Shown: one piece after another, positions 1-64,000 of the stretch
How positions within the stretch are numbered: the stretch's first letter is position 1
How the letters are laid out: the number at the start of each line of letters is the position of its first letter
Assembly: GCA_921293015.1 (NCBI GenBank)
Contig: OV121088.1
Span: forward strand, 6,385,882-6,449,881
Reading direction: 5' to 3'
From: Phorcus lineatus
Taxonomy: Eukaryota; Mollusca; Gastropoda; Trochida; Trochidae
Length of the DNA: 64,000 nt
Translations under genes and position numbers: made by a program
Notes under the pieces: generated by a model
Databases searched by the model: none
What the model was told of the DNA's origin: nothing
The model's input: only the letters and a program-made list of their open reading frames with translations

Positions 1-3000
1 ATTAAAATGCTAGGTAAAACGCCTGACATTTATCTTGCTATGATACATGTTCAGTTTTCGATCTCGTTCAATTGTCTAATCCCATTTAAACGGAGGTGGC
101 TTTTTAAATTCCAATTTGATTTGTTTGTACCGTGTTGTTGTATCATGTACTCTTTTGATGGTAATAATTGTTTCCAAAATCGTTCAAATGATCAGCATGT
201 AATGTATTCATATTGAAACCACACATTTAGGTAATAAAGCACACGATGTTGCCACGCCAATTGATAGTGGTTCATAGTTTTAGGATTAAATCTGATCGTG
301 TTAAACAACATCATTTAACAAAATCGTTTCAGAAATAACAGGCGGCTTCCAGTCGGAAGATAATGATCTACCTCCGTCGCTGATTAAAACATCAACAACT
401 TTTCTTTTGCAATACAATGTTGTGACAGTACGCTGTGTCTAACATTAAACATGCAACAACGTTTTAAACCCAAGGAAAACTCAAAACTGTTATTTGTCTA
501 ATTAATCATAATCTAATAGAGCAATTGAAGACTAATTGAAGAATTGGCAGTTGCAGATTAATCTGGGTACAGTGACCATTGTTGTACTTGTCGATCCAAT
601 CATTGGCACCTTTTAACTGTTTGAAAGTTAGTTGAGAATAAGGCAATGGTAACCAACATGGTTTGCAACATAAATACCTTCTAATTCGTGAATTACAAAT
701 GAAGAATGGCGCACGTTCTTTTAAGTATTTGAACTCACAAAAAGTTATTTTCTTACGAATTTAACCCGCAGGTTCGCACAAAATTGATATAAGCTGTCTA
801 TCAGTTAGTTGGTATTAATGGATATTTATATAAATATCGCCTTCTTAGTGCTTATCAAACTACATATCAAAATATGATTTATGCAAAGGGTTTGTTATTT
901 TGGCTTTTGATGAATAAAATATTGGTTGGAGAAGATGTTCTAAAATATTCTATGATGGAAAAATAAACTTCACACTACTCTCGTGCATTTGTTCACAATT
1001 GAGAAAAATTCCACATCAATAGGCTTAAGAGGCTTTTTAGTCTAAAAATGAAGGCAAGTTGTCTGTGAATCGAATGACTCATTATACTTACGATCCCAAT
1101 CCTTTCCGTACTAAGCACATTTACATTCAAAGCATTTCCTGTGTATGATACGGCAAAAAATTATTACCATACTGTGTCTTTACAAAATGTAATCAAGCTG
1201 GGAGAGGACACACTACGCGTACTTCTATACCATTAACATGGGTCGGTTCATTCACATCATGGATTTCTTGTTAAAGGTCATTAGTACCTTAGTACCTCAG
1301 CACCTTCGGGGTTTCCTTTTGGCCACGTTGATGGGATTTCCTTGATCTCTTTGAAAACGCGGTGTTTCGGAAATTACCTATCATCTGTACATAATTGACT
1401 TACAGTTCACAATGCGTAGAAAATATAGTTAAAGAATGTGATCTTAAGGAACAGGCTGATAGGATCATCAAAGTATATCTCATATCAGTAAACATGTAAA
1501 CACATAGGCGTTGTAACAAACAAATATATATGCAAACTATTTGAGGAAAATGTTATAAATTGTATTATTGTATAGAAGTAATCTATTTTGATGTTTATGA
1601 AACAGCTACTCTCAGGAATAAAATTTCATTTATTTTCAAATGTGTTTACATTTAAATGACCTAAATTGCTTCGTAGATTGTGTCATATTCTTTTTAAAAT
1701 ATCCAGTCAAAAGTCTATTTATTCCCGAATGAAAACTCAAAATTCAATGTCTATCAAACACACATTTAACTGAAATTAGAACCCTCATAAAACACATAAC
1801 TCACTAAAGTAATATGTTAATCAATAATCATTTTTAACCTGTTACTCTACTTCCAATTACAGACAAGACTAATGTAAGCGAGAATCATAAGTTGTAAATA
1901 AAGTTGTAAATAATTTTTAGCTCTAGCTCGTCTCCAAGAATGTGAATCATTTAAACAAATACGTATCAACAAATACTGCAATATTTTAACCATGTTCAGT
2001 AAAAAAAAGATTAGGGACATATTTTTGGTTATATAATGCATGTAAATAAGGCAAATGACAACCAAAATGAAAAACAAATAGCTTAATTACTGCTTGAGAT
2101 ATGTTATTAATCACACAAAGGTTATCTGAACCTGAATTTGAATATATTGCTTCAAGGTTACTAATGATTTAAAAGTAATTACCTAAGTTAGAAATTTCTA
2201 TAAAATAGCTGAAGAACATAGGTCTGCCAGATATTTATACAGAATGAACGCTATATAGGCCTTTCTAATTGTAGTATGGGGATGTAAATTATACATTATT
2301 TTAATGGGTATCTTCCGGTTTGTTATTAAGTCTACTGCATTATGTCAATTGAAAGTTATTTCCAGAATATGAGAAACAGATAAACCGTAATTTGGTTTCG
2401 CCACTTAAGTTGATGTTTTCTTAATATAGGCTACATTTGGGAAAGGCCATGTTACTAGAAATGTCCAATGGCGTTAGAAAATGCCTAAGTTAAAGTCAGT
2501 GGGTAAATAAGTGAAGCTTTATGTCAAGCACTTAGCCGCCTATAAGTGTTCCAATGTACGGAAAGAACCAGTACGTCTTACTGTGACATGTAAAAATATA
2601 GCTTTACTCAAATGAAATGGCAATAGCTCAATGTGACTTACACAATCTGGACAGATGATAAAAGACTGAAAAAATTCGGCAAATTTTGCTTTTGACGTAT
2701 TTAACAGTCGTTACCATAAAGAAATTATTTTCAGGATGGTCAAAATGCTCCCGACAGGGATTTTTCTACTACATATGATTTTGATCAAATGTTTCAAATT
2801 ATTTAAAGCCCGAACTTTCACTTTCTGTTTCCTTATTTACTTCTCGTCAAATAGGATGCACTAGCAAAGACATTACACCTGTCAATAGCGTTTTAAGATG
2901 ACGAGACAAATAGTATAAAATAAGAGAAACGTTAAAGGTAGTCTATATCTAAGATCCAGATTTTTCTCCATATAAATAACTTATTCCGTACATATCTTGA

Positions 3001-5960
3001 AATGATTCTGTAAAATCAAATTATCGGTGAAACGTGATTGAGAGGGGGAAAAAACCCAAAAAAAACCCCGCAACTAACTCATCTTGCCTTGTAGACATTT
3101 TGCAGGCAAAGGAGAGAAAACAAATTAATCAAGTTGTTAATAGGTATTACTTTTCCCGATATTCTATTGTCTGGTGTCAATAATAGACCATAAATGTATT
3201 TTCAAGAATGACATAAATTTTTATACGAAGAAATGTCGTATTTGGATGAAAAGAAAATGCCAACTTGTGTCTGAAAAAATATGCAACCCATCCATATATG
3301 TTCGGCAAAATCATTTCAATCACTTTGTATCAATACCAATGACTTGAACATTGAAATGACAATGAGAGTACTTATAGTAGTCGTCATTGGAAATTGTGTT
3401 GGACATCAAACGATGTATTGTAGAAAGTATACAAACTCTTCATCAAATGCTCTACTACTGTAAAACGGTATACTGTAGACTTCTTTTTACTTGACAATGT
3501 ATACATAAAGCATCATTATTTCAGGACGTTTCAGATGATCCACTATCCACCGTTGTGCATGGCTATGTGTCCAGTATTGCCACATCTTTGAAATACTACC
3601 TCGTCTTAGCTCCTTGTAGACCGAGAGGGATAGGGGGTATTTGGTAGATATATTTCATTGTCAATGTAGTATTTTAAAACAATAAATATGTGACCGCTTT
3701 TTTAACATACTAATTTATGGGGAATAGTTTTGGGTCAATTTGTAAATTCACTTTACACAATCAGGGAAACATATGTAGCATATCGGAAACACTTCTTGCA
3801 TTTCCAAAACGAGGCGAGGGTCGTTATTGTTTAAAATGTAATAGAATAATGATCTATATATATGCAAATATTTATTATGCCATAGGGCATCTAAATTCCA
3901 GGTTTTACCGTGTTTTGTTTCTTGAATTTAAGAATTTTTGTTAAGTTCAGAATACGACTTCGCGGTGAACCAATTGCACTTATATTTAATATCATTCTGT
4001 GAGTATATAATATACTTAGATGTAAAGAAATTTGATCGATCTGTCACAATAAGAATATAATCGAGTACTTGACATTTTCTGATATCAATATCACTGTTCA
4101 ATTGAGTTTGACAATTTTCTTTTACCGAAAATCAATTTTGTAACAACTGATATATGGCTAAGTTATGAAATTAAGGTTTATTGTACACATCAATTGTGTA
4201 TCTATGTATGTTTATAAACATCATCATTTTTATTCATTTCCCCATCATAAATATATGGAAAGAAAAAGCAAACAAAAGATCTGAAAGATTCAGTTTCAGA
4301 TTAAAACGTTTACGACCTCAAGCGCTTTATAAGTTTATGACCTCGTGTGCTAGTTGATTGGAAGTAGTTATAATGAGGTTTCTGGACTAACAGAGACCAA
4401 AGTTTATTTCTCAGTGGCCAAGCCAACTATTTTAAAACTCTTTAAATACAGTTTGCACATACTATACTTGTATTTACGAACACGAAACATCTTTTATATA
4501 GTGTGTTGTCCACGCAGAAAATGTAATAAAGTACCTAATAATTGGGTTTCTGGTTCAGAGGTGAATGAAGTGTATGTTAGTTTTATGGATAACCGAACAA
4601 AAATCAGGGTTTATGGTTAGTGTCGATACTTGTATAATAAAATTTTTCTCCCTTAGTCCAGAAATCCATAATTGCCTACTTTAACGGAAAATTAGAAATT
4701 AGAAAATCTCAACTATTCTTGAAACATGATTATTTAAAAAACAATTCGATAATGTTACATTATTTTGATAAAGAAAACTAGCCTTGCCGAAATATAATAA
4801 CGTTTGGATATATTTCCTTTAGATACGATTCGAATCAATAAAAGTACATTGTCAGCTTTGAGAGACTTACGAGAACGTTTTGTTGATGCCAAGGATGTCA
4901 GTCAAGAACCTCTTTGCCGTAAAGGCAGTGTCCTTTATTCGAATCTTCAAGAGGCATTACTCTCATAAAAACAGTATAAACAAATATAAACATTTAGGAT
5001 GCTATCATCTAAAAGAAGACTTACACATATGTGTAATATTTTTCGGTATATTAATAATGATTACATTCTGCCTGGGCAAAATATGAGTGTTTATACAAAT
5101 AAGGTTTTAGAATAATTTTTATCAATACTTGCATGTTGGACTCTTTACACATTTTATCTTAGTAACTGAGCGTTTGGAGTTAATTTGTCTTGAGTGCACG
5201 TGAATACAGGTTAATATACAAATAATGTTTTTTTAATATTTTCGGTTAATTAGATTTTCATATATAGAGAGATAATAGATATAATAAAAACATTTTATAA
5301 GATGCAAACTTAATCTTTAAATATTTATATATCTACATCTTATATAAAACCTAATAAAGCAAAAAAGCATTTTAAAAAGTTTAAAACCCGAATTGGTTGA
5401 ACTCTCGTAGTATAATACTTGGTTTGCACCAAAGTAGTGTAACAAGCACGTGTACAAATCATATATGAAAGCGAAATATACTTTTATTTGAAAAAATTTT
5501 CAATAAAATGTCTAGAATTTGTAAAATCTTATCTTTAAACCAATTGACAAAGTTTCATTACCATTTCATGCATATGTTTCAGCTAAGAACTCATTTTAAA
5601 AATATCCCATCGGATTGGTCGTTTTCTGAATAATCAGTTTATGGTCACGGGTCAATAATGTTTATATCATTGGAATTCTAAATGTCATAATTAGATAAGT
5701 TTAATTTCATTGAGATATAATATCTCTTGATAAAATTTCAACCTAACAATGACAAAGGAGTAAATTATCAATTATAACGTTACTATATAATTTTTTAAAG
5801 GCCACGGACATTACTCATATACTTCTATGAAAACGTCTTGATCAAGTCTTAATACTTAAAAAGATGTTATATATGTTTTATCATAATCAAATGATATTCA
5901 TACTTTGTATATAATCTCAAAACAGTTATCAAATAAATTTGTAAAGTCAAAAGGACCCAT
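1..5960. other. Non-coding stretch, no supported gene
   Basis: No ORF above 90 codons, no recognisable protein motif and no terminal repeats were found. The short ORFs here (for example 4354-4620) have AT-driven composition and no known domain. A diverged match exists between about 2300-2500 and 20800-20960; both carry a 'taggctacattt.ggaaag' type block. This suggests old duplicated non-coding DNA. An exon-like piece at about 3525-3615, after TTTCAG, was considered but no reading frame is convincing. Confidence 0.6.
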
Positions 5961-6204
5961 ATATCACTGTACCTAAGGTGATGCTGGTAACGATCGTTAC
6001 CAACATCCCAATATGGCGGAAGGTAAGATCGCTTCGCGAGTATTTCACACGAAAGTACAGTTTTCTATGTGTTTATGATCGAACTCTTTAGGTATAAATA
6101 CAGACTTTGATGGTGATAAAAGATTTGATGCACTGAATTTTCATATTGACATCTATTTCTTGAGCAATAAGCAATTCTAAAATCCGACGGGGATGCTGGT
6201 AACT
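5961..6204 (+). repeat. Left long terminal inverted repeat
   Basis: This is the left arm of the 1.73 kb element, near-identical to the reverse complement of 7444-7687. It ends just after a second GATGCTGGTAAC copy at 6192-6203. Two further copies of the motif lie inside the element, at about 6213 and 6246, beyond the matching arm. Confidence 0.9.
5980..6007. promoter_or_regulatory. 28-bp palindrome in the left inverted repeat, putative transposase-binding site
   Basis: GATGCTGGTAACG and its inverted partner CGTTACCAACATC meet around GATC with one mismatched pair. The same palindrome is at 7641-7668 in the right arm. A half-site repeated at both ends at similar distances is what a dimeric transposase-binding site would look like. 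This role is inferred. Confidence 0.45.
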
Positions 6205-6369
6205 TTAGTTCGGGATGCTGGTAACGTATCTTGTTCTTAATTTAATGATGCTGGTAACGCCTGAACATATAATTCTTCATCTGAAGATTTACGTTCATTT
6301 TTGCTTTACTTATTAGCAATAGACAGTAGGCCTATATAACAAAATAGTGTGTTTATTTCACTTCCACAG

Positions 6370-6848
6370 ATGTATACTCCTGCTACATTTGCAAATACAA
6401 ATCTCCAGAGCCAGAGAACATTCTTAATCGTGAGCTTTCCACACATGATGCCAAGGCGCAGTTTTCACTAAAGAAATGTGTTTTTGATGAAAAATCTGGG
6501 AAATTTGGATTCAGATCTGTTCACTTTGGAATTTCACTTAGTGAAATAAATGCAAAGAGAAACCAGGGACTTGTCCCAGTCATGAGAAACCAAAAAGTGT
6601 TTTATAAGAGGTCAAACGAGTCAACAGAGCAGAAAACTAATAGAAACGTGCAAACTGAAACAACATTTTCTGAAATTTACAATCTTATTCCATTTGTGAT
6701 TGAGAAACTGGAAACCGCAGGCAGATTGAAAGACTTCATCAGAATACTGAAGGCAGTTAGTGATGGTACCCTCATGGACAACATTTCATTTCACCTACTT
6801 CTTGATATTGGTCAATTTCTCGACAATAAAACTAGAGAGAATGTGTAG
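6370..6848 (+). pseudogene. Exon remnant of a transposon-encoded protein
   Basis: The frame is open from 6348. An acceptor-like TTCCACAG at 6362-6369 suggests the exon starts at 6370; an ATG at 6582 is in the same frame. The open stretch gives about 160 codons ending in TAG at 6846-6848. Near the N-terminus a CYIC pair (C-x2-C) could belong to a zinc finger. Further on the residues are mixed and globular, with motifs such as GFRSVHFGISLSEI, LIPFVIEKLE and LLLDIGQFLDNKTRENV. The last part resembles, from memory, a conserved segment of uncharacterised transposon proteins in cnidarians and molluscs, which normally continues after this point. Here it stops, consistent with a truncated source protein. 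It lies wholly inside the 1.73 kb inverted-repeat element. Confidence 0.55.
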
Positions 6849-7443
6849 CATATGCGACTCAATGATCTCACTGACTAAACCTATTAAGAATATGTCAGAT
6901 GTTTCATTTCAAAACAACAAACACCATGCAAAAAAACTGAAAAAAAATTAGTAACAACTCGAAAAACGAACTTAATTGTCATATTGATTAATGTTAATCT
7001 ATCAAATCAAAATCAAACAATACTATCCCAAAACATAGGGATAGTGTTATCCCAAGAAAATACAGTAAATAATATAACCACAAACAACCATATACTTATC
7101 CATACCCTCAAGAAACGAGCTCTATAAAAGATTTAAGAAATGAAAAAATATAAATATTTGATATATTATTATACATTTCTCAAAACAAATATTATATAGA
7201 TAATGAACATACCTGCATGGTAGAATTCCCTCCTTTTCCTTTGGTTGAAATGCCTGCAGTGGGACAAGTCAAATACGTGCAATTATCAACAATAAATTCA
7301 CATAGACAGTGTACCCCCTCAAAGACTTAAATGCGTTGAAATCGCATTATTTGTACCGTATTTAGAACAGACATAACAATATAAGCTAAATAGTTTTCGT
7401 CGTTACCAGCATCTTTCAATCGTCTTGTGTCTAGCTGACCTGA

Positions 7444-7687
7444 AGTTACCAGCATCCCCGTCGGATTTTAGAATTGCATATTGCTCAAGAAATAGATGTC
7501 GATATGAAAATTCAGTGCATCAAACCTTTTATCACCATCAAAGTCTGTATTTATACCTAAAGAGTTCGATCATAAACACATAGAAAACTGTACTTTCGTG
7601 TGAAATACTCGCGAAGCGATCTTACCTTCCGCCATATTGGGATGTTGGTAACGATCGTTACCAGCATCACCTTAGGTACAGTGATAT
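7444..7687 (-). repeat. Right long terminal inverted repeat
   Basis: This is the reverse complement of 5961-6204 with about three substitutions. A further inverted GATGCTGGTAACG copy lies just inside it, at about 7403-7416. The outer edge is followed directly by a short GTGA/GAGT simple repeat. Confidence 0.9.
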
Positions 7688-7835
7688 GTGAGTGAGTGAG
7701 TGATGGTATACCAGTCAAATCGCCCCATCTACAAATCATCCCAGCCCAATTCGTCAAATTGCACCAGAATTTTGGTCAAATCGCCCCAGATTTGGCCAGT
7801 CTGCCTCAGGGGGGTATTCAAATTGTCCCATAGTG
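7688..7835 (+). repeat. Simple repeat plus imperfect GTCAAATCGCCCCA repeats
   Basis: GTGAGTGAGTGAGTGA directly abuts the right end of the transposon. It is followed by several diverged copies of GTCAAATCGCCCCA-like units, spaced about 28 bp, at roughly 7715-7830. No protein or known family was recognised. Confidence 0.5.
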
Positions 7836-8189
7836 TTTTAAATTTATCATTTATGCGCAAGTTGATATTTAACTTTCCTGTTTTACCTATTTATTTTCTA
7901 TGTTGATATTATGTTTTCATACGAAGGTTATTTCGAACATATATATTTCTATTAAATTTATAAAATGAAACTCAGTAAGAGCAAGAGAAACATAAATAGG
8001 TATGTTAGGGATGAAAGAATGAAGATTCAGATATTTTGTCTTATGTTTTATTTGTGTGTTATATTAACATCACATCATCCCGTAAGGGAACAGCACATTT
8101 GAACAGAGTTTGCTTGAGAAATGCCACCACTTGACTCAATATCTTATCTTGGTGGTTTGCGTACTTCTGAGACCCCAAGAGCTAAGCCA

Positions 8190-8440
8190 GATGGTGCATA
8201 TATATGCTCATGCTCCTGGTCGGGTCACACAAGCTGGACCGGTAGAAGTCAGACCAAATTTGAATCGTTCTAAAACCTGTTGTCTATCTCTCACTATGCC
8301 TTTCTTTCCGTCTTTTCCCTCATCCTGTCGATCCCTTTCTCCCTTATCTGTCCACTCTCTTTTGGATGCTTGTCATCCACGTATTTAATAACTGAAATAT
8401 TGTTGAAAGCTCTTTGAACCCCCAACTCACTCACTCGCTT
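8190..8440 (+). mobile_element. SINE-like repeat, CTCACTC-tail family
   Basis: The body (TTCTAAAACCTG..TATCTCTCACTATGCCTTTC..GATCTGTCCACTCT-type blocks) ends in GAAATATTGTTGAAAGC and CCCCAACTCACTCACTC. The same body occurs in reverse at 21481-21625, and tail parts recur at 9103-9228 and 61355-61467. Multiple copies with a constant 3' end and a short repeated tail indicate a retroposon. No RNA polymerase III box was clear in this copy. Confidence 0.65.
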
Positions 8441-8758
8441 GAGGAATGAAATAAATAATATGTATCCAAAAAGGTCATGTGACATTGGAACTAGTCATAC
8501 ATGAATACAATGTACAAATAAGATCAGATAAAACAAAGGAAGGATTCCTCTTCTGCAGCCCTATGGTCTCCAGTTCACTGGGTCCTCAGTGTTGATTGTC
8601 TTGGGTGACGGGATGGTCCGTGGATTCGACTCACTTTAAACAGAAGGTGTGGAAGGGAAATGTTGTCCTCCTTAATCTGTGCCCACAGAGCAAAGATTTG
8701 ATTTGATCTGATTCATTCATTAGCAGTGAACAAATGAATTGTAATGTTTACATACCGT

Positions 8759-8907
8759 TTATCCTATTTCCTGAACCTTCCTCCAAACTGGTATAGTGGA
8801 AGAGACACCGTCCATCTTCAAGGCACTCCATGTAGCCGCCTCAAAATCCATCACAATTGACTCGACAAGTTGGTGTTCCTGGCAAGAGGTCAAGAAGTTT
8901 ATGCAAT
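8759..8907 (-). pseudogene. MULE pseudogene, later core block
   Basis: This is the far side of the MITE insertion. It encodes VESIVMDFEAATWSALK and then VWRKVQEIG, matching the MULE 'DFEAAMW' and 'QAVWRKVQELG' blocks. The intervening 'GC.FH' motif has been replaced. The open frame stops at 8759. Confidence 0.72.
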
Positions 8908-9378
8908 TCTTTAAAGAGCCACTCCGTGAGTTGTTGGAGTCATACATGCCAAACTTAATCAATGGTGTCATTTGATCGCGAAGTATCAACTGTTACCAAA
9001 AAGACACATTTTAAAGCTTGTTTGGTTTTTTACAGTGACAATATGAAGGTAGAACTTCGCCATCATGATCGAAAACCGGACAGTGGCGCGCGTCAAATAG
9101 TCTTTCCGTCTTTTTCCTCATCCTGTCGATCCCTTTTTTCCCTGATCTGTCCACTCTCTTTTGGATAATTGTCATCCACGTGCTAAATAACTGAAATATT
9201 GTCGAAAGCACGTTAAACCCCAACTCACTCTAAAGCAGCCAGGAGGGCAATTAGGAGTTAATATTGTTTGTTAGGTTATATAACTAGTATCCATGTATAT
9301 TGGACGTGATATCAACACCTCTGTGCATTTATAAGGCTGTTTTAGATTTTCATGGAAACCAAGTATTTCTCAATTGAC
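8908..9378 (+). mobile_element. MITE (TTAA-type end) inserted in the MULE pseudogene
   Basis: It begins TTTAAAGAGCCACTCCGTGAG. It is the reverse-complement partner of the copy at 40002-40445: shared blocks include the CGAAAACCGGACAGTGGCGCGCG region and TGCATTTATAAGGCTGTTTTA. The far end, present in the 40 kb copy, is missing here, so this copy is truncated. A TTAA at the surviving edge suggests a piggyBac- or Kolobok-type target, but no pair of target duplications remains to prove it. Confidence 0.65.
9103..9228 (+). mobile_element. SINE tail nested inside the MITE
   Basis: This is the 3' part of the CTCACTC-tail family (TCCGTCTTT through CGTTAAACCCCAACTCACTC), nearly identical to 8300-8430. 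It replaces about 35 bp of MITE sequence known from the 40 kb copy. The order of events is MULE, then MITE, then SINE. Confidence 0.7.
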
Positions 9379-9513
9379 AGTAGTTGACAGAATGGCCTTT
9401 TAACGACTTTGAAGGTTGCATCCAAGAACCATTGTCTTGACTTGCTCCGTTCCAAGAGCTGCCGGTAGGTAGCAAGGATGATCCTTATTAACCAGGTCAG
9501 CCTTCAAAAATCC
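9378..9513 (-). pseudogene. MULE pseudogene exon 4, start of the DDE core
   Basis: An initial FLKADLVNK segment shifts frame into RIILATYRQLLERSKSRQWF and then LDATFKVVKRPFCQLLSI. The Asp in DATFKVV is the expected first catalytic residue of MULE transposases. Coding homology ends at about 9378, where MITE sequence begins. Confidence 0.78.
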
Positions 9514-9687
9514 TGTCGGGATGAATGATGTTGAATTCTGAAAGTTTAGAAATGTCAAATACTTTAGATAACATATAATTTTAATGCAGCAGATGGGTTA
9601 TCTATTCTTCAGAGTTCTTGTTATGTTCAATTACTCATTAACACTTTGTTTAGCATTTTAGCGCATGTGGAATGCAATGATTATTAC

Positions 9688-9864
9688 CTCAAAGTCCAAA
9701 TTTTGAGGATCCTGTGGCCTATTTCTTTTTACGCGCACTGGTAGCAATCCTTGAAAGATGTTCCAGGTTCTCTCTAGCACTACTTTGAGTATCTTCTTGT
9801 ACAATATTTGTAACAGCATCCTCCACGATTGTTGCAGCTGATTTGAACATATCCCATGTTGCAT
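9688..9864 (-). pseudogene. MULE pseudogene exon 3, linker
   Basis: After an AACAG acceptor the frame reads DATWDMFKSAATIVEDAV and NLEHLSRIATSARKK; a shift then gives RNRPQDPQNLDFEV up to a GTAATAA donor. In FLYWCH-MULE proteins a 'VEDxFKxAxxIVEEV...R.RPxDPxDLDFEV' linker lies between finger and DDE core, and both halves are visible here. One frameshift separates them. Confidence 0.7.
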
Positions 9865-10106
9865 CTGTTTTGTTTATCTGATGTTAAATTCAAATTTAGA
9901 TTTAAAACTTTCAAGTTATATTCTTTGCACAATATCTTTACACATTGGATAACAAAATAAACAAGAATTTTCTTGGTTTCCTGAGGTTAGGAATGAATGG
10001 ATTGTCGGACGAAATCTTCAAGGTGAAACTTGTTAACGAGCCTTAAATCTTAATCGGATGAAAAATTAGGACTACATAGTCGTGCTTTTACGGAGGATTT
10101 TGATAC

Positions 10107-10188
10107 TTACCTTAACCCTAACTTGTGATGCCTGTAATTTGCCAGGATTACCTTAACCCTAACTTGTGATGCCTGTAATTTGCCAGGA
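10107..10188 (+). repeat. 41-bp tandem duplication, two copies
   Basis: The unit starting TTACCTTAACCCTAACTTG recurs exactly 41 bp later (10107 and 10148). On the minus strand it covers the end of the FLYWCH exon plus its splice donor, so two candidate AAG|GTAA donors now exist. The length is not a multiple of three, so use of the outer donor would shift the frame. Confidence 0.9.
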
Positions 10189-10464
10189 TTAGCTGTATGA
10201 TTGTTTGGCATGCTGCTGGGTGTGAAGTTGCTTCCCTTCTGTGTCATAATTGCAGGGCATCCTCTTGTTGCCTACACTGCATCTCCAATTGGTTTGATAC
10301 ATGTTCTCTCTCTGCTAATAAAAAAGTTAACTTCAACTTGATCATATACAATATACAGCTTTTTCTTGCCCATCTGTGAACCAGTTTCTAAGACAGTCCA
10401 GGTGTTTCCTGCATCCTGAGGGATGTCATCTACCGCAGATGTGATGATGTTTTCCTTCACTGAC
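10111..10464 (-). pseudogene. MULE pseudogene exon 2, FLYWCH-type zinc finger
   Basis: The segment starts GNTWTVLETGSQMGKKKLY and, after frameshifts around 10270, continues CPAIMTQKGSNF..NNHTANPGKL. This matches the layout of FLYWCH fingers (aromatic-rich start, then Cys and His ligands with a 'CPA.v' and 'H.H' block) that precede the MULE catalytic domain in many animal transposases. The YWRC-like centre is degraded. The 3' end, including the splice donor, is tandemly duplicated (10107-10188). Confidence 0.65.
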
Positions 10465-10655
10465 CTTTATATTACAAAACTTTACTCTTTACTACCATGT
10501 TAATTAGGTTTGCAGTGATTAATGTGTAGTAGAGGGTTTTGGGAATTTGATACGACTGTATTCAAAAACACTTTATCATATAACCTTTACTGCATTAACA
10601 CTATATGACACAGGTATTTATACAATAGTGATTGTGATCTTAGTCAAAATCCTAC

Positions 10656-11004
10656 CTTTCTTGCAAGTCTTCTTCTAGTATCTGTGATAGATGTTCTGTT
10701 TCTTCACCTTGAAGTACATCCTCAGGGACACTGTCGACTGTTGAAGAGTTAACATCAAAAGTGACGGTCCCAGTTACCTCTGTCATCATGTGTGTTCCAC
10801 TCGTGTTCTAAAGGATCCATCAGAGTGGTCAATCCGACTGCTTTCTCTCGGTATTTCTTTGCAGGTATTACATGTGAATGGTATAGATGAGCCTGTCCTG
10901 TCAGCTTCTTCATACCTCTTCTTGGACACCCTAGTTCCTATATTTATAGAGTCTGTGTGTTCAGCCTTCACAGATGTCAAATGAGAATGCCACTTGGCCC
11001 CCAC
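10656..11004 (-). pseudogene. MULE pseudogene exon 1, N-terminal region
   Basis: One frame encodes a basic/polar segment with FTCNTCKEI (C-x2-C). After a frameshift near 10790 another frame gives an acidic run (STVDSVPEDVLQGEETEHL) to the splice donor at 10655. The codon quality of both parts and the shared direction argue for one original exon with a one-base change. An ATG lies at the start of the second frame, so an alternative is that translation began there. Confidence 0.6.
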
Positions 11005-11059
11005 AAACTATCCTTTAACATCTCCTGCAGCTGATGGTGGATAGATCACAGTGAAATTA

Positions 11060-11230
11060 ATTAAATCGAATGGTTGACCATCTCCCAAATAGAGGTGGCT
11101 CCGTCATAACATAACCTCTGTCCTAAACGAGCGTTTCGCAGTCTAGAATGTAGAAGCTTGATGCAATCAAATTTAGTTGTGCAATCTTTCATAAAGCTAA
11201 ACTTTATTTGGATATGCAAATTTCACATTG
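11060..11230 (+). repeat. Dispersed repeat, copy 1
   Basis: The block from AGAGGTGGCTCCGTCATAA through GCAATCAAA..GTTGTGCAATC..AAACTTTATTTGGATATGC matches the reverse complement of about 52028-52240. Only two copies were seen and no terminal repeats were established. It directly precedes the 5' side of the MULE pseudogene and could be part of that element or independent. Confidence 0.55.
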
Positions 11231-14200
11231 AATCTTCTGTGAAGAAGATATTCGCCTTATTTAGCGACTGAGTCTTTGCATAGTTTTAATTGGCTGAAAT
11301 ATTGCAGAGCAGTTGAAATTACAATATTTTGCCGATATTTGAACCGTCCGGATAGGGGTTATATTAGGATTGAGGTTGCCTCATGCGGCAATACAGCAGG
11401 TTTAAGAATGAGGCAAATGTTTTTCTGGCTTCTACCCGTTGACCTCTCAAGCTCTGGCGCCCTGACCAGGAGCATGTTAGCTCCGACTGGCATAACTCTA
11501 TTCAGAGAAGCACCCAAATCACTACAACGCGATATGGTAACGAGCCAAGTCGTAGATTGCCTCCAGCAAGAGAAATTCCCCTCGGTGCACTAACATCAAT
11601 CATCGAAGAAGATGTGAAGGTTTTGTTAATTGAAGGAAATGTTTCAAAGTGAATTCTTGCATGAAAGCATTTGCTTTTCTGCTTGAATAATAATACAGAA
11701 ATGATCAATTGTATTTGTTCTCCATGCCATTAACAATTTAATTTCTAACTAAATAACAGAATAAGATATCTATAATATTTGTTAGAACATCAAGTCATTT
11801 TAAAGTTTAACCACAGAAAGGTCATATTTTATTTTTTATATTCTTTTTGAAAATATTAAATAGTTTGAATTAATATGTTTATTTATGTGAAATAATTCTC
11901 ATCCTTGTGTCTCTTTATTGTCAGGGAATAATGCAAAAACAGCACTTTGCCAAATACGAAAGTAGACGTATATATTTGGTTCCGTTTGTCAGGCAAGGGA
12001 ATGACAGATGGTGACTTTGCACGATATCCTCATTTGCTTCATGTTTGTCCTTGCTACAATACTGTCTGTACTTATCAATTTCAAAGAAAAGCGCCTATCT
12101 GGATGGTCGGAATGAATGAATTTGCCCAGGGGACAAAACCGACAGTAATATGTTCATGAGTGTGATTGAGACAGGTTGCCTGAATTGTAATTCAAACAAC
12201 TAATTTACATCTATCACGCCTCTTAAAAGCTTTTGCATGTTTATGTTGTTAGATTGAGAATGTGCGTGCACAATTCATATCCATTTTTGGAAACAAACCT
12301 GCATTTAAAAAAAACCTTGTCTTCAGACACAACATTTAGGCTTATTAGATTGCGTTCAGATAGGTCTACAATCTTACAAAACCGATACATGCCATTTGTC
12401 ATAACAAAAACAACAGATTCTCTGAAAATTACGCTTTTACATTGACGAGGTCACAGGAAAGAAACTAATCTGGCTAAGAACAGATAAGCCACGCGATGTT
12501 GATACTTTATGGCAGATTCCATGCACTTTAATACAGTTGTACAAAAGTTAAACTTCATCCTTATTGGTCAAAAATAAAACTTGTAATAAGTTTTGTTTGG
12601 TCAGGTAAAAGCCAGACTGCCGCCACTGACAGTGACATTTGTATGTAAATGTCGTGTGCTTGTGATGAAGGTTTCACTATACTTATCATGACCAGTTCTC
12701 AAAGATGGGGTGGAGTATACCTGTCTGCCTAATGAAATTATACTTCATAGATGAAGATTGTCTAGGAGAAACAACAAAACTTTGACCTATGTTATTGTTT
12801 TTTAAAATACTACTTTTCACTACAGAAGATCATACAGAGTATACACAAAGTTTATATCAGTGTGATAATTAGCTAGACAAAGATCTGCCTTGCCTCCTGT
12901 CTTCCCCTTCATCTATGTGTACGAATAACTCTGTTATTATAAGACTTCATATAAATAACGTCATTATTATATAATTAATACTTTTCCCTTTGGGCGCTCC
13001 CTTTCATGTAATAAAGGAACTGCCTTAACGTAATGACATTTAACACGAATATGCCCTCCAAATCGGCCATTCGTTTTACCATATTACGCACGCATTGTAC
13101 ATTAACGAACCTATTCATCATATTGTGCATATCAGCTTTTCCTAGACAAATTACATGTTGTTCTCACCAAGTAAGCTTGAAAAGTAGACATTTCAGGGTA
13201 TTATTGCCAATCAGTAGAGTGACGATGAATGTTTTTGCCACGGTAGCCAGTTTGGGGGTTTATTTCACTGTTAAAACAAAGTATTCTTCTCTCGATCAGC
13301 CGCTCAGAGTATGTAGTAATGTGTTGATACACGTATTGAGGTAGCTAAACCACGAGTTCAGATTGTAACACAAAATATTATGGATGGATTAATTTTACAA
13401 AACGAAGAACTGAAAATAAACGAATTGGTTGAGAGGAGCTCCCGTAACAGTTGGCAGGAAACGTATTAAAATCGACATTGCCGTTCATTGTTATTTAGAA
13501 TTTATTTATATATTCGGTTAATGCGAGTTAATGCGTTTGGCTCGAGTATTTGCGCATCACATAAAACAGGTAAATTCAATTTGAGGTACGTGATTCTTAG
13601 ATAGTGATCAATTGTTTTATTTGTGACCACACTATTCTGCGTTTTGAGTCAATGAATTCATTATAGAGAAGATCAAGGTGAGTCAGCTTCTAGACGTCAT
13701 CTCTATCTTCTGAAAGTAGATGAGTTATGTCAAGGGTCTCGTTGAGCACAGTTAAACCTTCTTGATGGTGATATTAGGGTAGAGACTAGTGTTCCAAGCG
13801 TCAGTAGTTCTGGGGAAATAGGTCAAAAGTTAATGGGAGGATGGACGGGTTTTTTTGTTGTATGTTGATAACAATTAACTATAATTTTCAAAGAGCAGCC
13901 GTTTTCGACTCTTATCCCCATTTTATTTCTTATCAACAAGTCATAAGAATAGCAAATGATAATTTGATAGCATTCATAGGAATTATACATCAATTTTATA
14001 TATTTGAGTGTTTAAGTGCTTGACATTTGGTTAATGCTTACACTATTTGCATACAAGGATGAATTAGGTGATACTTTATCAGATTGACAAAACAATGAGA
14101 TGAGTACAACAAAAATTTAGAAATTATTGATGTTTAAAATTTATCACATACCGTACGAGGAAATTTTTTAAATTTGATGACATGATGAAATTTACATGTC

Positions 14201-16412
14201 AACTGTTGTTTACTCATATGAAAGTCACGTGGAATATTCATTGTCCTATTAATCCTGTTTCGATTGTTAAGGTTGAGGTATATTATTTTGTCAAATCCAA
14301 GAGAGAAAGGGTGTTAGCATTACAAGATGATCTTCGTGTCTAAGAAGGTTAAAAACTTTAAGAACATGTAAGACAAACATGCCAGCTCGTGCAAGCTATG
14401 TTTGATATCAGCATCCCGGAATTAAACCTAGCTAAACTCTAACTCACGACTGACGATTTATTACGTTTATAGTGTTAATGTATATCTTGAACTTGACAGT
14501 AACACTGCGAAGTAAATAATACGTTTTCTTCGTGAACTGAATATTGAGGGACATGAAGAAGAATAGACAAAAATAATAGCACCATAATTTACAATTTTCT
14601 GAGGGAAAAATTCAGAATATTTGTAGTAACTGTTTCATGGTTTCTATCAGTAGTTATTGTATAGAATGTGTCATTCTAGTGTATGGCTTGTTAGCTAAAA
14701 TCGGATACATCCATTATTTCATTAGGACATTGAACAGGAGTATCTGTTGAGTCTGTGGGATGAAGCTATTGGGACCACTAACCACGAGTGATTCAGTGGT
14801 CATTAATGTATAAACAGTCTGGTCCTTATTTCAGCACGTAGGCCTTTAACAATGATCAGCCTAGTTATGTTAGTGAATGGATATCTAATGGAGTTTGTAA
14901 TGTGACTCTGAAAGTCTTTACCTCGCGATTTTGACCAATGTGACAGGATAGCTTAAATGAGGACACATTTAGATAAACCTTGACACGCAGGTGATTTAGC
15001 ATTCTGTTTATCACTATTTTCCTTAGGATTTTGGAAAGGTTTAAATGATTTTAACCTTAACCCGATTATAATCATCATCGATTCCTGCAAATGTTACGTA
15101 TAAACACAAAAAATGATACTTTGATAAATGTTTGGCATGTACAATTATTCTAACAACGACCAATGCTGACTGTTTTCATAACCACATTTAAGCAATTAAC
15201 AATGTTCTATGTGTATGACACTCTGTAAATCATGAATGTTGGTCTCGTAAAGAAGCTGATATTTGTCTGTGACGTGGATATTAAACAGTGTAATCACATT
15301 GAACAATATATTATGAACAAGCACTGCTTCAGAACTAAAATCGTAAATGGCAATACAAATAAGAACAAATATTGTATTTAAAATGATGTTTGTTTTCATA
15401 AAAAAACTAATATCTTGCTCTATTTACAGCATGAAACTTTCGAAATTGTACATATCAATACCAACTCGTGTAATAGCATGATGAACTAGAAACACACTAA
15501 AAACTATTAGTGACAAACAAAAACAATCTCAAAATCCAGAAAAATTATTCAAAAGAAATACCCCTTAAAATAGCTCTACGCCCACGCTCTACCTACAATG
15601 TAGATGGTAGTTCATCCATTGCCACTGTAAATATCTACAAGCATAATACAAAAACATTATTGGCATCACAAGGGTTTGACATCATTTAAAATGAACTTAC
15701 ATTACTATGATGCCGCAATGGTTAATGACTTAACAATATTATGACGTCATAATCAAATTACCTGACTGTGATAACAGTCCTCAAATGATGTCTTTAAGTT
15801 CTCTTGGTAGCTCATTCCACAGTTTGGCAGGGCTATATAAGAGTGACTATTTTCCAAAACCAGTCTTCACTCAAGGTACTATAAACAGCATGAGATCAAT
15901 TGATTTCAATGATTTCGATGGAACATATGTTTTGAGGAAATCACGCTTGTCGGCGAAAACACTGGTTGTCAAACACTATCACCTTAAACAATGCAGCCTT
16001 TTGCTAATCTTGCTGAATGACGATCTAGATTTATTCAAGATTTTTAAAACTTACACTTATAAATTCTATTGTATATTTAATGAAAATTCATAATATAGAT
16101 TAATTGAAGGATATTCAGTTGTTAATATTTTGGAATTTTGAAGTACATGTATGATTTGTATACTGTTATCAAGCATAACCAATTTTTTATCATTTGACTA
16201 TTTGGTTATTTTATTTTTAACAGTATCTCGAAGACAAATAGGTTATTATTAATAATAACTTAAATACCGAAACAATAACTTGATAATGCGTGCTTTTTCG
16301 GTTTAAGGGTTCCGAACGATTTAAAGTAACGTTAATTTTCAACACAATGCGTTTGATTCAAATAACTTTCAAAAGCTATAAGTTTAACACTGATCAATAT
16401 AATCAGACCTTC
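11231..16412. other. Non-coding stretch, no supported gene
   Basis: No recognisable protein was found. An ORF at 11276-11593 overlaps sequence weakly similar to 21590-21900 (a GCATGTTAGCTCCGACTGG-like block), so it looks like repeat-derived sequence. About 14720-15000 is a diverged match to 35220-35480 and part of an old duplicated family also seen at 50.5 and 52.8 kb (TTAGTGAATG..TCTAATGGAGTTTG). The ORF at 15785-16093 has no known motif. Confidence 0.55.
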
Positions 16413-17120
16413 CCCCTCAGCTTCCCCCTCTGGTTCCCCCTTTGGACAATTGAAATGTTACGATCACAGGAGGTTAACTACTTTAATATGGACTACATTC
16501 ACGCAATATTGTGGTCGTGTGTAAGATCATTGACATCATATTTCCTTCTGACAACGTCGATCTGTCTCTGATTACGACGTCTGTTTTTATTAAAATCGGA
16601 AGCATTTTCGTCCAAAATTCGAAATTTTTATTTTGTTTGGGCATCTTGTGTCATAATTCCCCCTCTGCTTCCCCCTTTCAACAATTGAAATTTTATGACC
16701 ACATGAGGTCAAATGCTTTTAATATGGACTACATTCACCTAGTTTTGTGGTCGTGTGTAAGATCAGTGACATCATATTTCCTTCTGACAACGTCAGATCT
16801 GTCTCGGATTACGACGTCCATATTTTATTAAAATTGGAAGCATTTTCGTCCAAAATTCGAAATGTTTATTTTGTTTGGGCATCTTGTGTCATAATTCCCC
16901 CTCTGCTTCCCCCTTTGAACAATTGAAATTTTACGAACACAGGAGGTCAAGTACTTTAATCTGAACTACATTCACGCAATATTGTGGTCGTGTGTAAGAT
17001 CATTGACATCATATTTCCTTCTGACAACGTCAGATCTGTCTCGGATTACGACGTCTTAAAATCGGAAGCGTTTTCGTCCAAAATTCGAACAATTTAGTTT
17101 GTTTGGGCATTTTGTGTCAT
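16413..17120 (+). repeat. Tandem repeat, three copies of about 238 bp
   Basis: The block TCATAATTCCCCCTCTGCTT starts at 16651 and 16889 (period 238) and ends at a third register at 17117 (period 228 after a short deletion). A more diverged first copy starts near 16413. Each unit contains CCCCCTCTG..TTCCCCC, a conserved GGTCGTGTGTAAGATCA block and TCTCGGATTACGACGTC. ORFs reading through the array are by-products of the missing stops, not genes. Confidence 0.9.
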
Positions 17121-20100
17121 AATTGGAACAGTGTGAAGTCACCTTAAAGTATGCCAAACTATCATATATAATAGTTTTGTTCATCTATATAGTTCTCCAT
17201 TTACATTTAATTTGTGTATATCCTACAATCACATTTTTAACACAGCTAAAAAAGTTTTACTTTATCAAGCTAAGCGTTGTCCTTAAGCACTTGAGACATG
17301 CACTCCATTTAAAATTGTGTTAGCAAGTATCAATTATTGATTCGCTTGAATGATATGAACCATATCTTTTCAAAAGAAATTTTTGAATGGAAAACACTTT
17401 TCATCCTTTCGGGAAATGTGAGCGATTTTAACTCCTAAAGAATCTCTGAAGAAAGTTGATATCCAAAACTTATAATCGAATTATACTCACTTTGATTCGG
17501 CCCTTAATGTATATATTCTTGCTGTTTATCATTTTACATCCAATTTGTGTGCACATTATGTGTAAATTATAGTATCGAAGTCTAGAAAGTATCAGTTCAG
17601 ACTAGAAGAGAGTGTTCTGGTGTCAGTTACAGCTTAGATAGAGGATTTATCAGCCTATTTTTCAATCACAATTACAACTGCCGGACACGATAACAAGCTC
17701 GCTGTAGGATTAAATAGAACATTCTCGATAACAAAAATAGCAAACGGCCGTAAACACATTATCAGTGAGCCAAATCACAAAGCTGCTTGTGTGAATTCAT
17801 GTCAAAATGTGACAGCGAAACAAATATCCCACGCATCTTTAAACCCTGACAAATACTTTAAACAGCAAACAATAGGTTTATTAAGCATCCGTATCTAGAA
17901 TAAGAATAGAAGAACTGAATAATCTCAATTACTTTTGATCCATCGTTCATCTATTGGAATTGATATACGAAACAGATATTTCATCTATTCCATCGTTCAT
18001 ATATTGGAACGCTCTTTATGCTTCATGAAGTAAACTAAGCTTTCATTCTGCGCTGAAGTAATCATAAATGTCGACACAAATACTCATTTCATAATTTGAT
18101 TAGGAATAAGCTTACGATAAAGACCTTCGCTATTGAAATTGATATGGCAATGTTCTTCTTAAAGGACATTGTTATTAATAATTAGGTTTATTTTACATTT
18201 TGTATGATAAATGAAGTGTGCCGATATTGTATTCGCATATACTGAAATACTTGGCATGTGAGATCATGTCAGGATAATGTGTTTCAAAAATAATGTAATG
18301 GGGTTTTATTGTATTTGTAATGAGCAGTGATATGATAAAGCCAAACCTTGTCTTTCAAATCAATAAACGAATATTTTATCAGAAAAGGCTTTGGAATTGC
18401 AGAATCCAGGTAGTATTGTTTACGATATAAAGACCTGTAATTCTCAGTAAAATTTGAACCCTAACCTTATCCCCAATAGTCAACATAGAAGAAATAATCG
18501 CATTTCTGACAAATCTTCAAGAAAATTGCCTCAGTGGTAAAGAAAATCAATGCACGAAATATTTTGATTGGTTCATCCAACGGTAAGTTGAAATCTAACG
18601 AATGTGAACAAAAGAGATGTTGATCAAGTCATCACAACGTCTTCCAATGAAGATTCAGAAAATATATTATCTCTAATTTAAGCTAGATGCTATAATTTTG
18701 AAAAAGTCTTGAAATAAAATATTTTAAGTAATGGCTATGAAAAAAATTATATTTATAGCAACACATTTAGACGATGTAGAATATTTTTTATCCCAATAGT
18801 AGTCACTTATTTATTGGTCTGAAGGCATCTTTGTAACTGCCACACAGTAGAGCCATAGAAATGACATCGGGAATCCATGTCATTGATATATGCTTTATTG
18901 TGCTTCATCATAAAACCCATCATTAGTAACTATAAAGGATTGACTTCAAAATTGTAAAGTGAAAAATATAAGCTTGCCATCCATAACTGTAATATAAAGT
19001 ATTAATGAGATACCTCTTGCATTCAATTAGTATTAGTCGATTCTTTTCGGTTGTAATCCGAGGGTTTATATAGTAGATATACCTCTTATATTTTGAAATA
19101 AGAGTATTTTTGTAAATATTTCTCTTCAATTATTGCTGGTTTGACTTTGAATTCTGTATCTTCAATCTTTAAGATGCCTTTGTTAATATTAGGAAAAGAC
19201 ATTGGAGGAAGTTGTTTATATGCAGGATTGATTTTTGTTAACAAAGTCAAGCCAGTACAACATCTGACTTTAAAATAACGTTTGTTACAATGTTTGCCAC
19301 AAAATCATGTCAAATGAGCTGCGGTTTGTTGTCTGACTCTCAAGGTGTGGGTTCTAATCTCAATTGCAAGACGTCACTTTTGTACTTGTAGAGATAGTAT
19401 GCTCCCAAGTATAGCAATTCTAAAGCTCAATTATTAGAAATAATTATTGACAATATCTCAATGTCGTACAATTTGACAGCAACATTTGACAAGGTAGATC
19501 TCGTCAAGAAGGATGCTGATTAAACTCCTACATGAAATGTCAAGAATATTGTCTGGTGTCATCATGAGAAATAGTCATAAGAACAAATATGTCCACGTCC
19601 AATTTACCTTTTCATTGGAGAATTATTAATGAGTAAAATCAAAATCCCTGGACAATTTACAAAGTCAAATTAAAATCATTGTCGTTTAAATAGAATCCTT
19701 TACGCAAATGTGATCTAATTAAATGACCTATCACATTACAGTGACAATTCAAAATAGAATTTCCTAGAATAAGATGACATTGACAAGGGCTGATACCCGA
19801 ATGCTAATTGTAGAACAGGTGAATTAAGAAATAAAAACACTGTAAATTATCTTGAAATTCTTCATATAGTTGTTCCCATGGGTTTATTCACTTCTAAAAC
19901 GTTATAAATTACATTTGAATAGTGAGAAAATCAAGTCATGGCACTTCCTAAAAACCATCTCATTTCCTAGAACTAGAAACGTGTTTATTATTTCAAGTCA
20001 TTGAAAGCTTGAAAGAGGAAGTTCTAAGATACCTAGATGACGGAGGAGACTTGTAGATTTATTTGATATTCTTCTTTGGAATAGATTATGTTAAAACATA

Positions 20101-21480
20101 AAATCATGTTTGGAAGGTTTATATAAGCGATAAACGCAAGTCCATTGAGTGTTGAATGTCAGGATGAAGACAAGATTTATGCAAATATTGTTAAAAAAGA
20201 ACAGTTTTTTTTAATTATAAATGTATTTTATGTAAACATGAGTCCTGGCACTAAACTGCACTTTATATAGTTGCAGACGTAAATGACAATGATTGAGCAA
20301 AGAATCCTTTTATCACAGTTGTATTTTATCTATCCAAATCAAGAGAACTCTCTATGAAAGTTTTAATCTTCTTACATACTGGCAGTCATCGGTTTTTTCA
20401 TAAGTGTTTGGAAAAGAAATAGATTGACGACAAATTGGTTTTTTTTCGTGTAGAACACTGTTTTAAAACAACAACAATATTGATGAATAAAGAAAGAACC
20501 ATCCTAAAATGGACCCGGACAACAAATGGAAATTGTCATATTTATGTTAATCCCAGACATGTTCCAAAGGAGATTGGTTTACTTAAAAATTGTGTCTTTC
20601 ATGCATGATACTTCATCAAGACAAGAGTAAAGAACAAAGAAACATTATATGTTACACAAATAGAGAAAGTTGTATTGAATATGGTGAAGTAAATGTGTAT
20701 AGTTTAGGAAATGTGACATCAAGACGAAATTATGTGATTACTGTTTCTGTCATTTAGCTCAAGATCATTTCTAGTGAAATATTATCAGAAAATGCCTTTA
20801 ACTGAAGTATCATTATAATACATTATATCCTACGAATACCTTATTTTCAGAAAGTATGTAATTTGGTTTGCCAATTAAAGATAGGGTATCATTAATATGG
20901 GCTACATTTAGGAAAGACAAAGATGATTTTGATAGAAATATCCGATTCAATTTTCATTTGCACTGAGTTGATAGGAAGAGCGATATGTTCGACGCTATTA
21001 AACATATTGACAATATGTTCGATATCTGAGATGACTTCCGTAATATTACTTGTTCAGAAACTTTGAATGAGGATGGACAAAGTTTGTTTGGAAAAGAAAT
21101 GAAATTCAATCAGTATAATCTCTTATAATCTCTACAGTCTCTTATAATCTCTATAGTTTTTGCTATTTTTGATACATTTTTATTTCTTTTTTCTTACTCC
21201 TAAGCAGACAAATTACCTTAATGATGTTTTAGATTTTCATACCGATCACAGATGATAAAGTTGTCCGATTCGTATTTTAAGTAATGATGCCGTGATTAAT
21301 CACTTATGACGTAATCTTCATTCAAAATTATATTTTTGTATCAGTAGTAGGAGTACAGGATTGTTTGATCCATATTTCTATCGTTTATAAACTACTAAAA
21401 ACATAAAACGTAGATATTATTTTTCGTTTACATTAAAACTGTATCGGTTATCCGCTGATTCACTTTATCCTTATCTCAAA
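17121..21480. other. Non-coding stretch with old duplicated DNA
   Basis: No gene is supported. About 17640-17800 weakly matches 26990-27130, 33600-33800 and 46440-46620 (GATAACAAGCTCG / AGCAGTAAAC.ATTAGTGAG-type blocks). About 20800-20960 matches 2300-2500. These look like remnants of the same repeated large-block family that is clearer from 24.5 kb on. Confidence 0.5.
19300..19400 (+). mobile_element. tRNA-like SINE head, degenerate
   Basis: GTGTGGGTTCTAATCTC resembles a polymerase III B box one substitution from GGTTCGAATC, preceded by AAATGAGCTGCGGTTTG, which could be the A-box side. No conserved SINE body follows. Low confidence. Confidence 0.3.
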
Positions 21481-21625
21481 AAGAGTTGACGGATCAGGGA
21501 GAAAGGGATCGAAATGATAAGGTAAAAACGGAAAGAAAATAATAGTGAGAGATATACATGTACAGAAGGTTTTAGAACTACTCAAATTTGGTGTGGCTTC
21601 TACTTGTCGCCCTGTCCAGATTTCA
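21481..21625 (-). mobile_element. SINE-like repeat fragment, CTCACTC-tail family, reverse orientation
   Basis: The reverse complement aligns with 8210-8370: TAGTTCTAAAACCTTCTG, TATCTCTCACTAT, TTTCTTTCCGT and CGATCCCTTTCTCCCTGATC blocks are in the same order. The CTCACTC tail is missing. Diverged GCATGTAAGCTCCGGCTGGG sequence to about 21890 may belong to another repeat, shared with 11470-11500. Confidence 0.6.
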
Positions 21626-24480
21626 CATTAAAGATTGTTGTATAAATGATGTTGTTCTGCGGTGCCTTCTCCTTCCATGTTAATGAGGAGTTTAGATCTA
21701 TTGTTTCTTGTTTAGTAGAAGAGCATTGACAAGTGGAACAATTTTGTAGTGTGCAGAGTCAAGGATGATGTATATCTCGTATATCGACCACGGTCGATAC
21801 AGGGTAGAATCTGTAGAGGAGAATAATAATACCAGAAGCATGTAAGCTCCGGCTGGGATAGCTTTCGGGGTCTCTGAAGAACGATAACCACCACACCACG
21901 TTAATGTATTGCGTCAAGTGGTGGGAATTTAAAGTAACATACTTACTAGATTTAGCTAGACCTGAGATTTGTCCAAAATTGCAGACAAATACAGTGAAAT
22001 AAAAGTATATTTTTTATCAGTTCAAACGGAGATAATCTGAAAGGAGTGTCACGCTTCTATCGATATGTAACTAAATTCCCTAAAGAATGAATCATTTCAC
22101 TAGAGATTTCAGTAATATCAAAGCGTTGCACATTGCAAAGGACTTCTATGATACCTTGTTGGAAATTGTGAGCGCCTAACAATTATCAGGGGTATTATTG
22201 GACGTAATAAAGCCATATTTCAGACGCTGAAACAACGTTCTCTTTGAGCAAGACTGAACTATTTACCTAATTACAACACAGCCTCTGCCATTAACTCTTA
22301 TACTTCAATGTCTTGCTTCTCGAGGTTTATCAGTCAATGTATCAATTGAAAGTTATATACACATTTTTGGGAACATTCGCAACATTAATTTCTTAAGTAG
22401 TTTTATTTAGCAGTAAATGCCAGATATTCTTAATGAAACCTCTTATCAGGACAGCCTGAGCTAGAGCGTAATTTCATCACTTGATGACTTCTGAATCGTT
22501 TGAAGTACATTGAAACCTATGACTATGAAGCTTTTACATTTAGCTTTTGTTGATGGTTGGGATGTATCTCTAGAATTTCTTTTTCCTATAGGAAATCTTT
22601 CTATTCCGACTACATAACGGCTTATATTCGCCCATGTATATTAGTATGATATGGCAATTGACATTTGAAGAAAATATGAAACCAACAAATAAAAGATTTT
22701 AATATGATCAAATGAAATTGATATCTAGGAATGATAAAAATGGAACTGATAAGTGAGTGCTACAAGAAAGTTTACTTTGTCATCTATGAACTGAGAGTCA
22801 GAGATAATAAAGTTTAATGTCTGCATAGTCATACCTTTTGTTTGATTTATTTTCTATCGAAATGATAAATATAAAGGAAAGTCATTAAAAGTAATAAAGA
22901 AAAGGACTAGCAATTTTGTATTTTGAGGTGAATTTTCCTTTAGTTTATTCTAAAATTCCCCTAGAGTATAAACGCTTACTGTATGTTAAGGAAGATAACT
23001 CCGAATGTTAATCATGTCTGATACAAAGGACTTACAATACAAACTCAACATGACGCGTTATCAAATAGCTATTTGTCACAGTGCAAAACTATCTGATTGG
23101 TCAGCCTTGCAAATAACATACATCAAAGTATTCTACTTTCAACCATACGTTAGCAAGGAGCAAGTTGTGTCTCTTTATGACCATTGCCCACTGCTCATTG
23201 CAACATTTTTATGCACTAAATGCACTGAACATCTGATCATCTAACATCAATCACCAAAGGAAAATGTGCAGATTTTTTACACACCGTTTTAATTAACGGA
23301 AATGATTTGCTGTAAGGATGAACAAGAGCTTTTTTGTAGGAAAACAGGTTCCCTCTGACTGATAATGAATTACGGATAAATAAATAAATAAGTAACTCAC
23401 TTGTTCTCAGCTTCAGTAAAAGATTTATATTCCTTGATGATAACTTTAGAACTCCAAAGGCATGTTCTTTAGCATACTTCGATAAACAATGAAGTTATGC
23501 AATAATATATTAAAATATAAATCTATATTTTGATGTAAATGGGCTTTTTTGTAATTAACCTATTGTTTGTTTAAAGGGCTAGTAGCGGGTGTTTTTAAAT
23601 ATTTTTTTTTCTTCAAATTTTCATCAATAAACTATATTTTTGCCAAATTTATCATCTCCAAAACATGTTATTATTCAAACCGATCATCCATACTAGTAGA
23701 GGAAACAATATCTTTGCTATCGTGAGGTAACTTTATTAATTTATAAAACATGTAATAATTCTACATTCTATAATAAAACTACAAATCAAAAAAAGATAGG
23801 CAGGCAATTATTAATGTTTATGATATATAAACAAAAATGGTTTTTGTTATTGTTTTGTATACGAAACATTAAGTCTTATGTTAGGAAAAAAGAATTCAAT
23901 GTACATCGACATAAGACAGAAAAAGATAAAATATATTATTGACATCATACATGGTATACAAGAATTGTCAAATTATATAGGCTTTTATCATTAATATATC
24001 ATTTAAGTCATATATACACATGTTTTATCATATGATCCAATCATAAATTGTATCGACGTGCAGATGATTTAACAATATACGGCTTAAGGTTTAGCACAGC
24101 GTGTTGAAATTGGTCTACAAAACTATCAAACTCACAACTGGTAATACCATTCAATAAAGAGACAGTATTACATTTATAGAGGAATAAAGAGTTATCTACT
24201 ACATGACTACGAATGATCAGTTAAAGTTTGAGATGTTTGAACTTCTGAAAAATGACATCAATAACCATAAATAAAATTTGAAATAAATAAATTTGTCAAA
24301 CAACATGCTACTGCCACTTTGTAGCATAAACTAGACTAGTTTTTTTATATAAATATCACGGTTTCGTATTTACTGTTACCGTGCACATAAAAATACGTGG
24401 AGCAACTAATTTACCTTTGCATGACGTGCATCTAAATATTTAGTTTTATCTACAAGTAATTTAATATTTGATATCCTGGT
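21626..24480. other. Non-coding stretch, nothing recognised
   Basis: No domain, RNA gene or terminal repeat was seen. The sequence is AT-rich with short homopolymers. Confidence 0.5.
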
Positions 24481-27400
24481 GATGTGTCAAGGGTCAAAAA
24501 ACAAAAAAAATAAGTGACAAGAATTTAGGAACAAATCTGCGCCTGTATATTTCATGCCACTGCAATTGATAAGTCCCTAAAATTTCTTATTTCATTCATA
24601 TTTATTAAATGATTTGTCAAGTTTTCGCATGCCTTTCAGCTGTTTATATTCTTGCGATCCGACATTTACAATGCATTAGATATCATATAACCTCATTGCC
24701 TACTTTAGAATATATAACTGCTTTGCTTTAATACATATATACATATAGGCTTCACACAGCATAGTATCTTATAGAACAAAGGAATCACTTATTGAGCCTC
24801 GGTTTGAGTCGGACATGGTTCAATGTTGCATAAACGCAAGTCATTTTGCATTTATATGAATAGAGATAAATAACCTGGAGACATAAATTTGTTGAACTCT
24901 GACGATGATTTGGCCTTGCCATACTTTTCAGTCAGCAGGTGCTTCCTATACTCAAAAAGAGCCACACAGAGTCTAGAATCATAATGATTTGTTAGACATT
25001 TTGACAACTTTTCGCTACATACGTTGACAAAGTAAATTTACAGACATGACACTACATACGTTGACAACGTAAAGCATCCATATTTCTAATGTGAAAATAG
25101 ATTGAAATACTCTCATACCTAAATCAGCTATGCGAGGATTGTTAATTTTATTTAAATGAATGTGATTGCCAAATTGACTTTAATATATTATAAAATGTAA
25201 AGATGGCTGAACGTAGTACATAGCTTACATTTATTGCATGATGTCATAATGACCGTAATGATAACTCACAACAGTACAGTAACATATACTTTGACTTATG
25301 TCAGTTAAAGCTCATCATTAACTAAGGAAGACAACTATGACATAAAATGTTATTCATAGTTAGAATTTTGAACAAATAAATTACCATTTGATCGTACATG
25401 TATATCAATATTCGTTGTTGTAGACGCTACTTCTTCAAAACGGAAAACCCCTTTTGTTAAAGAGAATTGTTACCACCACAAATTTATGTCAACTGTCGCA
25501 ATGGCCTTGATAGTTTTTGTGTGAGACAATAGAAATTACCCTTCTGCATTTTACGTACAATCAATTTAAACATTGAACTCAAACTGTATGACATGATTTT
25601 ATGTTAATAGACACCAAATGGAAAGGCAGATCACATATCTAATAAAACGTAAAGAATTTGAGATGGTTTAGAATATTCCAAATAGGTATACTTATGAAAC
25701 AGTAATAATGTGGTGATAGATAAAAGTTTGATATTGATTCCGAAAATCTATTAAATCAACGAAAATATAGTTTGATAAGCAGCACTGACAAATTATACGC
25801 AATTCCTTGTTATTTTGACGTCAAAGATGCCAAAGGTTCTATGTTCTTACGTCAGTGCAAATGTATAAATATTGAACTGTTGTATCAACTGAAAGCTAAA
25901 AAGACATTAAGCATATAAGTAAACACAGGCGGTAGGGTAATTGTATTAATACGGTGTGCCTAAAATGGTTTACCAGGGAAAAACAAAACGGCTCCGTTCG
26001 GCGTTGGACGTTCAGAACGATTACAAATACCTATAGGATATCAACAGATAACCTTTCGTGTAATATTTAATTAATACCAGATTCACATAACTCGGTCAGT
26101 TTGAATGGCGTGGATGTCGTGAGTCTAAAAAATCTGTGACTTGACTGAATGTGTTTGATAAGAATGATCTCATCCTTTCACTTTGTTCTGTATTCCTATT
26201 ACTACTCCAGTTATTACTCCAAACTTTATCACCCATGACCTTAATCTAGAGTTGCCTTTTGAATTGTTTCAAATGTTATTTTGGGCGTTCATGTACTATA
26301 GCTTCATCAAAGGACGCTACTAAACGAAAATAACCAAAACAATATTTATTAAATGTTTTCTCACATTATTGTTTAAGCCTTCCTTCTGTGTCCTCTTTGA
26401 TGTACATTAGCCTTTCAGGATGCTTTATGTGCAATTTATCATAAGGGAACCGACGTATTTGGACTATTCTTCTTTCAGTTAAGAGAATGTAAACAAACAA
26501 AATTAAAAATGCATATCCTAACATCTTATTTCTACACCTGAATTTATATTTTTATTAACTCTGCTTTTGAACTAGAAAGAGAACCGGAAATGTGTCTATT
26601 AATGGCCAACGAAGTAGATAACATATATGACATACTTTCAACATCCTTTGCCAGTCGACATATGTGCTAGTGAATTTTGGGTTTTAATTCTTCCGACTCA
26701 GGGCAACGATGTGTGACAGGGACAGTTATTTTTTATTTGTTTAAATAATTATCTCAATGTTTTCATTAAAAAGTTTCACAACGTCTAGTTATTTATAATT
26801 TCCTTTTTTTCAATTTCTGATTTCTCAGTCTGAAATTTAATTTTACTGAAGAGTTAAGTAGTTATAATGAAAACATAGAAGCGGGAGGTACTCTTTTAAT
26901 AATCGCTGTAGATGGAAAATAATTAAGGCCATCTTTTATCATAATTAGAAATAAACGCCATGGTAATGAGCCTACCAGTTTTCTGCTGACAGGCTCTTCC
27001 TGTTAAAATTGCTCTTTCTTCATAACGATATTAAAAATAGTCAATGGCAGTAAACAGGTTATTAGTGAGCAAAATCAGAGATGAGCATTTAAAGATAACA
27101 ATTTGATTCTTTGTCAAATAAGGATTTACTTACCATTAGGATCTCGTTGTAAATGGCAACCATTCACAAGAATGTTATGCTCATTATAAAGGTTGAGACT
27201 CTTATTGTCCTAAATTATTATCAGAATCACTGCTTATTTTGGAAACCCGTTATCAAAATGCTTAATAAAACATACAAAAGAAAAAGACATCGCCACTTGA
27301 GAATTGATTTGGCATGCTCATGACGCAAGATAGCACTTTTCAATGATCAGAACAAACTTGTTTAAAGGAACAAATTGTATTTGCGGGAATTGTACAGGAA

Positions 27401-28208
27401 GGAATAAAAGCAAATCTAAAATAGGTTAACATCCTCAATTTCAAACAGCATGTGCAAATTAAACGTTAATTGAATTATAAATAGAACTGAATGAAAAATG
27501 TTTTTGAATTCTACAATCAAATTAAAAACATAATTAGTCAAAAATTTTAAGTAGTTAATTGGAAATTGCAACGAATTTATTCTATTAACAATTATCAAAA
27601 ATTTCACTGATCAAGTGGGACGCAAAAATAGAAAAAAATTCGAGTAATTCCATTTTTACTTTAGGTAGTTTGTCGTAATGTAGATATCAAAAGCAATTTC
27701 TGATTGTAAATAATATAAAATCCTATAAATTTTGTAAGTAAAGAAATTTTGTTGAGTTACATATTTGAACAGAATGATTACCTATTCTTGTAGACTTAAA
27801 TGGGTAAGGAAGGAAAAAATGGTCGCCACATTATAATATCTGCCATCGTTTTGATTGGTGCTTTATTTACTTAAAGATAAACTATTTAGAGCTTGCCGTA
27901 TGATTATCTTTTTCACGTGGCCTTTGCCACTTCCTTGTCAACACATGACAATATTTAATTTGGACACATCGGACATGAACAGATTTTATTCATTTGTAAT
28001 TACTTGCATGCTGATTCTGAGTAAGTGACTTATTATATAGCGCTGCTTGAGCAATATTTCAACCATTTGCGGCTGGCCTTACACAAAACGAAGAAAATGT
28101 TTTTCTGAACTAGGATCAAGTGCTTAAGTTTCCCTCAGCTAGGCCTTGTCATAATAAAGCCTTTAACACGCAATCTATATTCGTAACTGTTTTGAAGAAT
28201 GTTCTCCT

Positions 28209-28543
28209 CAGGGGCGTAGGAGCGAATTTGAATTTGGGGGGGCTTGAATTGAAATTTTGTAACCAAAAAAAACAAAAAAACTTGCTGGCTGCTTATCCCA
28301 TCTTATCATCAATTAGGACATAATACTGAAGTCAGTTTAATTCCTTGTTTGATTGGATGTTTTAGTTCTACCCTCAGAGTAGTTTTAGAACTACCCTCAA
28401 AGTAGTGCATAGTAACTGTTTTGTAACAATACTAGACCAGTTATTGGGAAATATGTAGTAGAAAGGGGAAAATAGTCATTTTGACAAAAAAAAACATTTC
28501 GAAAAAAAGTGGGGGGGGGGGGGGCTAAGCTCCCCTAAGCAGC

Positions 28544-28575
<32 letters not shown>

Positions 28576-28586
28576 CTACGCCCCTA
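28209..28586. mobile_element. 378-bp element with GGGGCGTAGGA inverted ends and CTCCT target duplication
   Basis: It starts CAGGGGCGTAGGAGC and ends GTTCCTACGCCCCTA, an inverted pair of about 12 bp. CTCCT occurs at 28204-28208 and again at 28587-28591. The related site at about 36745-36760 reads TTTTCTCCTTCTTCC with no insert, which supports the boundaries and a 5-bp target duplication. The interior is non-coding and contains GGGGGGGC near the left end and long G and C runs near the right end. The CAGGGG end resembles hAT-type MITEs, but hAT elements usually make 8-bp duplications, so the superfamily is left open. Confidence 0.75.
28511..28570. repeat. G14 / C28 homopolymer pair
   Basis: A run of 14 G (28511-28524) is followed after CTAAGCTCCCCTAAGCAG by a run of 28 C (28543-28570). 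The runs can pair as a hairpin, and the C run could form a quadruplex on the minus strand. Such tracts are length-unstable and prone to sequencing error, so exact counts may be wrong. Confidence 0.85.
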
Positions 28587-29400
28587 CTCCTTCTTCTCGA
28601 GATGCTTGGATTAACTAGATTTCGGCATTATCCGCATTTTAGTGACTATCAAACTCACGTTGCGTTATGATACTGCTTTGTCAACACAATTTGATTCGGA
28701 AATCCATTTCTTGGTACGCCTTACTTACTTGTAGGCACTGATTCCATTTGCATCATGAGAAATTGCAGCAACTTATATCTGCATTCTAAGGAAGATCGTA
28801 TTTTTCAAACATTAAATCCATTTTAGAATTTTAGACGACTGTTATGGGTAGTTTCAGACACAATTCTGACAAGGAGTATCATCTCATCAGCTAGTGTTAT
28901 TTTAACATAGAAAAAAATGTAATGAAGACATGAAGTTATTTCTCAATAGACAGCACATAGATTTTCATTGATAACTCGTAACCTATATTCCTAAATGTTT
29001 TGACGGTTTTCTCGTTCGATCCTAAGATGCTTGGATTAACAACATAGAGTTGGGCATTATCCAGATTATGTGTGATTATCAAACTAACGTTGCTTTATTA
29101 TACTTCCTTGTCAACACGATTTGAATAGGGCATTCACTTCCTGATACAACTAACTTACATGTACATGTATGGACTGATTCCATTTGAACTCTTACTTGTT
29201 CTTTTATTGAAAACAGGAAAATATTTCAACTTGCGCATAAACAGAAATTGCAGCAACTCACAACATTCTAAAGAAAAAACATATTTTAAAAAAACATTTC
29301 ATGCAGTTAAGTTTCTTAAATTTTTCTGGGAATAACTTTCGGACAAAATGCGGACAAAGAGTATAATCTCGACAGGTATTGGTCCCTTAATATTATTTAC
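28587..29400 (+). repeat. Two-copy tandem segment, about 424-bp period
   Basis: GATGCTTGGATTAAC occurs at about 28600 and 29024. After each come matching blocks: GGCATTATCC, GATTATCAAACT.ACGTTGC, CTTGTCAACAC, GATTCCATTTG and AAATTGCAGCAACT. A third, isolated copy is split between 36745-36906 and 42044-42240 by the CACTA-type element. Both copies here show the uninterrupted GATTCCATTTG site. Confidence 0.8.
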
Positions 29401-29834
29401 CTATATGAAGACATGAATTATGAATCACCCTCTATGGATACCGAATGTGACATGTGGTCCATTCGTCGGAATGAATGATCGATCAAAGAGTGACGCTCAA
29501 ATAATGTAGACATACTTTCTCACTAAGAATGATCGTAAGAGATTTTTTTTGGCCTCATCTGAGCAATTTGGCCATATTATTCTTGCATATGTTTTAGGGA
29601 TTAAATTAGCCCGAATATATCTGAACTTTGTGCTTTGTCAAAATGATATCATCAGCTTAACAATAGGGATGTTAAGTGGTTGATTGTTTCAACCGTAGTC
29701 TTCTTTGAATAGGTTGTTTGGAAATATGACTTAGCATTTACTTGGAAAAAAGCGCGCGTGTAAATATTAACCTCCATTTTGTCCTGTTAAGTGTTTAAAG
29801 ATACGGTCATTGTTACTCATTTTATTTTCAATGC

Positions 29835-30118
29835 ATCCTGTTAAATCAGCGTTTATGAATCCGCTCTCGCTCATCCCATATACCCTGATTTCTTTCTGGC
29901 TGAATCCCTCGTATAGCTGGCAACTGGTGACTATGCTCACCTGTTATTTTTTTCACCAAATGAAATGTCGTTAATCAAGAAGCTTCAAGCTTCTAGCTTG
30001 AACTCAAGGGATTTATCCATCCGGGTTGTGCCGCTGTTGTTGAATACGAGTCGTCTCAATGGCTGGTTAGATAGCTAGCGATACGAGGGTTTTGCCTTGA
30101 ACGAGATCAGGGTATTAA
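29835..30118 (+). mobile_element. Foldback-type MITE copy, CAGCGTA family, right end missing
   Basis: It starts ATCCTGTTAAATCAGCGT, like the 59589-59915 copy, and shares its internal blocks: GAATCCCTCGTA..GCTGGC, CCAATGAAATGTCGT, CATCCGGGTTGTGCCGCTGTT and GGCTGGTTAGATAGCTAGC. The right inverted end is not visible. Confidence 0.75.
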
Positions 30119-30910
30119 AACGAGTTTTGACTAATGTGTTTCATGATTAAAAGGTGTCTTGATTTCAGATGTAGATATTTACGAAGAATACTAATTCACT
30201 GAATCATATTCTACTTTTCACTCTTACACTTGTTGGTAGTAGCTTGTATTTGTTTATTTTCATGTTTTTTACATCGACATTGTACCTCTATCCTTCATGG
30301 CAGGTGTATACCAACATACATTAGCAGAATAATAAGAGTAGGTAATTAGTAAAAAATAATTACTTTAAAACCAAGCTGCATCTCCATTGACAATTAGCCG
30401 GTTTTTTTTCTTTTTCTACTTCTTGATTAAAACATTAAACTTCCATAACTACAGAATATGTTGAAAACCATATGATACAGGGACAAATCAGTTTAAATTC
30501 GGTCTATTGCTCGTCTATAACAATATTTATAGGATGAAATTATAAGCACCATTACCCTTGGTGAGGTGAGATAAATGTAGTTTAACGCCGCTTTTAAGAG
30601 TTGTAATACAACAGCTGCAAGAATATAATAACACTAATATTCCATAGATAAAAACAAAATAGACATATAATTTACATTTCGTGTAATGCTTGTAAATGAA
30701 ATCGGATTCCTCAACTAGGACATTAGAGAGCATGGTTGTTGTGTGATGAAGTTATAAGCACCATAACATTGTGAGTCATTCACTGACCATAATCGTTTAT
30801 AGCCTAGCCAACAATTAAGGATTCAGGTCATTAAGAGACCAGTAATTTGCGTAAATGGCTATTCAGTGAGGTCCAATGTTTTAGCTGAATGCATCGCCAA
30901 TAGTTTATAC

Positions 30911-31000
30911 GGGCTTTCTCCCTTCAATAATATCAACAACCGTGAAAATTCAAATATTCTTGAAAGAGGCGTTAAACCCCAAATCACCACACCTCACCTC
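30911..31000 (+). mobile_element. SINE 3' end, CTCACCT-tail family
   Basis: GGGCTTTCTCCCTTCAATAA, then TATTCTTGAAAGAGGCGTTA and CCCCAAATCACC..CTCACCTC match the ends of the copies at 47261, 51875 and 56446. This is a 5'-truncated copy. Confidence 0.7.
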
Positions 31001-31777
31001 AAAAGAAAGTCCTTTGCCACTGAACAGCTTTAGGAAGGAAAATGCTTGGATATACCTTGTCATACAATGAAACATTTTGTTCATGACTATTACGGTTCCA
31101 GCCAATACAAACATTTCCATGAATAATGACTCTCTATAATTGTATTTTATGAGTCACTGTATTGAATTCATTAACATGGTACTGATTACTCAGCATTTTG
31201 TTGGAATAATAGATCATTGTAACAATCTCGTATTTGGGAATGAATAATAGGGTTTGAATTGCCTACAGCGTTTAACTATATACATCAAATTTGTTAATAT
31301 AAAGTCTCCTCAGATTTTTAACTGGAAGAACAGAAATGTAATTCAATGTATTCTATGAGGAAGGATTCCGTTGTCCTGGTAAAGGCCTTCCATCTATCAC
31401 GAACCTTGCTTTAATGTATTTATGTAATCAGGTGTCAATGTGATATCCATTGACTATTCTTCATGAAAAGTTATGACTCGTCTGGAATTTAATGTGCTTG
31501 TTTGAGGTGTCAGAAAATGTTCTACAAATAGATAAATTTCACGTTTGGAAAATTATTTGTGTTGGACCAACTAGAACTAGGCTTCGAAGTTTCTATAAAC
31601 ACCTGTATGAGAATATGGAATATAATACTACTCAAAAGAGTCCAAGGATATTATCAATTTGAGTCAGAGTCTTAAGGATGAAAGGTAAAGTTATATTAGG
31701 AGAATAAACCCAACGATCTTAAAGGATTTGACTATGGCAATTTGACGATTTTAATAATTTTGAGTTACAAGCTGCAG

Positions 31778-31990
31778 CTACCATAGGTTGTATTCTGTAG
31801 AACAGTCAACCCAGCCAGTCCATATGTTAGTGCAAATCTCACTGAACATCGGGCACAAATGTCCCTTATAAGCAACATTTGGACAACTGTACCAAGTTGC
31901 GCAAGTTTGTCTGTATTCGGAAGAAACGAGACATATAGAAGCCATAACTTGAAACTCAAAAATATCGATTTCCAAATTAAAAACCTTCAA
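31778..31990 (-). CDS. Small cysteine-rich ORF, uncertain
   Basis: This minus-strand frame of 70 codons contains six cysteines in 41 residues: CLVSSEYRQTC, CATWYSC, then CPNVAYKGHLC, CPMFSEIC and a final Cys before the stop. The spacing C-x2-W and Y-x4-C-P loosely recalls secreted ShKT-like modules, but one expected Cys is Ser, there is no signal peptide, and no splice sites clearly frame it. Two overlapping frames are also open. It may be a decayed exon or chance. It follows the end of the P/Q homology and has no counterpart in block Q. I give it low weight. Confidence 0.2.
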   Translation of the reverse strand: MKVFNLEIDIFEFQVMASICLVSSEYRQTCATWYSCPNVAYKGHLCPMFSEICTNIWTGWVDCSTEYNLW

Positions 31991-32887
31991 AATTCTATTG
32001 CTATTGTCCTTCCATCAAAGCAAGATAAATTAACGTTATACATAACCATCTGTTGATGAAATAAGTCATAAGTTTGTACTCAATCCTTCCAAATGTCCAT
32101 GCATATTTACTGAAAAAGTCTACCCATAATGACCACTATTCCTTGGATTCAAGTAGTACAACCACTGTTTAAAATTAGAGCAATTGGCTCTGCAGCTAAC
32201 CATGCTTTTAAATATTTCATATAAAATATAATACATAGAAAAATAGATTTTCCAGAAATTTATTTTAATACTCAAGGAGTAAGTGAAAAGAATTTGAGAA
32301 ACAACCGCTTTAATTTCTTATTTCATGTCAAGTTTCTACGAATGTTTTGGGTTGTGCATATTCATGAGGTCCGGCGTGTATAATGCATGCAAGAGATTTA
32401 TCAAAAAACATTACCAATTTTAAAATTGACACATAAAATGGCATAAATTGACATTTAGAGATAAACTTACAAGTTTAGGGACAGAGACAGAGACTTGGAT
32501 AAACATAATTTCATTCCTTCACTTTCATCTGTATTTCTTTCACTTCCTTATGGATTGCGACCCTAAAATAGCGTGCCTTTCAAATAGTTTAAAATATCTC
32601 TATGGGCGTTCATTTACTATAACATGATCAAAGAGAGCTGCTCACAAATATAACCAAAATAATATTTATGAACATGTATTAAAACATAATTCTTTGCACA
32701 CGTGTCCTTTGATGTACATTAGACTTTAGATTTGTTGACATTTCATCATGTTGAAACAGACGGATTTTGACTATTCTTCTTTCAGTCAATGGTATGTAAA
32801 TGAATAATATCAAACAACACCTATCCTCAAATGTTATGTCCACGCATTAACACATAGTTTCTATTAAATCTTGTTTAAGAGAGAGCA

Positions 32888-32997
32888 GGGCCTAGATTTT
32901 CGAAGCTCTCTTAGCACTAAGATAGTCGTATGTACCATACATTAACATTGGCTTACGACTATCTTAGCACTAAGAGAGCTTCGAAAATCTAGACCCA
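32888..32997. mobile_element. 110-bp hairpin MITE
   Basis: Two 38-bp arms (TAGATTTTCGAAGCTCTCTT..AAGATAGTCGTA and its complement) are separated by a 23-bp loop, with only two mismatched positions. The outer edges are GGGCCTAG and CTAGACCC. The equivalent site in block P, about 26575-26600 (GAGAACCGGAAAT), aligns base for base with GAGAGCA joined to GGACAT, so P is the empty site. At most a 2-bp CA duplication flanks it. No coding capacity. Confidence 0.85.
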
Positions 32998-35900
32998 GGA
33001 CATTTGGTATTAATGTCTGATGAAGGAAACTACATGACGGACATACTATCCACATCTTTTGCTATTCATTATGTGTTGATGCAATTTGATTTCCGATTTG
33101 TAGTTTCTTCTATCTCCAGCTGAATGAATAAAAATTCGGCCCAACTTCATGGAAGTCCTCAAGCACGGTTGAAGACTTTTGGATGCAACAACATAATGAA
33201 CGCTCTTATTATTCAATGCTTGATTGAGTTTTCTTTTGGTTTCAAGATTTTCTTGGTGGGGAAAAATAATCTCTCGCTATTAACATTTACAAGTAGGCAT
33301 AAAATTAAGAAAGATCGCAAGTGTTAAATTTTAGTTTTAATTCACTATGTCAAAAATTGCGGTGGACATTTTGATCATATAAAAAACTATCAATAACAAA
33401 TATGTCATTTTATTTGAGAATTCTCTCAGTGTTTTCATCATAATTTACTTCTTTCTTCTCTATTTCAAACAAATTATTTCCGATAAAATTTTACATTATG
33501 TTAAAACCTTATTAGCATATGAGTTAGATTAATTTGAGGGGAAAGTGATTACCGAAAACTAGTAGCGTGATGTATTGTTATTGTCACAGCTACTGTAGTT
33601 AGCTTAAGTAGTTATCAACCCACGTTTCTATCATTAATACACATAATCTACATGATAACGAGCTCGACGGTTCAAATTTCTTATTGTCTATAACAATGGT
33701 AAAATAGAAAATAGCAGTAAACCACTTATTAGTAAGTAAAATTAGAGAAGAGCTTATATTACAGCAAAACAATTTGATTCAATGTAAAATAAGGTGTGAT
33801 TTACTATCTAGGAAACCATTCAAATATCATAAAAGAATTCAAATATTTCTCTGAATAAGTTATAAATTGTGCCATATATGCGTAAATTTTATTTCCCTGA
33901 AGTGAGAATAACTATCGCAAAATGATCTAAAAAGTGAGATGGCAGTTTTTTTTATAAAAAGAGTTGCAGTCATGAGAGCCTAATAATGCAAATCTCCTCA
34001 ATGCATTCTTAATTTATATGAAGGATTACAACCTAAACTGAATAGATACAATTATTTAGTGGAAAGTATGTTTGTATGACCTCCTTAACCTAATTCTAAT
34101 GGTGTCAATCAAACAACTAACATCGTAAGCTTATGAGTTTGCACTTCTGAATTTAATATTTCATTTATACCTTCGATATTGCTTAACTGTCTATGTTTAC
34201 CCAGATATATAATTTTAGTTTATAGCATTTCTTTAAGTCCAAATTTAGTCCATTAATCTAAAATATTCAAATGTGTTATTTACATGCATGGACACACCTG
34301 TTATTGATGTACATTTCTGAAACAAATCCATGCAACACGAAGTGATTTGAAGTGAATAAGGATGTTTTTATTCTGATGTAGTTCTGTCGCAATATTTTTT
34401 AAAAAATAACCTTATAAAGTATGTTCCTAAACTTACAAAAAACTGCTCAAACTTTTACCACAAACATACGTCATTGAGATTGCCACACATTTACATTCCA
34501 TCTGTTTTCTACCATCTCAAATCGGCTGCATAAGTAGTACATACTAGCACGTCCGAATTACCAACACATAATAAGAATTTGACTTATCAGGTGACAGATT
34601 AGGGAAAAGTTTATTCGGTAAAAAACAAGTTATACATTTATTCGTTTTAAGTTCAAAAGAATGTTTATTGGTTTTTCTTTGCATCCAACTAAATGTCTAG
34701 TAAACGTATCATGCATTACCCATTTTGTCCGCTCTGTCAGACAATGTAATGAAAACAGTATGCGATTTAAGTTAAAGTTAAGTTTAACCAAGGGATACTT
34801 TCCCAAACGAACCTCATCATTGTATGTTGATGAGTGTTATGTATGTGAAAGCTGAGATTTACATGAAATTGATTTGAGATATATGATTTGTGGAAGGCAA
34901 ATGTGATCTTATTGCACATGACGAATGTTGATGTAGTCTGACACCAAATCCGCGGTAACATTTACTGAGTGAACAAACATTTTGGTTGATTCATAAGATT
35001 CATAAGTACAGAATATAAACTATAAACTAATATAGAAAAAGGCCAGTGTCAATATAAAACAAATTCAAATGTTGAAATTGTTTATATCTAATGGGTCATG
35101 TCACATAATGCAAATTGATACAGATGAAACAATCTCATAAATTCCACTTATATTGAAACACATGTTTTATACTTCACTTGGGTACCGAATGGTCTCAGAC
35201 TATGGCTTGATGAAATCCATAGTACATTGAACGACAATAGCTGAAGGTCAAATGGAAGAAGTCAATGGCACCATCATCTTTGAATGATGCACTGGAAAAT
35301 ATTGGTAAACAGACTTCAGCATTAGGGCCTTACATTATGATAAGACTAGTTAGCTGAGTGAATGGACATATATTGAGGTTATGATATCTCTGCTAAGTAT
35401 TTGTTGATAAATGTGACAGAATAGTTCATATTTGGTAAATGTTTAGATTATCCTTAACACATAAGAAATCAAAGATTCAGCAACTTCAGAAAAATGGTAT
35501 ATCATCGGGAATGAATACTGACAATTAATGTATCTCTGACTTAGGTTTCTCTCTATTCATAGAATCCATTAATATGGTTCTGTTAGCATAAAAATCTTTA
35601 ATTTACGAGTTTGGTTTATTAATGGATGTATCGATTGTTAGTGAAAGACAAGGAGATAATCTACCAGTGTAACTATAATTTTATTTATCTGAAAGCCATT
35701 TCATTGGAAGGTCGACTCGTAACTGCATTTGGAAACCAAAACTTCATCTTTCATGAAGATATCTTTTGGAAATGACATCTGTTAGAAGCATCTGCATCTG
35801 TCTGCAACTTTTTATAACATATCATTATTTATATAGCTGTTTCTCCTGGAAATTAAAATTCGTCCTGGCAAAAGGCTTTTCCTTTTCAAGTTAGTTTTAG

Positions 35901-36906
35901 TTTAAAAAAGAAAAAGTAATTTATATGTAACTTGATTTTGACAAATTATGTTTTTCATGTATACAAGGTTTATACTTTCTCGACAAAGACTGTACAAACT
36001 TTTAATGAAAGGCAATGTTTCTTTGGAATCTTTGGCACAAAAGCACAACATTGATTGAAATGTTAACAAGTGAAAATATTAGAATCAACAACAATTTCAT
36101 TTTTCACTGAAATGTAATTTGAATATAATTCATATTTGTTATTCATTCACAGATGTGGCGGTCCGGTTTTCAGCTGATAATATTTAGAAAATAAAAAATA
36201 TTCATTTGATCAATAATCTCTCAATGAAAGAAAATATATGAGATTAAAATTGATGTGTGTATACTTATTTTTGTCAAACAAACTGTTGTTAGCACATCGT
36301 CAAAATCGATTTTTTAATCAGATAAATAACTGATAGAAAGCAGAAATATAGGGTAAGATAAGCTCATAAAATGACAGCAGATTTGTCAATCTTTAGATGA
36401 ATGTACTACTAAAATCGGATTAAATACGTATTCACTTTCACTGTCAAACTCATTATACCTGATAATCCAGAGATGAGGCTTTTATCTAGACCAAAACACA
36501 TTAACCGGGTCATCTATGTCTATCATGTCTTCTTATATTTTGCACAAACAAATGTGTTATATGTGCTTTACGTAATACATTCTTACTTGTCACATAAGGA
36601 AATATTTTAACCATTAGCGGCTGGCCTTATACATTGTGTGTCTAAACCAGGATCAAGTGCTTAATTTCCCTGAACGGAAAAGTGTCGCAACTAAGCCTTT
36701 AACTCGTAACCAATAATCGGAACTGTTTTGATGGATTTTCTCCTTCTTCCAGAGATGCTTGGAGTAACCACACAGAGTTCGACATTGTCTGGATTATGTG
36801 TGATTATCAAACTGACGTTGCTTTATATTACTTCCTTGTCAACACGACTTGATTAGGGCATTCCCTTTTTGATACAACTTACTTACATATATGCACTGAT
36901 TCCATT

Positions 36907-36930
36907 CACTACAAAAATGACTTGGTTTCC
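36907..36930 (+). repeat. CACTA-type left terminal inverted repeat
   Basis: 24 bp starting CACTACAAAAATGAC, identical to the reverse complement of 42020-42043. Similarity stops right after GGTTTCC. Confidence 0.95.
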
Positions 36931-37129
36931 AGAGCACGGAAACTAACATGAAACGACACGGAAACCAATATTTCCACTTGGTATCCAGACAAGGTTTATT
37001 AAGTTTCCATCTGGTTTCCTGAAACTTGAAACTACCAATTTACCCAGTATCCGTTTGGTTTCCATCACGGAACATTACCCACTATCCAAGCGGGATCCAG
37101 TTGGTTTCCATGATGTTAATTTACTGTAG

Positions 37130-37440
37130 GTTTCAATCTAGTTTCCATGTTCAGTTTAATGTTGGTTTCAACCTAGTTTCCATGTTCAGTTTAATGTTGG
37201 TTTCAACCTAGTTTCCATGTTTAGTTTAATGTTGGTTTCTTCCTAGTTTCCATGTTTAGTTTAATGTTGGTTTCAACCTAGTGTCCATGTTTTAGTTTGA
37301 TGTTGGTTCAAACTAGTTTTCATATCCTTATTTATGGTAGGTTTCAACTTGGTTTCCGTGTTTTGTTAGTTTATCGTTGGTTTCAAACTGGTTTCCATAT
37401 CTTTGTATATTGTAGGTTTCAACTTGGTTTCCATGTAGTG
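37130..37440 (+). repeat. 35-bp tandem array in the left subterminal region
   Basis: Units of the form GTTTCAACCTAGTTTCCATG + TTCAGTTTAATGTTG start at 37130, 37165, 37200, 37235 and 37270, exactly 35 bp apart, and then become irregular to about 37440. Each unit carries two TTTCMA-type cores about 12 bp apart. Subterminal arrays of short motifs serve as transposase-binding regions in known CACTA elements; that role here is inferred. Confidence 0.9.
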
Positions 37441-37673
37441 TGTCATCCATGTTGTAGTATTTGATTGGCATATGAATATATTTAATAATAATATTTTCAT
37501 AACCCTCGGTAGAACAGGCATTTGGATAACTATAGTAGAAATGAAAACAGATGGACAGGGGCTTTGAATTTACTATGCAAAATTAGTGAACAACTCTGGT
37601 GCCTTGTTCCGGTGCCGCTCGTTTTGTAAATCAATGAAACACAATTAACAAACACATCAATTACCATCAAATA

Positions 37674-39414
37674 TTTATTGCAATAAAGATATAAAAAAAC
37701 ATTCATGGAAGGTTAAAATATTTACAAGGTAAAGTGTAAGTGTGAATTGTTGGTGGTTCATAGTTTATACCGATCTTTTAAATACTCCTCCTACTATATA
37801 CATACTTTCGAAGAATTAATTAATTTTCAAACGAGTAATAATAAAAAATAAGTTTAGAATTGAATTGACCTTTTATGAAATCTCTCAACTTTATTTGAAG
37901 GCAGGATAATTATTTTCATATCTTCATTAAAACGATTATTTTATGACAGCTATAAATATATATGAAGGATTGTTTAGAAATGCATTTAAATATTCACTGA
38001 AAAATTAACAATCTACAACCGTGTAAAATATAAAAGTTCACCCTGTTCACATTTCAGGTGTTTTGGCGTGGCCTTTATTCTGAAACAGAATAATAGATAA
38101 TTGTTATAAATAAAACAATTGTATAGATACATAAGATATTCATATGAGTACATGAAATTGAGAAAAAATCAATCTTCCAAAGTTAATTCTAGTATTTTCG
38201 CAAGCATACATATCAATTAAGGAAAGTAGTTAACAACACAATTGCTTTATTGATTGACTCTGTTAAGTGGACGGAAGTCACCAATCAATCTGTATGCTTA
38301 TTTAACAATTGAAAGTACTTACTGTGATGATGTGGCCTCTCCCTTTAAAGCCTCCTTGCTTCACTGAACACCTTAGAAAAACAAATTATATGTCAAAGTC
38401 TTATCTTATCTTAAAGTTAATCTTCTAAATATTGACATAAGTCAAGCAGATTTTTAAAAATCAATTGTTTCATTTCTATCTAGCAAACTGATATCTTTTT
38501 ACTTTAAAAAACTCATTTTACTATATTCTTATAAGTTGATTAAGGCAAAACCATTAAGTTTGAGACTTGCACATTTAAATAGTATCCAAAGAGAAAACCC
38601 CACTTAGTTGAAATCGAATTTGAAATAAATCAATAGTTTAATTACTGATAACGTTTTTTCATCTTGTTGAAAGTCTACTTATTGACAGAAAACCTACATA
38701 CTATAGATGGAAACAAATAGATATAGTATAAATTGACAGAAATATGAAATCCGAAACTAAATTCTTGTTCTAAGTCAAATCAATTGATGTCAAGTACTCC
38801 CATATTACAAGACAGTTACATTCGATTAAACATATCAATCAATTTAAACAACCAATTGACTTGGCTGCACTACCTATTGAATTCTCCAATCTAAACAGTT
38901 CAGTAGTATACTGCTTGATTATTCAAGAATTAGGTCAGCATGCTGACTGTGACATTACCTGTTGCATAATCCACTTCCTTTGTCTAAGCTCACGGCTGTC
39001 ATGGTTCAGTGCACCCTTGTGTAAACAATGTCATATCTTCAGCTGAAAATTGTTAAATAAAGGGAACTTAGTGACCCATCTATATACAGGTAGACACAAT
39101 ATAATAACTTGATGGCAATGAACATTTAAAATTTCTTATAAAACACACCAATCAATGTAGTTTGTCAGTTAAAAACACTCATCAGTTCTACTGAGTGTGA
39201 AGCCAACTTTTCAGAAATGACTTATTCAGCTCTTTCACGGAAGTTTAAACACAGTTTATAAGAGCAATTTAAGTGATTTTGATGCAGTAATGGGGTACTT
39301 ACTTTGGTATCCTTTACTGTAGAACTGCCTTTGAACCTTTTACTCAGCTGTGAAATTATATACAGTCGTTTATGATGATGGCGGCCATGTTTGTCTCCTT
39401 CATTAGTGAATGTC
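37674..39414 (-). pseudogene. Exon-like pieces inside the CACTA-type element, unknown origin
   Basis: Minus-strand candidates with good splice signals: 39414-39303 (acceptor ACACAG, donor AAA|GTAAGTACC; open frame includes DKHGRHHHKRLYIISQLSKR), 39042-38959 (acceptor TTTTCAG, donor CAG|GTAATG; HDSRELRQRKWIMQQ with one upstream TGA), 38371-38323 (acceptor TTCTAAG, donor ACA|GTAAGTAC) and 38079-38047 (acceptor CTGTTTCAG, NKGHAKTPEM then TGA). AATAAA lies downstream at 37679-37674. The first two join in phase 0 but the second contains a stop; the third does not continue that phase. I recognise no family. Either this is decayed transposon-encoded protein or captured host exons, as CACTA elements are known to carry. 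Confidence 0.35.
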
Positions 39415-40001
39415 CTGTGTCCGGTCAGGCCAGGTGTCAAGCAGGAAGTGTTATGCAATAGCCAGTTGAAGTGATTAGAGGTTTTTGTCTAGCCTCATTA
39501 GGAGTGAAGTGAAATGTATTACTGTTGTAGAGATACGAAAAAGGTGATTGTATACTAACAGAAGTGTATTCGAAAGAGTTATGTTCAAGGATTGTGATAA
39601 AAAAACGTATTCTTCTTAGTTTTTTTCGTAATGTTATATAACATTCCATGAAAATCTTTTGAAATAAAATATGGAAATACGTATCAAGACCAAGATATTA
39701 AGAATTTATTTTTCTATTAGATGGATGCTGATGCAAATATTAACCCAAATGTCAAATTGTTTGTTTCCTAAAGTAACTTGTTTACATAATTTTTGATCAT
39801 GTTTAGTTAATAATTGATATAATTACAAATTAAATACGAAGATGAGTGAATAAACTATCGAAATGATATTGAATCTATAAAAATAAAACCTTTACTATCA
39901 GGTTTTCTGTATGAGCAATTAATCTGATGATTCAAAAGAAGAAAAGAGGACATCAGCTCTGAATGTTGTGATAGACAACCCGACACAATACGAGTTTACA
40001 T

Positions 40002-40445
40002 TTAAAGGGCCACTCTGTGATTTTCATAACTTATAATTTACCTTTGATACTAACCTAAATGTCATATGTGGTGATATAAAATCAAAACATCTTAACTTTT
40101 AATGTCCAAATAACATATGTTTGACAAATACTGGTTTTCCATGCAAATGTAAAACAGCCTTATAAATGCACACAGTTATATAACCTGACAAATGCTATCA
40201 ACTCCTAACTGCCTTTCTGGCTGTTTTAGATAAGTTTCCAAAATTACGTTTGACTGTTTGACGCGCGCCACTGTCCGGTTTTCGATCATAATTCCGACGT
40301 TTTTCCTTCATATTGTCACTGTAAAAAACTACTAAGCTTTAAAATATGTATTTTTGGTAACAGTCGATGCTATACGATCAAATGACCCATTGATTAAGTT
40401 TGGCATATATGATTCCAACAACTCACGGAGTGGCTCTAAGAATAA
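40002..40445 (-). mobile_element. MITE nested in the CACTA-type element
   Basis: The ends form an imperfect inverted repeat (AAAGGGCCACTCTGTGA against GTGAGTGGCTC-type sequence: ACTCACGGAGTGGCTCT). The interior matches the reverse complement of 8908-9378. TTAA is present at the left edge; the right edge reads TAAGAA. This is the more complete of the two copies in the window, about 444 bp and non-coding. Confidence 0.7.
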
Positions 40446-41584
40446 AAGATCTATTAGGGAAACTAATAAGCTATAGCGCTTACCAACAATGCCTATCGTA
40501 CTGTATTTATAACGAGTCACACTAAGGTAATCAATCTAAAGTATTATTTGGCAAATGTGCATGCATTCCGGTTTTAAAACCTATTCTATAAGACCAGAAA
40601 TATTCAATGCAAATGTGCTTACGAAATCAAGTATTTTTAAGAAACATTATTTCTTCCTTACTTATCAGTTAAGAGATTAACGTTAACTCAAAAGCTGTAC
40701 AAATTAATCATAGAGTTTTATTTCTCTATGCCTACTTCAGTCGTGTTAATGTTTTCATTATTGATTGCAAGTAAAGAATAATACGTACTTAATTGCATCG
40801 ATAGAAATCTAAAGTGAGTGCCTATACCCTTATATGCCTTGAAATAGCAGAGTTGAGTCCAAAAAATCCTGCTTTAGTGCATTTCAGTCATTTCCTAAGC
40901 AACCAAACTCATCTTCACGTTATTGACCCATGAGAATGTGAGAATTGATTATCTGATTTCTAATCTGAATTTTCAATTTGAAATAACATCAATTTGAGTA
41001 ACTGTTGTCCATTACTAAACAAACAACCAAATCTGTTTGCAACTTATTGGCTGATAAAGGGATTTAGCTAACAAGGTAACAATCAACAATCACGACTATT
41101 TATCGTGGTGGACAGTTGATACTTTTTCTCTTCATATTTCATTGGTCCATTAATAAATTGAAGGCACCGCCCATCTCCATTAATATAACCAATTACTGTT
41201 CATGTCAAAAACATTCACTTTAATCCTTTTATATATGTAGATGTAATGTAAATTTCTTATTACGACGATAACATTTATTCATATCAGAGTAAAGAAAGCC
41301 ATCTATTCTAAGAAATTAAACATATAGAGAAAATGTGTGTTCATGTGTAAAATTTGGTGCATTGTTTTTATCTTGCCTATTAAGTCCTGACCGTTGATGT
41401 TAATGATTTGTTAAAGATCATAATATGATGGAAAACAGTTTCACTCCTTCAAGAGGATTTGTTGTTAAACATGCCGCAAAGTAGCAGAAGTATTGAAACT
41501 TTGAAGATGTTTTGTAAGGGTTAATCTTAAATCCAAGATCCTGAAATGAACAGTAATAGTAAAGATACGCTCAACCATTGTATC

Positions 41585-42019
41585 TTGTTGGTTTCCATTC
41601 CGGAAATATATAAAACCTGAATGCCAAATGGATTCCAACAGGAAACCAAGTTACTAAGTTTCCGTGGATGGATACCAAGTGGATGCCAGACTACTCAAAT
41701 ACATATGCTTTTGAAAAAACTAAATAATTTGTCAATCTATTCATTTTAAGTTCAAAACAAGATTAGAAACCAACATGAAACTTAACCTTATGGTTTCATG
41801 TTAGTTTCCGTTCAATGAAATCGTCATTTGCACTTTCCAGAAATGGAAACCAACTGGATACTCATGACCACAGTTTCATGTTTGTTTCCATATATGGATA
41901 TATAACAAATCAAAGAATCCAAAATGGATTTTAGCTGGAAACCAAGTTACTTAGTTTCAGTGAATGGATACCAACTGGATACCCCAATTACCCACTTTCC
42001 TGCTGGTTTCCAGAATTCA
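41585..42019 (+). repeat. Right subterminal GGAAACCA/TGGATACC repeats
   Basis: Irregularly spaced copies of GGAAACCAAGTTACT, GGATACCAACTGGATA and GTTTCATGTT.GTTTCC occur in both orientations. They mirror the motif content of the left 36931-37440 region, although the tight 35-bp array is absent, so the two ends are asymmetric. Confidence 0.8.
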
Positions 42020-42043
42020 GGAAACCAAGTCATTTTTGTAGTG
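42020..42043 (-). repeat. CACTA-type right terminal inverted repeat
   Basis: Reverse complement of the left end, closing in TTTTTGTAGTG and followed by the ATT target duplication. Confidence 0.95.
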
Positions 42044-42448
42044 ATTTGTACTTTTACTTTTTCTTTTATTGAAAATACGAAAATATTTAAGCTGGCTCAT
42101 AAACAGAAATTGCAGCAACTTAAAGAATAACATTTAGAAAACATTTCATGCATTTAGTAATCTTATATTTTTGAGTGAATAACTTTTGGTCAAAATGTAG
42201 AAAATTGAAAACATGATTTTTTTCTAGAGACATCACATTGATTTTTCTCCTAGTTTTAATTTCGTAACACATTAATCAAATATCATATGCCCTAAAAGCA
42301 TTGAATGATAAATATAAGTTAAAAAGTGCTTCGATCTCATCAGAGATTCTTTGGTGTAGTAGTTACAAAGTTGATGTGACAAAAAAGATATGTCTTGGAA
42401 CACTTACAGTGATGAATTTCGTCAAAGGCATTTAGGCGTTGGTGTAGT

Positions 42449-42541
42449 GATACAAGACAATGTTATGGATGACAACTTCTTTATTTATTTTCACTAATTA
42501 AATAAAAATGTTGTCATCCATAAATTTGTTTTGTATCAGTT
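42449..42541. mobile_element. Small foldback element
   Basis: TTATGGATGACAAC pairs with GTTGTCATCCATAA. The match extends outward, with a few mismatches, to TGATACAA / TTGTATCA, giving about 30-bp arms around an AT-rich loop. It ends just upstream of the Tigger remnant. No target duplication was defined. Confidence 0.7.
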
Positions 42542-42663
42542 ATAGTGATTGTGAAAGCAGAAATTATGTATTGACGTGTATAACAAGAAAACACATCACA
42601 AAGACTTGTAAGTGAGTTCAAATTCAGATTTTTGGCATTTTGCATCTTTTTTCTTGTCACAAG

Positions 42664-42927
42664 ATGGCGGGTAAACGTAAAGCTATCACTTTTGATACTA
42701 AACTTCGTATCATAGAGGCCGTTGATTTGGGTGTAAAATCTAAGAAAAACATCGCTTTGGACTTTGATATTCCAAAATCTACTTTGAGTGGCATCATTAA
42801 GAATCGCGAAGTGTTTGATTCCCTCGCAGATGTATGTCAAGCTGTCGACAAAATGAAGAAGGCCAAACGAGGTATGCAAACGAAGATTGCAGACTTTGTC
42901 AAACGTACTAGTGCTATGGATATGTAA
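42664..42927 (+). CDS. Tigger/pogo-type CENP-B-like DNA-binding protein, internally deleted
   Basis: The start chosen is MAGK at 42664, because an in-frame ATG at 42640 lies in non-conserved flank. The 87-residue product begins with KRKAITFDTKLRIIEAVDLG and continues to IPKSTLSGIIKNRE. This is the N-terminal helix-turn-helix of CENP-B/pogo transposases, which binds transposon ends. Full Tigger transposases are several hundred residues with a second helix-turn-helix and a DDE domain; both are absent. The C-terminus, KRGMQTKIADFVKRTS, resembles the basic 'ITDFF' tail of full-length Tigger proteins, so head and tail appear joined by a large in-frame internal deletion. The frame is intact. The right inverted end lies at 43060-43130; the left one is missing. 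It could be an inert deletion derivative or a small DNA-binding peptide. Confidence 0.8.
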   Translation: MAGKRKAITFDTKLRIIEAVDLGVKSKKNIALDFDIPKSTLSGIIKNREVFDSLADVCQAVDKMKKAKRGMQTKIADFVKRTSAMDM

Positions 42928-43059
42928 TTGTAAAAACTTTATCGTGCTCCTTGATCCTCCAGAATAAAGATATGAAGTGCAGTATAATTTATCTTTGTTA
43001 TTTTTGTGTTTAGACATGTACGTTTTCATTTTGATAATCCAAGATGGCTGCCAAACGTG

Positions 43060-43130
43060 AGTAGCGAACACCGGATATAGCGAACTAGATTCGCTGGTCC
43101 CTTGGAGTTCGTTATATCCGAGTTCTACTG
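43060..43130 (-). repeat. Tigger-type right terminal inverted repeat
   Basis: Read on the minus strand it begins CAGTAGAACTCGGATATAAC and continues with GAACTCCAAGGGACCAGCGAA, a typical Tigger/pogo end. TA follows at 43131-43132, the expected target dinucleotide. The homologous site in block Q (about 45530-45600) lacks the Tigger sequence. The matching left end was not found. Confidence 0.8.
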
Positions 43131-43685
43131 TATTTATGCACAATATTGACATTGTAAAAATACTTAACAATGATACGGGTATTGCTTCGTTACTAATCGC
43201 ATTTTATTTTGAATTTTCAGAAAAATAGCAATCATGAAAATATAGTTATCATGAAGATGCATGTAGCTTAAAATTATTCACTCAAAGTTCCAATTTCTTA
43301 CATATTGAATTCGGGATATTAACGATAATGCTGTAAAATATGGCCAAGATAAATAGCAAATGAGACAGCAAATCAACCTTCTTGAACATCATTCGACAAA
43401 GTAGGGATCGCGACTACATCTGTTTATCGTCAGTTTTACAGAACGAGGCATAAATAATGAAATGGTCACGTCCTTCAAAAGAGTGTTTTATCAATCTTAA
43501 TGTCATCTATACAGGATAGCATTCGTGTCGTGTTCTCCATTTGTAAACATTTTTATTCGGAGGAAGATGAGAGTAGGTTTCTAGGGTGTCAACTTGGTGG
43601 CCCTTATCATTGGTCACATGATCACCAAATCTACAACTTTTATCCAAAACAAAAACTCATACATACATATCTGTAATTTAAAGAA

Positions 43686-44574
43686 AGGCTTGCTCAAAGA
43701 CTGAACAGAGCTGAACGCAACAACGCAGACTGCAAGCAGGAGCGACGCAGCGAGATGTTGCAACACACTTTGGTGTGTACATGCCCAGACAGACCATCTC
43801 TTCATTGTGGACCCGTTTCAACACCTGAAAGAGCGTTGATGATAGGCCAAGGTCAGACAGACCAAGGGTAAGTACAAGGGCCCAAGATCGGTACATCCGA
43901 CTGCTCCACCTTCGGGAACGCACCAGGACAGCAACGTCAACAACAACGCAGATACCAGGCCTGCGTTGAATTTCCGACCAAACGGTACGCAACAGGCTGA
44001 GACAGGCTGAACTTTTTCCACGACGACCGGTTGGACGTCCCGTTTTCTGCTTCGATGAAGTGATGGACGAGCACGTATACCAACGTTATGCTGCCAACTG
44101 TGTTCAGGAGGTTGTCCCATTTGGAGGTGGTCAGTGTCATGGTGTGGGCCGGCATTCGTCACTGTGTTAGGACACCCCTTGTGCATGTTGTGGGTAACCT
44201 CACAGGAGTACGGTACTTGATCCTACAGCCTTACTTTATTCCTCACGTCAACGTCCATGGTGCTCTCTTTCAACAGGACAATGCTCGACCACATGTTGCA
44301 CGTGTTTGTCAAGACTTTTTACAGCATAACAATGTCCAGACATTGCCATGGCTAGCCAGGTCACCAGATTTGTCACCAATTGAGCATCCCTGGGACGAAC
44401 TGGATCGAAGCGTGCGCAGTAGGAATCCACCACCCCAAACACTCCCAGGACTTCTTGCAGCACTTCAGCACGAATAGCAGAACATTCCACAGGCTGATTG
44501 ACAACTTGATTGCATCCATGGGTCGTCGGTGCCAAGCAATAATCAATGCCAATGGTGGCCATACCCGATACTGA
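43686..44574 (+). pseudogene. Tc1-like (DD34E) transposase pseudogene
   Basis: The N-terminal helix-turn-helix is visible (LQAGATQRDVATHFGV, TISSLWTRF), followed by RAQDRYIRLLHLRERT and ISDQTVRNRLR from the second DNA-binding subdomain. Next comes MVWAGI, then FQQDNARPHVARV with the second catalytic Asp and SPDLSPIEHPWDELDR with the Glu, 34 residues apart (DD34E). The last part ends INANGGHTRY at the natural stop (44572-44574). The segment around the first catalytic Asp is deleted near 44040. Frameshifts or stops lie near 43828, 43970, 44130 and 44475. GC content is clearly higher than the surroundings. It sits near the right edge of block R. Terminal repeats were not identified. Confidence 0.9.
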
Positions 44575-45400
44575 CATTTGTGCAGCCCTGTGATGTTGAA
44601 ACACTTGCACACCTGTGCATTTCAAGATCATGCTTATTCTGAATAAAATTTACTAAACAGAGATCTTAAAACAGCGTTTTAGTTTTCATTTCAATGTTTA
44701 ACTTGCATATGTGGTCTTTATATTGAACTTTGAAAGTCAGTGTCAAGTTTCTTTTTTGAAGAGTTTATGTACATAGAGAATCCGAGGCTTGCCAGGAGAC
44801 AAAAATTTACTCGTTTGTATCAGGGATTTTACTTAAACAATTTTGATTAAACCGTTTACAAAGTTAAACCTAATACCGCATGTTAAGGAAATGGTTTTGT
44901 CATAGTACGTAGAACACATGTAAATATCGAATCGTTTTAAAATATAGCAAACAAAGACAACAACATCCCTGGGAAGCAAATAGATGACTCTAACTTTAAA
45001 CCACTATTACGTAGTAAGAGGGATTATGACGTCAGAAGCCTCACGAAATGATGTCTTTGTTTTGTTGCCGTATTCGAAGAAATGCTGCTGCATGCTCAGT
45101 AGCGGAAAGCTTAGTTACGCTGATTTGTCACTCATCATTTTTATTTTGTACAAAATATGACATATAAGTAAATTAATTTGCTATTTTCGTGTGAACTCAA
45201 AACAAATACGTTTAATTACTTTTTGAAACAGATCAATCCCACTTAAAAGCAGACTATCTACTCTGAACTAACCAATCGGAGAGTCGGAAATAAATGTCTG
45301 TATTGATACATTGTAAACTAATTTCAGGTAGCAACTTCAATCGTGAATTGATACTCTGTGAATCGGACAAAACAACCAAAAAAAATCGAGTATCCGGCAC
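44575..45400. other. Non-coding stretch, nothing recognised
   Basis: No protein motif or terminal repeat was seen. It may include the right flank of the Tc1-like copy up to about 44660. Confidence 0.5.
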
Positions 45401-47040
45401 TTTCATTGTAAAATTTCTTCGGCAAAATATATATATTGGTACAGAGAGAAGTTGTAACGGTTAGAACATAAATTATGTATTGGATTTGTATAACAATAAA
45501 GCATATCATAGAGGCTTGTAAGTTACATGTTGGACATTTTGCATATAATTTGTCACGCGATGGATATCGCAAATATGTTTAACAACGCAATGGGTACGGA
45601 TTTTGCTTTGTTTTGAATTTTACAGAAAATTAGTAATCAAGAAAAAGTAGTTATCATGAAGGTGTTGTTTTCCTTTTTATAGCTACCATACAGCTCCAAA
45701 TAGTTTAGTACTAATTTGAATTTTTCTATAACCCGTAAAGAATATAAAAAAACAAATGCTGTATAACATGTTAAAGATAGTAAGTTTACGATGGGTGAAA
45801 CCGAAAATCAATGTTTCTCATACAATGACACCATTAGACAAAGTAGGGAACCTAACTTCATTGAGAATTGTCTCAGTAAAGCTGTTAACATGTGATTTAT
45901 ATATGCCATCGTTGTGACTTGTGCCTTTATTACTTACGTGAACATTTACCACATGGACCTCTAAATCAGCAGTATTTTGTGTGATTATTTTTTTCACATG
46001 GCTTTTTCTGCTTCCATGTCAACACATGTCAGTGTTCAATTTTTAGCACAGTAGGATAATATATGGTCACACGTTATTCATTTAGAAATACTTGCATGAT
46101 GACTTACCCAACAAGCAAGTGCAAAGAATGAGCAAGTGACTTATTGATTACTGCGTTTAGATAGATAGCAGAGGAAACAGAAAATCAATGTTGCTCATAC
46201 AATAACATCATTAGACAAAGTAGGGAACTAAACTTCATCTGCCTATCGTCAGTTCTCAAGAACGTTACATTAATCATCAAACGACTACATCCATACCATA
46301 CCAAACCGCAGATCCTTGTTTAATCAATCTTAAAATCATCATCCAAGGATTTCACCTGCGACTCGAGGTGCATTCCTGACATTGTGAAATGAATGATCAA
46401 CCAATAGTCACGCTCAAATAAAAAAGCCCATACCTGTTTAACAAAGAATATTCGTAACAGAGGACGATATGTTTGTCTCCTTTGGGGATATGAGAAATAT
46501 CAATATTCCTATTATTTTTCATGTATTTTGAGATTAAACAAAACATTCTCAAAAACAATGATAAAAAGTCAAAGGCCATAAAACGATTTTTGTTGATTTG
46601 CATAATCAGTGACATGTTTATATGAATTTACGCATGAAGGGAATACAGAATGGTGCCAGTTTTTATCAACGACAAATCAATGTGTTAACATCCACAAAAC
46701 CTGAGGAAATGCTGGAAATGTCAGAGGGTTTTAGGTTTAGGTTTTAGGTATCATTTTCTTAATAACATTTAACACTGAACATTTTTCATGGTCACACCGA
46801 CAGCAAATCTACACTCGTTGCTACAGAATGAGGATGATATAATTCTATTAGTATTCGAAATTGACATGGTCTAGATCAAAAAGTCTTGTCAGAAATTTAT
46901 TTGTACGAAAACGCCTGTGATTATATAGATATATCTGTTCAGCGTTGAATTATATGATAATAACAGCCTGTGCAAATGAGTGAAAACGACAAGTCTATTT
47001 TATTCATTCTATTTTCTTTGTAAAAGATTGTACTCATATG

Positions 47041-47191
47041 TTTCACCTTTTAAAGGTGTCTTTAATTCCGATGCAGATGTATGTAAAGAATTCTCATGCA
47101 CAGAATCAGATTCTATTTCTCAGTCAAAAACTGGTTGTGTTTTAAACTCTTGTCATCTACACAAATACTGTTCCTTCATCCTTCATGGAAG
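47041..47191 (+). CDS. Exon-like cysteine-rich ORF in block Q, uncertain
   Basis: The frame includes VCKEFSC, then CVLNSCHLHKYC and ends FILHGR before TAA. The sequence has acceptor-like CCGATGCAG upstream and GGAAG|GTAATA as donor. Five cysteines in about 25 residues suggest a secreted or extracellular module, but no family was recognised. The aligned part of block P (30130-30310) has stops in the equivalent frame, so no purifying selection is visible there. It may be a decayed exon of an old duplicated gene or chance. Confidence 0.2.
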
Positions 47192-47260
47192 GTAATAAAC
47201 ATAAGCAGAAAACTTTTAGTAATTCGTATCATAATGTGCTGCATATTCCATGACATTTAC

Positions 47261-47483
47261 TGTTCTACACGCAGTCAGGTTTGGGTGCAATGCTAAACTG
47301 AATTTCAGCGCAGTACCACCCATGGTTAGATAGTTCCAGCTTCCAGATGCTCGCAGGTTTCGCCGCAATGCAAAGCCACAATGGTGTTTCGGGCTTTTTC
47401 CCTGCAATAATACTAGCAGCCGCGAAGTGAAATAATCTTGAAAGTGGCGTTAAACACCAACTCACCTCACCTCAGCTCACCTC
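47261..47483 (+). mobile_element. SINE body and tail, CTCACCT-tail family
   Basis: It runs from TGTTCTACACGCAGTCAGGT through CTGAATTTCAGCGCAGTACC, GCAATGCAAAGCCACAATGG, CCCTGCAATAATACTAGCAG and GGCGTTAAACACC to a CTCACCTCACCTC tail. The tRNA-like head is missing. The copies at 51875, 56446, 58770 and 60148 share this order. Confidence 0.85.
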
Positions 47484-48339
47484 CTTGACATTTAGTCACG
47501 ATTTGCAGTTAATTGATTGACATTTTCTACCCCTAGATATGAAAAACAAACGTACAGAATACAAATACCGATGCAGAAAATGTTTGACAACAAACGATAA
47601 AGGGGCAAATCAGAAGCGTTAAGTTTGCATATTGCTTGTTAACGAAAATTGAAACTCGGCTACATTAAACAGTCAATTGGTTAGTAAACGTTGTAGGATG
47701 TAGTTATGAGTACCGTTCTATGAGTCATTATCAGTAATAACAAATAGCCTAGTCAAGAATTATTGATGTTGGTAATTTTGGTAAACAAAATGGTGGTATG
47801 AATAAATGGATATTTAATGGAATTAATCTTACTTGTGAAATGTGAAGATATTTTGGTTTGATGTACTAAGAGTCCTACGGCTGGCAACACATCATTATTT
47901 CTATCCAACAAAAGGGTTTTTTAGAAATACTAACACCTTGCAAACCTATCATACATACCGTTAGTGTACGATGTAATTAATGTTTTGAATCTAATTATAT
48001 TGTAACAAGAAGTTTTACTAATTTTTAAGACTCGATTCATGGCACCTTAAACAATAAATTATTCGTTACATCATGGTGGAATAATGGATCAGTGTATCTA
48101 TATTTATAGTGAGTAGGAATGTCCTGTTAAAGGCTTCCAATCTATCATGAGGCTCGTATTAATGTATTTATGTAATCAGGTGCAAATTCGATATCCGCTG
48201 ACTATTCTTAATGAAAGCTCAAAGTCGTTGTGAATAAATACTTTATGTAAGAGATATCAAAAAATGATTTATAAATGTTAACATTTCACTCTGAAGGCGG
48301 TTTTGGCGGGCTTTCTTATGAACTTTTGTTAAACTTTGG

Positions 48340-48450
48340 ATCGCACTATCTGTAATAGTACAAATTCTTGTACATTTTCGAGTCGAGTCGGTTGCAGGAT
48401 TCGAACCCACATGCTAATATAGCTAAATAACTCGCCTTTTTAGCCTGTAC
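48340..48450 (-). mobile_element. tRNA-like SINE head, minus strand
   Basis: On the minus strand GTGGGTTCGAATCCTGC is a clean polymerase III B box. It is preceded by GGCTAAAAAGGCGAGTT, a plausible A box at tRNA-like spacing. There is no acceptor-stem pairing, so a functional tRNA gene is unlikely. Confidence 0.45.
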
Positions 48451-48484
48451 AAAATTAAGGTCTAACAAGAGGAAGTTTATTTGT

Positions 48485-48708
48485 TACATTCAATATACCT
48501 CTGGTACATGTGCACCTAAACGGCATCCATATCTAACACTTACATTCAATATACCTCTGGTACATGTTCAACTAAACTGCATCCATCTTTAACACTTACA
48601 TTCAATATACCTCTAGTACATGTTCACCTAAACGGCATCGATCTCTAACTCTTACATTCAATATCCCTCTGGTACATGTGCACCCAAACGGCATCGATCT
48701 CTAAAACT
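48485..48708 (+). repeat. Tandem array, 4 x 56 bp
   Basis: TACATTCAATATACCTCTGG starts at 48485, 48541, 48597 and 48653, exactly 56 bp apart; the last copy reads ATATCCCTCTGG. Each unit contains TACATGTKCA and CGGCATC. Units differ at several positions, so the array is not brand new. Confidence 0.95.
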
Positions 48709-50247
48709 ACGCTTTTTAAGCTCAAAAGACTAGATTTGAACCATAGATATTGTACATGAATCAAGAATGGTCTGTGTAACTTCACAATCGTTTGCTAGGG
48801 ACACATGCTCTTGAAATACATTAATTCACTAGAAACCAAAAGAAAGGTTTCTTGGTAATGCTAGTAATGTGATATAAACTTTGATTAATCAGTTAGTGTC
48901 AGATTTTGTAGATGAACACCTGTTTCTGAGGACACGATTAGTGTTCAGTGCAAATGATTGAAGATATTAAAGTTGCAACTGGAACCTTATAATAATCAAT
49001 CGCTCTATCGTTGTTAAGCTCTGAAAACACCTCTTAATATTTCATATAATTGGACACAGGAATGTGGTTATCATACAAACGTATGAAAAACATGTATGTA
49101 CTGATTTATTCAAACAATCACGTGTATTTAATCATGCTTGTCATTGTTCCATAGGTGTTTTTCACTTTCGGTTTGAAAATCGATGCCATAATATGATATA
49201 CAAGCAAATACAAAGAAATTACAGAGGTCAAGAGGTTAATATAACTGACAAATAGTTGGAGTTAGTGACACAAACTTGTTGCCAATATCGACAAAACGAG
49301 CAATAAACAAACGCCTTTTCCATCCACTCCTGTTCTCAGAAGAGCTTTACCAAATTACTATCAGAAACATACTCATTATAATTATGTTTATCTGCAACTA
49401 CTTAATCAAAGATATTCTTTGCTCAAGGCGATGTTTATTAGTTGAGACGAAGCTTTGCGTGTCAACAACATGTTTGTGATTAGAGAGAACATTGATCTTT
49501 TGCCTTTGAGATCCTATCACACAATGCAATCAAATCTACTTCTCTAATAACGGTATAAATATGAAAGCGAGTGTCTTGATTCACATTTCATTTATCATTA
49601 GCATTTGATGACGTTTTTAAGAAAATGGCATGCTTGTACAGACTACGGTTCATCAAACCAAAGAGTTCAGTCATTCTGAGGCATATGTAACAATCAGCGA
49701 ATAAAGGGATATCTACCGTGTTCTTAAATACCTGAAGTAGTGGGTGGTATATTGCTTCGTGTAGCGCTTTTGCAGCTGGTTTTATGTAATGCTTTGAGTA
49801 TTTTTTATATTAGAATAATCTCGCGTTATATCATCATTATTATGATGTCATACTACAGGAAGCAAACTGGAAGTGACCATACTTTGCATGTATGTTGATG
49901 ACATTTTCATCCGTAAAAGTAAGTGTTCTGTTTCATATACAAGGGGAAGCCCTATATGCATTTAATATTTTAAAATGTCGCTCGCCACCTTACAGCGAAA
50001 ACTGCAAATCTGTCTTGTATGGTGTGATAGCCATTTGTTAGGACTTTTAAGACATTTTTTATTATGGTACTTGATTATTGATACTTTATGTTCTAATTCA
50101 ACTTTGTCTATTTCATTATTTTAAAGCATAAATTTTCAGGCTATATCAAGATTTTTAAGGGTTGGCCAGTTGAAATGTATAGCATACAACACCTTCTCTA
50201 ACATGGATTTGTTAATGTTTTGTTAACCGACCAGACACAAGTTTTAA
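48709..50247. other. Non-coding stretch, nothing recognised
   Basis: No supported gene or named repeat was seen. A TCATCATTATTATGATGTCA-like short palindrome lies near 49830. Small ORFs (49064-49255, 49276-49479) show no motif. Confidence 0.5.
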
Positions 50248-51141
50248 ACATGTTGATATATCCCAGCTTTATCAAGCTTACTGTCTCCCTCACGTATCCT
50301 CCGTCCTCAAGTGTACTCCATTCTAGACCTCTAATCAATCAAAGGCACTATCAAATAAGATACTCCTGTCTTCATTAGAGAAAGAATGGTCGACATGGAG
50401 AAGACGTATTTCTCGACGTAAAAATCTGGTTCGACTGAAATAACCCTGACCAAACAGCCCACGTAAAAACAAGTTACAAGTTAAGTTCCCTGCGGACTAG
50501 ATACCTTAGTGAATGAGTGTCTAATGGAGTTTGAAGTATGACTCGTGAATCTGTATTCAGTGTGGATGAATTATTTGCACTGATTATTCCAATCAGGAAA
50601 TCGATTGAGAAATCTTTGGGAACGAGAAGTCAAGGCGAATGTTTATGTAGTTTGAATAAAGTTTTCAATTATTCGAGAATCTTATATTAAGAAAACTATT
50701 TTCAATTATCGATCTATTGATTACCATTATAAACCATTTAATCAATTTAATGAATATTTTACATTTATTCAAATGGGCAATTTTGTCCGTAACAGTGAAT
50801 CTTGTTATTCCCTATATGATACTGACAAATTCCCTGCCTTTTCAAATTGTAATTACGGTAAGTTCTTCACATTCTGGTCATCTTGCCACAATCTCTTCAC
50901 ATGATGATTGTGCAGCCTTAAAACATGTCAACCATATGCATAGAAGTACAAAAATGTTAAAATGATAAACATGTTGATATATCCTAGCTTTATCAAGCTT
51001 ACTGTCCCCCTCACGTATCCTCCGTCCTCAAGTGTACTCCATTCTAGACCTCTGATCAATCAAAAGCACTCTCATATGAAATACTCCTGTCTTCATTAGA
51101 GAAAGAATGGTCGACATGGGGAAGACGTATTTCTCGACGTA
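50248..51141 (+). repeat. Local duplication: first ABC unit and second A
   Basis: A (50248-50420) recurs at 50966-51141 with few changes, sharing CATGTTGATATATCC and TCCTCCGTCCTCAAGTGTAC. B (50421-50486) and C (50487-50965) recur at 52692-52756 and 52822-53302. The arrangement is A-B-C-A-[insert]-B-C, a tandem duplication of about 716 bp with a later break in the second copy. Confidence 0.88.
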
Positions 51142-51669
51142 TTACAGGTAATAAAAGAAATTTGAAACGCATGCTTTGAACATTAAACAAGCTATCATAG
51201 AACTATTACTTTTTGTATTTGAAATAACTGATACCTTATTTGTCTCATAGAATCAACACGCACTTTCGCATAGCTGTTGTACAATTATCAACGGTAAATC
51301 ATATTTAGTGGACTGTGTGTGTATGATAGTTTGAGAGGCCATTATAATCATTCAAAACTTGAAAAGAGTTTTCTGATTTCAGTTAGGACTATAGGCAAGG
51401 GAATTATCAGTCCACGTTTAGCATGATAATAAGTTCACCGCTGTTGTGCTTGCAAGCTTTTAGGTTTAAACAGAATATAGATAACAATGTTGAAACAGAC
51501 AATTCAGTAAACAGATTAATATCAGAGGGCAGCTTATCCGAATTCATACTATTGGGAATACAATTCCATGACAAAAACAAAAACAAGTACGTGATTAAAC
51601 TGCGATAGATTGACAGGTTAACAGACTAAGTGAAAGAAGGTTTCTTGGGCTTCCAGCAGTTTCCCCTAC

Positions 51670-51770
51670 CGGCGCAATATAATAATAACAATAATAATCA
51701 ATTTTTATAGCGCCGAGTTTCAGCTGGGCTGTTCACAGGCGCTTTACAATCATTATTATTGCAACTTAAA
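51670..51770 (+). repeat. ATAATAA / GCGCC..GGCGCTTTACA dispersed repeat
   Basis: An (ATAATAACA)n stretch is followed by TTTTTATAGCGCCGAGTTTC and CACAGGCGCTTTACAATCAT. Similar TATAGCGC..GGCGCTTTACA sequences are, from memory, widespread in marine invertebrate DNA. No further classification. Confidence 0.5.
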
Positions 51771-51874
51771 CTACCTAGCAATATATCAGTCAATGGAAAG
51801 AACGAATGCATGCTTAACATATTTGTTGTCACACAGGATTGTGCAATAATACAGTCGCAAAATGAGACGTTTGT

Positions 51875-52005
51875 GCTCGCAGGTTTCACCGCAATGCACA
51901 GCCACAATGGTGTTGCGGGCTTTCTCCCTGCAATAATACTAGCAGCCGCGATATAAGTGAAATACTCTTGAAAGCGGCGTTAAACCCCATCTCACCTCAC
52001 CTCAC
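51875..52005 (+). mobile_element. SINE 3' half, CTCACCT-tail family
   Basis: GCTCGCAGGTTTCACCGCAA to CTCACCTCACCTCAC, collinear with 47350-47480. 5'-truncated. Confidence 0.85.
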
Positions 52006-52027
52006 TTCTGTAAACACGACTAAAATT

Positions 52028-52240
52028 GCAAAGTGCATATCCGAATAAAGTTTAGCTTTTGGAAAGCTTACGGAAATAACCTAGACTTTGAATGATAACT
52101 TCTAAACGGCGTCGCTGATTGCACAACTAACTTTGATTGCATCCAATCGGCGTTCTACCTTTCTTAACCAAGAAACCTTCGTATTAAGACAGAGGTTGTA
52201 TAGGAATTTATGACGGAGCTACCTCTGTTGGGAGAGAATG
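52028..52240 (-). repeat. Dispersed repeat, copy 2
   Basis: The reverse complement matches 11060-11230: GCATATCCGAATAAAGTTTAGC, GATTGCACAACTAA.TTTGATTGC, AGACAGAGGTTGT and TATGACGGAGCTACCTCT are present in mirrored order. Confidence 0.6.
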
Positions 52241-52691
52241 CATTAAGCAGGTTTTTGGTAAAATGCGAAACAAGTAAACAAGTGATAAACATTCAATATG
52301 GACATCTTTCCCCGCATGGCTTTAAGTTGCGGTAGTCTTTATCACCGGCTCATTTAAATCTTGCTGCCAACACTTCAAAACTCGTATTTTGAGTCACCGC
52401 CCTCTTTGGCAAAAAGTTGCAATTTTCCTACTATTTCTCATTCTATTATCAGTATCCGAGATCAACATCATCCTGAACGACAATTGGGCTAGTGCAATTA
52501 TATGTTATGCGTAGGAAAATGATAACATGGAGTGCACACATTTTTTTGCTCTTTAAAGGCTGTAATCTAAACGTAATTATTACGACAATTGCATAAGATA
52601 ATAAGCTGAAGTCATCAGAAAACTGACGTGTAACCTCAATTGATTTCCTGCTTGATGCATACTACATTAACATCAATGTAATACTTAGTGG

Positions 52692-53302
52692 AAATCTGGT
52701 TCGACTGAAATAACCCTGACCAAACAGCCCACGTAAAAACAAGTTACAAGTTAAGTAGCAAGGTTGGTTAAAGGTAATTGCCTCATTATCCATGAGTCTT
52801 TCAACCAGCATTTAAATATGAGCGGACTAGATACCTTAGTGAATAAGTGTCTAATGGAGTTTGAAGTGAATTAGTACTCAGTGTGGATGACTTATTTGCA
52901 CTGATATTTCCAATCAGGACATCGATTGATAAATCTTTGAGAACGCGAAGTCAAGGCGATTGTTTATGTAGTTTAAATAAAGTTTTCAATTATTCGAAAA
53001 TCTTATAGTAAGAAAACATAAAAGTCATCCTCAATTATCGATATATTGATAAACATTATCATTATAAACCATTTTATCGATTTAATGAATATTTTATATT
53101 TATTCAATTGGGCAATTTTGTCCGTAACAGTGAATCTTATTATACCATACATGATACTGAAAAATTCACTGCCTTTTAAAACTGTAATTACGGTAAGTTC
53201 TTCACATTCTGGTTATCCTGCCATAATCTCTTCACTTGATGATTGTGCAGGCTTAAAACATGTCTACCATATGCATAGAAGTACAAAAATGTTAAAATTA
53301 TA
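52692..53302 (+). repeat. Second B and C units of the local duplication
   Basis: B' (52692-52756) and C' (52822-53302) match 50421-50965. Between them 65 bp (AGCAAGGTTGG..TTTAAATATGA) replace six bases of the first copy. Both C units contain CCGTAACAG, then about 62 bp, then ACG|GTAAGTTC, an exon-like layout. The first copy has an open frame there (ESCYSLYDTDKFPAFSNCNY); the second has a stop. Confidence 0.85.
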
Positions 53303-53379
53303 TTTTATCCAAAATGTGCAAACACAACTATTTCTGTATGAACAAGTATGTACCCATGAAAAAGAAATGAAGTGATAAA

Positions 53380-55140
53380 AAGACTTCCAAACATCGAATG
53401 AATAAAGATGTTACACAAAAATGGCCGCCAGTAGTGTTTACTTGATACTTGATTAATTTTCTGCTACTACAGGTGATCGGGTTAAGAAATGCGATGATTT
53501 GAAACTCTAAAGATAATACATTTGACATAAAGTAATGATTGTTAGGGGAAATTTTAATTGATAAATCTTTTCTTTTAAATAAATTTCATTGTCATTAGCA
53601 TCGTTAAACTACACGGCTTTGATTTGTTTGTGCCAGCAAAAACAAAATATTTTAGCGATACAACCTAGCTATATGTTATTATACACACATTTTTTAATAA
53701 AAACTCTTGTACACATTGATTTACACGCTTATAAAATAACAAATGAGAAAAAAACATCCCACGGGATTTATAAATATCTAAATCCATAACCAATGTTGCC
53801 ATAACATTGATTTCATAGAAATAATTAGTCACAAAGTATAAATGATACGTTTTTCGAAGTCTTGTATTTCCTGTTCATTAAGAAACATTTTTTAATATGA
53901 AATGATTTTACCTGTATGACTAACATCTAATGATGATAAGACAAACAAGGGATAACAACTTTATCATTTTAATGACATGTATGTCGTCATAACTGCATTT
54001 TGATTGATATGAGTAAAATTTCCGCTTAGGAAATTGCAAGGATTTTTCTATGAAAATGCTATTCACTAAAAGAAAAACGATGTTTATCACTATCCGCCAA
54101 AGATAATTATGCATTTGAAATCCTAATCTCATGATGTTGATAATTAACCTAGTAGTACATGTGGGTACAAGTTCATGTATTTGTAGTAGTAAAAGGAAGT
54201 TGTTAAGTAGTGGAAGCAGTTACAGTGTAGTAGAAATTGCAATGTTTTACAAATATGGGATTCAGATTTAAGTAGATATTTATTCAAGGTAGTACAGACT
54301 GTAAGATATATTTGATTTCACCTTATTTCTTTTTCTTGGAATGGTTTGCTCAGTCTGATTAAAATCGACCATATACAGAAGAATACATATTTTTTTTAAT
54401 TTAGTCATTCGGGATTCGAACTCATTCTATAGAGGGGTTCCTCTTAAGAACGGTCTGGGAGCAACCTAACTGATTGCACGTTCTTACACCAATTAGTGCA
54501 GACAAAACCTTCTCATGAGCGGACTATCCACAGCATCGCCTTTAAAAGAAGGATGACGGCGATCAATTTTATAGAGTTGTTCACGAGAGTTGGTCGCTGA
54601 CAGTTATATACTGACATCGAAGACTGTTGCCGAAGTCAATATGATTGGCTAGTTGTGATTACTTCAGAACGTGCGAGCACTGAGGCTGCTTTCAGCGTAA
54701 AGCACGGTGGTCTTTTCTAGGAAATGAGATACATGCTTGTCCACTTCGTATGTAAACTCGTGAATGATGAAACTTAAAAAATATAATTTAAACTTCGCTT
54801 TAAAGTTTCGCTTTCTCTCGCGCATAACTCAAAACCTTTAATGGAGAAGAGAAAAGCGTTATTTTGACTTTAGTACAATTTATGTTCATGATATATCTTT
54901 TGCACTCATCTATTTAGTTACAATTTGCTCTCAAGTTGTAAAAGGTGCATGTTTGGGTCATCGTATGGACTTTTCTCGATAGGAAAATTTGTTTAAAATA
55001 TATAGAATATGTTTTGACCTACATAAAGTTTTTTATCAGAGGCTTAGCAAGCAAGATTATCACAGTAAACAAAAATGTTGGTAAAATTGTAGTTGCACAT
55101 GTAAGTGATGACTTCAATTGTTTTTTATGTTTTATAGAAA
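53380..55140. other. Non-coding stretch
   Basis: No gene is supported. 54405-54490 on the minus strand holds GAGTTCGAATCCCG, a B-box match preceded by a tRNA-like segment, probably a decayed SINE head. Confidence 0.45.
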
Positions 55141-55219
55141 CTCACGGGTTTTCGCCTGAAAGAGATCAGGGTATAAGGACGGAGCGATGGCTTATTCATA
55201 TACGCCTATGTAGCAGGAT
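55141..55219 (+). mobile_element. Foldback-type MITE fragment, right end, CAGCGTA family
   Basis: GATCAGGGTATAAGGACGGA and a final TACGCCTATGTAGCAGGAT match the right end of the 59589-59915 copy (ATCAGGGTATATGGAAGGAG..GCAGCAGGAT). Confidence 0.6.
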
Positions 55220-56445
55220 GGGGAGAGGGAATCGCTTCTTGAGAGTGAACTTGGACTTTTGATCCCCAGGCCAATATCGGAGACTGTGCCGTTGATACCA
55301 TAAGCTGATTTGTTGCATGTTTTAAGAAAATGATAACGTCACATGTTCTTGTTGAATAAACATTTTGTTTTTTTAATCTCACTTTTGTAATTACTCTGCA
55401 CTCTAGATTTAAATACATGGGAGTGTTTCTTTTGCCCGCGAGTTAATAACGAAGATAATTTTAGAGAATTCGGCAATTTTCCAAATCAAACCGTTTTTTT
55501 AATCGACATTATTAGCACGGGGTCTTACTTTGTCATATAAATTGATCTGTACATACACATGAACTTACAGTCCCTTTTAGATTAGATTACCTTAACACTA
55601 CAGTATATTGCCTCTTACCTCGTATCTCTTTGTGTTGTATCTTTCTTGGCTGCTTGCGTAGGTGTCTCATTTCATTTGACTCTGACATTTATACACACTC
55701 TCATTGCCAGTATTAATTAGTTTGGGAATCTACGATAACGTTCATTCTCAGCTTTCATCCACAAATTCTTAATACAGCGAACATAAAATGAAAGGCCTAT
55801 TTCTATCGTGATTTCCTGGTAATTTCATATCATAGAACTCAAGCTATGAGTAATATTTAAAGGAAAAGGGCAAACGTTAAGGACAATACGTCTTTGTCTG
55901 TCTCCAAAGTAAAATAACTTTGTATTGCAAGGTAAATAATCAGGTCCCGATATATTATTTTACAACATTTGAGTAATGAGAAATAAAACCATTAGCTCTG
56001 TAGCCCATCAAGCTTGACTTTTATTTATCAAATCAAATCTAAATCAAAATAACTTTTCTACCAAGGTTTATTAACAAAACATTTCTGCTTTCTTTGATTT
56101 GTATTTCCGAAGAGATCTAAATAGTTTATAAGGGTGTGGCCCAAGTGGCCCTTATTGTAGTCTAACAGTCACCAACTCCATGTGTAAGTCCATACACATA
56201 TATTTCAGATTTGTAGCCTTGTGAAAGTGAAATTAGCTATTTAGAGCGTGGCCTCAGTGGCTCTGATCAGGGCTTAAAGTTTCCCAAAATCTACATTTTA
56301 TAATCCCTGTAAGATAAGAAGGCTTTTGACAATGTCCATGCTTTTAGCCCTAACAATGATGAGGCCTTCAAATAATAGAAAAAATCGGAAATCCTTTTAT
56401 CAATACATTGCTACGAATATGATTTATGTTTACTTTTACTATAAG

Positions 56446-56608
56446 TGCAGTACCACCCATGGTTCGCTAGTTCCAGTCGATGCTCGCACGTTTCACTGCA
56501 ATGCATAACCATAATTCTGTTGCGGGCTCCCTGCAATAATACTAGCGGCCGCGATATCAGTGAAATAATATTGAAAGCGGCGTTAAACCCCATATCACCT
56601 CACCTCAC
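56446..56608 (+). mobile_element. SINE body and tail, CTCACCT-tail family
   Basis: GCAGTACCACCCATGGTTCG to GGCGTTAAACCCCATATCAC and CTCACCTCAC, 5'-truncated. It has a 12-bp deletion relative to 51875 in the CGGGCTTTCTCCCTGC segment. Confidence 0.85.
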
Positions 56609-56879
56609 TATATGTTATAATGTGCACATGCCATGTGGTCTAGGCTATACATCTATTTCTAATTCGTAGGAAATTGGTAATTTCATTACACGCTTTGTTC
56701 TTTATTATATTTCTTGGCATAAAGTTTTTCAATTCCTATGTTTAAAAAGGTTGTAACTGTTGATACGTAACTTATGCTAATGATTTAAATTCATCTTACT
56801 AGAATTCATAAGATATTAACAAAGGACATTATCCTATATTTGTTAAGACCTTTTGATAAGGACATTTGTCCATTCGAGG

Positions 56880-57220
56880 TAATTGTAATTGTTTTCGTCG
56901 CTTAAATCGTATCTAAACTTGACAAGCAATTTGTAATCTTAATTATAGTAGAAATCTGAGTGACAGGTTTCTATTGCCAGTAACAATTAACAAAATTTGA
57001 AGAAATGCTTGTCATTTGAACGCATCTTTCCATCGGCCTGCGCTAAACATACTCGTCTAGTACTCGTATGACTGGGATATTAAGTTTCTAACTATTTTTT
57101 TTATTTCATCATAATGTGTAATATATCATGAATCTGCCGTAACATACGAGAGAACACGTATAAAATTGAGGGATAATATGGATTGACGATGCTTGATGTA
57201 CATTTCTATATGCGGGGGAT
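56880..57220 (+). repeat. Diverged duplicate of 61785-62050
   Basis: Shared ordered blocks include GTAGAAA.CT.GTGACAGGTT, CTACACTAAAC / CGCTAAACATACTCG and GATTGACGATGCTTGATG / GATTGATGTTTGATTG. This looks like another member of the old block duplications, about 4.85 kb from its partner. Confidence 0.45.
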
Positions 57221-58765
57221 ATAGCCAAATCTGTCTTATTGTTACTCATATCAATATGATTGAACGATAATGAAACGATTGTAAAGTTGTCTTGTTCGAG
57301 TGTGACCCATTTGTTGAGAAGATTTATTGATCATCCACTGTCATGGTAAATAATGCAGTAGAGAATATAAGCAAGTGATTATAATAAAGGATAAACACCA
57401 TACTCAGAAATGAATTCATAAATCTAAGTACTCATAGAACAGTAGGTAATGCTGCTGGTATTCTCTTTTGTCAGTTTCTTTTAGAAAATTAAAAGGGTGG
57501 TATTTTAAGAAAATCTTCTTGAAAACTTATATTTAAATCATACTAAATATCGAGCCGATAGAATAACTTTTAAACACAATTCTTAATTATTCACACAATA
57601 TCTGACTTCATGGTGTTGTTCCTCAAAGATTAAACTAAAACGTTGTACTAATTTCTTATTGTCAACGAAACATCTCACAAATTCGTTGAACACTTACCTC
57701 TTTTCCATCTGGTTCCATCATGATTTATTATTGCCTTTCAAGAGTCAATAAAAATACCTTTGACATGTCATAACCTTACAACTCATTTACCACAGATAAT
57801 GAATTCATTTGTGGACACCCACGTATAAAAGAAATAATTATTTCGATAATAAATGATTTGATTTGAAATAGTTTTCATTTAGAATATAGCATCTTTTTGA
57901 TAAGAATATTTCTAAAAGTTCTAAAATATTTATAGATGCACTAGAAATGATTCAAGCTTTACTTTACCCTGACAGGTTTTATCTTACCTTTGAAATTCAC
58001 ACTCTTTCCACTTGTTGTTTATTCTATTTTCCTTGTTATTGGCTATTGGAAAGTAGATTTAGTTACACTAATTCCATAAGCATTCATTATGAATTGATCT
58101 TTGTCCTATGAGAGTCTCAAAACTCACATAGGTTTATCATAGGATACGCTTTGATAATGGAAATTGCAACTGACAAGGAAATTTGATATCATATAATGAT
58201 AACTGACAATGCCGACCTTACAAGCTTACATTCATATTTTCTAGCATCTCTTTGCAATAAAGAAGTTGTTAATCATAAAATTTCCTATTTTCTTCTTTCT
58301 TACATTCATATTGTTTCACTTCTTTCACAAAATATTGTTGGTTAACTATATAGCATCAACACTCGTTGACATTCGTGGATTTAATCAGTTTAAGAGCATC
58401 TTACAATTACGAAGTGTTTTTATGAAATCTGTAGTAAACGTCATTGTTATTTTTCTATGTCGAATTCTATGTCTAAAAAATATATCATAATGTAATAACT
58501 GATGTCTACGTAAAGATTTCAAAAGCTGACGAGAAAATGATGGTTCCAATCATTTTTTAAAAGTCCTCTGTTTGGAATATTAAGGTACTAGCCAATAATT
58601 TCATGGTCAAATAACATGACACATACGCACAAATTATCAAAATGTGACTGTAGAATTTAGACTGCTAATAATCGTCAAATAATGAAATGATTAGTAAAAG
58701 AATTTGTTTCAAATCTTAAATGTTAAAATTATGAGACGTTCAGACTCATATGAAGAAATCGGGTT
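57221..58765. other. Non-coding stretch, nothing recognised
   Basis: AT-rich. The ORF at 58266-58490 is hydrophobic and Phe/Leu-rich without any family signature, the usual product of AT-rich DNA. Confidence 0.5.
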
Positions 58766-58769
58766 TAGA

Positions 58770-58995
58770 ATGCCGTCAGGGGCTCGACGACTTTAACTGC
58801 AGTAAAGAACTGTTCTAAAGGCAGTAAGTTTTGAGTGCATCTCTACACTGAATTTCAGCACAGTACCACCTATGGTTCACGTAGAGAAGTGTTCTACATG
58901 CAGCACGGGTTTGGTGCAATGCTACCCTGAATTTCAGCGCAATGCCACCCAAGGTTTGCTTATTCAAGCCGATTCTCGCAGGTTTCAATGAAATG
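58770..58995 (+). mobile_element. SINE with internally duplicated body
   Basis: The first unit (about 58770-58879) includes GGGGCTCGACGACTTTAACTG and CTGAATTTCAGCACAGTACC; the second (58880-58995) repeats GAGAAGTGTTCTACATGCAG and CTGAATTTCAGCGCAATGCC and continues CTCGCAGGTTTCAATG. The repeat distance is about 80 bp. The tail is absent. Confidence 0.75.
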
Positions 58996-59588
58996 CAAAG
59001 CCTCCTTTCATGTGGTTTTAATACTTTGCAAATGCAGATATCTTTTGAACACTGTTTTTACCAATTTCAAGAGAAAATAGCGATGTGTGACTACGCGTCA
59101 CCCTTCAGTCTGCAAAGGTTAATGCAGTTGATAGGCAAATGTCTTGTTGACTGTAATTCCTTTGCTAGTGGGATTCACAGAAGCCCGTGTGTGTATAGTA
59201 ATGGTCATAATGCGGATTGTCGCTGTCTGTAAGTAGATCTTTTCAGCGTAAAAGGTTTCAAGCACCATGCAGTTGGCATTAAGATGGATAAACAGCATTG
59301 AAGCAAATAACTTAAGGTTCTTAGCATTGAGAGTTAAACCTCTGAAAAATTTAACTGAGAAAGTAATGAAATTCGGGTTCGAAAGAACAGCTTTTAGTTT
59401 CATGACTAACAATGCGTTCTTTGACTTGACATAGTCAATACTAATGTATTTTGTTAATGACTACGCGTCTGTCAACGTGATCTGATTGTTAAACGCCTAC
59501 AGTGAGGGTTACGTGAATAGAAAGTAGTCGGGCGGTGTAATATGATCTTGATAAGTGGGTTTAAGTGAGCTGACTCATAACCATTCTC

Positions 59589-59915
59589 ATCCTGCTTCAT
59601 CAGCGTATTACATTACGCTGATCGAGCACCTTCCATACACCTTGATCGCTTTCGAGCCAAATCCCTCGTACGGCTGGCGCAGCTTGATGTTCGTGGCTGT
59701 GCTCACCCATTATTGTTTAAGCCAATGAAATGTCGTATAAAGAGCTTGAAGCTATTCTTTTGAATTTCCCATCCGGGTTGTGCCGCTGTTGCTGGATGCG
59801 AGTCGTCTCATTGGCTGGTTAGATAGCTAGCGATACAAAGCTTTTGGCCTAAAGGATATCAGGGTATATGGAAGGAGCTGGATCAGCGGATTCCATTACG
59901 CTGATGCAGCAGGAT
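59589..59915. mobile_element. Foldback-type MITE, CAGCGTA family, 327 bp
   Basis: Ends ATCCTGCTTCATCAGCGTA and TACGCTGATGCAGCAGGAT form an inverted repeat of about 19 bp. Just inside the left end CAGCGTATTACATTACGCTG is itself a small palindrome. The interior is shared with 29835-30118, including CATCCGGGTTGTGCCGCTGT and GGCTGGTTAGATAGCTAGCG. Non-coding. Confidence 0.85.
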
Positions 59916-60147
59916 AATTCATTCGGGAAATGCAGATTCCCTCTACGAAAATGGCGACTGAAGTATACACGGCTGATAGGAAGAATTTTAAATGCATCTC
60001 ACATCAAGACTAGATTATCGTGCTAGATGATTATGATCGTTAACCTATTCAAACAATCTGTATATTTATAGAACGATACAGTTCTCCAGTATTTACCACG
60101 TTGCAAAAGTAAACATTGTTCCTAGTGCTAAATAAATAAAAGGGGTG

Positions 60148-60440
60148 AAATAGCACAGTAATTAGCGCTTTCTGTTTCAGATCAAATGTTTACGGTTCGA
60201 ATCCCGCCAGAGGCTCGACAGCTTTATCTGCAGTAGAGAACTGTTTTACATGCAGTTAGGTTTTGGTCGCATTGCTACATTGAATTTCAGCAGAGTGCCA
60301 TAAAAAGTTACCTTATTTCAGCCGAAGATCGCAGGTTTAACCGCAGTGCATAGACACAATAGAGTAGCGGGCTTTCTCCCTGCAATAATTACATCGGCCG
60401 TGCTATAGGGGAAATACTATGGAAGGCTGCATTAAACCAT
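60148..60440 (+). mobile_element. tRNA-derived SINE, most complete copy
   Basis: The head has a plausible polymerase III A box (TAGCACAGTAATT, about 60151) and a strong B box (GGTTCGAATCC, about 60195) at tRNA-like spacing. After the head come CTCGACAGCTTTATCTGCAG, the CTGAATTTCAG.GCAGTG..GCCA body, CGGGCTTTCTCCCTGCAATA and a decayed end GCATTAAACCATAACT. The body matches the truncated copies at 47261, 51875, 56446 and 58770, so the family is a tRNA-derived SINE whose original tail is TTAAACCCCA plus CTCACCT units. Confidence 0.85.
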
Positions 60441-60514
60441 AACTGGAAAGTTGGGAAAACTGGAAGAGTGCATTCTCTATGATCTTTTACATAAGAGGCA
60501 AAATCATTATACAC

Positions 60515-60589
60515 ATCCGGCTCCATCAGCGTATTTCGAAGATATTTCGAAGGAGCTCTGCAGATTCAAATACGCTGATTAAGCAGGAT
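60515..60589. mobile_element. 75-bp miniature of the CAGCGTA foldback MITE
   Basis: It starts ATCCGGCTCCATCAGCGTAT and ends AATACGCTGATTAAGCAGGAT, the same inverted ends as 59589-59915 but with only about 35 bp between. GATATTTCGAAGGAG.TCTGCAG inside resembles the right interior. It is an internal-deletion derivative. Confidence 0.75.
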
Positions 60590-61354
60590 TCATTATCTAC
60601 AACAATGTAACGGTCATATTACTAAACTAATTTGTTCTAGCAGATATTTGAGACACCCCTGGGTATGCTGACGTTGCATAGAAGACTTATGTCTACACGT
60701 CCTTGGTTAACAACGACACTTACACCACTTTCGATACTCAACTCAAGAACAATTCAATTTCATTTCAATTTGCAATCACAAATTGAATCATTTCAATAGG
60801 CATTTTTTTATTTTGGGATAGACTTTATTAAATTCTAGAAGATCATGAATTGATTGGTAAGCAGGACACCGATGGGATGTATCTTCTTAGCTTGTAATAG
60901 CTATCGATTTCATTTTTTTTGCATCGGAAAGGGAAAATGAAAATGAACTCTCGAAACCTTAACTAGGGTACTTCAAAAATAGGATGTCGACGCAAGTGAG
61001 TTCATTATCTCCTAGAATATGTGTCCGTCTAATGTTACAAAAAGTTTTGCAGATACGGTTTTATCAACTGAATTAATTACAAGACATAATTCGTTAACAT
61101 TAGTTAGCTAAATGTAGGTAATGTAATTAAAAAGAACGGGAAGAATATAGAAATAGAATATAATTTGTTTCAGGACAACTGAAATATATTGCTTTGGAGA
61201 AATGTCTTTTGCTTTACTTGGTAAAATATGGATTGGAGGCACGTTGCACTAGAAGGCTGAACGAATGAAACAATATTGCAATTAAAAGACTGTTGTGAGA
61301 CAATATTGTATACTGATTTCATTCTCATAAAGCATGCAGTAATCCGCCTGTTCA

Positions 61355-61467
61355 TCATACTTTCTATCCCATTTCTCTCCGATCTGTCCACTCGTTTTTG
61401 GATGATTCTTATCGACTGTTTATTGACTGAAACATTGTTGAAAACACTACGCCCAACTCACTCACAC
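61355..61467 (+). mobile_element. SINE 3' end, CTCACTC-tail family
   Basis: CATACTTTCTATCCCATTTC, GATCTGTCCACTCGTTTTTG, ACTGAAACATTGTTGAAAAC and GCCCAACTCACTCACAC match 8290-8440. Confidence 0.75.
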
Positions 61468-62625
61468 TGTAGAGTTAGCACTGACAAATGAACATTTTAT
61501 ATAATTATTTTGCATACTGATAACTAATCATTCAATGTCTTCTTAACTGTACATCAAGATCACTAAATATATCATATAAATTAGACTTAACGTTAAGATG
61601 GTTGTGAATACTTAACAATAGCCTTCACTATTTTTCCTAACTTCCTTATCTGGAACTATTCGCAAACGTTTAACATGTTTCACCTTGTTGACAACAGAAT
61701 GTACAGCTCGATAACAACGGAATGCTGATTTCCGTTTTGAAAAAAGTATATATTCTAATAGCAGTTGTAGAGAAAGCTAATTGCCCCTTTTTATGAGTAA
61801 TTACGGTAGAAACTTGTGTGACAGGTTTTCTCTATCTCGTAAATTCAAATGCCATCAGATTTTAATTGCTTTCATTATTCTACACTAAACTTATTCGACT
61901 AATCACTTATGACGGGCCTACATGATTCGTTATTGTTTGGTAATTTTTTCATAACGTGCAGTTTGGTTTTAATCTGTGCCTAGGAGAGTGTCTAGTTTAG
62001 GGCGATGGTACGATTGATGTTTGATTGAACTTTCTTCTATGTAGGCTTAAACATTTAACATTGTAAATACTTGTTTCATTAAATCTGACATCTAGTAATA
62101 AAACTGGATAGATTTAACATAATTCATTGGATGAACATGGTTTAAAATGCATGTATTAGAAGATCCTTGTGGGTAGTCATCTTTATACGAATTTTCCTTA
62201 AAGAAACGTGTTAGTCTTTTCTCAGCATAACTGATCTGAGGATAAGATTGATTGATCGTTAACCACTTGGATCAGAAAGTGTCCAAATGATAATGCTTTT
62301 GTCATCCAGGGTTGTGTAACACAAAACTTGACATTTATCAAGGATCCTACTGTATAAAACACTATGTTTCAAATATATTCATTGGTTCTCTTTCACACAG
62401 AGACGTTCTCGAATTAGGACAGGAACATTATTTATTTATGTTTTGCTCTTTGCAGTTAATGGATTTTCGAGGGTGAATGAAATAATCATAGAATATGCAG
62501 GATGTAACAATCCACTACTTTTAAATGATCAATAAACTTTTTTTTAAACTAGTGACAAAATATTGCAACCATCCCGAGAGTAGTTTTCGAGATGTCACTT
62601 TCAAAAGTGCATAAGGGTGAAGAAA

Positions 62626-63405
62626 ATGAATGATGTTGAAAAGCGTGAAAAGTATTTTTTAAGGAAAGGTCTGCACAGGGCATCCATGGAGATATGGTAG
62701 ATATATTTGATGATGACTCCCTTTTATACTCAACAGTTGGCAAGTGGGATGCTGAATTTATACGTGACCGGCAGTGTTTAACATTATGCATATGCCAGGT
62801 GTGGTAGGCCAAAAAACTCCACCAGCGATGTTCAAGTTGATGCTGTTCAGGACCTGGTGCTTGCAGACAGATGTGTCACTATTCAACACATAGCTGAGAT
62901 ACTGGGCATTATGTTTGAATCGGTGTCACTATACTGTTCTTCAGAAGAGCAAGCCTCTGCAAGAATGGTGCCAAGAATGTAAACTGGTGACCAGAAACAG
63001 AAAGGCCTGGACATTTTCTGGCTCGATCCAAGAGAGAAAGGGATAGTTTCCTGTGACCAGGATGAGACATGGGTACATCACTTTGACCCTGAAACCAAAG
63101 AAGAAAACAAACAGTAGATGCACGCCAATTCCCTACCCCTAATAAGTTCAAGCAGGTTGCATCTGCTATAACGGTGATGGCCTCGGTTCTTTATGAAAGC
63201 AAGGTTATCTTGATCATTGAATACTTAGGGAACGGCAAAACTATCGACGGGACATGTTATGCTAACTAATTGTAGCAAAAATGTAACCCGAACCACCAAG
63301 GTCAAGCTATGCGGGAATCTCAATCCAATCTCGCGTCCACACAGGACATGTTGCTGTCACTGCTGCGACCGAATGTGGCTTTGAAGTTCTTCCACATCCA
63401 TGTCA
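62626..63405 (+). pseudogene. mariner (DD34D) transposase pseudogene
   Basis: It starts with ATG at 62626 (MNDVEKREKYFLRKGLH). With frame changes it continues IHGDMVDIFDDDS, YSTVGKWDAEFIRDRQCL, RCGRPKNST, VDAVQDLVLADRCVTIQHIA, and then DETWVHHFDPETKEENKQ, which has the first catalytic Asp of mariner. Remnants of VMASV-type and GKTI-type blocks follow. The last recognisable part is ECGFEVLPHP near 63400. The QDNAPAH block with the second Asp is lost and the final SPDLAPSD block is absent. There are at least five frameshifts or stops. Terminal repeats were not recognised. Proteins of this type run about 340 residues; roughly 250 are represented. Confidence 0.88.
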
Positions 63406-64000
63406 GTTGAGATATTGTTGAAACATGATGTACAAAAACTGATACGTTGATCTTGTTTTCTTAGTCATTCTACGAACTTGTTGATTGATCCGCGTACAAT
63501 CTGTTCAAAGCATCAGTCGAACTACTTCCAATGTCTTACATAAACTAATTTTAATGCCAATGTCGCAGGTTAAATGAATGGAAAAGAAGTTGGCGGCATG
63601 ATATGATCTTGATTATGAGTTTTTACAGAGACGACCAATGACGGTTGTCAAGCAATGTTTTAAAAAAATAATTAATTGGCATTCGTCTACCGTGTGGAAT
63701 AGAGCTAACAACATGGTATTAATAACCTGTAATTAGTATAAGATTGATCCGCAATCGCGTGGGAAGCACATCATGTTTCAGTGATATTTGAGAATTACAT
63801 GCCCACTTACGAAGTAGTGTGAGGGTATACAGCCTGTTTTCCGCCCGTGTCCTTGAGCAATGTATTTTATTGTCAAACATTCCTTTTAACAGATAGTGTC
63901 TAAAATGAACTTAGTTTGCCTTCTGAGCAAATTTACTGACATCAAATTTATTTACATTTTGTACCATTCATTATCATATAAGTGATTGCATTCTATATCA
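63406..64000. other. Non-coding stretch, nothing recognised
   Basis: Downstream flank of the mariner remnant. No motif or terminal repeat was seen before the window ends. Confidence 0.5.

Follow-up and report, generated by a model that had tools for sequence, protein, structure and literature searches.

Studies have shown that CACTA/EnSpm elements are defined by termini of the form 5'-CAC..GTG-3' (available text of PMC4158355 and PMC12730594). For example, the plant CACTA/En-Spm elements of soybean (Tgmt*, PMC2613891) and Chenopodium (PMC8978399), together with maize En/Spm, have CACTA ends and a 3-bp duplication in common with the family described here, and the available portions of PMC2613891 and PMC8978399 also give them asymmetric subterminal arrays of direct and inverted motifs, a TNP2/Transposase_21 transposase in a long element (here of 12.7 kb) and non-autonomous relatives that keep the ends. 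Unlike these plant systems, the present one belongs to an animal, its DUF4218 match is below the Pfam cut-off, a second protein of TNPA/TNP1 type was not recognised in it, and the interior of its 5.1-kb family is not a deletion of the 12.7-kb element. SmTRC1 (PMC1636069) and other animal TRC elements, such as Spongebob (PMC4298943), are likewise animal DNA transposons with inverted ends, and SmTRC1 shares the Transposase_21 transposase with the 12.7-kb element. However, as described in the available text of PMC1636069, TRC termini start with CCC and are flanked by 2-bp duplications, whereas CACTA termini and 3-bp duplications were found in this study, so that an SmTRC1-like identity was rejected. 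The CACTA families of Daphnia pulex are also animal elements, assigned by their terminal inverted repeats, with ten types tabulated (PMC2884549, available text). The EnSpm/CMC elements counted in oysters (table in PMC9679248) and across molluscs (PMC10294476) belong to the same superfamily and phylum, and are given there as counts.

The initial annotation of this DNA stated that animal elements with such ends are less well described, and this claim of novelty had to be toned down, because EnSpm/CMC elements are tabulated in oysters and other molluscs, CACTA elements are reported in Daphnia, and PMC8978399, in its available text, treats CACTA elements in animals as known. Among the open-licence matches listed, the available portions held no description of a mollusc CACTA family with its ends and duplications, although one may exist. 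The 5.1-kb family is a new family of an already known CACTA/EnSpm type, and it leaves the understanding of CACTA elements unchanged. Its value lies in presenting the two halves of a CACTA family in one animal, the non-autonomous copies together with a probable helper that has an open transposase frame, at the level of ends, duplications and empty site. In this animal family, CACTA ends occur together with 3-bp duplications and subterminal arrays, as they do in plants, in contrast to the CCC ends and 2-bp duplications given for TRC in the available text of PMC1636069.

In this study, the window, which is the whole stretch of 64,000 nucleotides that was analysed, lies on G000 C13. We believe, with a probability of roughly 0.92, that positions 36907-42043 represent a full-length copy from a young CACTA/EnSpm family of non-autonomous elements in a probable mollusc, with its transposase supplied from elsewhere, most likely from the 12.7-kb element. 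The left terminal inverted repeat CACTACAAAAATGACTTGGTTTCC (36907..36930, + strand) and the right terminal inverted repeat GGAAACCAAGTCATTTTTGTAGTG (42020..42043, + strand) are reverse complements, perfect over exactly 24 bp, and the trinucleotide ATT adjoins both of them, at 36904..36906 and 42044..42046 (strand not assigned), the left one being read from the sequence and from the empty paralogue. Both features had been reported at the outset and were found as described. The CACTA..TAGTG termini have the 5'-CAC..GTG-3' form of CACTA/EnSpm elements. It is known that piggyBac elements target TTAA. The piggyBac families with CACTAG ends were also considered and set aside, as those end in CACTAGA (available text of PMC4298943).

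The left subterminal region (36931..37440, + strand) carries GGTTTCC motifs, contains an array in which a 35-bp unit is repeated 9.3 times in tandem (37104-37436) and has 80% identity with the 12.7-kb element at its left end. The right subterminal region (41574..42019, + strand) carries both direct and inverted copies of the GGAAACC/GGTTTCC and GGATA motifs. The numbers of GGTTTCC/GGAAACC motifs in the left 560 bp and right 480 bp of the element were 8 and 6, respectively, whereas dinucleotide shuffles of these end regions (300 shuffles each) had means of 0.18 and 0.12, respectively, with a maximum of 2. The 4,097-bp middle of the element contained none. The motif arrays that the first reading had seen near the ends are therefore real, and short direct and inverted subterminal motifs are a feature of CACTA/EnSpm elements. 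We presume that the left subterminal region serves as a recognition region for a transposase or another DNA-binding protein.

The insertion can be read against a copy of its target. When the two flanks were joined through one ATT, they matched 28972..29350 (+ strand) across the junction near 29175-29185 with 80.3% identity over 380 columns (E 7e-96). This is the closest empty paralogue of the insertion site, and both the insertion and the duplication are readable against it. The target repeat has a second copy (28587..28750, + strand), which is more diverged and matched the left flank only; its site at 28740 keeps GATTCCATTTG, but good alignment was confined to the left side. Of the two empty sites originally proposed, the one at 29175-29185 was thus read across the junction, whereas the one at 28740 lies in a copy that aligns mainly on the left.

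When the 24-bp terminal repeat was searched in the 958-Mb source genome with at most 2 mismatches, 596 sites were found (291 forward and 305 reverse), 77 of them exact, while the reversed-pattern control gave 0 sites in the same genome. The exact repeat was absent from viral_contigs. With the best 40 of 397 candidates scored, the left 534 bp of the element was present at no fewer than 45 places in the genome, at least 17 of which had 98-100% identity over the whole query. With the best 40 of 370 candidates scored, the right 459 bp was present in at least 41 places, at least 16 of them with an identity of 97% or higher along the full query. Of the 45 left-end places, 20 were examined as loci of 9.9 kb. 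At 7 of these 20 loci (L011, L015, L018, L019, L022, L026 and L027), the 9.9-kb stretch did not contain both ends of one element, and L012 and L014 showed one and the same complete element, which was counted once. Both ends were read in 12 distinct relatives, and 11 of these had matching 3-bp duplications, namely TTA, AAT, TTC, ATA, TAT, CAC, ACA, ATA, ATT, GTT and TAT. L028 is among these 11 by its outer right end: this locus has two right-end candidates, of which the inner one, aligning with the end of the window element, was not flanked by a matching duplication, and the outer one, which lies 90 bp beyond it, was. The remaining relative, L025, had a damaged right end and no matching duplication. 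Copies that share both ends with 3-bp duplications, which the initial annotation had proposed to look for with BLASTN, therefore exist. Together with the window element, the empty paralogue and the two transposase-bearing elements described below, they show the 3-bp duplication of CACTA/EnSpm elements.

The flanks of the window unit lie in repeated sequence, as they might if the unit were an ordinary segmental duplication or its ends a chance inverted repeat. However, the copies are dispersed over many contigs, where they have exact ends, differing flanks and duplications that match, and we regard this explanation as having a negligible chance of being right. The CACTA reading also fits the age of the copies. 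Nine complete copies of 4,869-5,158 bp, that of the window included, were 97.2-99.4% identical, and 313 of their variable sites were private to one copy, while 26 were shared. Such high identity with mostly private differences is what a recent burst from a single source produces, and the copies look young enough for testing whether the CACTA system still moves. Four longer copies (L018, L019, L023 and L027) contained extra DNA, which was examined by eye as the possible missing transposase and rejected, because its frames resemble other inserted elements. These frames were reverse transcriptase-like in L018, L019 and L027, and of another transposase type in L023.

The source genome had 10 places matching the transposase family PF02992 (Transposase_21; 17 of 17 candidates scored), and 14 control genomes had none. 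Seven of the 10 places (L030-L033 and L035-L037) resembled one transposase by DNA, with 72-100% identity over parts, and the other three, L029 (inside L039), L034 and L038, had 23-35% identity to that transposase in the protein alignment. A closed transposase-bearing element of 12,728 bp, flanked by ACT on both sides, was delimited around L040 (C16 21174143-21186870). Its ends are CACTACAGAAATGACTTGGTTTCC on the left and GGAAACTAAGTCATTTTTGTAGTG on the right, and its terminal inverted repeats differ from those of the window element by one base at each end. The left 540 bp and right 281 bp of this element were 80.2% (E 7e-130) and 72.6% identical to the window element, respectively, with no blastn match between the two elements outside the end regions. 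A second transposase-bearing element (C17 2538831-2551573) is flanked by ATA on both sides. In a comparison of the ends and the transposase region, its ends were identical to those of the C16 element over the 274 and 70 bp that were read, and the identity was 99.9% in a stretch of 3,441 bp surrounding the transposase. A third copy (C17 near 32106372) has a right end without its last 10 bp, and its left end was not found at the expected place. All three copies keep an open frame of 861 aa, and the other four of the seven DNA-related places have frames of 116 to 260 aa. The autonomous partner that the initial annotation proposed to search for has thus a candidate, as the transposase found between related ends is of CACTA type and not of another superfamily. 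L039 (C25, 920 aa) was rejected as a helper, its sole terminus-like site being a weak, chance-like match.

The 861-aa frame matched Transposase_21/TNP2 with an E value of 1.4e-16, and matched DUF1258 (0.00011) and DUF4218 (E 0.0088) below the Pfam cut-offs. The TNP2-type transposase of CACTA/EnSpm elements is therefore present in the related 12.7-kb element and was not found in the 5.1-kb copy. The candidate motifs of the frame stand in the order D256, D347, C366-x2-C369, H577-x3-H581 and E601, with C366/C369 and H577/H581 between D347 and E601, and this is the order given for EnSpm/CMC transposases in the available text of PMC12730594. H577, H581 and E601 were invariant in 7 aligned sequences (one duplicating the first and three partial), and both D and both C were conserved in an alignment of two sequences, D256 and D347 having been picked by eye from the conserved columns. 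The D and E residues are probably catalytic. An acceptor-like TCTATTTCAG lies near the start of the frame, so upstream exons are likely. The structure model of the frame, made from a 7-row alignment, had a mean pLDDT of 32.4, too poor to show a DDE (RNase H-like) fold. A PDB search with the frame, which admitted E values up to 1, returned 5 sequences, with an antibody chain (E 0.054) ranking first, and nothing meaningful. No TNPA/TNP1-type subterminal-binding protein was recognised among 5 scanned short frames of the 12.7-kb element, whose sole Pfam match was below the cut-off (E 0.067).

Every feature with a clear result agreed with the CACTA/EnSpm assignment made at the outset, with the transposase located elsewhere in the genome, in a related element. 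Chapaev3 elements share CAC..GTG ends, 3-bp duplications and animal hosts with the window element, and the available text of PMC4079192 gives CAC/GTG termini with 3-4-bp duplications for Chapaev, in many animal hosts. However, the same text states that all Chapaev3 elements examined have TWA duplications between A and T, a restriction that does not hold here, where the duplications include TTC, CAC, GTT, ACA, ACT, AAT and ATT. The transposase group also differs, as the transposase of the related 12.7-kb element matches Transposase_21. We therefore consider it very improbable that the window element is a Chapaev3.

In this paper, we propose how the CACTA family would move by cut and paste. The cis signals would be the ends of the element, that is, the 24-bp terminal inverted repeats and the subterminal GGTTTCC arrays, and the enzyme would be a TNP2-type (Transposase_21) DDE transposase encoded elsewhere in the genome. 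Its likeliest source would be the 12.7-kb element, which lies in the same genome with related ends and, at each of two loci, a duplication that matches on both sides. Cleavage by the transposase at CACTA/TAGTG would be followed by insertion of the element with a 3-bp stagger, the repair of which would leave the 3-bp duplication. The arrays may be binding sites of the transposase of the 12.7-kb element, this transposase may move the 5.1-kb family by cross-mobilisation, and movement may continue today.

Between the 12.7-kb element and the 5.1-kb family, the ends share only 80% (left) and 73% (right) identity, and a helper closer to the family may therefore exist today or have existed in the past. 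A closer autonomous element, in place of the 12.7-kb element, is quite possible as the helper of the family, though we lean against it. It would have to be extinct, missing from the assembly, or present with a transposase too fragmented for PF02992. Besides the low identity of the ends, many other relatives among the matches listed resemble the window element at 92-93% in their right ends, and the ends located on C1 form pairs spaced roughly 4 to 10 kb apart, the listed pairs containing none of the 10 PF02992 places. On the other hand, only the 3 copies on C16/C17 among the 7 DNA-related PF02992 places keep the 861-aa frame, and the terminal repeats of the C16 element differ from those of the window element by a single base at each end, as described above. 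We would also put forward, as a tentative and rather doubtful reading, that a complete two-part CACTA system with the whole anatomy of the plant type was recently active in a mollusc, in which hundreds of non-autonomous relatives, including the 5.1-kb family, depend on a few intact transposase copies, and that the unrelated interior of the 5.1-kb family was possibly captured and is possibly transcribed.

The interior of the 5.1-kb unit (37441..41573, strand not assigned) gave no transposase match, as had been noticed initially. A Pfam scan of 5 of its 40 listed internal frames found no family at E 0.1, none of the 10 PF02992 places of the genome falls in the window copy, and no long open frame was found in the unit. 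The interior had no blastn match (E 0.001) to that of the 12.7-kb element. An Rfam search of the window found nothing at gathering thresholds. Splice-like and polyA-like signals were seen by eye on the minus strand of the interior, from about 39440 to 37660. If the unit were a Pack-type CACTA element with captured host transcript sequence, the exon-like pieces on the minus strand would be captured exons, and the GTAAGT/GTAATG donors, TTTCAG-like acceptors and AATAAA signals do follow one another in order there. Within L021, a diverged neighbour copy was 90-92% identical in the 150-bp windows between 38857 and 39456, where two of the exon-like pieces lie, and 80-89% identical in its other windows, except one at 92%. 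However, L027 had no such rise (95-97% there versus 91-99% elsewhere), L028 is without most of the exon-like region, and the 5 scanned frames had no Pfam match and no long frame was present; capture of this kind is therefore unlikely in our view. A dispersed repeat also lies inside the unit, at 40121..40443 (strand not assigned), and recurs in the window at 9373-8906 with 82-89% identity in three pieces.

The host was first taken for a mollusc by guess, and the genome supports this. The haemocyanin domain Haemocyan_bet_s (PF14830) matched 16 times on C12, where the matches form two clusters of eight, and the 14 control genomes gave no match, which supports a mollusc host. To our knowledge, this domain is mollusc-specific, and haemocyanin genes of eight units presumably fit a gastropod. 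The best solved relative of one of these haemocyanin domains was 3j32 chain A, Hemocyanin isoform 1.

The target sequence into which the 5.1-kb CACTA/EnSpm element was inserted is a dispersed repeat, and closely spaced copies of it lie upstream of the element at window 28053-29350. Just to the right of the element are a frame with a CENP-B_N match (window 42616-42927), which we take to be pogo/Tigger-like, and a fragment with a Tc1/mariner-like DDE_3 match below the cut-off (window 44064-44477). Within the element, splice-donor-, acceptor- and AATAAA-like signals were found in order on the minus strand at window 37660-39440, and no long frame accompanied them there; these signals may possibly represent a non-coding or captured transcript.

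In the source genome (G000), three family left ends were arranged in tandem at C1:74373587-74383663 (loci L012, L014 and L015) with a spacing of exactly 4,035 bp, and the third was an internally deleted element of 2,007 bp with TAT duplications. Either this locus was duplicated in tandem, or the triple left end arose in the assembly.

Apart from the putative helper element, minus-strand Transposase_21 frames of 920 aa (L039 3280-6039, on C25) and 840 aa (L034 184-2703, on C37) were detected. Inspection by eye revealed an N-terminal C2H2-like motif in both, and the C25 frame is adjoined by a long tandem array. The same genome contains two clusters of eight haemocyanin domains each, at C12:7646582-7661095 and C12:16557773-16572398, which is consistent with two eight-unit haemocyanin genes.
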